A stretch of 47,608 nt of DNA. Origin: Pseudomonadota bacterium. Its GTDB lineage: Bacteria > Pseudomonadota > Alphaproteobacteria > SP197. The position numbers and the translations under genes were made by a program. Below the pieces are notes generated by a model that saw only the letters and a list, made by a program, of their open reading frames with translations, had not been told where the DNA came from and searched no databases. Below, one piece after another: positions 1-47,608 of this stretch (position 1 is its first letter; the number at the start of each line of letters is the position of its first letter). Where the stretch lies: NCBI GenBank assembly GCA_039028155.1, contig JBCCIS010000038.1:1-47608 (forward strand), given 5' to 3'.

Positions 1-1
1 G

Positions 2-1609
2 AACGCGCCCGATGGCCTGGTCATGCATTGGACCCGGCCTTTCGACGTCTTGATGCTGGCGGGCACGTTGCCCGGCATGCTGGTCACCGACTTCCAGACA
101 TCGCTGTTTTGGTGGGGCGTGGTGATCAGTCCGGTGTTCGCCGCCGTGACGTTGATGTTCCTGGCTTGGGGTGCGCTCACCGTGCTGCCGCGCTGGGGCG
201 CGCTCTTGATGGCCGTGCTGTTCCTTGCCCAGCCCGGCCTTTATGCGGTGTTCCAGTTGGGAAGGCCCGATCACCACAGCCTGCTTGCCGCGCTTGCCGC
301 CTGCGTCTTGGCCTTGATGCTTCGATGGAACCAGACGCCAGAGCGCATGATCTATCCGATTCTGGCCGGACTGGCGACGGCGCTCAGCCTTTGGGTCGGT
401 ACCGAGACCCTGCTTCTGCTGCTGGTCGCCGTCACGTCATTCGGCGTGATGTGGCTGTTCGGTCGTGCTGACGCCGCGACCGCGTTGTGGCGCTTCGCCG
501 TTTTCTTTGCTGCAGGTCTTGTCGTCGCTCTGATGATCGAACGGCCGCCGGTCGATTGGTTCGCCGTCGAACTTGATAGGCTTTCGCTGGTGTATATTGT
601 CCTGGCTCTGGCCATGCTGGCTGCCGCCGGTTTGGTTTTTGGTGCCGCTCGGATCACACCCGGATCAGGCCTTGTCGTGCGCTTTCTGACAGGTATCGTC
701 GCCGCGCTCATTCCCGCATGTGTCATGGGCTTCAGTTTTCCGGCGTTCTTTGAAGGTCCCTACGGCCAGGTGGCGCCGGAAGTGCGGGAGGTCTTCCTGG
801 CAAACGTTCGTGAGGCCGAGCCGCTGCTGACCGCCGACCCAAGGACATGGGCCGATGCGATGTTCACGCTGGGGCCCGTTATCTTTGTTTTGCCCTTCGT
901 GCTGTATCGCCTGTGCCGTGGCGATACAGTCGAGCGCGGCACCTACGTCATTTTGGGCCTAGCGTTAACCTTTTACATCGTCGGCGCGCTTTATCAGGTG
1001 CGCGTATTGCCCTATGCCGAAATTGTTCTCGTCCTTATCTGGACGGTGGTGCTTGTCGCGTTTGCCCGCTTCGTCGGTCGCCTGGCCACGCTGCCGGGCC
1101 GTGTGTTGATTGGTGCGGCCGGGTTCGTTGCCCTATTGCTGAGTCATATCGTTGCGGCAATCGTCATGATACCGGCTGATGTCAAGGCGAACGCCGACGC
1201 TGGCGTTGAAGAATGCGATTGGCGCTCAGCAGGCCGCTTTCTGCGCGATGCCGACATCGACGGCACGGTGCTGACCTATATTTATCCAGGTCCAGAAATC
1301 GCCTTGCGTACTGGCTATGGCGTGGTCGCCGCGCCCTATCACCGCATGGAGCACGGCATCGTCGACGCACATCGCGCCTTTCTCGCCGAACCGTTGATGG
1401 CCAAGGACATGCTGGCCGCCCGCGACGTCGGTCTGGTGATCCTTTGCACGGCACAGGAGGGCAAGGGCGGGCACGATTGGTATGTCAGGGAAGGTGGAAC
1501 AGAGAGCCTCTACGGACGGTTGGCCGCCGGCGATCCGCCTTCGTGGGCCGTGCGTCTTGGCACCGACGACTCGCGACTCGACGGGTTCCTCGTCTACCGC
1601 GTGCCCTAG
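2..1609 (+). CDS. GT-C-like (STT3-type?) membrane glycosyltransferase, 5' partial
   Basis: The frame is open from base 2, so the true start lies outside the window; the first internal ATG is at 23 but the residues before it (NAPDGLV) continue naturally into MHWTRPFD, so that ATG is not the start. About ten hydrophobic segments are followed by a soluble C-terminal part of ~150 residues. The order 'PDG..MHWTRPFD' near the N terminus and 'GRPDHHS' about 80 residues later resembles the luminal acidic/DHH motifs of oligosaccharyltransferase STT3/AglB-like GT-C enzymes, which transfer lipid-linked sugars. This is inferred from motifs and topology only; an uncharacterised polytopic membrane protein is the fallback. 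It is followed by the tad minor pilins and could glycosylate surface material, but no operon link is visible because a ~200-base gap intervenes. Confidence 0.55.
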   Translation, partial: NAPDGLVMHWTRPFDVLMLAGTLPGMLVTDFQTSLFWWGVVISPVFAAVTLMFLAWGALTVLPRWGALLMAVLFLAQPGLYAVFQLGRPDHHSLLAALAACVLALMLRWNQTPERMIYPILAGLATALSLWVGTETLLLLLVAVTSFGVMWLFGRADAATALWRFAVFFAAGLVVALMIERPPVDWFAVELDRLSLVYIVLALAMLAAAGLVFGAARITPGSGLVVRFLTGIVAALIPACVMGFSFPAFFEGPYGQVAPEVREVFLANVREAEPLLTADPRTWADAMFTLGPVIFVLPFVLYRLCRGDTVERGTYVILGLALTFYIVGALYQVRVLPYAEIVLVLIWTVVLVAFARFVGRLATLPGRVLIGAAGFVALLLSHIVAAIVMIPADVKANADAGVEECDWRSAGRFLRDADIDGTVLTYIYPGPEIALRTGYGVVAAPYHRMEHGIVDAHRAFLAEPLMAKDMLAARDVGLVILCTAQEGKGGHDWYVREGGTESLYGRLAAGDPPSWAVRLGTDDSRLDGFLVYRVP

Positions 1610-1621
1610 CACGCGCGCCGC

Positions 1622-1641
1622 ATGGCGTTCGTTAACGCCAT
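1622..1641. other. Small hairpin and TTAAC repeats in gap before tad genes
   Basis: An 8-bp perfect stem (ATGGCGTT / AACGCCAT) with a 4-base loop lies 12 bases after the stop of the first gene. No T-tract follows, so intrinsic termination is doubtful. The right arm contains TTAACGCCATTAACC, two TTAAC elements in direct repeat; CtrA sites in alphaproteobacteria are TTAA-N7-TTAAC, but the spacing here is five, so this is not a proper CtrA box. The rest of the gap to 1812 shows no coding signal. Confidence 0.25.
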
Positions 1642-1812
1642 TAACCAAATTCCCGGGTCAATGCTGTGACCACGGTCACTGCGCAAGGCGTCATGACCGC
1701 AACCGTCCGGCGATTGTGTCTAGCGTCACTGCTAGGTCAGGTGGGCGCCTGACATGCTACGGCACGATGGCTGGGAAGCCGATCTGGAACGCTTCTTGCA
1801 CGGGTGGCACAC

Positions 1813-2355
1813 ATGTATCGGATTGCGACATGGTATCGACGACGCGCACGGCGCCTGGCCGAAGACCGTTCCGGCGTTGTCGCGATGGAATTCATCCTCG
1901 TGGCGCCCGTCTTCTTTTTCCTGATCTTCGCCATTCTGGAGACGTCGTTTCTGTTCTTCACGGCAACGGTGATGAACGGCGAAGTGTCCTCTGTCGCGCG
2001 CTCCATTCGAACCGGCAACCTTCAGCTGGAAGACGACCCCGAGGACAAGTTCTACGAACTGCTGTGTGAGAACCTCGACAACGTCCTGGACTGCGACAAG
2101 GTAATCGTCGACATCCGGACTTATGCGGACTTCGACGACATGGCGTTCGACGAGTTCTTGAACGACGAAGGTGAAGCCGAAGGCAACCTGTTCGATATCG
2201 GCGAGGCCGGCGAAGTGGTGTTGGTTCGCATTGCCTATAAGTACCAGATCATCACGCCGTTCCTGGCGGAATTCCTGGCACCGCCCAATCAGGACACGCT
2301 CATGCTGCAAGCCGCGGCCGCGTTCCAGAACGAGCCTTTCCAGAGCCTCTTCTAG
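1813..2355 (+). CDS. TadE-like minor pilin / pilus assembly protein
   Basis: 180 residues. After a short basic N terminus comes 'DRSGVVAMEFILVAPVFFF', the TadE signature: a Gly, a Glu five residues on, and a single hydrophobic helix. TadE-family pseudopilins are cut by the prepilin peptidase (here CpaA) and assist Flp pilus assembly or anchoring. The periplasmic part is acidic and has two Cys (C..LDNVLDC) that could pair. ATG 1813 is chosen over GTG 1804 because GGGTGG lies five bases before it. The stop codon is followed at once by the ribosome binding site of the next gene, so the two are cotranscribed. The family is clear; the exact role in the pilus is not. Confidence 0.8.
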   Translation: MYRIATWYRRRARRLAEDRSGVVAMEFILVAPVFFFLIFAILETSFLFFTATVMNGEVSSVARSIRTGNLQLEDDPEDKFYELLCENLDNVLDCDKVIVDIRTYADFDDMAFDEFLNDEGEAEGNLFDIGEAGEVVLVRIAYKYQIITPFLAEFLAPPNQDTLMLQAAAAFQNEPFQSLF

Positions 2356-2366
2356 GTGGAAGCGAC

Positions 2367-2894
2367 ATGATGAAAGCGAACCTACTTCTGAAGCTTTGGC
2401 GTGACCGCAGCGGTGTCGCGGCATCGGAGTTCGCGCTGATATTGCCGATCTTGATCTTGTTGCTGTTCGGCACGGCAGAGCTTGGCTATGTGCTTCTTCT
2501 GGACAAGAAGATCACAACCGGCGCGCAGACCGCAGCCGACCTGGTCGCGCAGCAGAAATCGGTTTCCGCGGGTGACGTGAACAACATCTTTCGTGCCGTC
2601 GACAGCATTCTGCAGCCGTACTCATCCGGCGACGCCGCCTATACGGTCGCCAGCCTGGTTGCCGATGAGGATGGGGCGGTCACGATCGAATGGCAACGTC
2701 ACCGCGGCGGTGAGGATATCGAAGAATTCGACCTTCCCGAAGGCCTGTTGAGCGAGAACGACAGCGTGATCGTCGCCCTCGTGACCTACAGCTACAGCCC
2801 CGTGTTTGGTGAACTGATCTTTGAGCCGTTCATCATCACCGACATGGCCTATCTGCGTCCGCGCACGACTATCGCGGTCGAGTTCAGCGGATAG
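2367..2894 (+). CDS. TadE-like minor pilin (second copy)
   Basis: 175 residues. N-terminal 'DRSGVAASEFALILPILIL' is again a TadE motif with the conserved Glu, followed by one membrane helix and a soluble domain. Its ribosome binding site (AGGTGGA, 2354-2360) overlaps the stop codon of the preceding TadE gene, which implies coupled translation. Alphaproteobacterial tad loci commonly carry two or three TadE/F/G-type proteins together; this is probably the TadF-like member. It is followed by the TadG-like VWA gene in the same direction. No odd features beyond the paired arrangement. Confidence 0.8.
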   Translation: MMKANLLLKLWRDRSGVAASEFALILPILILLLFGTAELGYVLLLDKKITTGAQTAADLVAQQKSVSAGDVNNIFRAVDSILQPYSSGDAAYTVASLVADEDGAVTIEWQRHRGGEDIEEFDLPEGLLSENDSVIVALVTYSYSPVFGELIFEPFIITDMAYLRPRTTIAVEFSG

Positions 2895-2958
2895 ACAATC
2901 GAGCGGCCTGACGATTCCAAAGATGAGCGCGAGTGATGCGCAAAGGCAGGATGAGATC

Positions 2959-4335
2959 ATGCTCAACCAAATGAGATCGACAACCATGAAAAGCCGGATA
3001 ACAACCATGACTTGGTTTAACTGGGCGCCGTGGCGACGCTTGGTCAAAGAGCGCAAGGGCGCCGTTGCGGTCGTCTTCGCCCTCTCTCTGCTGCCGATAT
3101 GCCTGGCCGGCGGGGCCGCGATCGACATGGGCCGCGCATACCTCGTCAAATCGCGTCTTGGCTACGCGCTTGATGCTGCGGGCCTTGCCGCCGGCGGCGC
3201 GACCGAACTGAGCGACGACGAGCTCGAAGAGCTGATGTTGTCCTACTTCGAGGCGAATTATCCCGTCGAAGAGCTGGGTGTCGCTGCCGAGCCGGAGATG
3301 GAGATCTCCGATGAGGAAGTTCGACTGAGCGCGTCGGCAACACTCGATACGACGTTGATGAACGTCATCGGCATTCATGACATCACGGTCACGGCGACGA
3401 CGGTCATTATCCGTGAATCGAAGGGTCTCGAAGTCGCCCTGGTGCTCGACAACACCGGGTCCATGGGCACCACGAAGATGAATAATTTGAAGAGTGCTGC
3501 GCACAGCTTCCTTGACATTCTCTTCGGCGCCAATGCCGAGAGTGACCTGCTCTATATCTCCGTCGTGCCGTTTGCGGGAACGGTGAATGTCGACACCGGT
3601 TTCGGTCACTTGAACAGCGACTATGACGCGGCCGACTTTGCGCCGGATATCTGGCGCGGCTGTGTTATGGCGCGTGAGGATGGTGAAGATCAGACCGATG
3701 CGGCGCCTACCAACGACGACACCCGCTGGGAGGCCTATCTTCGGCCGAGCGGCTCTGGCAACTGGTGGCCGCCGATCTCCGGCAGCTATGGCCAGCGGAA
3801 GGGGCCGAACAAGGACTGTCCGCGGCCTGTCCTGCCGTTGACCAACGTCAAGTCGACGGTCGAGAGCAAGATCGATTCGATGGAGTCACGCGGGATCACG
3901 CACATCAACTTCGGCCTCGTCTGGGGTTGGCGCACGCTGTCGAACACCGAACCGTTCACCACGGCGACTGAGTACGACAACGACGAGTTCGAGAAGGCGA
4001 TCGTGTTGATGACCGACGGTGAAAACTACATCGGCACGTCGTCCTATGGCGCCTATGGCCGTATCGCCGACGGCAATCTGGGCACGACTTCGAGCTCGAG
4101 CACGGCGATCGCTCAGCTGAACCTGCGCACGGCAGCAGTTTGTAACGCGGTCAAGGCACAGGACATCATCGTCTACACCATCACGTTCCAGGTCAGCTCT
4201 AGCACGGTCAGGAACCTGATGCGTAACTGTGCGACTGACGAGAGCAACTACTTCGACTCGCCAGACGCCGCGACGCTTGAGGCATCGTTCCGCGAAATCG
4301 GTCGCGAGCTGAGCAACCTCCGCATCGGCGGCTAA
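2959..4335 (+). CDS. TadG-like pilus protein with von Willebrand A domain
   Basis: 458 residues from ATG 2959, chosen because AAAGGCAGGA lies eight bases before it; the frame is open further upstream (ATG 2923, and back into the preceding gene), so an earlier start cannot be excluded. The N terminus has the Tad 'RKGAVAVVFALSLLP' segment (TadE/G helix), then a secreted region. A VWA fold begins near residue 155 with 'VLDNTGSMG', a DxSxS-type metal site with the first Ser replaced by Thr, and 'AIVLMTDGEN' follows about 190 residues later. TadG-like proteins are thought to sit at the pilus base or tip and act in adhesion or assembly. Last gene of the plus-strand minor-pilin trio; a strong terminator follows. 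Confidence 0.85.
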   Translation: MLNQMRSTTMKSRITTMTWFNWAPWRRLVKERKGAVAVVFALSLLPICLAGGAAIDMGRAYLVKSRLGYALDAAGLAAGGATELSDDELEELMLSYFEANYPVEELGVAAEPEMEISDEEVRLSASATLDTTLMNVIGIHDITVTATTVIIRESKGLEVALVLDNTGSMGTTKMNNLKSAAHSFLDILFGANAESDLLYISVVPFAGTVNVDTGFGHLNSDYDAADFAPDIWRGCVMAREDGEDQTDAAPTNDDTRWEAYLRPSGSGNWWPPISGSYGQRKGPNKDCPRPVLPLTNVKSTVESKIDSMESRGITHINFGLVWGWRTLSNTEPFTTATEYDNDEFEKAIVLMTDGENYIGTSSYGAYGRIADGNLGTTSSSSTAIAQLNLRTAAVCNAVKAQDIIVYTITFQVSSSTVRNLMRNCATDESNYFDSPDAATLEASFREIGRELSNLRIGG

Positions 4336-4380
4336 TCAGGAAAACAGCAGCCCCTGTCGATGGGGCGCGCAGAGTACAGG

Positions 4381-4416
4381 CAGCGGGCCACACGATATGT
4401 GGCCCGCTGTTGTTTT
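4381..4416 (+). terminator. Rho-independent terminator after tadG-like gene
   Basis: A perfect 12-bp stem (CAGCGGGCCACA / TGTGGCCCGCTG) with a 5-base loop is followed by TTGTTTT. It lies 46 bases after the stop codon of the VWA gene and ends the tadE-tadE-tadG transcript. Confidence 0.9.
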
Positions 4417-4697
4417 GAGGCTGCCGTGCAGAATAGACCTCAGACCCGGTCTTGCCTGCGATCCGTAACTGTCAGCATTGGATGATGTCGTATCGCTAGG
4501 CTCGGCCGTTCAAATGCGGAGACCCGTGACGTACCGTGTCGATGTGGGGTCGTGTCGGCATGCATGAAGGTGAGAGGCTCCCATCCGGTCGACCTGCATT
4601 GAGAGGCCGAGGCTGGGCGAGGACGTCGCCCCACCGCTCCTACTTAGTCAGCGCGATGGCAAAGAAGACCGAATGCGCCCGTGGCGGCGCTTACGTT
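4417..4697. other. Non-coding gap between convergent genes
   Basis: Between the terminator and the convergent end of the secretin-N-domain gene I see no reading frame with coding character, no strong hairpin and no repeat. The short frames on both strands lack ribosome binding sites. Confidence 0.5.
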
Positions 4698-5234
4698 CTA
4701 CTCGGTAGCGTCGGTGGTGATGTTGACCGTTGCCGTCGTCTCGTTGGCCGCCGCGTCGTCGCCGGTCGCCGTGCCGCCCAAGGCGGATGTGGTCGTGCCC
4801 GCCGCCGCGGCTCCGGTGGCCGCATTGGTTCCGGCGGCAGCAAGTTCAGACACATTGGTCGCAACGCAGCGTGGAGAGCAGCTGTAGGTCAGCTCCACGG
4901 CGTTGCGGTTCAGTGTCACTTCGTGATTGTTGTTTGGTGTCACCAACAAGTCGGCATTGATGACTTCCTTGCCGTTCGCATCGAGAATGAAAATACCGGT
5001 TTGACCAGGGGCCCGACCGACAACGAAGAGAAGTCGCGGCGACTCGACGACCACGTCGGCAATCGCCGGGTTGGCGATGTGGACGATTTGGGCATCTGCT
5101 TCCAGTCGAAGAATCTCAGCCTGGTTCACTTCAACTCGAATTGTCTCGGCACTTGCGGTGGTGAAGGCGGTCGCCACCATGCACAAGGCGGCACCGGCGG
5201 CGTAACGGACTGCGACGGGGAACTTGATCATCAT
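4698..5234 (-). CDS. Stand-alone secretin N-domain (CpaC/RcpA N-terminal) protein
   Basis: 178 residues. A signal peptide (cut near TASA-ET, residue ~29) is followed by a ~90-residue domain with 'ILRLEADAQIVHIANPAIADV' cut by 'LLFVVGRAPGQTGIFILDANG'; this is the T2SS/T3SS pilus-assembly N-terminal domain that normally starts CpaC secretins, and it parallels residues ~55-125 of the full CpaC at 12750-14150. No secretin domain follows. Instead there are two Cys (YSCSPRC) and a tail of ~60 residues rich in Ala, Thr and Gly. It is exported and probably binds the pilus secretin or its ring in the periplasm (inference). GGGAAAG precedes the ATG. It is divergent from the TPR lipoprotein, with ~197 bases between. 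Confidence 0.75.
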   Translation of the reverse strand: MMIKFPVAVRYAAGAALCMVATAFTTASAETIRVEVNQAEILRLEADAQIVHIANPAIADVVVESPRLLFVVGRAPGQTGIFILDANGKEVINADLLVTPNNNHEVTLNRNAVELTYSCSPRCVATNVSELAAAGTNAATGAAAAGTTTSALGGTATGDDAAANETTATVNITTDATE

Positions 5235-5431
5235 ATCGTTCTTTCCCAGCGTTCTGCCGAATTTCGCTACAGGCAGGAAATACCTGATTCTCTTAGAAAT
5301 TATACCGTTTTATTGCCGCGAGGTCACCGATTCGCTTTGCCCGGTGGATAACTCGCTTGATATAGTGACAGCCGCTACTCGTCGCAGACTCTGGGGTAGG
5401 GGAAGGACCTATTTCGACACGTCGACCTGCC

Positions 5432-6973
5432 GTGGCAAAGGGCCACCGCTGCGTGACCGTGGCTGGCGCAACAGTCATTGGAATCATGCTGGCGTCGTGC
5501 GAATCGCTCCCGGTTCAAGGTGTCAGCGGGGGGAATGTCGATACCGAGCCGGCCACCGAGACCGAAGCCAAAATCTCCGATTCCTTTGTTTCCGCCGCGC
5601 GCACGTCAGAGGACGCCGGCGACTACGTCAGCGCGGCCGGCTATTGGCAGAACTTGCTCGACCGTGATCCGACCGACTTGGAAGCAGCGATCGGCCTGGC
5701 GGACAACTTGCGTCGGCTCGGCCAGTACGGTTACGCGATCAACGTGCTCAACGACGCGCTTGGCCAACATCCCGATGACCCCAGGCTCTTAAGTCTGCTG
5801 GGCCGGACACTGGTGGCCGATGGTAACGCGACGGCAGCACTTGACCCGCTCCAACGGTCGGTCGCAATTGAGCCTGGTATGTGGGAAACCCAGGCCGCTC
5901 TGGCGGTCGCCTATGGCATGTTGGGTGAGCTCGCCAGGTCGAACGAAGCGAATATGCGCGCCCTTGCCGCGTCGCCCGACAACCCGAAGGTCCTGAACAA
6001 CATGGGCCTGCAGGCGGCGATGCAGGGCGATCTTGACGGCGCCATCGAACTTCTGGAACGCGCCAGTCGAGGCGATGAGGCGGATTCCAAGATCCGCCTG
6101 AACCTGGCGTTGTTGTTGGCCTATCGCGGTGACATTGAGGAGGCCGAAGGCTTGGTCCGCGAAGAGCTGAGCGGCGAGGAGGCAGAGCAGAACATCGCGT
6201 TCTTCCGGTCCCTTGCCGGCAACGACCTGCAGAATCTGGAGGAGTTGGTCGCTCAATCGAACCTGGGAGTCGAAGCTCAGCCACTGCCTCCCGTCGATGA
6301 GGGGGATACGCTGGCCTTGAACCAGTCGACGGCGACAGCGCAGCCGACGGAGCCGACGACGGTGATTGTTGAGCCGGTCGAGGAGGTCGTCGTGCCGGCG
6401 GCTGATATTGTCGACGTGCAGGCGGCGCCGGCGACGGAAACGTCGGGCAGCGATATCGGGGTTGAGGCGCCTGCCGATGAAACCGTAACCATGACGTATG
6501 ACGATCAACCGCAAGATTTGCCGGAGTTGGACACGGGACGCGACAGTGACGAGTTCGTGTTGCCGCCTGAGACCATCGTGACCACGTCCACGACCGAGGA
6601 GGTTGTCGCGACGACACCTGAAAGCGACGAGGGCGATGCCGCTTTTGCCTTGGCGCCGGAAGTGGTGCAAGAGCCCGCACCCGCAGCTGAGCCGGAACCG
6701 GTCGAAGTCGAGGCCGAGGTTGTGGAGACTGTCGATGCTGTCGAACCCGCCGAGACAGCCGAAACTATCGCGACGGACGATGACGGTGATGACCTCTCGA
6801 TCCTGGAGATGATCGGATCGATAACCGCACCCGCGCCGGGTGCTGGTTCGGGGGGAGAGGCGGCCAGTGACGCACGCGCAAACGCCCGCGATGACGATCT
6901 GCCGACCGACAACGCATTCGACTTCCAGTACTTCGATCTCTCGGATGATTCCGAGGAGCCAACCGACAACTAG
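5432..6973 (+). CDS. TPR lipoprotein, TadD-like, with long acidic tail
   Basis: 513 residues from a GTG start. The signal peptide ends in a lipobox, 'LASC', giving lipidated Cys23, so the protein is probably anchored in the outer membrane. Residues ~50-260 hold tandem TPR repeats (for example 'AAGYWQNLLDRDPTDLEAAI' and 'KVLNNMGLQAAMQGDLDGAI'), as in TadD, the pilotin-like Tad lipoprotein that helps place the secretin. The remaining half is low-complexity, rich in Glu, Val, Thr, Ala and Pro and strongly acidic, with no fold I recognise. Typical TadD proteins stop soon after the TPRs, so the tail is unusual. It converges with tadC and shares a divergent promoter region with the secretin-N-domain gene. 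Confidence 0.75.
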   Translation: MAKGHRCVTVAGATVIGIMLASCESLPVQGVSGGNVDTEPATETEAKISDSFVSAARTSEDAGDYVSAAGYWQNLLDRDPTDLEAAIGLADNLRRLGQYGYAINVLNDALGQHPDDPRLLSLLGRTLVADGNATAALDPLQRSVAIEPGMWETQAALAVAYGMLGELARSNEANMRALAASPDNPKVLNNMGLQAAMQGDLDGAIELLERASRGDEADSKIRLNLALLLAYRGDIEEAEGLVREELSGEEAEQNIAFFRSLAGNDLQNLEELVAQSNLGVEAQPLPPVDEGDTLALNQSTATAQPTEPTTVIVEPVEEVVVPAADIVDVQAAPATETSGSDIGVEAPADETVTMTYDDQPQDLPELDTGRDSDEFVLPPETIVTTSTTEEVVATTPESDEGDAAFALAPEVVQEPAPAAEPEPVEVEAEVVETVDAVEPAETAETIATDDDGDDLSILEMIGSITAPAPGAGSGGEAASDARANARDDDLPTDNAFDFQYFDLSDDSEEPTDN

Positions 6974-7084
6974 CGACGGTGGCTTGTCGGACTGACAGTC
7001 ACGCCGGATTGGCGCGCAGCGTTTCAGCTATTCCAAAAGGCTAATGTCCGAAGTGAAGGTGTGTCCGGTGCTTCCCGCTTAGCC

Positions 7085-8050
7085 TTACTTCTCACCGAAC
7101 GTGCCGACCACCTGAATGATGGCGGGGCCGATCAGGACGATGAACAGCACCGGCAGGAAGAAGAGGATCATCGGGACCGTCAACGCCGCCGGCAGCGAGC
7201 CGGCCTTCTGTTCAGCACGAGCCATGCGATCGTCACGGTTCTCACGGCTAAGCACGCGAAGCGCGACGCCCAACGGCGTGCCGTACTTCTCTGACTGCAA
7301 CAGCGAGACCGTTAGGGCCCGGACGGGCTCGGCGCCGGTGCGCGCCGCCAGATTCTCGAGCGCGCGGCGGCGGTCGCCGAGGTAAGCGAGTTCCGCGGTG
7401 GTCAGCGCGTACTCTTCTGCGAGGATGGGCGAAATCTCGCTGATTTCCTGAGAAATTCGGGTCAACGCCGCTTCCAGCGAGATACCGGCCTCAACACAGA
7501 TGACCATGAGGTCCAGCGAGTCGGGAAACGCCTTGATGATCTGTTGTTGACGCTTTTTGGCGGTGTTGATCACCAGGATGCCGGGAATGAAGTACCCGAA
7601 CGTCGCCGCCATGCCGCAGATCAGGAGTTTGACGAGCGTGTCCAGCTCAAGGTTCTTGGACGAGAACATCAGCAACGCCGCGACCGATGCAAATACGATC
7701 GGCAGCGCGATGCGCATGAACAGATAGACGACGATCGGCCCCTGACCGCGGAAGCCGGCCTGCATCAGTTTCATGCGGAGTTCAGGCGACCGCGCCTTTT
7801 CAATCAGGTTCAGTCGTTTCAGAACCTCGCTCATCCACCCGGCATGACGCTGCCGATGCCGCAGGCTGGCCTGTTGTGACTTTGCGAACTTCTGACGCTG
7901 CGCGGACTGCAGTTCTTCGCGCCGCCGCGAGACGGCCTTAAGGCGGCTGCCGAAGCTGTCGCGCTCCATAAACGGCATCGCGATCGCGATAATCGCAATG
8001 AAAGCGCCAAACGTCGAAAGCGCGATGATGATGTTCTGGGTCGATAGCAT
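7085..8050 (-). CDS. tadC: TadC inner-membrane platform protein
   Basis: 321 residues. A hydrophobic N-terminal helix, a basic cytoplasmic stretch with 'LNLIEKARSPELRMKLMQAG', two membrane segments, then a type II secretion F domain ('FPDSLDLMVICVEAGISLEA' ... 'SEKYGTPLGVALRVLSREN') and a C-terminal helix pair. TadC pairs with TadB as the platform on which the ATPase TadA acts to extrude Flp pilin. It is the last gene of the leftward flp operon, 82 bases after tadB. The length is normal for the family. Confidence 0.93.
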   Translation of the reverse strand: MLSTQNIIIALSTFGAFIAIIAIAMPFMERDSFGSRLKAVSRRREELQSAQRQKFAKSQQASLRHRQRHAGWMSEVLKRLNLIEKARSPELRMKLMQAGFRGQGPIVVYLFMRIALPIVFASVAALLMFSSKNLELDTLVKLLICGMAATFGYFIPGILVINTAKKRQQQIIKAFPDSLDLMVICVEAGISLEAALTRISQEISEISPILAEEYALTTAELAYLGDRRRALENLAARTGAEPVRALTVSLLQSEKYGTPLGVALRVLSRENRDDRMARAEQKAGSLPAALTVPMILFFLPVLFIVLIGPAIIQVVGTFGEK

Positions 8051-8132
8051 GTCTTTTTCTAGCTCGTTTGGTCAGCGCGGTCACTTTGGCGGTTCGACCG
8101 CAATACACGTCACGATTGGATCGTGAGCGAAC

Positions 8133-9125
8133 TCAGACCTCAAACGAGATCATCCTCCACATGATAAGGGTACCCATCGCGATCAGCACACAGCCGCCGG
8201 CTATCATGTACGTTCCCATCTCTTCTCGCCAAAGCAGGGCGATGTACTCGTAGCTGGTCAACGTCATGATGCCCGCCATACAGAACGGCAGGGCGCCGAT
8301 GATCATCGCCGTGGTCCGGGCCTCCGCCGTGATCGAGCGAACGGTATCGGCCATCTTCTTGCGCTCTCGTAGCACACTGGAAAGGCCAGAGAGCGTTTCG
8401 GCCAGGTTGCTGCCGGTCTGTTGCTGAATCGCAAGCACGATGGCGAAGAAGCGATACTCCATGGTCGGAATGCGTCTGAGACCGCGATCCATGACCTCAT
8501 CCAATGGTCGGCCGACCTTGATGCCTTCAACCAACTGCTCGAACTCGCTACACACCGGCTCCGGCGTTTCACGTGCGATGATGTTGAGACACTCGTTGAC
8601 GGGCAGGCCCGAACGCACGCCGCGAACAATGACATCGACGGCGTTGGCGAAGTGTTTGGTAAAGAGCTTTTGGCGTTTCTTGGCTTTGCGCTTCATGTAA
8701 AAGCGCGGCAGTCCGAGAAAAGCGAACAGCGCCACCGGGAGCGCGCCCCAGTATGTGTAACCCAGTGCGAGATAAAGGCCGGTGACGACAAGGGCAAACA
8801 CCGCACTGATCAGATAGAACTGCTTGACCGTGAGGTTTGAGCCGGCTTGTACCAGCAGATCGGCCAAGGCCCGCTTGCGGACCGTCTGTTTGCGCTGTTC
8901 CTCCAGCTCCTTGATTTTGCCTTGAATCTGGCGGCGGCGCGCCACGGACGTATCCTTGCCGCCACCGCGCTGTCGGCGCTCGCGCTGGGCGGCGCCCGTT
9001 ACCATGGCGAGCCGCCGGCGATAGTTGGCCTGGCTTGCGCGGACCATGAAGATGCCGCCGCCAGCCATGACGCAGAATAGCAGCAACGTGCCGACCACAA
9101 TGATCATCAGGACGGTATCGTTCAT
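8133..9125 (-). CDS. tadB: TadB inner-membrane platform protein
   Basis: 330 residues. N-terminal helix, a basic region with a possible coiled coil ('QGKIKELEEQRKQTVRKRAL'), membrane segments near 105-145, a T2SSF domain ('HFANAVDVIVRGVRSGLPVN' ... 'QQQTGSNLAETLSGLSSVLR') and two C-terminal helices. Partner of TadC in the Flp pilus platform. Its ATG overlaps the tadA stop by four bases (ATGA), so translation of tadA and tadB is coupled. Confidence 0.94.
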   Translation of the reverse strand: MNDTVLMIIVVGTLLLFCVMAGGGIFMVRASQANYRRRLAMVTGAAQRERRQRGGGKDTSVARRRQIQGKIKELEEQRKQTVRKRALADLLVQAGSNLTVKQFYLISAVFALVVTGLYLALGYTYWGALPVALFAFLGLPRFYMKRKAKKRQKLFTKHFANAVDVIVRGVRSGLPVNECLNIIARETPEPVCSEFEQLVEGIKVGRPLDEVMDRGLRRIPTMEYRFFAIVLAIQQQTGSNLAETLSGLSSVLRERKKMADTVRSITAEARTTAMIIGALPFCMAGIMTLTSYEYIALLWREEMGTYMIAGGCVLIAMGTLIMWRMISFEV

Positions 9126-10813
9126 TCGACTGCCAACTCCTGAAGTGCTTCGACCAATTCCTGCTCCTTACCGAAGTACCGCACGCGGTCGTAGAAGTTT
9201 GGCCGCAGGCCTGTGTACTTGTGACGGCCTACGATCTTTCCGTCGGTTGTCTCGCCTTCAAAGTCAAAGACGATGATGTCCTGCAAGGTGATGACGTCAC
9301 CTTCCATGCCGATCACTTCGGTGATGTGGGTGATCTTGCGCGAACCGTCGCGCAGGCGCGTTGCCTGAATAATCACGTTGACCGAGCCGGCAATCTGCTC
9401 GCGCACGGTCTTGGCCGGCAAGTTATAGCCGCTCATCGCGATCATGTTCTCAATACGGCTAAGGCATTCGCGCGGATTGTTCGCGTGGATCGTGCCCATC
9501 GATCCGTCATGGCCGGTGTTCATGGCCTGCAACAGGTCGAAGGCCTCCTTGCCGCGCACCTCGCCGACGATGATACGTTCAGGCCGCATACGCAGGCAGT
9601 TCTTGACCAGGTCGGTCATCGTCACTTCGCCGATGCCTTCCAGGTTCGGTGGGCGGGTTTCCAGCCGAACGACATGGGGCTGCTGCAATTGCAGCTCAGC
9701 GGCGTCCTCGCAGGTGATGATGCGTTCGTCGCCGGCAATGTAGCGCGTCAGGCAGTTCAGCAAGGTCGTCTTGCCCGAACCCGTGCCGCCGGACACCAAT
9801 GTGTTGATGCGGCAGTGGCCGATCAGCTTGATTATGTCTGCGCCGGCCGACGAAATGGAATCGAAATCGACCAGATTGTCCAAGGTCAAGCGGTCGCGTT
9901 TGAACTTACGAATGGTGAGCGCAGCACCATCGATAGACAAGGGTGGCGCTATGACGTTGACACGGCTGCCGTCCAGCAGGCGCGCGTCGCAGATCGGGCT
10001 TGCTTCGTCGACCCGTCGGCCGACCGCGCTCACAATGCGTTGGCAGATGTTCATGAGCTGCGCGTTGTCGCGGAAGCGTATCGGTGTCAGCTCAATCTTG
10101 CCGTCAACCTCGATATAGATGTTGTTGGGGCCGTTCACCATGATGTCGGCGATGTCGTCGCGCGCGATCAGCGGCTCCAACGGTCCCAGGCCAAGAATAT
10201 CGTTACAGATATCCTCGATCAGATGCTGCTGCTCGGCGGCACTCAGCACCAGGGCCTTCATGCTGACGATTTCGCTGACCACGTCGCCGATTTCTTCGCG
10301 CACGGTCGCGGCCGGCATCTTGGCCAGTTCGGTCAGGTCGACGGACTCAATGAGCGTGTTAAAGACACTGACCTTGGTATCGTTGTGGCGCGCCTCCTCC
10401 TCGGGCGTCATAGTCGGCGCCATGTTGGTAGGCGCGCTGCCCTGCCAATCGGTCTCGTTGTCCGATTGGGGTTTGGGTTCCGACTTAGGCTTGGGCGGCG
10501 CTTTCGCGGCCGGTTGCGCCGGCTGTTCAACGACCTCCGGCACCACGTCGGCCGCCGGCGTCATGTCAAGATCATCCAGCGTATCCGTCGATCGTGCCTC
10601 ACTCGGCAGATCGTCCGTCATGTCACCCAGTGGCGCGTCATCGACCATGTCGCGCGTATCGACGTCGTCCGTCTCAACGACGCTCAGCGCGGGCTTTGAT
10701 TCCACAGGCGCCATGTCAGCCTGCGCCTTGGGCTTCGGCATGACCGGCGCGGGCTCATCGGCGACCGGCGGGGGTGCCTTCTTATCAGGTGGGCCTTGTC
10801 TTCGACCAAACAC
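9122..10813 (-). CDS. cpaF: CpaF/TadA pilus assembly ATPase
   Basis: 563 residues from a GTG start preceded by AAGGAAA. Residues 1 to ~135 are disordered, rich in Pro, Asp, Ala and Lys. The conserved ATPase then follows: '[20 protein letters not shown]' opens the N-terminal domain, Walker A '[10 protein letters not shown]' sits near residue 345, the Asp box and Walker B lie around '[13 protein letters not shown]', and the His box is '[15 protein letters not shown]'. TadA/CpaF hydrolyses ATP at the inner membrane to power Flp pilus assembly through TadB/TadC. It follows tadZ by 12 bases and overlaps tadB by four. The long acidic N-terminal extension is the only unusual part. Confidence 0.95.
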
Positions 10814-10825
10814 GTGGAGCTTTCC

Positions 10826-12025
10826 TTAGGCTTTTTCCTTACTAAACAGGTTCAAGCCCCCTCTGCTCTTTTTGCGCTTCTTCAGCGCCGTTCCGGTGCG
10901 TCCGGTAACGAGCATCGCCAGCTCGCCGAACACCTCAACCGCTTTATGTTTACCGCTTGCCTCACCGATCATCTGGCCGTTGTTCAACGCTTCGCCAAAC
11001 ACGGTGGGATCATGAGGCAAGACGGCAACCGGCTTACTGCCGACGGCTTCTTCGAACTCCTTGACCGGCACTTCCGTCTTCTTGGATGCGCCGGCGTGAT
11101 TCAGCACGACACGCACTTTGCTATCTTCGCCGCGGCGTGCTTCCACGGCTTCGACAATGTTCTTTGTGTCTCGTAACGCTGCTAGGTCAAGTGTCCCAAT
11201 GATAACAGTTTCGTCGGAGTCGACCAACAACTGCTGGGCCCAGCCGGACCACATGTGCGGAATGTCGAGCACGACAAAGGCGGCCTGCTGTCGGACAAAA
11301 CTCAAGACTTGCTCAAGCGCATCGCCATCGATATCGGCGACGTTGCCGAGCGATGAGCGCGACCCAAGAATGCCAATCTGTTCATTGTGCTGCAGGACGA
11401 ACCTGCGATAGAGCTGTTCGTCGACACGCTCCGGCGCAGCCAGCATATCCTCGATACCCTGGCTTACCTCTTGGTTGTAGGCAAAGGCCGCGGTGCCGAA
11501 ACAAAGATCCAGATCGACGATGACAACGTCCTCGCCCAGATCGTTGCCAATCGACCAAGCGATGTTATGGGCGATCGTGCTTGATCCGACGCCGCCTTCG
11601 GCGCCGAACACCGCGATCGTCTTGCCCATCATCGGTGCATTGGGGTCGACAAAGATGCGTTCGACAGAGTCGATAAACGCGCCGATCGTCAAAGGTCGCA
11701 ACAGATAGTCCGACACGCCGCTTGTGATCAACGAGCGGTACTGAACGATGTCATTCTGCGAGCCGACCAGGAGCACATGGGTGCCGGCGTCGCAGTTTTC
11801 CGCGAGCTGGTCGAGCTTACGCAAAAGGTCTTCGCCGGAATCTTCGGTCTCGGCCAGAATCAGCTGCGGTGTCGGGGATTCGCCATAGTACGCGGTCGCC
11901 TCGTCGAGGGAGCCCTCGAACATGTCAATGCGGCTCTTTTGCAGCCGGCGATCCTGAGCAGCCTTCTCAACTGTCTCCCGGGTTTCCGGGTCCGTCAGGA
12001 ATGCATTGATGGAAACGCGAAGTAT
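10826..12025 (-). CDS. cpaE: CpaE/TadZ pilus-localising ParA-like ATPase, apparent ATA start
   Basis: About 399 residues. It has a receiver-like N-terminal domain, then a MinD/ParA-type ATPase with a deviant Walker A 'AVFGAEGGVGSSTIAHNIAW' (Ser where Lys usually stands), 'VVIVDLDLCFG', and later 'QAAFVVLDIPHMWS'. CpaE/TadZ places the pilus machine at the cell pole. The first standard start in frame is ATG 11923, but the frame continues upstream for 34 codons with 'RVSINAFLTDPETRETVEKA' and 'AQDRRLQKSRID', which fit the usual TadZ N terminus. No ATG, GTG or TTG exists there; AAAGGGAGA stands six bases before an ATA at 12025-12023. I therefore place the start at the ATA; the upstream in-frame stop is the cpaD stop codon itself. 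Confidence 0.85.
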   Translation of the reverse strand: MLRVSINAFLTDPETRETVEKAAQDRRLQKSRIDMFEGSLDEATAYYGESPTPQLILAETEDSGEDLLRKLDQLAENCDAGTHVLLVGSQNDIVQYRSLITSGVSDYLLRPLTIGAFIDSVERIFVDPNAPMMGKTIAVFGAEGGVGSSTIAHNIAWSIGNDLGEDVVIVDLDLCFGTAAFAYNQEVSQGIEDMLAAPERVDEQLYRRFVLQHNEQIGILGSRSSLGNVADIDGDALEQVLSFVRQQAAFVVLDIPHMWSGWAQQLLVDSDETVIIGTLDLAALRDTKNIVEAVEARRGEDSKVRVVLNHAGASKKTEVPVKEFEEAVGSKPVAVLPHDPTVFGEALNNGQMIGEASGKHKAVEVFGELAMLVTGRTGTALKKRKKSRGGLNLFSKEKA

Positions 12026-12055
12026 GGTCTGTCTCCCTTTACTCGTACTCGATCG

Positions 12056-12739
12056 TTAGTTGTCCGACGCGACGTCGAGCGCGGCGTCGCCGCCGGCCGT
12101 CGGCCAACTTGCCTGCGGGTTCTCACCGGACTGGTAGGCTTGAATGATATTGGCCGTGCGCTGTGCATCACGGGTGGTGAAGGTCCTTGACGCCACCAAG
12201 TCACCTGGATTGGCAATCATTGCCGCCAAGTTTCGTTGGGTCGAGCAGCCAAAGTTCGATGAGTTAATGTTGTCGTAGTTCCAAGACTCCTCCTGGTAGT
12301 AACCGCAATCGGGCGCAATCGCTGTATGGACAAGATAGGAAACGGTGACTTGGCCATTCATCGCGGCCTGCGGGTCCACGCCGACAAGCACCTCGCTCTT
12401 GGCTAGGCTGTGCTCCAGGGCACGACGTTGGATCTCACTTGCTAGGTTTGAGTACTCAAGCGCGCTACCAGGCATGACGATCAAGATAGGCTTTTGGCCA
12501 TTGGCCAGATAGTCGCTGACCATCATGTCGAGCTGAACCAGCTCGTCGAGCGACAGGGTCCCGGCTTCGGTGCCAACAAAGTTTGCCTGGACTAGATCAC
12601 TCTCGACGCGAATGGGGAACTTCGCTCGATAGTCGTAGTCCGCCAGCTGCACATCGGAATCCTCATATTGGCAAGCAGCCAGGCCGATAACGAACAGGGC
12701 GACCACGATTTGGCGCAGCAGGAGCGGAAGCTGTTTCAT
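12056..12739 (-). CDS. cpaD: CpaD pilus assembly lipoprotein
   Basis: 227 residues. Lipobox 'GLAACQ' gives lipidated Cys ~23. The hallmark of the CpaD family is present near residue 155: 'NSSNFGCSTQRNLAAMIANP', followed by 'DL'. CpaD is an outer-membrane-associated lipoprotein of alphaproteobacterial Flp pili, needed for pilus assembly with the CpaC secretin. AAGGGA precedes the ATG. It lies 10 bases after cpaC and about 30 before the proposed cpaE start. The length is normal. Confidence 0.92.
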   Translation of the reverse strand: MKQLPLLLRQIVVALFVIGLAACQYEDSDVQLADYDYRAKFPIRVESDLVQANFVGTEAGTLSLDELVQLDMMVSDYLANGQKPILIVMPGSALEYSNLASEIQRRALEHSLAKSEVLVGVDPQAAMNGQVTVSYLVHTAIAPDCGYYQEESWNYDNINSSNFGCSTQRNLAAMIANPGDLVASRTFTTRDAQRTANIIQAYQSGENPQASWPTAGGDAALDVASDN

Positions 12740-12749
12740 TTAAATTCCC

Positions 12750-14150
12750 TTACTCCACGATGAAGCCGATAGGCCCTGCAATTTCCTCGCCCGTCGGCGT
12801 TGGCAATCGATCCGCGTAAACTGCGTTGATACGTCCCAGGAAGTACATTTCCAGATCCGTTGCGGGCAACAAGCCGTCGGTTGGTAGCGATGCTTCGTTC
12901 TGCTCGATCGGACGGACCAGAAACGGCGTAACCAGGACCACGAGTTCGGTCTCGTCGCGTTGGAAGTTTGTGCTTCGGAAAAGCGTGCCGAGAACTGGAA
13001 TATCTTTCAGACCCGGTAAGCCTTGAATCGTCGCGTTGATATCGTTCTGCAGGAGACCGGCAATCACCAAACTGCCACCCGAAGGCAAGTCAACCGACGT
13101 GTTCGCACGTCGCACGACCAAACTGGGGATGTTGAATCCCTGAATGGTGACGGCATCCTCCTGACTGGTAGCCGAAACCTCAGCGTTTACACGTAGGCTA
13201 ATGCGGCCATCACTCAACACGACTGGGGTGAATTGAAGGGTTACGCCGAAGGGCCGAAACTCGATGGTCACCTGATTGTTTTGCCCGGGCACCGGAATCG
13301 GGAACTCGCCACCAACCAAAACGCTTGCGGGCTCGCCGGAGATCGCGGTCACGCTGGGTTCCGCCAAGATTCTTACCAAGTTATTCTGTTCCAGCGCATT
13401 GATCGATGTGTCGATGTTATTGTTGGCGCCGCCCTTGAACAGATCAAGGGTGCCGAACGTATTGGCGGATGGACCGACGCCCGTCGCCAAACCGAACAGA
13501 AAATTGCCTGAGCTGAGGTTGAGGTTGGTGTCGAAGCCAAACTCTTTAACTGCCTGTCGATTGACCTCGGCGAAGCGCACCTTCAACAGAACTTGCTGTT
13601 CGTTGCGGATGGTCAGCATATTGACGATGTTGTCGTCGGGCACGAAGCGAAGGGCTATCTGTTCCGCACTGGCGGCCACTTCAGGTGTCGACACCGTCCC
13701 CGTCAATGCGACATTGTCATTGACTGCGACGACATCGATGCTCTCATCGGGGATGAGAATGTTGAGCGTCTCGTTCAGCTCCAGCAGGTCGATACCGACC
13801 GAAACATCCAACCGCGCGATCTGCTGGCCAGCGGCGTTCAGGAACAGGACGTTCGTTGTGCCGATCTCGTTGCCGATCAGATAAGCCAGGCGCGGTGTTT
13901 TCAAGATAATGTCGGCGACTTCAGCGTTGGATGCCAAGACATCGCGCGCATCGACCGGCAGGCTGACCAGCCGCGCCTTGTTGAGCGGCAAGCCGACGCG
14001 GATCAGTGAGTCACTGGGCTGCTCGATGACCACCGCGTCGGTTGATTGTCCGTCGATTTGCTCGGCACGTGCGGAACCGGTCAAAAAAACCAACACCAGC
14101 GTTGTCATCAACGATAGGGATAGGAGGATAGTTTGGAGACGTTCGCGCAT
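12750..14150 (-). CDS. cpaC: CpaC/RcpA outer-membrane secretin
   Basis: 466 residues. Signal peptide ending ARA-EQ (~30), an N-terminal pilus-secretin domain ('LNKARLVSLPVDARDVLASN' ...), a BON/N1-like region ('ALTGTVSTPEVAASAEQIAL'), and the secretin domain from ~260 with 'GEPASVLVGGEFPIPVPGQ' and 'PFGVTLQFTPVVLSDGRISL', ending in 'TELVVLVTPFLVRP'. It forms the outer-membrane channel through which the Flp pilus leaves. Between cpaB and cpaD in the operon. A second, truncated copy of only its N-domain is encoded at 4698-5234. Confidence 0.95.
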   Translation of the reverse strand: MRERLQTILLSLSLMTTLVLVFLTGSARAEQIDGQSTDAVVIEQPSDSLIRVGLPLNKARLVSLPVDARDVLASNAEVADIILKTPRLAYLIGNEIGTTNVLFLNAAGQQIARLDVSVGIDLLELNETLNILIPDESIDVVAVNDNVALTGTVSTPEVAASAEQIALRFVPDDNIVNMLTIRNEQQVLLKVRFAEVNRQAVKEFGFDTNLNLSSGNFLFGLATGVGPSANTFGTLDLFKGGANNNIDTSINALEQNNLVRILAEPSVTAISGEPASVLVGGEFPIPVPGQNNQVTIEFRPFGVTLQFTPVVLSDGRISLRVNAEVSATSQEDAVTIQGFNIPSLVVRRANTSVDLPSGGSLVIAGLLQNDINATIQGLPGLKDIPVLGTLFRSTNFQRDETELVVLVTPFLVRPIEQNEASLPTDGLLPATDLEMYFLGRINAVYADRLPTPTGEEIAGPIGFIVE

Positions 14151-14175
14151 ACGTTTCTAAGTTCCCTCTAGGAGG

Positions 14176-15786
14176 CTATCCTCCCGAGCCGGAAAAGATG
14201 AGATCCTGCGGTATTGTTGAGCGGTACACTCGCACCTGGCCGGCATCGCCATTTAGTGTCTCGTCATAGATCAGGACACTGTCATTGCCGAAACCCTTTG
14301 GCGGTGGCGGTAACGTTAGGCCGTATAGAAGGTCCACCATCGCGCGACTCGCTTCGAAGTCAGACGTGTAATCCGCCAACCTTGTCTCGCCGCCAGGTTC
14401 ATCGCCACGCAGGACAAGTGTCAGTGTTCCTTCCGACAATGCCAACGCAATCAGCTCCGCTTGTGACGGCGTTACTTCGAGCGTCGCACTCAAGGTCTGC
14501 GGATCGATAGCTGGTACGCCAGTTGCGTTATCGAAAACGCGTTCGATATGGAGGACGCGAATGTTCTCCAAGAACATCTCGCTGAATCTGCGCGGATCCT
14601 TGATGGGTTCGTCGGATTGGTCTTCTAGCTCGAGGTTATAGATGACATCGACGTAGGCGCCGGGCATGACGAAGCCCGAAACACCGCGTGTTTCGTCGAC
14701 GGGAACCGTAATGGCACGCATTCCAGGTTCTAACGCCGTCTCAATGTAGCGGTCTTCGTTCGGCAAGAGGAGTTCGGCCGCTGTTATTGGCTGACCACCC
14801 TCGAGGTCCTGTAGCAGAAGGCCGCTCCGCAGAGCATTGGGATCGCTGACGCCCTCAACGATCCAATCAAATTGGACCTGATCCGCTGGCATGCTCGCCC
14901 ACTGCCAATCCTGATCATTGAGCAGCGTACCTTCAGCTAGGTCTCTGCTGGCGACCAGAACGCGGGTCCCTTCCGGCATGTTCCGGCCCAGGTAACTGCT
15001 TACTGCAAAGTCGGGACTAAAGCTGCGCGGAATCTCGCTTAAAGCGCCTTCGACGCGACTGCGGAGGGATAAGCTAAGTGCGCCCATCTGATTGGCCACC
15101 GCGAGGGCCTGTGCTTGGTTGGGCGTGACTTCCAAAGTGACGGTTTCGGCGACATCCGCCAACGTCTCGTTGGAGCCCTCCTCTCCGGTCCCCATGGAAA
15201 CGGCTTGGTCGATGGCCAACACCCGGATGTTCTCAAGGGCCGTTTCGCTGATCACTCTATTGGCCGTATCGCCGGTCACCGGATCCTGGGTCGGGATGTC
15301 GAAGACCATCAGCACATCGACCCGGTCACCGGGCAGAATGAACCCTGCTGTGCCGCTCCTGGCCGTCACAGCAATAGTGACCGCACGCATACCGGGAGTG
15401 AGAACGCCGGAAAGGAATCCAGCGTCGCCGCGATGAAACACTTTCGAGGACAAAACCGGTTCGCCCCCGACCATTTCGACGCGAACCGCAGAGCCGACAA
15501 ACTCACCAATCTCAGCGCGACCGTCTTCGCTACCCTTAGTTATGTAGTCGGCACTGACTGACTGCTCAGGCCATGATTGCCACCGCAGATCGTCATCGCG
15601 GACAATACGCCCGATTGGAAGGCTCTTCGCGGCAACCAGAACATCAACCGTGCTTTCCGAGACCACCGTAGGCTCGACATTGCGCGCTGCTTCTTCAGTT
15701 TCCGACAGGAAGCGGCTAACCAAAAAAGCAACAGTACCTGCGATCGCCAGAGCAACGACAATCAAGATGATCATGATGGGACGCAT
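14176..15786 (-). CDS. cpaB: CpaB/RcpC pilus protein with duplicated SAF-RcpC module
   Basis: 536 residues, about twice the usual ~270-300 of CpaB. An N-terminal membrane helix (IMIILIVVALAIAGTVAFLV) precedes two copies of the same module. Copy 1 has a SAF domain from ~48 ('VLVAAKSLPIGRIVRDDDLR') and 'PGMRAVTIAVTARSGTAGFI' with 'LPGDRVDVLMVFD'. Copy 2 has SAF from ~280 ('VLVASRDLAEGTLLNDQDWQ') and 'PGMRAITVPVDETRGVSGFV' with 'MPGAYVDVIYNLE'. Each copy ends in a 'LEVTPSQAEL'-type stretch. CpaB is a periplasmic factor acting with the CpaC secretin. The sequence is continuous with no frameshift, so this is an internal duplication rather than two genes. No clear Shine-Dalgarno is visible before ATG 15786. 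Confidence 0.92.
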   Translation of the reverse strand: MRPIMIILIVVALAIAGTVAFLVSRFLSETEEAARNVEPTVVSESTVDVLVAAKSLPIGRIVRDDDLRWQSWPEQSVSADYITKGSEDGRAEIGEFVGSAVRVEMVGGEPVLSSKVFHRGDAGFLSGVLTPGMRAVTIAVTARSGTAGFILPGDRVDVLMVFDIPTQDPVTGDTANRVISETALENIRVLAIDQAVSMGTGEEGSNETLADVAETVTLEVTPNQAQALAVANQMGALSLSLRSRVEGALSEIPRSFSPDFAVSSYLGRNMPEGTRVLVASRDLAEGTLLNDQDWQWASMPADQVQFDWIVEGVSDPNALRSGLLLQDLEGGQPITAAELLLPNEDRYIETALEPGMRAITVPVDETRGVSGFVMPGAYVDVIYNLELEDQSDEPIKDPRRFSEMFLENIRVLHIERVFDNATGVPAIDPQTLSATLEVTPSQAELIALALSEGTLTLVLRGDEPGGETRLADYTSDFEASRAMVDLLYGLTLPPPPKGFGNDSVLIYDETLNGDAGQVRVYRSTIPQDLIFSGSGG

Positions 15787-16015
15787 GGAGAGTGTCAGCC
15801 GTCCAATTTAATTGATAGTTGAGTCGCGATTTTGCCCCTATCCACGAAGGTACCTCTCGACCGCTGTTAAGCTACGTCAACCAAACGAGGTACACCATTG
15901 TGATAGCTGTGACCCCAATCACTCAGACAGTATGCAACCGTTTTCACAGTACACCCGCAAGCAATATATTGTTGTCCACAGCTAAAGGCTACGGGTTTTC
16001 CACAAGATATTGGGC

Positions 16016-16549
16016 TTAGGTAGGAAAAGCTGTTGAAAAGATTGGCAAGCGAAACCAAACGATCCAGCCCGCGATCGCGATGGCGACGCCATAGGGAAGT
16101 CCGGATGACGGGTTAAGGAGCTTGCCAAGCCAGGCTTGCTGAAACTCCCGGTTGCGTGTGCAGCGCCTTGCCAGAAGCAGCGCGACGGCGATCAAGCCGC
16201 CAGCGCAGGCAGTGTAGATCAAAAGTGGAACAATGAGTGGCCATCCGGTCCATATGGCAGCCGCGGCGAGTAGTTTGACGTCGCCACCGCCAATCATCCC
16301 TCGAAAGAAGAGCAGACTGACAACGACTAGCACCAGCATACCGACGACGCCATGCCAGAGAATTGTTGTCACATCGGCGCCAGACAGTGCCATGGCGGGA
16401 ATAGCAAGCAACGCCAAACCCAGGCAGAGAGTGTTAGGAATCAGATATCGCAGCACGTCACCGACGGCAGCGAGGCTCAGCAATGCCGGAAACGTACACG
16501 CAATAACGACTACCAGAAGTTCGAACGAGTCGGCTCCCAATACATCCAT
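16016..16549 (-). CDS. cpaA: CpaA/TadV prepilin peptidase
   Basis: 177 residues from ATG 16549; a TTG at 16585 would add 12. Six hydrophobic segments, with the two aspartates of type A24 prepilin peptidases: 'VGDVLRYLIPN' near residue 30 and 'GGGDVKLLAA' near 90 (the GxGD motif). It cleaves the Flp pilin and probably the TadE/G proteins at the inner membrane. It is in the flp operon, 212 bases after the pilin. The following 229-base gap before cpaB is AT-rich and holds no gene. Confidence 0.92.
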   Translation of the reverse strand: MDVLGADSFELLVVVIACTFPALLSLAAVGDVLRYLIPNTLCLGLALLAIPAMALSGADVTTILWHGVVGMLVLVVVSLLFFRGMIGGGDVKLLAAAAIWTGWPLIVPLLIYTACAGGLIAVALLLARRCTRNREFQQAWLGKLLNPSSGLPYGVAIAIAGWIVWFRLPIFSTAFPT

Positions 16550-16702
16550 CCTTAGAGTGTGGATCGCCGAGACGGCGCTGAGCAAGCCCCGCCGATCGCG
16601 AGGGATTAGGCTCCCTTGGACAGTCCTTCAGTGAACAGGTGGCGAATAGGCGTCAGGACGAGCGGTAAGTCGTCGACGCAAAGTGGACCCGACATATGCT
16701 AC

Positions 16703-16730
16703 GAGGGTGCGCGGTTTCCCACGCACCCTC
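16703..16730 (-). terminator. Hairpin after flp, possible attenuating terminator
   Basis: A perfect 9-bp GC-rich stem (GAGGGTGCG / CGCACCCTC) with a 10-base loop lies 31 bases after the flp stop. It has no T-tract on the flp strand. Such a stem could protect the flp transcript or cause partial termination, giving more pilin than assembly proteins; this is an inference. Confidence 0.45.
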
Positions 16731-16761
16731 GCTACGATTACAGAACGAGCGACAGTTGGTC

Positions 16762-16992
16762 TTAGCCGCCGCTGCTGCTGCCACCGCTGCCGCCGGTCGT
16801 GCCCGCCTGCTGCAGGGCGCCGGACGTCTTGGTGAACAGATTGTTGATGTCGCCACCCAACGCCAGAAGAACGGCGATAATGGCAACGGCGATGGCGCCG
16901 GCAATCAGGCCGTACTCAATGGCGGTGACGCCCTCCATGTTCTTACGGAGAGCGGTAATGTTGGCAAGAACGTGCGTGTAAAGCTTAAGCAT
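16762..16992 (-). CDS. flp: Flp-type major pilin
   Basis: 76 residues from ATG 16992, preceded by a strong AGGAGGG seven bases upstream; the longer open frame lacks such a signal. Sequence: short leader, then 'NMEGVTAIEYGLIAGAIAVA', the Flp signature with prepilin cleavage after Gly and the essential Glu-Tyr pair. After the helix comes 'NLFTKTSGALQQAG' and a C-terminal Gly/Ser tail ('GGSGGSSSGG') longer than in many Flp pilins of 50-60 residues. It is the major subunit of the pilus made by the downstream cpa/tad genes. Confidence 0.95.
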   Translation of the reverse strand: MLKLYTHVLANITALRKNMEGVTAIEYGLIAGAIAVAIIAVLLALGGDINNLFTKTSGALQQAGTTGGSGGSSSGG

Positions 16993-17307
16993 ATGTCCCT
17001 CCTGAGGGATTGTTTCGCGGAGAGGCTCGCCGGGACGAGCTGACCGCGTAGATCCTGTACCCAAGCTGGGAAACCCTCGTGGGGTCACCCAGCGCCCCGG
17101 TTGATCGAAAGTATTAATTCGAAAGCTTAATAAATCGTTACGTTCGGAAACGTCGAGAGCCTGAACGCCGACAATCGCTTCGACTGTGACAGCCGCCACA
17201 TTTGAACAGCTCAAATACTATCTTAGCGATAATGGCTGTCGAGAATATCAATCAAAGATATGGCAGATTCGCGCTGGCTGCCGACGAATCGCCACTTGCC
17301 CGAGGCC
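16993..17307. other. flp upstream region with AT-rich inverted repeat
   Basis: No gene. The stretch must contain the flp promoter (leftward). It includes an inverted repeat TATTAA-N9-TTAATA at 17112-17132, about 120 bases before the flp start, in an otherwise GC-rich context. It could be a regulator site, but it does not match the CtrA consensus (which needs N7). The remainder to 17307 shows nothing else. Confidence 0.35.
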
Positions 17308-17610
17308 TTACCCAGACGGCGCAGATCCACTGTTTTCTTTGTCTTTTTTGTGATTGAGGGCGCGCCTTAGCCACGATTCGATTCGTTCGCGCCGCCTGAG
17401 CAGCCAGGGAATGTCCTGGGCGAGGACGATCAGGCCGATCGGCAACATCCAAAGCCCCAGAACCGGAAAGAACCAGAGGAAACCGCCCAAACAGAGCGCG
17501 ACGCCCAGGCTGATACGCAACCATTTAGGCTGGCGCGCGACCCATGCCTCGAACCGATCCAGGCCATCAAGCAGTTTTTGGGGGTCGAGATACGTTTTGA
17601 TGCCGGCCAT
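17308..17610 (-). CDS. Small membrane protein, PGPGW-like
   Basis: 100 residues from ATG 17610, chosen because AAGGA lies five bases before it rather than the in-frame ATG at 17625. Two adjacent hydrophobic segments contain 'FPVLGLWMLPIGLIVLAQDI' followed by 'PWLLRRRERIESWLRR'; this resembles the PGPGW family of putative transmembrane proteins of unknown function. The tail is basic then Ser/Gly rich. It is transcribed toward flp but has no visible functional link to the pilus. Confidence 0.6.
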   Translation of the reverse strand: MAGIKTYLDPQKLLDGLDRFEAWVARQPKWLRISLGVALCLGGFLWFFPVLGLWMLPIGLIVLAQDIPWLLRRRERIESWLRRALNHKKDKENSGSAPSG

Positions 17611-17730
17611 CGATTTCCTTGGCATTCCGTGGCCAGCAAATCGGCCTTCGGGGCCGGCATGTCAACCGGCGCTTGCCTTTTGTAGCGGCGCCATGGGATG
17701 GGATGCGGGAGTTTCGATCCGGAAACCGAG

Positions 17731-18471
17731 ATGTTCTTTACCGAACTCTTAACGTGGAGTTTAGCCGCCGCCGCCTGCGTTGCCTTCACGGGCGCGCTGA
17801 TCGGCGGTTTTGCGGGCTTCGGCCTCAATCTGGTCATGACCCCAATCCTCGCGGTCGTCATGAGCCCGGTCGAGGCGGTGCCGGTGGTGGCGATCCTGGG
17901 CCTCGTCAACGCGGTGCGCATGCTGGGCGGCACCTGGCGCTGGATGGACCGGCGCGAGGTCGTCGTTATGGGATTGGTCTCGGTGCTGACAGTCCCGATA
18001 GGCGCCTGGATACTGGTCAACGCGGATGCGGTCCTGATGCGCCGCGTGATCGCCGCGGTCGTGATCGTGTTCACCTTGATCCTGCTGGCGGGCTGGCGTT
18101 ACCGCGGGCCCAGAACGACGGCGACCCATGCCGCGGTCGGCGCGCTTTCGGGCATTTTGAACAGCGGCGTCGGCATCGGCGGCCCGCCGGTCGTGCTTTA
18201 CCAACTCTCGCGCGACGGCGACCCGGCGGTCGGACGCGCCAACCTGGTGGGTTTTTTCACCATCCTGGCGGTTGTCACCATCATCATGTTCGTCATCAAC
18301 GGCGCCATGGATGAAGTCGCCCTGGGCCGATCGGCGCTGTTGGCGCCGCTCGTCCTGATCGGCACATGGTTTGGCATGCGCCATTTCAGCACCGCCACGG
18401 CGCCGACTTATCGCCGGATAACCCTGGGTTTCCTGCTGGTCGTCTCAGCCGTCATCGTTGTCCTGGGCTAA
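17731..18471 (+). CDS. TauE/SafE-family anion permease
   Basis: 246 residues from ATG 17731 (GGAAA seven bases before it); ATG 17698 is an alternative. Eight hydrophobic segments with the family's repeated glycine-rich loops: 'GALIGGFAGFGLNLVMTPIL' in the first half and 'GALSGILNSGVGIGGPPVVL' in the second. TauE/SafE (DUF81) proteins export or import sulfite, sulfoacetate or other organic anions across the inner membrane; the substrate here is unknown. Its stop codon interlocks with that of the convergent GT87 gene. Confidence 0.85.
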   Translation: MFFTELLTWSLAAAACVAFTGALIGGFAGFGLNLVMTPILAVVMSPVEAVPVVAILGLVNAVRMLGGTWRWMDRREVVVMGLVSVLTVPIGAWILVNADAVLMRRVIAAVVIVFTLILLAGWRYRGPRTTATHAAVGALSGILNSGVGIGGPPVVLYQLSRDGDPAVGRANLVGFFTILAVVTIIMFVINGAMDEVALGRSALLAPLVLIGTWFGMRHFSTATAPTYRRITLGFLLVVSAVIVVLG

Positions 18472-19709
18472 TCGGTTCCGTCGGCTGCCGCGCCGATGCG
18501 TTGCCATCGCTTAACGCCGATGTCGGCGGTCATGACGATCAGCGCCGCGAGGACGACGAGTGGCGCAACCGGTAATCCCGATAGCGCCAGCGCAGGTCCG
18601 ATCACGGGCATCGACAGCGCGGCTGCCGCCAGCGCGCCGCGCAATACGCCAAACCGGGCCCGACCGGATGACATCCACATCAGGACCGCGCCGCTGAGGG
18701 CGGCCATGTCATAGTTGAAGACGTAAGGCGAGACCACGATGGTTGCGACGATCGTCACGGCAGCGGCAGCGCACCGATCGGCGTCGTGGCGCGTCACCCA
18801 AGCGGCCCACAAGGCCGCGGCGACGCCAACGATGGCGAAGGGCGCGTGAACCAGAAAGGCCGACGGTGTCTCAGCCCCAAGATCGCGACTCGCCATGAAA
18901 CCGGTCGGCATCATCGCGGTGAACAAGCCTGACCATTCTGTCATGATATCGGTCTGATAGGGCAGCGTGATGTCGATAAAGCTGACCCAGGGCTGCCAGC
19001 CGAAGGCAGCGATGGAAACCAGGATCAAGACAGCGGTCGTCAAGACTGCGGCGATGATGGTGCGCCAGTTCTGCTGAACCAGCAGCAGGATCGGGACCAG
19101 GATGCCCAGCTGCGGCTTGATGGTGAGAATGCCCAACAGGATGCCCGCCAGCCATGGCCGATGATCGCGTAGCGCCAGACCGCCAAGCAGCAACGCGCCG
19201 GTCAGCATGCCGTTTTGTCCTAGGAAGATGTTCGCGAGCACGACCGGAGCGATCGCCAGGACGATCAGACCCAACGGTAGCGAAAGGTCGAGCGACCGAA
19301 GCGCGGCCACAAAACAGCCAACGCCGACCAGGCACCACAGAACATAGCCCGTGATGTAGGGCGTCAGACCGAGTGGGGCGAGCAAGGGCAGGAAGTGGGG
19401 CGGATAGGACCAGTTGTGTTTGGGGAGCGCTTCGCCGAAATCAGCGCGCAGTCTCATGAGATAGTCATCAGGCAAGAACAGCCACTCGACGTTGCCCTCG
19501 ATGACGGCCCGACCGCCGGTCCAGTAGTTGATGTAGTCGCGCCCAAGCGGGTAGCCCGACGCTTCGACACGCCCGTCTACGGTCCCAAGGATTGTGACGA
19601 TGAAGTAGACGGCGGCCAGGGTAACCAGCGCCAGGACAACGACCAGAACCAGAAGCGTGCGGCTTTCCAGTTTTCCTGACGGCGTTGTCGGTTTGGTCGT
19701 GTTCGGCAC
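18468..19709 (-). CDS. GT87-family (DUF2029) polyprenol-phosphate glycosyltransferase
   Basis: 413 residues from a GTG start with GGAGGGGG upstream. About eleven membrane segments. 'GYPLGRDYINYWTGGRAVIE' in the first periplasmic loop holds the acidic residue expected for GT-C enzymes, and 'HNWSYPPHFLPLLAPLG' and 'LLGILTIKPQLG' are typical of the GT87 (DUF2029) family, which uses polyprenyl-phosphate mannose or arabinose to modify lipids or glycans at the periplasmic face. The acceptor is not predictable. It ends four bases inside the TauE gene on the other strand (shared CTAA). Confidence 0.8.
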   Translation of the reverse strand: MPNTTKPTTPSGKLESRTLLVLVVVLALVTLAAVYFIVTILGTVDGRVEASGYPLGRDYINYWTGGRAVIEGNVEWLFLPDDYLMRLRADFGEALPKHNWSYPPHFLPLLAPLGLTPYITGYVLWCLVGVGCFVAALRSLDLSLPLGLIVLAIAPVVLANIFLGQNGMLTGALLLGGLALRDHRPWLAGILLGILTIKPQLGILVPILLLVQQNWRTIIAAVLTTAVLILVSIAAFGWQPWVSFIDITLPYQTDIMTEWSGLFTAMMPTGFMASRDLGAETPSAFLVHAPFAIVGVAAALWAAWVTRHDADRCAAAAVTIVATIVVSPYVFNYDMAALSGAVLMWMSSGRARFGVLRGALAAAALSMPVIGPALALSGLPVAPLVVLAALIVMTADIGVKRWQRIGAAADGTD

Positions 19710-19812
19710 GGATCGACCCCCTCCGCCGAAAGACGAGACGGAGGGTCGACTACCTCATGACCTACAATGTGACAAGGTTCGTCCCGCCGGCGGGTCGGGA
19801 CCGCGTTGACCG

Positions 19813-20127
19813 TCAGACCATGCGTTTGACGGTGAAGGCGAGCACGAGCAGACCAATCACCGCGCCGATGCCGGTGGCGATATAGACGTCGAAGCCGCCG
19901 ATCCAGTTGATCAGGCCGTAGACTTCGGCGCGTACGGAACGGGCTTGGTGTTCGGCGGAAAAGAACACCTCGACGATAAACACGCCAAGCGCGGTCGACG
20001 CCAGGATGGTCACGACAGGTACCAGGACGGACTTCACCGTCGCGAGGAAGCGTCGTATCGGCTTGGGCGTGGACAGCATCTTAACGTTACCAGTCGGCGG
20101 AACCGCGCTCAGGAGAGCTTCCGCCAT
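19813..20127 (-). CDS. Hypothetical protein with two membrane helices
   Basis: 104 residues from ATG 20127, or 88 from the in-frame ATG at 20079. Two hydrophobic helices (about 35-58 and 80-99) separated by a soluble loop with 'AEHQARSVRAEVYGLINWIG'. I do not recognise a family. Its start overlaps the end of the next gene upstream by 19 bases, so the two may be translated together. No clear Shine-Dalgarno is visible, which lowers confidence. Confidence 0.5.
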   Translation of the reverse strand: MAEALLSAVPPTGNVKMLSTPKPIRRFLATVKSVLVPVVTILASTALGVFIVEVFFSAEHQARSVRAEVYGLINWIGGFDVYIATGIGAVIGLLVLAFTVKRMV

Positions 20128-20378
20128 ACATTAAGGTTCAACAGATAGGAGTCGGACGAAACGCCGACGCTGGCGAACCGGTTCTCGACCATCTTGACCG
20201 TCGGTTCGACGATCAGGCCGGCCTTGATCGCGTCGTCCATGGCGTCCTGGAGCTTCTTCGCGGCCAGCAACGCGGCATCGGCGAGCTCGCGGTCCGAACG
20301 GCGTCGCGTCACGGCGCCGTCAAAACTGACGACCTCGGCAGGTGTTGGCGTGGCTGCGGCGATGTGGCTCTGTGACAT
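20109..20378 (-). CDS. Small hypothetical soluble protein
   Basis: 89 residues from ATG 20378, chosen because GAGGATTAGG precedes it; the longer open frame upstream has no such signal. Ala-rich helical segment 'RRRSDRELADAALLAAKKLQ' followed by 'AIKAGLIVEPTVKMVENRF' and a C-terminal 'SSDSYLLNLNVWRKLS'. No family recognised. Overlaps the downstream membrane-protein gene by 19 bases, suggesting an operon of two. Confidence 0.55.
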   Translation of the reverse strand: MSQSHIAAATPTPAEVVSFDGAVTRRRSDRELADAALLAAKKLQDAMDDAIKAGLIVEPTVKMVENRFASVGVSSDSYLLNLNVWRKLS

Positions 20379-20580
20379 CCTAATCCTCTGACCTAATCCT
20401 GTGGGCCCGCGGCCATTCGTCCCGGGCCGTTTTCTTGATCTTGCGTGGTTACCGATATGGCACGGACCAAGCATGCTTGCCGCTCATGCTGGAAGCCATG
20501 TCGCGCATGACGTCAGGTGAGAAGGCATTCAGAATAAGGATTGGCCACTTCGTCATCTGAGCACTGCTCAAATCGTCGCA

Positions 20581-20714
20581 GGGCCCAGGAACCGGTCCTT
20601 AGAGCAAATCGGCACTGCGGAGCTCAGTAGCGCAGGGAAGCCGGGCGAAACGGGGAGTTTCGCCAGTTTCGGGCCGCGAGGCCGGTTCATTGCCGCCTAT
20701 GAGCAGCGGCTTTT
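20581..20714 (+). ncRNA. Candidate structured small RNA in 369-base gene-free gap
   Basis: The gap 20379-20747 has no coding frame. Its second half contains five hairpins in a row read on the plus strand: GGGCC/GGTCC (20581-20598), CTGCG/CGCAG (20615-20635), a perfect 8-bp GGCGAAAC/GTTTCGCC with a 5-base loop (20644-20664), a GGCC stem with a GCGA tetraloop (~20672-20683), and GCCGC/GCGGC followed by TTTT (20692-20714). The GNRA loop and the final hairpin plus T-run favour the plus strand. I match it to no known RNA family. It may instead be chance structure in GC-rich DNA. Confidence 0.3.
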
Positions 20715-20747
20715 CACGTCACCATAACGATTGCTTATGGTTGGCTG

Positions 20748-21335
20748 TTACCGTCCCTCGGTGAGACCGTCGGCAAAGTGGCGGCCCAGTTCGCGGGCCT
20801 CGGCAATCATGGCCGCCGGCCGCTCACCGCCATCGGTAGAGTGGTGCAAATAGGCGAAACGCCCGTCCTCGATGCCGCAGTAGTTGAAGATGCCGGTGAC
20901 GATCTGGGTTTCGATCGCCGTGTCGTAGCCGCGTTTGGCATAGGTTGGGTCGTCGGAGGCCGACAACCCGATGGCCAGCGCGCGCTTGTGAGGCAGAAAC
21001 GCCGACCCATAGGCCCAATCCTTGTTCCAGACACGGTCGATCCAGCCCTTCAGCACCGCCGGCATCGACCACCACCAGATTGGAAACACCAGGATCACGG
21101 CGTCGTTGCGTTCCATGCGGGCCATCTCGTCCTGGACGGCCGCCGAATAGACCTTGTCCTCGCGTTCCCAGTCCGGCTCGTCGGGTTCCCTTAAGACCGG
21201 ATCGAAGCCCTCGCCGTAGAGATCGGCGAGCTCGGCGTCGTGACCGGCATCGCCAAGACCGGCGACAACGGCATCAGCGACCTGACCCGTTAGCGAGTCC
21301 CGGCGTGGATGACAAAAAACGACCAGCACCTTCAT
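20748..21335 (-). CDS. NAD(P)H:quinone reductase, flavodoxin-2 fold
   Basis: 195 residues. N-terminal 'MKVLVVFCHPRRDSLTGQVA' is the FMN/FAD phosphate-binding start of the flavodoxin-2 family, and 'VFPIWWWSMPAVLKGWIDRV' near residue 83 is its signature. Related enzymes (MdaB, KefF, NQO-like) reduce quinones by two electrons using NAD(P)H, avoiding semiquinone radicals. Cytosolic, no signal. Divergent from the PhyH-like gene, sharing a 142-base promoter region. Confidence 0.88.
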   Translation of the reverse strand: MKVLVVFCHPRRDSLTGQVADAVVAGLGDAGHDAELADLYGEGFDPVLREPDEPDWEREDKVYSAAVQDEMARMERNDAVILVFPIWWWSMPAVLKGWIDRVWNKDWAYGSAFLPHKRALAIGLSASDDPTYAKRGYDTAIETQIVTGIFNYCGIEDGRFAYLHHSTDGGERPAAMIAEARELGRHFADGLTEGR

Positions 21336-21477
21336 GGAACGCCCCCATCGTGATCCGCATCCTGTTTACGGTGCCGGCGTCTCCCGCGCCATCACTTGTT
21401 GACATTACTTGACCATCGATCGGGTTCGCGGCACGTGCCATGATGTCCGTTCCATCGATTCTGCACGCGACACGACC

Positions 21478-22308
21478 ATGGCGTCACGCACATTGACGGA
21501 TAACGAGATCGACGCGTTCGAGCGCGACGGCGTGGTCCTGGTGCGCGAGGCCGCCGACATGTTGTGGATTGACCGTCTGAACGACGTCGTCAAAACGCAG
21601 CTCGCCGAACCCAGCCGCTGGGTCAATGACGCGAACCCCGGTGCCGAGCGCGACCGCTTCTTCACCGACCGCTATCTGTGGCGCGACAACGCGGCGATCA
21701 ACGCCTTTGTCTTCGAAGGCGGCATGGGGGCCCTGGCCGCCCAGGCGACGCGCAGCGTGACCATGCGTTTCTACTTCGATCATCTACTGGTCAAGGAGCC
21801 GGGCACCGCGACGCCGACGCCATGGCACCAGGACATTCCCTATTGGCCGTTCATGGGTCACCAAATCTGTTCGGTCTGGCTGGCGCTGACCGATTGTGAC
21901 GCGCGCTCGAGCGGGCTGGAGTTCATCCGCGGCTCCCATGCCGACCGCACCATCTTCAAGCCCGAGGTCTTCGGTGCGCGCGACAATCATCCCTCCGCAT
22001 GGCAAGCCGATGGCGGTGGCAAACCGGTGCCCGACATTGAAGCCAACCGCGATGCCTATGACATCGTGAGCTACGACACCCACGCTGGCGATGCCCTGGT
22101 GTTTTCGGCCTGGACGCTGCACGGCGCGCCGGGCAACAGTTCGCCTGATCATCGCCGCGCGGCGATCTCCACCCGCTGGCTAGGCGACGACGCCGTCTGG
22201 TTTCCCCACGACGGTACCGATCCAACGGTCAGCGAAGACGATGTCAATCTGGAATCCGGCGATCCCGCCCATGACGACACGGTGTTCCCCGTCGTGTGGG
22301 CGAACTGA
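21478..22308 (+). CDS. Phytanoyl-CoA dioxygenase (PhyH) family Fe(II)/2-oxoglutarate enzyme
   Basis: 276 residues from ATG 21478; the longer open frame begins at an unlikely TTG. Jelly-roll oxygenase with 'TPWHQDIPYWP' (HxD iron ligands) near residue 118 and the distal His with the 2-oxoglutarate Arg in 'SAWTLHGAPGNSSPDHRRAA'. 'VWLALTDCDARSSGLEFIRG' and 'SHADR' are typical of PhyH-family proteins in marine and soil bacteria. It hydroxylates a small molecule using O2 and 2-oxoglutarate; the substrate is unknown. It converges with the big flavoprotein gene, seven bases apart. Confidence 0.85.
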   Translation: MASRTLTDNEIDAFERDGVVLVREAADMLWIDRLNDVVKTQLAEPSRWVNDANPGAERDRFFTDRYLWRDNAAINAFVFEGGMGALAAQATRSVTMRFYFDHLLVKEPGTATPTPWHQDIPYWPFMGHQICSVWLALTDCDARSSGLEFIRGSHADRTIFKPEVFGARDNHPSAWQADGGGKPVPDIEANRDAYDIVSYDTHAGDALVFSAWTLHGAPGNSSPDHRRAAISTRWLGDDAVWFPHDGTDPTVSEDDVNLESGDPAHDDTVFPVVWAN

Positions 22309-22315
22309 AAGCCGC

Positions 22316-25300
22316 CTATTCGGCAGCCGGCCTTAACGCCATTTCACGCAGCGACCGATCGATCCAGAAGCGGGTCAGCTTTTCGTGCACGCCGTTCTGG
22401 GCGAGCCGTTGGGCAAGGCCAGGGAAGTCGACGCAGTCCAGCATCTGATCCTGGTTGAAGCAGGAGAAGACGGGCGGCCGGCGTTCGCCGGTCAAGGGAT
22501 CGACATGTGGCTGCAGGCACTGGGCGCAGACCTCTTTCATCATGCACTGCATCGGACTGTTGATACTGCCGATCGCCGTGTGCTCGGGCTTGAGCCAGGG
22601 CGAGAAGGCGCCAAAGCGCGCTGCTTTGACCGCGGCCATCATCTTGTCGGAGCCGATGGCGATGATACGGTCGACCTCGTCCAGGCCGATCGTCACCTCA
22701 CCCAACTCGCCCGCCTGATAGGCGGTGACCGCATCGACGATGTTGCCGACAAAGCTGCGGTCCTGGGGCCGGCTCGGTTCGAAGCCCGGCTGTTCGTCGC
22801 ACGCCCAGATAATGGTGTCGGCGGCCTGCTCGATCTCCGCGACCTTGTAGCGGTCCTCGACCTTCCGATAGCCGGCGACATAGAGCACGCGGCTGCCGGC
22901 CTCGCGCATCGCGCGGCCGATGGAAAACAGAACGGCGTTGCCCAGACCGCCGCCGAACAAAAGGACCGTTTCACCCGACGGGATCTCGGTCGGCGAGCCG
23001 GTCGGGCCCATGACGATGACCGGTTCGTCCTTGCGCAGATTGGCGACCAGGTCCGACGAGCCACCCATTTCCAGGACGATTAGCGACAACAGGCCGCGCT
23101 CGGGATCGGTCCACGCGCCGGTCATGGCGAGCGGCTCCATGGCGAGCAGGGTGTCGGCGGGCCTGCCGCTGAAGCTCTCGTAGTTCTGCAGGCGGTAGAA
23201 TTGGCCGGGCTTGAAGTTCGCCGCCGCCTCGGGCGCGTGGACGACAACCTCGACAATGGTCGGCGTCAACCGCTCGACCCAGGCGACGGTCGCGACCAGA
23301 CGTTGGGTCAGGTCATCGAAGAAGGCGGCTTCGCCAACATTTGCCGCCGCGTCCAGCTTCTCCAGCATGCGGGTGATGACGGGATAGGCGCGCTTGGCGC
23401 CGCCCATGGCCTTCACGACATTCCCGGCGAAGCTTGGATGCAGGTCGCCGTGAAAGCTGACCGAGCGGCCGTCCGGCGCGATGTGCATGAGGACGTCGGT
23501 CTCGGCCGGCTTGGCGACCTGTTCCGGCGCGACCGGCTCTGCCGCCTCGTCGAACGCCTGGAAGTACTTGCCGTCCAGCGAGACATGGGCGCTGTCTTCG
23601 CGCGCCAGAACCGTGTTCGGCTGGGTGCCGGCGGCGACCAGGATGGCGCGTGCCGGCAACGTCACCTCGTTGCCGTCCCCATCGGTCGTGACCAGGGCGC
23701 TGGCGTGACCGTACTCATCAATGTCGACACGCGTCGGCGTCAGGCCGGGCGCGAAGCTGATGCCTTCTTCCAGCGCCAGGGCGACCTCCTCGTGGTTCAG
23801 CCGGTAGCTCGGTGAGTCCGCGATGTCGCGGCGATAGGCGATGGTAACGCCGCCCCAGGACTGGACGAGCTCGCGTATTCGAGGTTCGCGGCCTTCCGCG
23901 GCGGCCTCCATGCGCTCGGTTCGTATGGCATAGGCATGAACCATGAATTCATCGGCGATGGCAGCTTCTTCCGCGCTCCATGTCGCGCGAAGGTGCGCTT
24001 CCCGGCCGTCGGCGGCGAGCGCCTCGTAGCGCGCCAGGAACTTCTCAACCTGCACGGGATAGTACGCCATCGACTCGGTCGCCGTGTCGACGGCGGTCAG
24101 GCCGCCACCGATGACGACGGCGGGCAGGCGAAGCTGCAGGTTGGCGATTGACGGCTGGCGCGCCGCGCCGGTCAGCTGCAGCGCCATCAGGAAGTCAGAC
24201 GCCATGCGCACGCCGCGCGCCATGGCGTTCGGCATATCGATATAGGTCGGTTTGCCGGCGCCGGCGGCAAGCGCAATATGGTCGAAGCCGGCGGCGAATG
24301 CGCCATCGATGGTAAGCGTGCCGCCAAAACGAACGCCGCCAAACATGCGGAAGCTCTCGCGGCGCTCCAGCTGCAGGCGGATCAGCTTCAGGAAGTTCTT
24401 GTTCCAGCGCACGGTGATGCCGTATTCCGCGACGCCGCCAAATCCGGCCATCACCCGGTCGTCGAGGTCCTCGTAGAGCTGGTTAATACTGTGGATCGGC
24501 TGGAACGCGTGGCGGTTGCCGAGCAGATCGACACCGGAAATCTCCGGCTCCAACGGTTCGATCTTCAGGCCGTCGACGCAGACCACCGTGTGGCCGTCGT
24601 TCATCAGATGATGCGCCAGGTTGAAGCCGGCCGGCCCGACCCCGACGACCAGCACCTGTCGTCCGGTCTTTTCGCGTGGCACCGGCCGCTCGATGTTCAG
24701 CGGGTTCCAGCGCGACATCAGGCTGTAGATCTCGAATCCCCAGGGCAGCTCCAGAATGTCCTTCAGCGTGCGCGTCTCGATCTGCGGAATGTCGACCGGT
24801 TCCTGCTTCTGATAGATGCAGGCCTTCATGCAGTCGTTGCAGATGCGGTGGCCGGTCGCCGCGCATAGCGGGTTGTCGACCATGGCGACGGCAAGGGCGG
24901 CAAGCGACAGGCCGGAGGACTTTAGAAGGTTCATCTCCGAGACCTTCTCGTCCAGCGGACAGCCGGCCAGCGTCACGCCATGCGGGCTCTGCTTGAACGC
25001 GCCCTCCTTGTCTTTCAGTCCGGTCGAGCAGCTATCCTTGCCCTGGTTGTGGCACCAGATGCAGTAGTTGGCGTGATCAAGCGCTGCTTCCAGGTCCATG
25101 CCGTGATCGGTCAGCGCGAACCCTTCGCGGCGGCGCAGATCGTGCTCGGGCAGACGCAACATGGTGACGCCGCCGATCTCGACCGTCTCGACCGGCACCA
25201 GGTGGTCCGGGTTCAGCTTCTCCGGCAGATGAAACAGCGGGCTCTTGCGGTAACGGTGCCGGCCCTCGTCCGACAACGCCGCCCAGGCGGCGAAGCGGGC

Positions 25301-25858
25301 AGCGGCATCAAGCGCCTCGGCGTTTGCCTCTTCGTCGTCGAGCCAGGCCATCACGGCGCGGGCGAAGGAGAGCTCGGTCAGTATCTCGCCGATCAGTGCC
25401 TCGACGACGCGGCGCAGCTCAGCGCCATCGGCTGCGGCCAGTTCGTCGGGCTTGAACGCCTTGGCGGCACGGCGGCGCACGAAGATGCGCTTGCATTCGT
25501 AAATCGGGTTGAGCCGGTCGCGCTCGCCGCGCAGCGTCGCCAATTCGTCGCCGACGCCGAACAGCTCGGTTACGAAGTCTTCGACCGTCGGCCCGAGGTC
25601 GGTGAGCAGATCGGAATGGGTCTTGGAGTCGAGGCCAGTGGGCTCGCTGCGTGCGGCCATCAGGCGGTTGAACAACTCGGCGTCGTTTTCCTTCAGACGA
25701 TCGACGAAGCAGCGGTCCAGGCGCACCAGACCCTCGCGGTCATAGAGGTCGTCGAAGGAAAACCCGAATGCCAGGGAAAGCTCGGTCATGGCCACCTTGG
25801 GGAACGGAACAGGTGCGCCGGACGTCGCGGGCACCGGCGCGTCGGCCTTATATATCAT
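22316..25858 (-). CDS. GltD/NfnB-PyrK/NfnA fusion flavoprotein, Fe-S, 1180 residues
   Basis: Starts at ATG 25858, which overlaps the cysH stop (ATGA); the open frame upstream only shadows cysH. Residues 1-~260 are a helical region of unknown fold. About 265-345 carry eight Cys (YCxxC...C, AGCP, NPLC, then CxxCxxxC), fit for two 4Fe-4S clusters as in GltD/NfnB. From ~400 there is an FAD domain ('VVGVGPAGFN') and at ~580 a nucleotide-binding motif ('VVIGGGLTAVD'). From ~850 comes a PyrK/NfnA-like FAD and NAD(P) unit ('KPGQFYRLQNY', 'LLFGGGLGNAVLFSIG'), and near 1105 a 2Fe-2S-type site (CX5CX2C plus a later Cys). NfnAB and SudAB carry the halves as separate subunits that move electrons between NADH, NADPH and ferredoxin. 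Coupling to cysH suggests a part in sulfur reduction, which is inference. Confidence 0.85.
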   Translation of the reverse strand: MIYKADAPVPATSGAPVPFPKVAMTELSLAFGFSFDDLYDREGLVRLDRCFVDRLKENDAELFNRLMAARSEPTGLDSKTHSDLLTDLGPTVEDFVTELFGVGDELATLRGERDRLNPIYECKRIFVRRRAAKAFKPDELAAADGAELRRVVEALIGEILTELSFARAVMAWLDDEEANAEALDAAARFAAWAALSDEGRHRYRKSPLFHLPEKLNPDHLVPVETVEIGGVTMLRLPEHDLRRREGFALTDHGMDLEAALDHANYCIWCHNQGKDSCSTGLKDKEGAFKQSPHGVTLAGCPLDEKVSEMNLLKSSGLSLAALAVAMVDNPLCAATGHRICNDCMKACIYQKQEPVDIPQIETRTLKDILELPWGFEIYSLMSRWNPLNIERPVPREKTGRQVLVVGVGPAGFNLAHHLMNDGHTVVCVDGLKIEPLEPEISGVDLLGNRHAFQPIHSINQLYEDLDDRVMAGFGGVAEYGITVRWNKNFLKLIRLQLERRESFRMFGGVRFGGTLTIDGAFAAGFDHIALAAGAGKPTYIDMPNAMARGVRMASDFLMALQLTGAARQPSIANLQLRLPAVVIGGGLTAVDTATESMAYYPVQVEKFLARYEALAADGREAHLRATWSAEEAAIADEFMVHAYAIRTERMEAAAEGREPRIRELVQSWGGVTIAYRRDIADSPSYRLNHEEVALALEEGISFAPGLTPTRVDIDEYGHASALVTTDGDGNEVTLPARAILVAAGTQPNTVLAREDSAHVSLDGKYFQAFDEAAEPVAPEQVAKPAETDVLMHIAPDGRSVSFHGDLHPSFAGNVVKAMGGAKRAYPVITRMLEKLDAAANVGEAAFFDDLTQRLVATVAWVERLTPTIVEVVVHAPEAAANFKPGQFYRLQNYESFSGRPADTLLAMEPLAMTGAWTDPERGLLSLIVLEMGGSSDLVANLRKDEPVIVMGPTGSPTEIPSGETVLLFGGGLGNAVLFSIGRAMREAGSRVLYVAGYRKVEDRYKVAEIEQAADTIIWACDEQPGFEPSRPQDRSFVGNIVDAVTAYQAGELGEVTIGLDEVDRIIAIGSDKMMAAVKAARFGAFSPWLKPEHTAIGSINSPMQCMMKEVCAQCLQPHVDPLTGERRPPVFSCFNQDQMLDCVDFPGLAQRLAQNGVHEKLTRFWIDRSLREMALRPAAE

Positions 25859-26628
25859 CCTGCCTGTTGGGCAACGTCTGGGACGGCCGCCTCCTTGATC
25901 ACCGGCGTCGGCGATTCCATCAGGTGAATGCCGCACTCGGCCTTGGCGCGGCCAGCCCAGCGGCCGTCGCGGATAGCCTCGTCGCCGCTTACCGGACGGG
26001 TACACGGCGTGCAGCCGATCGACACATAGTGGCGCTCCAGCAGCGGGTGCTTGGGCAGGCCGTGGCGGGCGATGAACTGAAAGACATCGCGTTTGTCCCA
26101 ATCGGCCAGCGGATTGATCTTGACCCAGCCGTCGGATGCCTCGACCGACGGTAGGCTTTGTCGGCCGCCGCCATGGAACCGTTTGCGACCGGTGACCCAG
26201 GCAGCAAAGGGCGTCAGCGCCTGGACCATCGGCGTTACCTTGCGCAGGAAACAGCAGGCGTCGGGATTGTCGCGCCACAGCGTGCCGCCAGGGTCGGTCG
26301 CGGCGATATCGACGATGTCGGGACCGGCGGAACGCACGCCGGTCAGACCCAGACGGTCGATCACGTCGTCACGATAGGTGAGTGTCTCCGGGAACAACTT
26401 ACCGGTATCCAGAAAGATCACCGGGATGGCCGGGTCGATCTCGGCGGCAAGCGCCAGGAGCGCAACCGCCTCCGCGCCAAACGAGGACGCGACGGCAATC
26501 TCGCCGGCGAACGGGCCTTCAATGGCTGCTCGCAGCAGGTCGTGACCCGACAGATGACCGTGGTCCAGGGCGAACTCCGCGGCTCGCCGTTTTGCGCGGT
26601 CGCGGCGCTGCTGACGCCAGCCGCTCAT
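25855..26628 (-). CDS. cysH: CysH, APS/PAPS reductase with Fe-S cysteines
   Basis: 257 residues from ATG 26628 (ATGA overlap with the preceding stop); a GTG at 26637 is also in frame. PP-loop-type start 'GEIAVASSFGAEAVALLAL', then 'VIFLDTGKLFPETLTYRD'. It has the CC and CxxC pairs ('DACCFLRKV', 'IGCTPCTRP') that bind the 4Fe-4S cluster of bacterial APS reductases, and the catalytic Cys in 'ECGIH'. That makes it more likely adenylylsulfate (APS) reductase than cluster-free PAPS reductase. It makes sulfite in assimilatory sulfate reduction. Middle gene of a three-gene coupled operon. Confidence 0.93.
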   Translation of the reverse strand: MSGWRQQRRDRAKRRAAEFALDHGHLSGHDLLRAAIEGPFAGEIAVASSFGAEAVALLALAAEIDPAIPVIFLDTGKLFPETLTYRDDVIDRLGLTGVRSAGPDIVDIAATDPGGTLWRDNPDACCFLRKVTPMVQALTPFAAWVTGRKRFHGGGRQSLPSVEASDGWVKINPLADWDKRDVFQFIARHGLPKHPLLERHYVSIGCTPCTRPVSGDEAIRDGRWAGRAKAECGIHLMESPTPVIKEAAVPDVAQQAG

Positions 26629-27185
26629 CCGAGCCACCCCTGTTCGTCGATGTAGCGGTCGGTGCGCCGTTTGACCGCCGCCATGTCGGCGCCGTCGGCG
26701 CGCCAGCCGTCGCGCACCTCGGCCAGTTCGTCAAGGCGTCCGGCCCATTCCGGTCCGAACAGCCGCTCTACATAACGTCGAAGCGATCCGGCCAGACCGG
26801 GCGCGCGGCCGGCGGTCGAGATGGTAAGGGTCAGGTCGCCGCGCCGGACCAGGGCCGGCAGGTGGAAGTCGCAATAGGGTTTGCGGTCCTCGACATTGAC
26901 CAGGACCTTCAGCGCCCGGCAGGCGTCAGCGATCGGCCCCGCGACGGCGTCGCTCAGACCGGCGACAAACACTACGTCGGCCTGGGCGAGGTCGCGGGTT
27001 TCCGGCAGACGCGCCACCAGACGTGCGCCGGCCACGGCCGACAGGGCATCGCCGGTCTTGTCGGAATAGACCGTGATATGGCGCGCGCCTGCGTTTTCGC
27101 AAAACTTGAGCTTGCGCGCCGCCGCCGCGCCACGCCCGACGATCGCGATCTTCAGGCGGGTGACGTCGAGCTGAACGGGTAGCAT
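26625..27185 (-). CDS. Siroheme synthase N-domain (precorrin-2 dehydrogenase/ferrochelatase)
   Basis: 186 residues from ATG 27185, preceded by GGAGGGG; the frame opens slightly further upstream without a better signal. Rossmann start 'LKIAIVGRGAAAARKLKFCE' then 'ADVVFVAGLSD', 'LVNVEDRKPYCDFHLPALVR' and 'LTLTISTAGRAPGLAGSLRR', typical of the CysG N-terminal/MET8 domain that oxidises precorrin-2 and inserts iron to give siroheme, the cofactor of sulfite and nitrite reductase. The methyltransferase half of CysG is absent here and must be elsewhere. First main gene after the SAM-II leader; translation-coupled to cysH. Confidence 0.92.
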   Translation of the reverse strand: MLPVQLDVTRLKIAIVGRGAAAARKLKFCENAGARHITVYSDKTGDALSAVAGARLVARLPETRDLAQADVVFVAGLSDAVAGPIADACRALKVLVNVEDRKPYCDFHLPALVRRGDLTLTISTAGRAPGLAGSLRRYVERLFGPEWAGRLDELAEVRDGWRADGADMAAVKRRTDRYIDEQGWLG

Positions 27186-27186
27186 A

Positions 27187-27267
27187 TCAAGCCCCTCCTG
27201 CACGGCGGACTTGTTCTAAAGACAAGCCAGATTTGGGTGTCTGGGGGCTGGTCAGGGACATCACCAT
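27187..27267 (-). CDS. Possible 26-residue upstream ORF
   Basis: ATG 27267 with GGAG nine bases before it reads 'MVMSLTSPQTPKSGLSLEQV' plus six residues, and its TGA ends one base before the siroheme-synthase ATG (TGATATG). The siroheme-synthase ribosome binding site lies inside its last codons, so translating this peptide could couple to or expose that site. It has no Cys or Met run that would suggest classical amino-acid attenuation. It could also be chance. Confidence 0.35.
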   Translation of the reverse strand: MVMSLTSPQTPKSGLSLEQVRRAGGA

Positions 27268-27339
27268 GGTCGGTCTCCGCAGATCCGAGTTCCTGTTGGC
27301 CGGATCTTCTGCTTGCGGGTCGCCGACGGTGGCGCGGGC

Positions 27340-27372
27340 AAAAAAATGCCGCCCTCTCAAAGTGATGGGCGG
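27340..27372 (-). terminator. Riboswitch expression platform: terminator with competing antiterminator
   Basis: On the minus strand, CCGCCC / GGGCGG forms a 6-bp stem with a 12-base loop followed by CA and seven Ts (27346-27340). An upstream alternative stem, GGTGGGC / GCCCATC (27382-27376 with 27370-27364; one G-U pair), uses part of the terminator's left arm, so the two hairpins exclude each other. They come immediately after the SAM-II aptamer, as expected for transcription attenuation. Confidence 0.75.
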
Positions 27373-27380
27373 TCTGCCCA

Positions 27381-27433
27381 CCGCTTTAGCCGTATTTCTA
27401 GAGCGCCCGCAAGCTGATGATCAAATCGGCGCT
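27381..27433 (-). promoter_or_regulatory. SAM-II riboswitch aptamer
   Basis: Read on the minus strand: P1 left arm AGCGCC (27433-27428), then GATTTGATCATCAGCTTGCG, right arm GGCGCT (27407-27402), then AGAAATACGGCTAAAGCGG. The conserved GATTTGA, CTTGC, AAA and GCTAAAG elements in this order, with a P1 stem closing around the first two and the 3' part free for the H-type pseudoknot, match the SAM-II (metA motif) aptamer of alphaproteobacteria. It should lower expression of the downstream siroheme synthase-cysH-flavoprotein operon when S-adenosylmethionine is abundant. Confidence 0.85.
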
Positions 27434-27442
27434 GTGGGGGAG

Positions 27443-27471
27443 AATATGCGCGGCGATCGGCGGACGCGCAA
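27443..27471 (-). promoter_or_regulatory. Candidate promoter for SAM-II leader
   Basis: Minus strand TTGCGC (27471-27466), 17-base spacer, CATATT (27448-27443). A start site about seven bases further would fall near 27436, just before the riboswitch P1 arm at 27433. Position rather than perfect consensus supports it. Confidence 0.5.
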
Positions 27472-27520
27472 ACGAGAAATGCTAGGGCGATTGATAAGAA
27501 TTTCTAGGGAATAAAGCCAA

Positions 27521-27555
27521 TCGGCCTCCCCGCAACGGATGTGCGGGGAGGCCGA
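27521..27555 (-). terminator. Terminator after aldehyde dehydrogenase
   Basis: Perfect 14-bp stem (TCGGCCTCCCCGCA / TGCGGGGAGGCCGA) with a 7-base loop, 28 bases past the aldehyde dehydrogenase stop, followed on that strand by TTGGCTTTATT. It isolates the riboswitch operon from the gene upstream. Confidence 0.85.
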
Positions 27556-27582
27556 AAGGTTTCGAACGGGAAAGCGCTGGGC

Positions 27583-29016
27583 TTACTGCCAGCCGCTCAC
27601 CGACTTTACTTCCAGGAAGTCCTCGAGGCCCCAAACGCCGCCTTCGCGGCCATTCCCGGACTGGCGGTAGCCGCCAAAGGGAGCACCGGGACCACGTGAA
27701 TGGCCATTGATCTCGACCATGCCGCTGCGCAGCACGCGGGCTGCCCGGTGGGCCCTATCAAGGTCCTGGGTCTGAACATAGTTGGTCAGGCCATAGGCGG
27801 TGTCATTGGCCATCTCGATGGCTTCGTCTTCGCTGTCGAACGGCGTGATGGCGAGAACCGGACCAAAGATCTCCTCGCGCCAGATCGTCATGTTCTGATC
27901 GACATCGGCAAACACGGTCGGCCGCGCGAACCAGCCGCGGTTCAGGCCCTCTGGCCTGCCGGTGCCGCCAGCGACCAGCCGGGCGCCCTCGTCGATGCCC
28001 TTCTGGATCAGACCCTGGATCTTGTCCCACTGCACTTCCGAGACGACGGGGCCGATCTGGCTGCCGTCGACATCGGCGGCCGCGACCTCGGTCTGCTGGG
28101 CGACAGACTGCGCCGTCTCGACCGCCTTGTCGTACATGGAGCGTTCGACCAGCATCCTGGTCGGTGCGTTGCAGGACTGGCCAGAATTGTTGAAGCAATG
28201 GCGTACGCCGCGTGTCACTGCCTTCTCGTCGGCGTCGGCGAAGATGATGTTCGCGCCCTTGCCGCCCAGTTCCAGCGTCACGCGCTTGATCGAATCGGCG
28301 GCGTTCTTGGTGATCAAACGGCCCGCCCGGGTCGATCCTGTGAAGCTGACCATGTCGACATCGGGATGGACGGCGAGCTGCGTGCCGACGCCCGGGCCGT
28401 CGCCATTGACCAGGTTGAAGACGCCGGCGGGAATGTCGGCGGCATCGACCATCTCGGCAAACAGGTAGGACGAGAGCGGCGCCACCTCAGACGGCTTCAA
28501 GACGACCGTGCAGCCGGCGGCAAGCGCCGGTGCGACCTTCAGCACCACCTGGTTCATCGGCCAGTTCCACGGTGTGATCAGCGCGCAGACCCCGATCGGC
28601 TCCATCAGGATGCGGTCGCCGGGCGCGTGGTCGCCCAGCATGCGGTCAAACTGGAAGGTCTTCAGCGTCTCGATCGCGTCTTTCATATGGCCGATGCCGG
28701 CACCGACCTGTGCGCTGCGCGCCAGGGCGATCGGCGCGCCCATCTCCTGGCTGATCGCCTGGGCCATCTCCTCGGCACGATCCTTGTAGGCAGCGAACAA
28801 ACGCTCCAACACGGCCACCCGTTCATCCTTGGGACTTTGCGCCCAAGCGGGCAGGGCGGACTTTGCCGCGGCGACGGCCATGTCCGTATCGGCCTGACCG
28901 CCCAGCGAGATCGTCGCGAACGGTTCCTCGTTAGACGGGTTCAAAACGGTCAGTTCTTCGCCTTCGATCGGCGCTACCCAGGCGCCGTTGATGTAAAACT
29001 GGCGTGCGTCCAGCAT
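27583..29016 (-). CDS. NAD(P)+-dependent aldehyde dehydrogenase
   Basis: 477 residues. Classic ALDH superfamily: 'GVCALITPWNWPMNQVVLKV' (cofactor loop with the Asn), 'VSFTGSTRAGRLI', catalytic Glu in 'VTLELGGKGANIIF', catalytic Cys in 'FNNSGQSCNAPTRMLV', and 'IFGPVLAITPFDSEDEAIEM' near the C terminus. It oxidises an aldehyde to the acid; the 'GQSC' form is common to many broad-range ALDHs, so the substrate is open. Strong AAGGAGAAGG precedes the ATG. Divergent from fpr, with a Fur-like box between. Confidence 0.93.
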   Translation of the reverse strand: MLDARQFYINGAWVAPIEGEELTVLNPSNEEPFATISLGGQADTDMAVAAAKSALPAWAQSPKDERVAVLERLFAAYKDRAEEMAQAISQEMGAPIALARSAQVGAGIGHMKDAIETLKTFQFDRMLGDHAPGDRILMEPIGVCALITPWNWPMNQVVLKVAPALAAGCTVVLKPSEVAPLSSYLFAEMVDAADIPAGVFNLVNGDGPGVGTQLAVHPDVDMVSFTGSTRAGRLITKNAADSIKRVTLELGGKGANIIFADADEKAVTRGVRHCFNNSGQSCNAPTRMLVERSMYDKAVETAQSVAQQTEVAAADVDGSQIGPVVSEVQWDKIQGLIQKGIDEGARLVAGGTGRPEGLNRGWFARPTVFADVDQNMTIWREEIFGPVLAITPFDSEDEAIEMANDTAYGLTNYVQTQDLDRAHRAARVLRSGMVEINGHSRGPGAPFGGYRQSGNGREGGVWGLEDFLEVKSVSGWQ

Positions 29017-29127
29017 ATCCTTCTCCTTTGACGGTGTGTTCCCTCAGGTGATCCCAACGCCTCGGGGTCGCGAGTTGTCGACTCGAGATAGCCCCACGAA
29101 ACGGCCGAAAAAGAGAGTCTATGTAAT

Positions 29128-29146
29128 GCGAATGATTATTATTTGC
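29128..29146. promoter_or_regulatory. Fur-like operator between aldehyde dehydrogenase and fpr
   Basis: GCGAATGATTATTATTTGC is a 19-base near-palindrome in which 14 of 18 paired positions match its own reverse complement, close to the classic Fur box and to alphaproteobacterial Fur/Mur sites. It sits 112 bases before the ALDH start and 111 before fpr, in an AT-rich patch. Iron control of fpr, and perhaps ALDH, is an inference. Confidence 0.5.
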
Positions 29147-29256
29147 AATACGCTACGGTGCGCTATAGAACGCCTGCGCGATTGAGTCTGAGACTGCCGT
29201 CGCCCGCAGACTCCACGCCCGAATGTGACCGATCCGGACTGTGAGGAGCCTGTTGC

Positions 29257-30051
29257 GTGAGTATCGAAGACCTGACCCTGCCCAAGTCGGTCACGCAGGA
29301 ACGCGTTGAGACCGTCCACCATTGGACCGACGAACTTTTCTCGCTCCGCGTCTCGCGGCCGGTCAGCTTCCGCTTCCGGTCCGGCGAATTCGTCATGCTG
29401 GGCCTGATCATCGACGGGCGACCGCTTCTGCGCGCGTATTCCATCGCCAGCCCGTCATGGGATGACGGCCTCGACTTCTATTCGATCAAGGTGCCGGACG
29501 GACCGCTCACATCCCACCTGTGTCATGTCAGACCGGGCGACGACGTTCTGCTGGGGCGCAAGCCGACGGGCACGCTCGTGCTCGACGCGCTCAAGCCTGG
29601 CGGCCGTCTATTCCTGTTCTCCACTGGAACGGGTATAGCGCCTTTCGCCAGCCTTATCCGCGACCCCGAAACCTACGATATGTTCGAGCACGTCGTGCTG
29701 ACGCATACATGCCGCAACGTGGCGGATCTTCAGTACGGTACGGATCTGATTGAGAGCTTGGTCCATGATCCGCTGATCGGCGACGTCGTGCAGGGAAGGC
29801 TCACCTACTATCCCAGCGTAACCCGCGAGGACCACGTTCATCGTGGCCGCATCACCGACCTGATCGAAAGTGGCAGGTTTTTCGAGGATATCGGCATGGA
29901 CGGGCTCGATTGCGCCAGCGACCGGGTGATGATCTGCGGTTCCATGGCCATGATCTCGGACACGCGGGCCTTGGTCGAGGCCGCGGGTCTGAAAGAAGGC
30001 TCCAACGCGGCGCCGGGCGACTACGTGGTTGAAAAGGCCTTCGCGGACTGA
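29257..30051 (+). CDS. fpr: Ferredoxin/flavodoxin-NADP+ reductase
   Basis: 264 residues from a GTG start with GAGGAGCC upstream. Plant-type FNR fold of the bacterial subclass: FAD-binding 'RAYSIASPSWD' (RxYS), NADP-binding 'STGTGIAPFASLIRDP', and 'CGSMAMI' in the third motif. The C-terminal 'YVVEKAFAD' is the extended tail seen in Rhodobacter-type Fpr enzymes. It passes electrons between NADPH and ferredoxin or flavodoxin and aids oxidative stress defence and Fe-S or sulfite-reducing pathways. The adjacent repeat begins at the last base of its stop codon. Confidence 0.92.
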   Translation: MSIEDLTLPKSVTQERVETVHHWTDELFSLRVSRPVSFRFRSGEFVMLGLIIDGRPLLRAYSIASPSWDDGLDFYSIKVPDGPLTSHLCHVRPGDDVLLGRKPTGTLVLDALKPGGRLFLFSTGTGIAPFASLIRDPETYDMFEHVVLTHTCRNVADLQYGTDLIESLVHDPLIGDVVQGRLTYYPSVTREDHVHRGRITDLIESGRFFEDIGMDGLDCASDRVMICGSMAMISDTRALVEAAGLKEGSNAAPGDYVVEKAFAD

Positions 30052-30189
30052 GAGCGGGTCATGATTAGGTGGAACCGTCTGTCGGCTCCACCTAACCCTG
30101 TGAATCCGCTCTCTATCTATGAATAGAGCAGATTCACCTGCCTTGACGGAGCCGCGATGCGATTCCATCAAAACAGGATCTGCTCTAAC
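30051..30189 (+). repeat. ~140-bp structured intergenic repeat, copy A
   Basis: Nearly the same sequence recurs inverted at 46411-46550. The module order is a hairpin around AGGTGGAACCG / CGGCTCCACCT, then GTGAATCCGCTCT paired (one mismatch) with AGAGCAGATTCAC, then a long hairpin framed by AGAGCAGAT / ATCTGCTCT. The first stem differs from copy B by paired changes (TTAGG..CCTAA here, TCAGG..CCTGA there). It starts at the fpr stop codon and precedes the DUF1989 gene. Confidence 0.85.
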
Positions 30190-30303
30190 AGCAACCGACT
30201 TCCAATTTTTACTGACTATCGTGGGCCGTGCCGCCTCGGTTGCGGCGATGCGGTCTTGCGCAGTAAGCTCGTCGCCGCGACCCCCCGGACGACAAACTGC
30301 TGG

Positions 30304-32667
30304 ATGATGACTATGGCCTTGGCCGAATCCCAGACCAGCCCAGTCCGGCCGCGACTTTTGTTGCCGGGTCTGGCCCGTTCAAAGCCGGGACAAGAACAGT
30401 ACCGCGTCGCCGGGGGCGGCTCGGTGACGGTGCCGGTGTTCGCTGGCGACCAGATTCACATCATGGATCCTGAAGGCCGTCAGGCCTGCGAAGTCGTCGC
30501 CGTCACCGCTGACGGCCGCGAGGCGCCCGGCCTGTTGGGCGCTGACGATGGCGGGCCCGGCCACGGCTTGCGACAGATGGTCAAAGCCGGCGGCGCCAAC
30601 GGGGCCGATCTGCTGGCGGCGCTCGAAAAGCGTGGCCTTGACCTTGCGTTTGATCGCGCCATTCACTGTTTCGGCGCGGAGACGCCAGCATTCGAAACGG
30701 TCGCGTTCACGGTCGACGACGACGGTCTCGTCATTGTTGCCGCACCGGGCGAAGACATGGCGGTCGATGCGCACGATCCGGCGACGGCGCTTGAGCTGAC
30801 GATTCAGCGGGCCGATCCCAAACGGGCGGCCGAAGCCACGTTGCCCGACCCGCTTGCCGATGTGCGTCACGAGCACCGGATCCTCGCCGGCACCGCGCAC
30901 GCCTTTGAAGTGCGCGCGGGCGAGTTCATCCAGATCATGGATATCGAGGGGCGCGAGTGTTCGGACTTTCAGGCTTTCGCGACCCGCCAACTCGACAAGG
31001 GTATCGAGCGCGACATCGATCCGACCGCGACGCGCACGCTGATGGGCGCCATCTATCCGGGTCCGGGCCTGTTCTCGAAGTTCTACGACACCGACCTCGA
31101 GCCCAAGCTGGAGCTGATCCAGGACATGGTCGGACGCCACGACACGTTCGGCTTCGCCTGCACGGCGAAGTACTACGACGACAACGGCTATCCCGGTCAC
31201 GTCAACTGCACGGAGAGTTTCAACAACGCGCTGGCGCCCTACGGTATCGCGCCGCGCGGTGGTTGGCAGGCTATCAACTTCTTCTACAACACCAACATCG
31301 ACGACAACCACCAGCTCTATCTGGACGATCCGTGGTCCAGGCCCGGCGACCATGTCATCGTGCGCGCGCTGGAAGACATGGTCTGTATCGCCTCGGCCTG
31401 CCCCGACGACATTACCGCTGCCAACGGCTGGAACCCGACCGACATCATGGCCCGGGTCTACGCCCCCGAGAACGTTTTCAAGAAAGCGATCGCCTTCCGC
31501 ATGACGCCCGACGCCGAACCCGAAATGACTAAGGAAACCGCGTTCCACGCACGCACGTCCGAACTGACCCGCAACATCACCGAATACAACGGCTATTGGT
31601 TGCCGACCCACTACAACAACCACGGCAAGGTCGATGAGTATTGGGCTTGCCGTGAGGGCGTGGTGGCGCTTGACCTTAGCCCCTTGCGCAAGTTCGAGGT
31701 GACCGGTCCCGACGCCGAGGAACTGATGCAGCGCACCCTGACGCGCAATGTCAGGAAGCTGGCCGAAGGCGAAGTCGTCTATTCAGCCATGTGTTACGAA
31801 CACGGCGGCATGATCGACGACGGCACGCTGTTCCGCATGTCCGACACCAACTTCCGCTGGGTCGGCGGCAGCGACTATGGCGGCAAATGGCTGCGCGAGA
31901 AGGCGGTCGAATGGGGCCTGCGCGCCTGGGTTAAGTCGTCGACCGACGAGCTCCATAACTTCGCCGTCCAGGGACCGAAGAGCCGCGATCTCCTCCGCGA
32001 CGTCATCTGGACGCCGCCGACGCAGCCGTCGATGGACGAGATCGCGTGGTTCCGCTTCGCGATCGGACGGATCGGCGGCCACAACGGCGTGCCGGTCGTC
32101 GTGTCGCGCACCGGCTATACCGGCGAGTTGGGTTATGAAGTCTGGTGCCATCCCAAGCACGGGACCGAGGTCTGGGATGCCGTGTGGCAGGCGGGCGAAC
32201 CCCATGGCCTGACACCGCTCGGGCTCGACGCCCTCGACATGCTGCGCATCGAGTCCGGTCTGATCTTCGCGGGCTACGAGTTCGACGATCAGACCGATCC
32301 GTTCGAAGCCGGCATCGGTTTCACCGTCGCGCTGAAACACGGCGAGGACTTCGTCGGCCGCGACGCGCTGGTCCGGCGCAAGGAAAACCCGCAGAAGAAA
32401 CTTGTCGGTCTGGAGCTCGAAGGTGGCGAAGCCGCCGGCCATGGCGACTGCGTTCACATCGGCCGCCCGCAGATCGGCGTTGTCACATCCGGCATGAAAT
32501 CGCCCATATTGAAGAAGAACATCGCCTTGGCCCGGTTGGACGTGGCGCATGCTGAGCCCGGCACCGAGGTCGAGGTCGGAAAGCTCGACGGCCATCAAAA
32601 GCGTATTCCAGCGACCGTCGTTCCCTTCCCATTCTATGATCCCAAAAAGGAACGGCCGCGGTCATAA
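30304..32667 (+). CDS. DUF1989-aminomethyltransferase (GcvT-like) fusion
   Basis: 787 residues from ATG 30304 (ATGs at 30307 and 30313 are also in frame; no strong ribosome binding site). Residues ~25-175 hold one DUF1989/urea-carboxylase-associated-like segment ('VPVFAGDQIHIMDPEGRQAC'); ~188-400 a full second one ('VRAGEFIQIMDIEGRECSDF', 'HVNCTESFNNALAPYGI'); ~410 to the end a GcvT-type aminomethyltransferase ('EVTGPDAEELMQRTLTRNVR', 'VVVSRTGYTGELGYEVW'). GcvT folds move methylene groups from methylamines to tetrahydrofolate, as in glycine cleavage and dimethylglycine or sarcosine oxidation. The nearby glycine betaine transporter suggests demethylation of a related compound, which is inference. 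Confidence 0.85.
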   Translation: MMTMALAESQTSPVRPRLLLPGLARSKPGQEQYRVAGGGSVTVPVFAGDQIHIMDPEGRQACEVVAVTADGREAPGLLGADDGGPGHGLRQMVKAGGANGADLLAALEKRGLDLAFDRAIHCFGAETPAFETVAFTVDDDGLVIVAAPGEDMAVDAHDPATALELTIQRADPKRAAEATLPDPLADVRHEHRILAGTAHAFEVRAGEFIQIMDIEGRECSDFQAFATRQLDKGIERDIDPTATRTLMGAIYPGPGLFSKFYDTDLEPKLELIQDMVGRHDTFGFACTAKYYDDNGYPGHVNCTESFNNALAPYGIAPRGGWQAINFFYNTNIDDNHQLYLDDPWSRPGDHVIVRALEDMVCIASACPDDITAANGWNPTDIMARVYAPENVFKKAIAFRMTPDAEPEMTKETAFHARTSELTRNITEYNGYWLPTHYNNHGKVDEYWACREGVVALDLSPLRKFEVTGPDAEELMQRTLTRNVRKLAEGEVVYSAMCYEHGGMIDDGTLFRMSDTNFRWVGGSDYGGKWLREKAVEWGLRAWVKSSTDELHNFAVQGPKSRDLLRDVIWTPPTQPSMDEIAWFRFAIGRIGGHNGVPVVVSRTGYTGELGYEVWCHPKHGTEVWDAVWQAGEPHGLTPLGLDALDMLRIESGLIFAGYEFDDQTDPFEAGIGFTVALKHGEDFVGRDALVRRKENPQKKLVGLELEGGEAAGHGDCVHIGRPQIGVVTSGMKSPILKKNIALARLDVAHAEPGTEVEVGKLDGHQKRIPATVVPFPFYDPKKERPRS

Positions 32668-32699
32668 TGCATCACCCCATTCATCGAGGAGGAAAAAGC

Positions 32700-32837
32700 A
32701 TGAAGGGTATTCTGTCGTTGTTGGCGATTATCGGTTTCGCGCTTGGCATCACCGCTTGCAACACGGTCGAGGGCGCCGGCAAGGATGTCGAGGATTCCGG
32801 CGAGTGGATTCAGGATCAGGCGGAAGACGATTCGTAA
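32700..32837 (+). CDS. Entericidin-like small lipoprotein
   Basis: 45 residues with a very good ribosome binding site (AGGAGGAAAAAGC before the ATG). A signal peptide ends in a lipobox ('GITACNT', lipidated Cys20), then 'VEGAGKDVEDSGEWIQDQAE', the conserved short helix of entericidin A/B-type lipoproteins. These envelope peptides are linked to toxin-antitoxin-like and stress functions in enterics; their role in alphaproteobacteria is unclear. It follows the DUF1989 gene and ends at a bidirectional terminator. Confidence 0.8.
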   Translation: MKGILSLLAIIGFALGITACNTVEGAGKDVEDSGEWIQDQAEDDS

Positions 32838-32865
32838 ACTGCCGCTAGTCATCTGAACAAAAAAT

Positions 32866-32901
32866 GGGCCGGCGCCTGGTAAGGCGCCGGCCCGTTTCTT
32901 T
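32866..32901. terminator. Bidirectional terminator
   Basis: Perfect 11-bp stem GGGCCGGCGCC / GGCGCCGGCCC with a 6-base loop. On the plus strand GTTTCTTT follows; on the minus strand the A-rich run before it (AACAAAAAAT) gives a T-tract. It serves both the entericidin gene and the converging acyl-CoA dehydrogenase. Confidence 0.9.
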
Positions 32902-32921
32902 AAGTGCGGATGAAGCGGTCG

Positions 32922-34328
32922 CTACTCGGCCGCTTCGGCCCCTGCCTCGCTCATCAGGCGTTCGGCCAAGGCGCGTTTTTGCGCGGCGTCCATCTTCTTT
33001 ACCTCGTTGTCGATGGCGCGTTCGTTGATCGCCTGGTTCCAGTAGTCCAGCGAGTCGAAGCCGAGCAACGCGTACTTGCCGACGAACTGGCGCAGCACCT
33101 CGTTGGTCGGGCCCATGACCCAGCCGGCCTTGGCGTCGCGCAACAAGCGCTCCATGCCGAGAGAGGCCTTGTAGGCCGAACCGCCGCAGGCGTGCAGCAT
33201 CTTGTCGGAGACCTCATGCACGTTCTTCGCGGCCTGGAACTTAATCTGCCACATCCACGGCAGAAGGTCGGAACGCGGCAGGTTCAGCTGGTCGCCTTTG
33301 TGGATCGACCAATCGCAGTTGTTTGTCACGTCGTCCAATGCACGCGCCATGCTGTAGACGAACATGCGGGCGGCATTGGTGCCGATGATCGCTTCGCCGA
33401 CATAGTCCTGGATGGTCGGGTAGTCGCAAACCCGCAAACCCACATCAACGTGCTTCTTGCGCGTCGTATGCTGCTTGGTCAAATCGATCATCGCCATGGC
33501 GATCCCGTTCCAGGCGCTGGACGAATTGATCAGGAAGAACGGATCGACCGACTCGTCGTTCGAATAGGCGCCGTCGCCCTTCGGTCCGACCATGCGGTCG
33601 GCGGGGATCTCGATGTTGTCGACCAGGAGCGCGCCCGACTGGTTGCCGCGCATGCCCATGCCGTCCCAACCGGCGACATCGGCGTCGACTTCGTCGGCCA
33701 GGATCAGCCAGCAGGATAGGTCCGAATAATCGCCACCGAAATCCGGGCTGGTCGTCTGTACGATGTACCAGTCGGCGAAGCCGCCGGACGTCGTCCAGGA
33801 CGACTTCTTCAGCACCTTCCAGCCGTTATCGGTCTTCTCGGCGCCGGATGAGACGGGATACCAGAAGTGAGAGCCGGTCTCCGGGTCCGAATAGGACAGC
33901 GTGCCGATCAGAACGTCCTTGTCGATTCGCGACAGGATGTCTTTGATCGTGTCGTTGTCGTGGTGACGCAGGCAGGCTGCCGACACAGCGCCATAGTGCA
34001 TAGTCAGGCACATTGCCGTCGACGGGCAGCCGTAGCGCGCGACCGTCTCGACGACCATGGCCGACGCGACGTGGCTTTCGCCCATGCCGCCCAACTCCTT
34101 CGGCACCAGCAGTCCCAGCGCGCCGATCGAGGCCAGGGCCTCGAAGTTCTTGCGCGGGAAGGTAAACGTCTTGTCGGAATCAACGGCGTTGTCGCGCAGC
34201 GTCGATGCGCTCAACGCGATGATTTTTTCCTGCAGTTCCTTCTGCGCGTCGGTCAGCAAAAACTGCGGATCGAATTCGTAGCCGAGGCCCTGGAATTCTT
34301 CCGAGCCCCACATTTTGGTATCGCTCAT
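32922..34328 (-). CDS. Acyl-CoA dehydrogenase family flavoprotein
   Basis: 468 residues from ATG 34328 (GGTGGGA upstream); the open frame before it lacks a start signal. N-terminal helices with 'GLLVPKELGGMGESHVASAM', the FAD-contacting middle segment ('GTLSYSDPETGSHFW', 'WTTSGGFADWYIVQTTS'), and a C-terminal helical domain ('VMGPTNEVLRQFVGKYALLG'). The family oxidises acyl-CoA or, in some branches, amines, nitroalkanes or sulfur compounds. The catalytic base is not identifiable by eye, so the substrate is uncertain. Divergent from livK by 414 bases. Confidence 0.85.
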   Translation of the reverse strand: MSDTKMWGSEEFQGLGYEFDPQFLLTDAQKELQEKIIALSASTLRDNAVDSDKTFTFPRKNFEALASIGALGLLVPKELGGMGESHVASAMVVETVARYGCPSTAMCLTMHYGAVSAACLRHHDNDTIKDILSRIDKDVLIGTLSYSDPETGSHFWYPVSSGAEKTDNGWKVLKKSSWTTSGGFADWYIVQTTSPDFGGDYSDLSCWLILADEVDADVAGWDGMGMRGNQSGALLVDNIEIPADRMVGPKGDGAYSNDESVDPFFLINSSSAWNGIAMAMIDLTKQHTTRKKHVDVGLRVCDYPTIQDYVGEAIIGTNAARMFVYSMARALDDVTNNCDWSIHKGDQLNLPRSDLLPWMWQIKFQAAKNVHEVSDKMLHACGGSAYKASLGMERLLRDAKAGWVMGPTNEVLRQFVGKYALLGFDSLDYWNQAINERAIDNEVKKMDAAQKRALAERLMSEAGAEAAE

Positions 34329-34742
34329 TTGTCCCACCCCGATGTTCGTGGTAACCGCCCATTTGGCCTCGCTCGACGAGGCCTTGCATCCTGCATAGCA
34401 CCGCATCGACGACGCGCGCAACCAACGTGCCGTGGTGAATGAGGCCAGACCAATTCCATACCAATTGAGCGCCGCGGAAGCCCAATTCGAACGCCTTGTG
34501 AATCATGCATTTGGCGTTCCCACCGTCGGTTCGATGCGCCGGTCGACGCACCTTTTCACTCTGGGTGGTCTCTAGCGTCAGATTTTGTGGAACGAACGGA
34601 GCCGCGCTGCTGGAGTCGCGGCGTCGAATTGGTTGGGCTGGTTCTGTGCCGGCCCAGCAGCGAAGTCGGAATCGCCAACCAATCAATCTCCTGCCTATAA
34701 TGGCGGTGCTTGGCTTCATGAAATCTGGGGAGACACGTAACA
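34329..34742. other. 414-base divergent regulatory gap
   Basis: No convincing gene; open frames here lack ribosome binding sites. A perfect 7-bp hairpin (GGCCTCG / CGAGGCC, 34365-34383) lies in the acyl-CoA dehydrogenase leader, and a consensus TATAAT lies near the livK side. Confidence 0.5.
34696..34701 (+). promoter_or_regulatory. -10 box of likely livK promoter
   Basis: A perfect TATAAT 42 bases before the livK ATG. The expected -35 position (around 34673) is not a good match to TTGACA, so an activator may be required. Confidence 0.4.
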
Positions 34743-36032
34743 ATGGCCATGAGACATCTGAACCGCCGTCACTTCCTGGGCACGTCGGCTGCCGTCGGTG
34801 CCTCGGCGCTGACCGGTGTTGGCCGTCCCGGCAAGGCGAACGCGGATAACGAAACAATCAAGATCGGGTTCCTGGCGCCACTGACCGGCGACGTCGCCGC
34901 CTGGGGGCTGCCCGGCCTCTACGGCTGTGAGATCTGGGCCGACGACCACAACACCATGGGCGGTGTCGAAATCGGCGGCACCATGTACAACATCGAGATC
35001 GTCTCGTTCGACAACGAGTACCTGCCCGATAAGGCAAAGACCGGCGCTACCAAGCTGATCAAGGAAGACGGCGTCAAGTTCATCCAGATGTTGGGTGGCG
35101 ACACTTGGCCCGCCGTGCAGCCGATCGCCAACCGCGAAAAGATGCTGGTGTCCACGTTGCTGCCGTCGGACCTGTCGCCGGATACACCCTATCTGGTCGC
35201 CCCGGCGGAGGTGCATCCGATCTACAACGTCACCGGCGTGTGGTGGATGGCAGAGAACATGCCGGACGTGAAGACCACGGTCATCTGCGGCCAGGACGAC
35301 GCCATCGGCCGTCCGTCCGTTGCGACCTATCAGGCGGCGTTCGAGGCCCACGGTATCACCGTCAACGACACCATCTTCTTCGACATCTCGACCACTGACT
35401 TCGCGCCGGTGGTGACGTCGATGCTGTCGTCCAATCCGGACTGTCTGTGCCTCGATACGGCCTATGCGGAGTTCGTCAACGAGTTGTGCAAGCAGGCCTA
35501 TGAGCAAGGCTACAAGGGCAAGATCATTTCCTGCACGGCCGACTTCTATGCCGACATCATTGCCAACACGTCGGAGGAGTTCATGGAAGGCATGATCTTC
35601 CAGTTCCCCGATTTCGACGATCCGGCACTGAACGATCCGCGCATCAACTTCGGCGACCCCAACGGTTTCTTCAAAACCTATAACGAAAAGCACCCCGGCG
35701 AATGGGGCGCGGTCTCGTGGGAGTACGCGTCGATCCTGGATCTTTGGCTTTCCGGCGCCCAGAAGGCCGGCAGCGTCGAGCCGGAAGCCGTGCTGGAAGG
35801 CATGAAGGACGGCGGCATCGGCGCCCATGCCTTCGGCGAAGCCAACTGGTGGGGCGAGGAGTTGTTCGGCATCGACAACGCGCTGGTCGGCAACTGGCCG
35901 GTTGTGCAGATCCAGAACGGTAAGGCCGTGATCGTGGAGTTCAAGAGCATCCCCGATTGGTGGGACCAGCATAAGGACATCATGATCAAGAAGTTCGAGG
36001 ACATGGGTGAGATGTGGTACCAGCGCTCCTAG
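34743..36032 (+). CDS. LivK-type ABC transporter substrate-binding protein, Tat-exported
   Basis: 429 residues; GGGGAGAC precedes the ATG. The N terminus has a twin-arginine signal ('NRRHFLGTSAAVGASAL'), unusual since most LivK-type proteins use Sec. Then 'IKIGFLAPLTGDVAAWGLPG' starts a periplasmic binding fold type 1 (PF13458-like) with 'GATKLIKEDGVKFIQMLGGD'. It binds an amino acid, amide or similar ligand; specificity is not readable. It heads livK-livH-livM, with a large hairpin before livH. Confidence 0.88.
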   Translation: MAMRHLNRRHFLGTSAAVGASALTGVGRPGKANADNETIKIGFLAPLTGDVAAWGLPGLYGCEIWADDHNTMGGVEIGGTMYNIEIVSFDNEYLPDKAKTGATKLIKEDGVKFIQMLGGDTWPAVQPIANREKMLVSTLLPSDLSPDTPYLVAPAEVHPIYNVTGVWWMAENMPDVKTTVICGQDDAIGRPSVATYQAAFEAHGITVNDTIFFDISTTDFAPVVTSMLSSNPDCLCLDTAYAEFVNELCKQAYEQGYKGKIISCTADFYADIIANTSEEFMEGMIFQFPDFDDPALNDPRINFGDPNGFFKTYNEKHPGEWGAVSWEYASILDLWLSGAQKAGSVEPEAVLEGMKDGGIGAHAFGEANWWGEELFGIDNALVGNWPVVQIQNGKAVIVEFKSIPDWWDQHKDIMIKKFEDMGEMWYQRS

Positions 36033-36080
36033 GGCGCCGGCGCACCATCGCGCATCTTGACCTTATGTGACTGACCAAAT

Positions 36081-36114
36081 CGGACCCTCCTCCGGCGTGT
36101 CGGGGGAGGGTCCG
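36081..36114 (+). other. Intra-operon hairpin between livK and livH
   Basis: A 14-bp stem (CGGACCCTCCTCCG / CGGGGGAGGGTCCG, one T-G wobble) with a 6-base loop, 48 bases after livK. It is followed by TTGTCATC, too poor in T for full termination. Such stems after binding-protein genes often stop partially or protect the 3' end so that the binding protein is made in excess. Confidence 0.6.
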
Positions 36115-36160
36115 TTGTCATCGTGGCGGTCCTGTCACCAACAAATCCGAGTGATGCCTT

Positions 36161-37042
36161 ATGCTTGACGGCGCACTGCTGCTTCAGACCTGTCTCAATG
36201 CGATCTATGCGGCGAGCTATCTGTCGCTGATCGCCGTCGGCCTGGTGCTGATCTTCGGTGTGATGCGCGTCGTCAACTTCGCGCACGGCGAACTTTACAT
36301 GGTCGGCGCGTACGCGCTGTTCTGGGTGTTCTCTCAGAACGAGCTGCCGTTCTTCCTGGGCGTCGCGGTCGCTATCGTCGGTGTCGGTCTGATCGGGCTC
36401 ATCATGGAGCGCGCGCTGTTCCGCCCGATGCGCGATAACCCGCTCGGCGGCCTCATCATGTCGATCGGTGTCCTGTTGATGCTGCAGGCGCTCGCGGTCC
36501 AAGCCTTTGGCGTCCGCAAGAAATCCATACCCGGGCCCTATCACGGCAGCATCGAACTCTTCGGCATCGAGGGCCTGACGATCTCGGCCCAGCGTCTGGT
36601 CGTGATCGCCTTCGCCGTTGTGCTGTTAGGCGCGCTGTGGGCGTTTCTGAAGCGTAGCAAACTCGGCTGGGCGCTGCGCGCGGTCGCCCAGGATCCAGAA
36701 GCCGCCTCGCTGCAGGGCATTTCGATCGGCAAGATTTCCATGCTCGCCATGGTGCTGGGGGCGGCGTTGGCCGGTGCGGCCGGCGCGCTGACCGCCACCA
36801 TCGTGCCGACCGGCCCCTATATGGGCCACTCGGTCATCATCGCCGCCTTCATCGTCATCATCGTCGGCGGGGTCGGCAGCCTTGAAGGCGCCGTTATCGC
36901 CTCGATCCTCTATGCCTTCGTCGCGACGTTCGTCACCACCTTCGCCGATGGCGTCATCGCCGACATTGTCGGTCTGCTCTTGATGTTCGCCGTGCTGATC
37001 GTCAGGCCGCACGGCCTGTTCGGCAAACCGGAGCGGGCATGA
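36161..37042 (+). CDS. livH: LivH-type ABC transporter permease
   Basis: 293 residues, eight hydrophobic segments. 'VVNFAHGELYMVGAYALFW' and 'GWALRAVAQDPEAASLQGIS' (cytoplasmic coupling EAA-like loop) identify the branched-chain amino-acid/urea permease family (LivH). First permease of the membrane dimer. Its stop overlaps livM by four bases (ATGA). Confidence 0.93.
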   Translation: MLDGALLLQTCLNAIYAASYLSLIAVGLVLIFGVMRVVNFAHGELYMVGAYALFWVFSQNELPFFLGVAVAIVGVGLIGLIMERALFRPMRDNPLGGLIMSIGVLLMLQALAVQAFGVRKKSIPGPYHGSIELFGIEGLTISAQRLVVIAFAVVLLGALWAFLKRSKLGWALRAVAQDPEAASLQGISIGKISMLAMVLGAALAGAAGALTATIVPTGPYMGHSVIIAAFIVIIVGGVGSLEGAVIASILYAFVATFVTTFADGVIADIVGLLLMFAVLIVRPHGLFGKPERA

Positions 37043-38133
37043 GCTATCTGATCTGGGCTCTCCTGATCCTCGCCCCGCTGCTGCTTGCGGGTTTGAGTCA
37101 GGCCGGCGGCGCGGTGGCGGGCCGCGGCCCGCAGCGCACGATGTGGCTTTGGATCGCCGGCGTGGTCGGCTTCGCGGCACTCATGATCGCGCCCCATCTG
37201 GTGACCTATTCCCAGCAGGAGCTGCTGGTCTTTCTGGTCATCAACATCCTGATCGTCGCCAGCTATCGGCTGCTGACCTTGACCGGCGAGTTTTCACTCG
37301 CCCATGTCGTCATCGTCGGTGTCGGTGCCTACGGCTCGGCCCTACTGACCAAGCAAGTCGGCGTTCCCGTGCCAATTGCCATGCTGCTGGGCGCGGCGAT
37401 TGCCGGTCTCGTCGCGTTCATCCTGAGCTTCCCGCTGTTTCGCATGAAGGGTTTCTACTTCCTGATCGGTTCGTTCGCCGCGGGCGAGGTCATCCGGCTC
37501 TTGTGGAAGCGCTTTCGCGAGCCCTTCGGTGGGCCCAAGGGCATCAAGCTGATCCCGGAGTTCCCGGGGTTTGAACTCTTCGGCATCCCGTTTGAGTTTT
37601 ATGAACCCGTCACGTTCTACTACTTCGCGCTGATTATCGTCGGACTGTCGCTGTGGCTTCTGTGGCGCATCGAAAACTCGCGCATCGGCCTCACCTTTCA
37701 CGCCGTCCACTGGCAGGACCAGCTCGCCGACTCGCTGGGCGTCAACACGCGGCGTTACCGTACGCTCGCATTCGTCATCGCCTCGGTGTTCGCCGGCTTG
37801 GCGGGCGCGCTTCTGGCCCACTATCTGGGCACCATCAATCCGAACCGGTTCGACGTCGACGAAATGGTCTATGTCCTCATCTGGGTGATCGTCGGCGGCA
37901 CGGCGACGCTGTGGGGTCCGATCGTCGGCCTGATCGTTCTGACCGTCATCAACGAGGTCATTCTGCGCGAGCTGAATGTTGATGAACTGCGCCCGCTGTT
38001 CTATGGCGCGATCCTGATCCTCGCCATGCTGTTCCTGCCCTCCGGCCTGGAAACCTTGCCGCGCAAGATCAAGGAGCGCTTCAGCCGAGACAAGAAAGCA
38101 GCCGATGCTGTGGAGTTGACGACATCCCAATGA
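37039..38133 (+). CDS. livM: LivM-type ABC transporter permease
   Basis: 364 residues. About ten hydrophobic segments with 'YRLLTLTGEFSLAHVVIVGV' and 'RTLAFVIASVFAGLAGALLA', the LivM pattern. Pairs with LivH. It lies in an ATGA overlap with livH. Neither livG nor livF follows; those genes are on the other strand at 43.6 and 40.0 kb. It converges with the enolase-superfamily gene, 44 bases apart. Confidence 0.93.
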   Translation: MSYLIWALLILAPLLLAGLSQAGGAVAGRGPQRTMWLWIAGVVGFAALMIAPHLVTYSQQELLVFLVINILIVASYRLLTLTGEFSLAHVVIVGVGAYGSALLTKQVGVPVPIAMLLGAAIAGLVAFILSFPLFRMKGFYFLIGSFAAGEVIRLLWKRFREPFGGPKGIKLIPEFPGFELFGIPFEFYEPVTFYYFALIIVGLSLWLLWRIENSRIGLTFHAVHWQDQLADSLGVNTRRYRTLAFVIASVFAGLAGALLAHYLGTINPNRFDVDEMVYVLIWVIVGGTATLWGPIVGLIVLTVINEVILRELNVDELRPLFYGAILILAMLFLPSGLETLPRKIKERFSRDKKAADAVELTTSQ

Positions 38134-38177
38134 CATACGGCCTGCGCCGGCGTGGCGGCGTTGGGTTAACGCGATAG

Positions 38178-39359
38178 TCAGGCGAGCGGCAAGCGCCGAT
38201 AGCGTCCGCCGAGCGCGGGATCGATATAGTAACTCAGCGGACCGTCATCGGCGAACTGCTGGTGGGCGTGCGCCATCCGGTCGCGGTCCAGGGTGACGCC
38301 CAGTCCCGGGCCTCTCGGGACCGGCACCACGTTGTTCTTCTGCCGGAACGGTCCGCCCTCTATCACGTCAAGCGCCTGCCAAGCGAACAACGACTGGCTG
38401 GGCTCGCGGACGTGGTGAAGCGCGGCGGCCATGTGCAGATAAGCGGCCGTCATGATGCCGCCGTCGCCACTGTAGAACCACACGTCGATGCCCATCTGCT
38501 CGGCGGCGCCGATGAAGCGCTGGGTTCGCGCGATACCGCCGAGCGCGGCAATGTTGACGACAAGCGCGTCAGGGGAACCAAGAGCGGCGGCGCGGCGCAG
38601 GTCGGGCGGGTGCGCCGAGAACGGGATCGCGGTGTGGCGTCTGAGTTTCGCCATCTCCTCGAAACTGCCGACTGGTTCTTCCCAATTACGGATGTTCAAC
38701 GGCTCGATCTCTTGCGCGATGCGGATCGCCGTCGGAACCGAATAGGCCATGTTCGAATCAAGCCGGATCATGGCGTCGTCGCCCAGACGCTCCCGCAATG
38801 TCCTGACGACAGCGACCGACAGCGCGGGATCCGCAAACGAGATCTTGCCTTCGAACCAGGTCGAGCCGTGGGCGTCGTGCATGGCGGCGCAATAGTCGGC
38901 GACCGCCTCCGGGCTTGCTTCGCCGCCCTTGCCGTCTTTTGTGGCGCGAAAGGCGAAGTACTCGGTGAACGGGATCTCGCTGCGCACGATCCCGCCCAGC
39001 AGGGTCGACACCGGCACATTCCAGCATTTGCCGCGTAGGTCCCACAACGCGACCTCAATGGCACCGAACGCGCGCAGCGCACTGGCGTCATCGGTGTTGG
39101 CGCTGGTTCTGACCTCCGGCAAACAGCGAGCCTCCGCGCCCGCGATGTCGAGCGCGTCGGTGCCGATCAGGCGTTCGGCGAAGCCCTCAATCGTCGCGGC
39201 CTCGTTGTGGGACGGTGCCTCACCCAAGCCGACGAGGCCTTCATCGGTCTCGACCTCGACGATGGTTTTGGAGAAACCGGGATGTTCACCCAAAGCCCAG
39301 ATATAGGGTGCTTCCAGCGGCAGGTTGACCGGAGTGGTGCGGATCGCGGTGATCCTCAT
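38178..39359 (-). CDS. Enolase-superfamily (mandelate racemase/MLE) protein with altered active site
   Basis: 393 residues. N-terminal capping domain, then a (beta/alpha)7 barrel. The first two metal ligands are visible as Asp in 'IRLDSNMAYS' and Glu in 'RNWEEPVGS'. At the KxK position the sequence is 'FEGKISF' (second Lys replaced by Ser), and where the third metal ligand is expected there is 'IPFSAHPPDL' rather than D-E. 'YSGDGGIMTAAYLHMAAAL' matches the glucarate-dehydratase segment but lacks its His. It may be a sugar-acid or amino-acid dehydratase, epimerase or another reaction. Its start overlaps the upstream stop by one base (TAATG). Confidence 0.75.
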   Translation of the reverse strand: MRITAIRTTPVNLPLEAPYIWALGEHPGFSKTIVEVETDEGLVGLGEAPSHNEAATIEGFAERLIGTDALDIAGAEARCLPEVRTSANTDDASALRAFGAIEVALWDLRGKCWNVPVSTLLGGIVRSEIPFTEYFAFRATKDGKGGEASPEAVADYCAAMHDAHGSTWFEGKISFADPALSVAVVRTLRERLGDDAMIRLDSNMAYSVPTAIRIAQEIEPLNIRNWEEPVGSFEEMAKLRRHTAIPFSAHPPDLRRAAALGSPDALVVNIAALGGIARTQRFIGAAEQMGIDVWFYSGDGGIMTAAYLHMAAALHHVREPSQSLFAWQALDVIEGGPFRQKNNVVPVPRGPGLGVTLDRDRMAHAHQQFADDGPLSYYIDPALGGRYRRLPLA

Positions 39360-40003
39360 TATCGAGTGTCCGTTGTTGCGAGCACGGGCGCCAGCAGCGC
39401 GGCGGCGTAAAGGCGGCGCTCATCGTCAAAGCGTTGAGGCGGCCGCGCATTCCACCGATCGAGTACATCGGCGTCAACGGGTTCAACAAGTTCCGCGGCC
39501 ATGGCGGCAGCACCTGATTCGCGCATGCCAAAGGCGTCGCGCCGCGCGGTCATCGCCTCGCGCAGGCCGTCTTGGTCGCCGCGCAACACCGCCAGGTTCG
39601 CCGCGCATCCGGCGCGCCCGGCGGCGGCGCTCTTGTAATGACGCTTGCGGGTGATCTCCGGATAGGCGCCCGGGTATCTCGACTCAAGGCGCAGGTGAAA
39701 CATCGAGCTGCGCGCCGCCTGCGCCGTCCCCATGACGGCGACCCAGTCGTCGGCGGCGTGCCAGGCTTGAAGCGCCTTATCGTAGAACTGCACGGCGGCA
39801 TCGCGGTGATCTTCGGCTTCGGCCAGCGTACCGAGCGCATCGAGGCTGGCGGCGCGGCGCGGATCGTTCGGCGCGAAGGCGTCTGTCATGTCAAGGGCGG
39901 CGCGCCACAGGCGACCCGCATCATCCAGCGCGCCCGAGCTGAGCAAGGTGCGTGCGCTTTCCATCCATCGTTCCCAGAGATGGTCGCTCAAACACCAGAC
40001 CAT
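39359..40003 (-). CDS. Uncharacterised helical repeat protein coupled to livF
   Basis: 214 residues. The middle part reads as TPR-like helix pairs ('ALDDAGRLWRAALDMTDAF', 'DHRDAAVQFYDKALQAWHAA'), and the rest is Ala-rich. No catalytic motif. The ATG overlaps the livF stop by one base (TGATG) and its own stop overlaps the next start (TAATG), so livF, this gene and the enolase-superfamily gene are translated as one coupled unit. A regulatory or scaffold role for that unit is only a guess. Confidence 0.6.
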   Translation of the reverse strand: MVWCLSDHLWERWMESARTLLSSGALDDAGRLWRAALDMTDAFAPNDPRRAASLDALGTLAEAEDHRDAAVQFYDKALQAWHAADDWVAVMGTAQAARSSMFHLRLESRYPGAYPEITRKRHYKSAAAGRAGCAANLAVLRGDQDGLREAMTARRDAFGMRESGAAAMAAELVEPVDADVLDRWNARPPQRFDDERRLYAAALLAPVLATTDTR

Positions 40004-40710
40004 CAGCCACCGAGATAGGCGCGCTTGACGTGTTCGTGCTCGTGCAGTTCGGCGGCCGGTCCTTCCAAAGCGACGCGGCCGGTCTCCATGACATAGGCAT
40101 AGTCGGCGATCTTCAGCGCCAGCTCCGCGTTCTGTTCAACCAACACCACGGGAACGCCGCGCTCATGGATCTCCACCACGATCTTGGCGATCTCCTGCAC
40201 CAGAACCGGCGACAGGCCGATCGAGGGTTCGTCAAGCAGCAGAAGTTTGGGTGCCGCCATCAACGCGCGGCCCATGGCCAGCATCTGCTGTTCGCCGCCC
40301 GACAACGTCTTGGCGTATTGCGGTCGGCGTTCTTTCAAGCGCGGGAAGTGATCGAAGACCTCGTCGAGGTCGCTCTTGATCTTGTCCTTGTCGTTGCGCA
40401 GATAGGCGCCAGTCATGAGGTTCTCAAGCACGGTGAGCTCGGGGAAGACATGGCGGCCTTCCGGCACCTGTGCGATGCCGCGCGCGACAATCTTCTCCGG
40501 CGGCAACCGGTCGATACGTTCGCCCTCGAACAGGATCTCGCCGGCGGACGCGCGCACCAGGCCAGAGATCGTGCGCAGGGTGCTGCTCTTGCCCGCGCCA
40601 TTGGCGCCGATCAGGGTGACAATGCTGTCGGTCTCAAGATGCAGGCTGACGCCCTTGACCGCCTGAACCTTGCCGTAATGGACCTCCAGGTCCTTGACCT
40701 CGAACAGCAT
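40003..40710 (-). CDS. livF: LivF-type ABC ATPase
   Basis: 235 residues. Walker A 'IGANGAGKSSTLRTISG', signature 'TLSGGEQQMLAMGRALM', Walker B 'KLLLLDEPSIGLSP', and 'VLVEQNAE' after it: the LivF pattern. One of the two ATPases that drive the LivHM-type permease. It faces away from livKHM and is the first gene of the leftward unit with the helical protein and the enolase-family gene. Confidence 0.93.
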   Translation of the reverse strand: MLFEVKDLEVHYGKVQAVKGVSLHLETDSIVTLIGANGAGKSSTLRTISGLVRASAGEILFEGERIDRLPPEKIVARGIAQVPEGRHVFPELTVLENLMTGAYLRNDKDKIKSDLDEVFDHFPRLKERRPQYAKTLSGGEQQMLAMGRALMAAPKLLLLDEPSIGLSPVLVQEIAKIVVEIHERGVPVVLVEQNAELALKIADYAYVMETGRVALEGPAAELHEHEHVKRAYLGG

Positions 40711-40805
40711 GATCGCCCCAACAGAATCGTGTCACCTTGTCTTATACAGTGTCCGTCGCACTCTACTAGATCTTTGCAAGCGCCATGGCGCCGGCCAACG
40801 CCGGT

Positions 40806-42110
40806 CTATGTGTCGACAGCCGCGCCGCGCGGTTTTTGCCGCGCCGGCAGGTCGCGCCATGCCCATAACACCGCCGCGATCGATATCACCGCACACACCA
40901 TCAGGACGTAGGCCGGCGCCATATCGCCGACGTCCTGGCTGATCAAATAGCTGGCGACCAGGGGCGTGGTCCCGCCCAGCGCCGCGAGGCCAATGTTGTA
41001 TGACACAGAGAAGCCGCTCATGCGGACATTCGGGGCGAACAGCAGCGCCATGGTCGTCGCGAACAAGCCGCTATAGGGCGCAACGAACAACACCAGGCCG
41101 AATTGGCCAAGAAACGACAGAACGGGATCGTGGTGATCGACGAGCCAGAGCAGAGGCCAGGCAAAGACCAGCCCCGCGACCGTCGTCACCAGCAGCACCC
41201 AACGAACGCCGAAACGGTCGCCGAGCACACCGCCGACCACCACAAGGATCGTGTAGGCAACCATGTTGATCGTGTTGATGTCGAATGCATCTGCAGCAGG
41301 GTCCCCGACAACACGGGTCACGTAGGTCGTCAGGTAAACGAAGGTTAGATAAAAGCCGCCGGCGGAGAACGCCGAGATCCCAATTGCTTGGATCATCTGT
41401 CGACCGTGCGTTGTTACCGCCTGGCGCAGCGGTCCGTTGTACCAGGGCAGATCGGTGTCCTGAGGCTGGTAGTTTTCCGACAGACCCTGGCGGCGAACGA
41501 GGTAACCGCATAGACCAACAAGCGCGCCGCACAGGAAGGGAATGCGCCAGCCCCAATCGGCGACCGCCGACGTGTCGAGCAGACTGGTGACCAGGGATCC
41601 AGCGGCCGATCCGAGCAAGAAACCGATGCCGACGCCGAAATAGGACAGACTGCCGGCCAGCCCTCGCCGCGCTGGCTGGGCAGCCTCGACCATCAACGTG
41701 ATGGACCCGGTCATCTCGCCGCCGACCGAGAGGCCCTGCAGGAGCCTGAGCGCGATCAGGATGACTGGCGCCCAGATTCCGATGTCCGCATAGGTGGGCA
41801 ACACGCCGATCAGCGTCGTCGGAACCGCCATAACCAGGATCGAAATGACAAGCACGCGCCGTCGCCCGACGCGGTCGCCCAGGTGGCCGAACAGGATGGC
41901 GCCGATCGGGCGTGCCACAAAGCCGATGGCAAAGACGCCGAACGCCGCGATGACCGAGACGGCCGGATTGTCGTCAGGAAAAAACTGCAGGCCGATCGTG
42001 GCGGCGAAGTAGCCGTAGATGGCAAAGTCGTACCACTCGAGCGCATTGCCCACCATGCTGGCAACGCGGACCCGGCGGCGCGTGGATGTCTGGCTCACGC
42101 CTCTCCCCAT
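40806..42110 (-). CDS. MHS-family MFS transporter (copy 1)
   Basis: 434 residues, twelve membrane segments. 'GHLGDRVGRRRVLVISIL' is the loop 2-3 motif of the major facilitator superfamily, and 'SMVGNALEWYDFAIYGYFAA' with 'IALRLLQGLSVGGEMTGSIT' mark the metabolite:H+ symporter family (proline/betaine, alpha-ketoglutarate, shikimate carriers). A GTG at 42098 with GGAGAGGC before it is an alternative start. Nearly the same protein is encoded next to it. Confidence 0.88.
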   Translation of the reverse strand: MGRGVSQTSTRRRVRVASMVGNALEWYDFAIYGYFAATIGLQFFPDDNPAVSVIAAFGVFAIGFVARPIGAILFGHLGDRVGRRRVLVISILVMAVPTTLIGVLPTYADIGIWAPVILIALRLLQGLSVGGEMTGSITLMVEAAQPARRGLAGSLSYFGVGIGFLLGSAAGSLVTSLLDTSAVADWGWRIPFLCGALVGLCGYLVRRQGLSENYQPQDTDLPWYNGPLRQAVTTHGRQMIQAIGISAFSAGGFYLTFVYLTTYVTRVVGDPAADAFDINTINMVAYTILVVVGGVLGDRFGVRWVLLVTTVAGLVFAWPLLWLVDHHDPVLSFLGQFGLVLFVAPYSGLFATTMALLFAPNVRMSGFSVSYNIGLAALGGTTPLVASYLISQDVGDMAPAYVLMVCAVISIAAVLWAWRDLPARQKPRGAAVDT

Positions 42111-42189
42111 CGGTGTTTGGCGGCTTAACGGTAACGATGCCCTGATTGCCTGTCAGTAACCGGCCGTGCGGCGGCTATCGTAGCCGATG

Positions 42190-43470
42190 TCAGGTCTCCG
42201 GCGGCCTGTCCGATCGAGTCGGAAGGTCGCGCCATGCCCAAATAATTGCCGCTATTGAAATCGCCGCGCAGACCATCAGGACATAAGCCGGTGACATATC
42301 TCCGGCATTGCGATCGATAAGATAGGCGGCGACCAGTGGCGCAGTTCCCCCCAAGGCGGCGAACGAAACATTGTACGAGACGGAAAAGCCGCTCATGCGA
42401 ACGTTCGGGGCGAAGAGGAGCGCCATGGTGGTGGCGAAGAGACCGCCATAAGGCGCCAGAATCAGAACGAAGCCGAACTGGCCGAGGAACGACAACACCG
42501 GATCGCTCTGGTCGACGAGCCAGAAAAGCGGCCATGACAGGACCACGCCCAAAACCGCCAGCGCCAGCAACATCCGCCTGAATCCGAGGCGATCGCCCAA
42601 CACGCCGCCAACGACCGAGAGGGCGGTATAGAAGATCATGTTGATGGAGTTGATATCGAACGCGTCCGCCGCCGGATCGCCGACCACCCGGGTTATGTAG
42701 GTCGTCAGATAAACGAAGATCAGATAGAAGCCGCCGGCAAAGAACGCCGCGATACCGATGGCCTGAATCATCTGGCGGCCGTGGGTGGCCAGCGCCTGGC
42801 GCAACGGGCCTTGGTACCAAGGCGCGCTGCTGCTTTCGGGATGGTATGTCTCTGACAGGCCATGGCGTCGGATCACGTAGCCGCACACCGCGATAATCGC
42901 GCCACAAAGAAATGGCAGCCGCCAGCCCCAGTCATCGACCGCCGCACCATCCAGGAGCCACGTCACCAGGGAGCCAGCGGCCGAGCCCAGCAGGAACCCA
43001 ATGCCGACGCCCAGATAGGCCCAACTGCCGGCCAGGCCGCGCCTGGATGGCGGTGCGCCTTCGACCATGAACGTGATGGACCCGGTCATCTCGCCGCCGA
43101 CCGAAAGACCTTGTAGGAGCCTCAGCGCGATGAGGATGGCAGGCGCCCAAAAACCGATGTCGTCATAGGTCGGCAAGAAGCCGATCAGCGTGGTTGGACC
43201 GGCCATCAGAACAATCGACAAAACGAGGACGCGACGCCGGCCGACCCTGTCCCCCAAATGTCCAAACAGGACGGCGCCGACCGGACGTGCCAGGAAGCCT
43301 ATGGCGAAGACGCCGAATGACGCGATCACCGAGACGGCCGGATCGTCGTCGGGGAAAAACTGAAACCCGATGGTCGCGGCAAAATAGCCGTAGATGGCAA
43401 AGTCGTACCACTCGAGCGCATTGCCGACCATGCTGGCCAGCCGAACCCTGCTGTTTGACGAGCCTGTCAC
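42190..43470 (-). CDS. MHS-family MFS transporter (copy 2)
   Basis: 426 residues from GTG 43470 (GGAGGGGG upstream). Same order of motifs as the neighbour ('SMVGNALEWYDFAIYGYFAA', 'GHLGDRVGRRRVLVLSIVL', 'LLQGLSVGGEMTGSITFM'), with long identical stretches in both halves, so the pair is a recent tandem duplication. Between the two only 79 bases remain. Substrates probably overlap; organic acids or betaines are typical for the family. Confidence 0.88.
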   Translation of the reverse strand: MTGSSNSRVRLASMVGNALEWYDFAIYGYFAATIGFQFFPDDDPAVSVIASFGVFAIGFLARPVGAVLFGHLGDRVGRRRVLVLSIVLMAGPTTLIGFLPTYDDIGFWAPAILIALRLLQGLSVGGEMTGSITFMVEGAPPSRRGLAGSWAYLGVGIGFLLGSAAGSLVTWLLDGAAVDDWGWRLPFLCGAIIAVCGYVIRRHGLSETYHPESSSAPWYQGPLRQALATHGRQMIQAIGIAAFFAGGFYLIFVYLTTYITRVVGDPAADAFDINSINMIFYTALSVVGGVLGDRLGFRRMLLALAVLGVVLSWPLFWLVDQSDPVLSFLGQFGFVLILAPYGGLFATTMALLFAPNVRMSGFSVSYNVSFAALGGTAPLVAAYLIDRNAGDMSPAYVLMVCAAISIAAIIWAWRDLPTRSDRPPET

Positions 43471-43597
43471 ACCGCCCCCTCCAGCAAACGCGCCCAGCTA
43501 AGACGCTATAGGAGGAGCCGGTGCTTTGTCATTGGTGACGTTCGACGAGCAGGCTTTGGAGCGCCGACAAGAGGCAGCATCCTTGCCAGAAGCCGGC

Positions 43598-44353
43598 CTA
43601 AACGGGTGTTCCCAGATAGGCCTCGACGACCTCCGGATTGGCGCGGATCGCCTCCGGTGCGCCCTCGGCCAACAGGCTGCCGAAGTTCAGGACGGTGATG
43701 TGCTCGCAAAGACCCATCACCGCCTGCATGTCGTGTTCGACCAACAAAATGGTGACGCCGGAGTCCCGCACCTGGCGGATCAGATCCATCATACGCCGGG
43801 TCTCTTCCGGGTTCATGCCGGTGAACGGCTCATCAAGCATCAGGAGTTTCGGTTCGGTGGCCAGCGCGACAGCGATGCCGAGGGCGCGCTGCAGACCATG
43901 CGGCAGATTGGAGCACAGCTCGTCTTTGAGATCGGCGAGGTCCATGAACGCGAGGATCTCGTCGACCTTCTCTCTGGCGTCCGCCTCGCGGTCCTTCTTC
44001 AGACCTAGCAGCACGCTGAACGGATCGACGCGCGCTTTCAGGTGACAGCCAACCAGGACGTTGTCGAAGACCGTGAACTCGTGAAACAGCGTCGTCGCCT
44101 GGAAGGTGCGGACCAGACCGAGTTCGGTAATCGCGCTCGTCTTCATGCCGGAAATGTCGCGCCCGTCATAGACGATGCGTCCGGCGCTCGGCTTGTAGTA
44201 ACCGCTGATGACATTGAATGTTGTCGTCTTGCCGGCGCCGTTGGGGCCGATCAGGCCATGAATGGCGCCCGCTTCGATCTGGAAGGTCAGGTTGTTGACG
44301 GCTGTCAGTCCGCCGAAACGGCGCGTCAGACGATCGACTTCAAGTAATGTCAT
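43598..44353 (-). CDS. livG: LivG-type ABC ATPase
   Basis: 251 residues. Walker A 'IGPNGAGKTTTFNVISGYY', a signature region 'NLPHGLQRALGIAVALATEP' (the LivG form of LSGGQ), Walker B 'LLMLDEPFTGMNP' and 'ILLVEHDMQAVMGLCEHI'. Partner of LivF. It sits beyond the two MHS genes rather than beside livF, so the ABC transporter genes are spread over three positions; whether they form one transporter is not certain. Confidence 0.92.
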   Translation of the reverse strand: MTLLEVDRLTRRFGGLTAVNNLTFQIEAGAIHGLIGPNGAGKTTTFNVISGYYKPSAGRIVYDGRDISGMKTSAITELGLVRTFQATTLFHEFTVFDNVLVGCHLKARVDPFSVLLGLKKDREADAREKVDEILAFMDLADLKDELCSNLPHGLQRALGIAVALATEPKLLMLDEPFTGMNPEETRRMMDLIRQVRDSGVTILLVEHDMQAVMGLCEHITVLNFGSLLAEGAPEAIRANPEVVEAYLGTPV

Positions 44354-44459
44354 CAGCGTGCCCCCTGGTTCCGTCGTCCTTGTCGGCGGACGATCGGCAC
44401 GCGGTCCTTATAGCAAACTTGCATGGCGACGGAATGATGCGCTTGCAGCGTGCTTGGGC

Positions 44460-45221
44460 TTAACTCGTGACGATCAGATTGACGCCGGCGGTTTCGAGAC
44501 GTCGGGCATAGTCGAGCGGCAGCTGCTGGTCGGTCACCAGCACGTCGATATCCTCGAAGCCGGCGACCCTGACGGGCGCGCGCCGGTTGATCTTGGCGTG
44601 ATCGGCAACGACAACGGCGCGTTGCGCATGACGGATGACCGCGCTGGAGAACTCGGCTTCGTCAACGTAGTAGTCCATCAGGCCGGCATCCAGATCGACC
44701 GCGGCGATCGACAGGATGGCGGTGTGCACCTGGAAGCGCTCGACGAAGCGGATGGCCTCATGGCCCAGCACGGCGCCGTCATCGGCGCGGATCTCGCCGC
44801 CGGCGATATAGACCCGATTGCCGTTGCGCGAGGCAAGCGTGCGCGCGATGTCCGCGCAGTTGGTGGCGACCAAGAGGTCGCGGTGGCCGGCTAACGCCCG
44901 CGCTACATAGGCTGTCGTGGTACCTGTATCCAGCATGACGGATTCGCCGTTTTCGATCAGGCCGGCCGTCGCTTCGGCGATCGCGCGTTTGGCCTCGGCA
45001 TGCTCGTCCATGCGCTGGCGAAACGCGCTTTCGCGCAGCGGTTCCGGCAAGGCGACACCGCCATGCACTTTGCGCACCAGACCGCGCGCGGCGAGCCGGC
45101 GGATGTCACGGCGGATTGTCTCGTCGGAGACCTGCAGCCGCTCCGCGAGATCGCCGACACCGCACAGGCCGCGCTCGCGCACCGCCGTGACGATGGCCGA
45201 CTGTCGTTCCGTTGCATGCAT
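44460..45221 (-). CDS. DeoR/GlpR-family transcriptional repressor
   Basis: 253 residues, GGAGAAG before the ATG. N-terminal winged helix 'LAERLQVSDETIRRDIRRLA' then 'RKVHGGVALP', the DeoR-family DNA-binding motif. The C-terminal sugar-phosphate-sensing domain shows 'ESVMLDTGTTTAYVARAL' and 'YIAGGEIRADDGAVLG'. The family normally represses sugar or amino-sugar genes and is released by a phosphorylated ligand. It is divergent from proX, so it may control itself and perhaps the betaine transporter. Confidence 0.88.
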   Translation of the reverse strand: MHATERQSAIVTAVRERGLCGVGDLAERLQVSDETIRRDIRRLAARGLVRKVHGGVALPEPLRESAFRQRMDEHAEAKRAIAEATAGLIENGESVMLDTGTTTAYVARALAGHRDLLVATNCADIARTLASRNGNRVYIAGGEIRADDGAVLGHEAIRFVERFQVHTAILSIAAVDLDAGLMDYYVDEAEFSSAVIRHAQRAVVVADHAKINRRAPVRVAGFEDIDVLVTDQQLPLDYARRLETAGVNLIVTS

Positions 45222-45247
45222 GGAACTTCTCCGAAGAGGCCACTAAT

Positions 45248-45265
45248 CTAGACAGTATACCTAGA
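45248..45265. promoter_or_regulatory. Possible deoR/proX operator
   Basis: Direct repeat CTAGA-N8-CTAGA with a GTATAC palindrome between, 27 bases before the DeoR-family start in an AT-rich stretch. A candidate regulator site or promoter only. Confidence 0.25.
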
Positions 45266-45429
45266 ATCAATACAAATGCTGACATGTGGAATCAAACGGC
45301 GTTTCGTCTGCATTTGTGTGGGATGCTGTTGATTTGTCTTGTTTCACAGGAGATTTGCCGCTTTCATGGTGACCAGACGGCTGCGTGAAGCCGCGCGGGT
45401 CCAACACAACACCAACGGGGAGGTAAGAA

Positions 45430-46386
45430 ATGTTAACAAGTTTGCGTACGACGGCGCTGGCGGGTGCGCTTGGCGTCTTCTTGACCGGCCAGGCGATGGC
45501 CGCAGCGCCGGAATCCGACGACCCCATCAAACTCACCCTGCACGACTGGACGGGCCAGTACATCACCACGACCATCATGGGCGAGGTGCTGAAGTCGATG
45601 GGCTACAACGTCGAATACGTTCAGGCCGACTACATCGCCCAGTTCGCCGGCCTTGAGTCAGGCGATCTGCACATCGCGATGGAAATGTGGGAGACCACCG
45701 GCAAGGACGCGATGGAGGCCTCGCTCGAAACCGGCAAGACCCTCGATCTGGGCGAGACCGGCATGTTCGCCATCGAGGAGTGGTGGTACCCCAGCTATAT
45801 GAAAGAGAAGTGCCCAGGGCTGCCGGACTGGCAGGCGCTGAACGACTGCGCCGAAGCATTCTCGACGCCTGAGACCGCGCCCAAGGGCCGTTATCTGGGC
45901 GGTCCGGTCACCTGGGGCGGCTATGACGATGAACGCGCCGAAGCGCTCGACCTGGATTACGAGGTCGTACACGCGGGCACCGACGCCGCGCTCTTCGCCG
46001 AGCTGCAGTCGGCCTATCAGCGTGAAGCGCCGTTCCTGGGCTGGGTCTATGCCCCGCACTGGGCGCCGACCAAGTTCGAAGGCGAGTGGGTGGAATTCCC
46101 GAGCTACGCCGACGAGTGCTACAGCGATCCCGCATGGGGCGTGAACCCAGACATGGCCTATGACTGCGGCAAGCCGCGCGGTTGGATCAAGAAGGTCGGT
46201 TGGAAGGACGGCGAGGGCAAGTGGCCGTGTGCCTATTCCGCCGTGCGCGCTTTCCACATCGAGAACGACGCCATGGGCAACCTGGTGGCCGAGGTCGATC
46301 TGGAAGGCAAGGACCTGAACGATGTGGTTGGCGCCTGGATGGATGCCAACAAGGATACCTGGCAGGCCTGGACGTCCTGCGAGTAA
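45430..46386 (+). CDS. proX: Glycine betaine ABC transporter substrate-binding protein
   Basis: 318 residues, GGGGAGG seven bases before the ATG. Signal peptide ending 'GQAMAAAPESD'. OpuAC-type domain: 'IKLTLHDWTGQYITTTIMGE', 'ESGDLHIAMEMWETTGKDAM' and 'LGWVYAPHWAPTKFEGEWVE'. The Trp residues fit the aromatic cage that binds the quaternary amine of glycine betaine or choline. Six Cys are present (PG..DWQALNDC etc.), unusual and possibly forming disulfides. Separated from proV by the repeat element. Confidence 0.9.
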   Translation: MLTSLRTTALAGALGVFLTGQAMAAAPESDDPIKLTLHDWTGQYITTTIMGEVLKSMGYNVEYVQADYIAQFAGLESGDLHIAMEMWETTGKDAMEASLETGKTLDLGETGMFAIEEWWYPSYMKEKCPGLPDWQALNDCAEAFSTPETAPKGRYLGGPVTWGGYDDERAEALDLDYEVVHAGTDAALFAELQSAYQREAPFLGWVYAPHWAPTKFEGEWVEFPSYADECYSDPAWGVNPDMAYDCGKPRGWIKKVGWKDGEGKWPCAYSAVRAFHIENDAMGNLVAEVDLEGKDLNDVVGAWMDANKDTWQAWTSCE

Positions 46387-46410
46387 TCCCATCGTGCTAG
46401 GATGATGGCC

Positions 46411-46550
46411 GTTAGAGCAGATCCTGCCTTAATGGAATCGCTTCGCGAACCCATCAAGGCAGGTGAATCTGCTCTATTCATAGATAGAGAGCGGATTCAC
46501 ACGGTCAGGTGGAACCGTCAAACGGTTCCACCTGACCGTGACCCGCTCTA
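46411..46550 (-). repeat. ~140-bp structured intergenic repeat, copy B (inverted)
   Basis: Reverse-complement relative of 30051-30189, 16.4 kb away. The first hairpin here is TCAGGTGGAACCG / CGGTTCCACCTGA; the last, CCTGCCTTGATGG / CCATTAAGGCAGG (one G-U), is framed by AGAGCAGAT / ATCTGCTCT. Between proX and proV it may act as a partial terminator or mRNA stabiliser. Confidence 0.85.
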
Positions 46551-46602
46551 GGGATCCTGGGGAAGATCCCGGCGGCCATCCGTCTTTTCAGGGCCAGGAG
46601 CG

Positions 46603-47608
46603 ATGACCGGCGACGCGTGTCCGATAAAACTCGCCTGTGAGAACGTATGGAAGCTGTTCGGGCAGAACGCCGGGGACGTGCTTCAGCGCACCGGCGGCGC
46701 GCCCAGCGATGCCGATCTGGCTGCCGCCGAGGTCATCGGCGCCGTCCGCGACGCCACGATCACCGTTCGCGAAGGCGAGATCTTCATCATCATGGGGCTT
46801 AGCGGCTCCGGCAAATCGACCCTGGTACGCTGTATGTCGCGCCTGATCGAGCCGACTGCGGGCCGGGTGCTGTTTGAGGACCGCAACCTCCTCGACATGG
46901 GTGAAAAGGAGCTCATGGAGCTCCGGCGCCACCGCATGGGCATGGTGTTTCAGCATTTCGCGCTGCTGCCGCATTTGACGGTACTGGGCAATGTGGCGTT
47001 CCCGCTAGAGATCCAGGGCCTCGGCAAGGCCGAGCGCGAAACCAAGGCCCTTGAGATGATCGATCTCGTCGGACTGAAGGGCCGCGAGACCTACTATCCG
47101 CGCGAACTCTCTGGCGGCCAGCAGCAGCGTGTCGGCATCGCCCGCTCGCTCGCCGTGGAACCGGAGATCTGGTTTCTGGACGAACCGTTCTCCGCGCTTG
47201 ATCCCCTGATCCGCCGCGAGATGCAGGACGAGTTCCTGCGCCTGCAGAATGTGCTGCACAAGACCATCATCTTTATCACCCACGATTTCGACGAGGCGAT
47301 CCGGCTGGCCGACCGCATCGCGATCATGAAAGACGGTGCGATCATCCAGATCGGCACGCCGGAGGAACTGGTCACCGCGCCGGCCGATGATTACGTCGCA
47401 GAGTTCACCCGCGACATTCCCCGCGCCAAGGTGCTGTCCGCCGGCGCCATAGCGAAATCCGGTCCGCACGGAACAACGACCATCAGGTCGGACGCCCGCA
47501 TCGCCGACGTGGCGGCCATGGTCTTTGATCACGACGAACCGCTTGGTGTCGTCGATGCCGACGGCACGACCGTCGGCGCGCTGGACCGCGACGCGGTGCT
47601 CGACGTCC
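46603..47608 (+). CDS. proV: Glycine betaine/proline ABC transporter ATPase, 3' partial
   Basis: 335 codons to the window end, no stop. AGGAG lies just before the ATG. Walker A 'MGLSGSGKSTLVRCMSRL', signature 'LSGGQQQRVGIARSLAVE', Walker B 'IWFLDEPFSALDPLIRR' and 'ITHDFDEAIRLADRIAIM'. The N-terminal 'VWKLFGQNAGDVLQRTGG' is the ProV/OpuAA insertion before the ATPase core. The last ~50 residues begin the C-terminal CBS-like regulatory region. It powers betaine uptake with ProX and a proW permease expected beyond the window. The order proX first is less common than proVWX. Confidence 0.92.
   Translation, partial: MTGDACPIKLACENVWKLFGQNAGDVLQRTGGAPSDADLAAAEVIGAVRDATITVREGEIFIIMGLSGSGKSTLVRCMSRLIEPTAGRVLFEDRNLLDMGEKELMELRRHRMGMVFQHFALLPHLTVLGNVAFPLEIQGLGKAERETKALEMIDLVGLKGRETYYPRELSGGQQQRVGIARSLAVEPEIWFLDEPFSALDPLIRREMQDEFLRLQNVLHKTIIFITHDFDEAIRLADRIAIMKDGAIIQIGTPEELVTAPADDYVAEFTRDIPRAKVLSAGAIAKSGPHGTTTIRSDARIADVAAMVFDHDEPLGVVDADGTTVGALDRDAVLDV

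Follow-up and report, generated by a model that had tools for sequence, protein, structure and literature searches.

The window analysed here, a stretch of 47,608 nucleotides that is contig C38 of the 5.3 Mb genome of a marine alphaproteobacterium, harbors a cysG-cysH-flavoprotein operon preceded by a structured leader, which raises the question of what kind of RNA this leader is and whether it makes sulfate reduction answer to SAM. Riboswitch and operon both lie on the minus strand, a point that has to be corrected in the preliminary description of this DNA. The genes and the boundary of the unit are the following:

26625..27185, minus strand: cysG N-terminal domain protein, 186 aa (TIGR01470, 78.9 bits, above cut-off; PF13241), of the precorrin-2 dehydrogenase/sirohydrochlorin ferrochelatase type
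25855..26637, minus strand: cysH, phosphoadenylyl-sulfate reductase, 260 aa (NF002537, 253.9 bits; TIGR00434 above cut-off)
22316..25855, minus strand: PRK06567-type flavoprotein of about 1150-1179 aa with a GltD-like and an FNR-like part (Pyr_redox_2; NF005128 at 738.9 bits, under its cut-off of 1072)
27521..27555, minus strand: terminator of the upstream aldehyde dehydrogenase gene, a 14-pair stem with a T-rich tail

The operon has the order cysG(N)-cysH-PRK06567, and the ends of neighboring genes overlap or nearly do so. The start codon of cysG is the ATG at 27185, which is preceded by AGGAGGGG, and the flavoprotein probably starts at a later Met (MTELS...). The terminator of the aldehyde dehydrogenase gene sets the riboswitch transcription unit apart from the upstream gene. 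In relatives, a gene for a large GcvT/DmdA-like protein is the divergent neighbor of the riboswitch operon; in the window, where this protein is encoded at 30157-32667 (identity assigned by eye), an aldehyde dehydrogenase and a ferredoxin-NADP reductase gene are located in between. Upstream of the latter, at about 29125-29155, there is an AT-rich imperfect inverted repeat, AATGCGAATGATTATTATTTGCAATAC, which we take to resemble an iron-regulator (Fur-type) box.

The SAM-II elements that the preliminary description had named, the P1 stem and the motifs GATTTGA, CTTGC and GCTAAAG, are all present in the leader when it is read on the minus strand:

27365..27442, minus strand: SAM-II (SAM_alpha) aptamer of the subtype variant I (RF00521, 33.1 bits; model R2, 78.3 bits)
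27402..27433, minus strand: P1 stem, which closes the SAM-pocket loop GATTTGA ... CTTGC with the arms AGCGCC (27433-27428) and GGCGCT (27407-27402) (from sequence and covariation in 66 relatives)
27427-27421, minus strand: GATTTGA
27413-27409, minus strand: CTTGC
27390-27384, minus strand: GCTAAAG
27378..27420, minus strand: P2 pseudoknot, pairing CTTGC (27413-27409) with GCTAA(A)G (27390-27384), C27416 with G27382, and distally 27417-27420 with 27381-27378

When 401 bases were searched against all Rfam families at relaxed thresholds, RF00521 (SAM_alpha, i.e., SAM-II) matched 27442-27365 over its full length (1-79) with 33.1 bits and an E-value of 7.3e-6, which is 2.3e-5 in a search over the whole genome. 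This score is just under the RF00521 gathering score of 36, so that a default Rfam scan misses the riboswitch, and scanning the window at gathering scores gave no match. The gathering score is a search cut-off and not a biological feature, and the leaders of the same operon in two relatives attain it (G013, 36.6 bits; G008, 36.0 bits), which makes the window copy a borderline-scoring member of SAM-II. SAM-V, SAM-II with long loops and SAM/SAH were also considered as class and none matched; for SAM-V (RF01826) the leader region gave no match at E-values up to 10. A score below the cut-off could likewise be read as a chance or decayed match beside an ordinary terminator, without any riboswitch function. 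Against this stands the match of R2, a covariance model built from 66 variant-I relatives, none of them from the own family, which gives 78.3 bits (E 2.9e-19) for the window element, the next-best match in the window reaching 9.7 bits. As conservation across genera, the covariation and the linkage to cysG in nine of nine genomes, both described below, point in the same direction, a chance or decayed match is refuted in practice and can be given next to no weight.

The 66 aligned variant-I sequences, which stem from 62 Alpha- and four Betaproteobacteria outside the family, support both helices and thereby the class assignment. In P1, 98% of the cells are paired, four of the six pairs show double changes, and the outer pair is seen as AU, CG, GC and UA. 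The core pairs of P2 are invariant or covarying and 96% paired, whereas the distal extension of P2 is paired in only 58% across the relatives, yet with double changes; the window copy can form four more distal P2 pairs, two of which are U-G, and several orthologues have one mismatch there. Taken together, P1 and the P2 pseudoknot have 89.4% paired cells, and eight pairs are changed on both sides compared to a shuffled mean of 4.3 (0 of 500 as high), with a covariation score of 0.176 versus 0.074. When the partners were slid by one to three columns, pairing fell to 32-56%. Moreover, the residues that form the SAM pocket in the SAM-II crystal structure, U10-U12, U20, U21, G22, C23, and G42-A47 (PMC3764141), are all found in the window within GATTTGA, CTTGC, and GCTAAAG, and they are invariant in the 66 relatives. 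SAM can be assumed to be the ligand of this leader as well.

Downstream of, and partly within, the aptamer two hairpins can form:

27364..27382, minus strand: antiterminator hairpin with the arms GGTGGGC (27382-27376) and GCCCATC (27370-27364), folding with -10.8 kcal/mol
27340..27372, minus strand: intrinsic terminator with the arms CCGCCC (27372-27367) and GGGCGG (27354-27349), followed by seven T (27346-27340), folding with -13.5 kcal/mol and found in nine of nine orthologues

The terminator stem core of -13.5 kcal/mol compares with a shuffled mean of -5.5 kcal/mol (0 of 500 as low). The 3' arm of the antiterminator, GCCCATC, overlaps the 5' arm of the terminator, CCGCCC, and therefore the two hairpins are mutually exclusive, while the 5' arm of the antiterminator overlaps the 3' strand of P2 at the nearly invariant C27416-G27382 pair and at the distal pairs. 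Both hairpins can be formed in all nine orthologous leaders, which belong to three genera, and are accompanied by U tracts. The antiterminator ranges from -10.8 to -12.6 kcal/mol in the orthologues and is weakest in G006 (-5.8 kcal/mol), the terminator ranges from -9.0 to -19.0 kcal/mol, and position two of the antiterminator arm holds either G or A, so that GU or AU pairing is kept. A full-length ViennaRNA MFE fold favours non-native pairings and does not contain the native aptamer, because this program cannot model pseudoknots; the hairpins were assessed piecewise and by conservation. Since the pair is kept in all nine orthologues, attenuation is under selection, and the mutually exclusive hairpins with a seven-T tract and the output by transcription attenuation, as they had been proposed from the sequence, thus gain comparative support.

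We consider it highly probable that the leader is a SAM-II-class transcriptional OFF switch acting on cysG-cysH-PRK06567. Transcription would start a few nucleotides before P1. At low SAM, GGTGGGC, which follows GCTAAAG, would pair with GCCCATC, so that the terminator is blocked and the polymerase reads through into the operon. With SAM bound, P2 would hold the GCTAAAG strand and the following bases, GCCCATC would be freed, and CCGCCC would pair with GGGCGG before the seven U, leading to the release of an RNA of about 95 nt. In this way, plentiful SAM as the end product would turn down sulfate reduction together with the supply of siroheme and a flavoprotein that is a candidate electron donor. 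What speaks against such an OFF switch is that the distal P2, which is the part that has to compete with the antiterminator, is the poorly paired section mentioned above, that the Rfam score remains under the cut-off, and that the promoter is poor. The elements upstream of the aptamer are:

27443..27472, minus strand: weak promoter TTTGCG-N18-CATATT, off consensus
27493..27509, minus strand: 17-bp box CCCTAGAAATTCTTATC, a candidate regulator operator with two matches in the genome and related boxes in several relatives
Contig C48 of the same genome (G000), 30771-30787: second copy of the near-palindromic 17-bp box, upstream of DUF2849-cysI-DUF934

The promoter-like pair had been placed so that transcription begins at P1, and its spacing indeed sets the start a few nucleotides before this stem, but TTTGCG and CATATT, separated by 18 nt, match the promoter consensus at only seven of 12 positions, and a consensus scan of the promoter region found no sigma-70 match of nine or more of 12. 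That this promoter is used can be presumed. The promoter furthermore carries a conserved upstream box, which has to be added to the preliminary description. Even with two mismatches the pattern CCCTAGAAATTCTWATC has exactly two sites in the genome, upstream of the riboswitch promoter and upstream of DUF2849-cysI-DUF934, and, as it was derived from these two sites, it is the absence of others that is independent. A regulator common to the cysG and cysI promoters may bind there, and it is likely that the box, which the cysI operon has as well, provides a second input at the promoter; with such a shared regulator, SAM would gate only one of the two sulfate-reduction units. One step further, control could lie mainly with an activator that acts through the 17-bp box together with the conserved -35 region, with the riboswitch being real but secondary and attenuation only trimming expression. 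This would fit the lack of a consensus -35/-10, the box common to the cysI promoter only, and the fact that the orthologues have TTCTCGTTTGC, or a sequence close to it, around -35, whereas those SAM-II leaders that precede met genes in these genomes carry CTTGACA instead. The terminator/antiterminator pair kept in all nine orthologues argues against a merely secondary role, and the two controls are compatible with each other, therefore we hold a dominant activator to be unlikely.

Within the GTDB family, all 16 genomes of which were covered and to which the order adds none, the SAM-II copies fall into three sequence types. The canonical type scores 60-78 bits and, at the loci that were checked, precedes a gene for a metZ-type O-succinylhomoserine sulfhydrylase. 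Variant I, the type of the window, has the form AGCGCCGATTTGA..CAGCTTGCGGGCGCT..GCTAAAGCG, and a terminator usually comes after it. Variant II has the form CCGCGGGATTTGA..GGGCAGCTTGCGTCCGCG.. with a hairpin close to the ribosome site but no T run behind it, and possibly acts translationally. In the genome of the window, RF00521 finds the leader copy and three others, a canonical one with 77.8 bits on contig C3 and, on C29, a tandem pair scoring 33.4 and 29.1 bits. The latter, with variant I before variant II (C29:36653-36853; L045 1968-2160), precedes metY and a small gene whose product resembles OsmC by eye, with no NCBIfam match. Similar I/II tandems were seen before metY or cys operons in other genomes. 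Variant I precedes cysG in nine of the nine family genomes having this cysG, a count that includes G001, where the locus is split across two contigs, and G003, where it lies at a contig edge. The target assignment to cysG, cysH and the flavoprotein is thereby backed by conserved gene linkage, with G007 and G014 having the operon without cysH. In G004 and G015 a tandem of variants I and II precedes cysH-cysI-DUF934-PRK06567, with DUF2849 also present in G004. A further point against the OFF switch on this operon is that G005, G009, and G010 keep PRK06567, beside a DmdA-like gene, without cysG and without the switch.

Does the link to sulfate reduction extend beyond this family? Matches of the variant-I model occur in 135 of the 385 genomes sampled from the class, and we took 77 strong leaders (bits > ~53) outside the family and classified their downstream genes, the identities of which were checked with Pfam and NCBIfam. 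Sulfur genes follow 67 of the 77 leaders, and 10 are unassigned. Methionine synthesis or uptake (metY, metZ, metH, metF, metN, metQ) accounts for 43 leaders and sulfonate or sulfate uptake (ssuA, sbp) for 17, with L117, L121, and L125 counted as sulfonate uptake rather than methionine, since MetN also matches SsuB. The remaining seven, from five other families, precede genes of sulfate reduction (cysG, cysH or cysI):

G372, G380, G599: cysG-DUF2849-cysI downstream
G423, G520: sulfite reductase downstream, with or without cysG-cysH
G565, G637: cysH downstream

Counting the own family, SAM-II leaders are thus found before sulfate-reduction operons in six families. Several of the cys leaders are at or above the RF00521 gathering score (G565 cysH, 39.8; G372 cysG, 39.1; G015, 38.6; G599 cysG, 37.2; G004, 36.9 bits), and therefore the link is independent of a model of the R2 type. 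Variant I was also seen before ssuA or sbp in many alphaproteobacterial families (L113-L120, L131, L132, L151, L159, L168, L183, and others), often with an OsmC-like gene near the locus, and unusually many copies are present in G637 (seven) and G565 (five), where the units are metY-sbp, metN, ssuA, and cysH. Targets such as sulfate reduction and sulfonate uptake, together with a subtype whose loop deviates from the canonical type and whose distal P2 is shortened, could also mean that the same fold senses another sulfur metabolite such as SAH. The SAM-contact residues are, though, invariant as described above (PMC3764141), the same subtype stands before metY, metZ, metH, metF, and metNIQ, and SAM-II did not respond to 1 mM SAH or methionine (PMC1273637), so that another ligand appears distinctly improbable.

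The flavoprotein at the end of the operon is present in all 16 family genomes and stands behind cysI-DUF934 in G004 and G015. A search for the CysJ-type FAD_binding_1 domain gave no match in any of the 16 family genomes, E. coli and B. subtilis being positive as controls. It is a reasonable proposal from this gene content that PRK06567 is a candidate electron donor to sulfite reductase, which would make it a testable partner of this enzyme. A wider picture would be that a SAM-II subtype of Alpha- and Betaproteobacteria, partly hidden from Rfam and partly mis-stranded there as RF02424, controls the path from sulfonate and sulfate uptake via sulfate reduction to methionine, and that PRK06567 replaces CysJ in the own family as the missing electron donor of sulfite reductase; as a whole we regard it as tentative, with the chances for it somewhat short of even.

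The mis-stranding concerns RF02424 (Bp2_287, "Burkholderia sRNA"), which gives a weak match on the plus strand of the window (27341-27469; 18.9 bits against a gathering score of 70) and could suggest a functional RNA of this type on that strand. In all RF02424 matches examined from a search of the Burkholderiales order (L198-L205), the core GATTTGA...CAGCTTGC...GCTAAAG is located on the opposite strand, and some of these cores precede, by inspection, metZ, metX, metH or metN, which also read opposite to RF02424 where identifiable. In L085 (1501-1703), where RF02424 scores 107.5 bits, the opposite strand likewise has a SAM-II core, together with a terminator and a gene recognizable as metZ from its sequence. 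A phylum-wide RF02424 search gave two weak matches, in L086 and L087, without a SAM-II core on either strand, which look like chance. Bp2_Cand287 itself was located upstream of metX/metZ, and its authors proposed that it acts in cis on methionine genes (PMC3521395). A plus-strand sRNA in the window is hence very improbable, and the simplest reading of these loci would be that RF02424 shows, as the reverse complement, SAM-II-type leaders that belong to metZ, metX, metH, and metN, and is, if this is true, a mis-stranded Rfam family.

The nearest known counterpart of the leader is the metA element of Agrobacterium, a SAM-II with the same P1, SAM-pocket residues and P2 core pseudoknot, which likewise has a promoter just before P1 and a terminator after P2 (PMC1273637). 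SAM-II binds SAM and not SAH or methionine, and an OFF-switch model was proposed for those members with terminators (PMC1273637). The window leader differs from it in a shorter, weakly conserved distal P2, in nearly fixed P1 (GCGCC/GGCGC) and CAG...GCG sequences, in a score near or under the gathering cut-off, and in its target, cysG-cysH-PRK06567 instead of a methionine gene. The SAM-II targets named in the literature covered are all of the methionine pathway, metA, metX, metY/metZ, metC, hom, metW, and bhmT (PMC1273637, PMC4239095, PMC5069961), and no cys targets (cysH, sulfite reductase, sulfate assimilation) were found in its main texts. The window switch accordingly belongs to a known riboswitch class and has a recurrent target that is new within this coverage. 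The SAM-II regulon of Alphaproteobacteria is thereby extended beyond methionine synthesis, so that it also takes in sulfate reduction, the supply of siroheme and sulfonate uptake, by a subtype of which about half is missed at the current Rfam cut-off. A reduced final 3' pairing is also known from SAM-V and from the SAM-II/SAM-V tandem of Pelagibacter (PMC2704228, PMC5069961). This tandem and the C29 locus both combine a terminator-type with an apparently non-terminator switch, but at C29 both members match SAM_alpha. In beta-proteobacteria, the "novel" metXZ element upstream of metX/metZ similarly combines a pseudoknot built from conserved blocks with a terminator behind it (Leyn et al., 2014; PMC4239095); this element and the SAM-II leaders are probably one and the same RNA. 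The metXZ element and RF02424, some with a longer loop 3, had been taken for a novel element whose effector was unknown, or for an opposite-strand sRNA; since SAM-II had been noted in beta-proteobacteria earlier (PMC2258182), the novelty lies in their identification and not in the distribution. The closest parallel in wiring comes from a different phylum. The genes ylnDEF of Bacillus subtilis are siroheme genes. They belong to the cysHP-sat-cysC-ylnDEF operon, which is under the control of an S-box SAM riboswitch (PMC2743287), so that here, too, a SAM riboswitch precedes cysH and siroheme genes. The S-box (SAM-I) aptamer has a fold unrelated to that of SAM-II, and the two lineages have thus converged on the same wiring.
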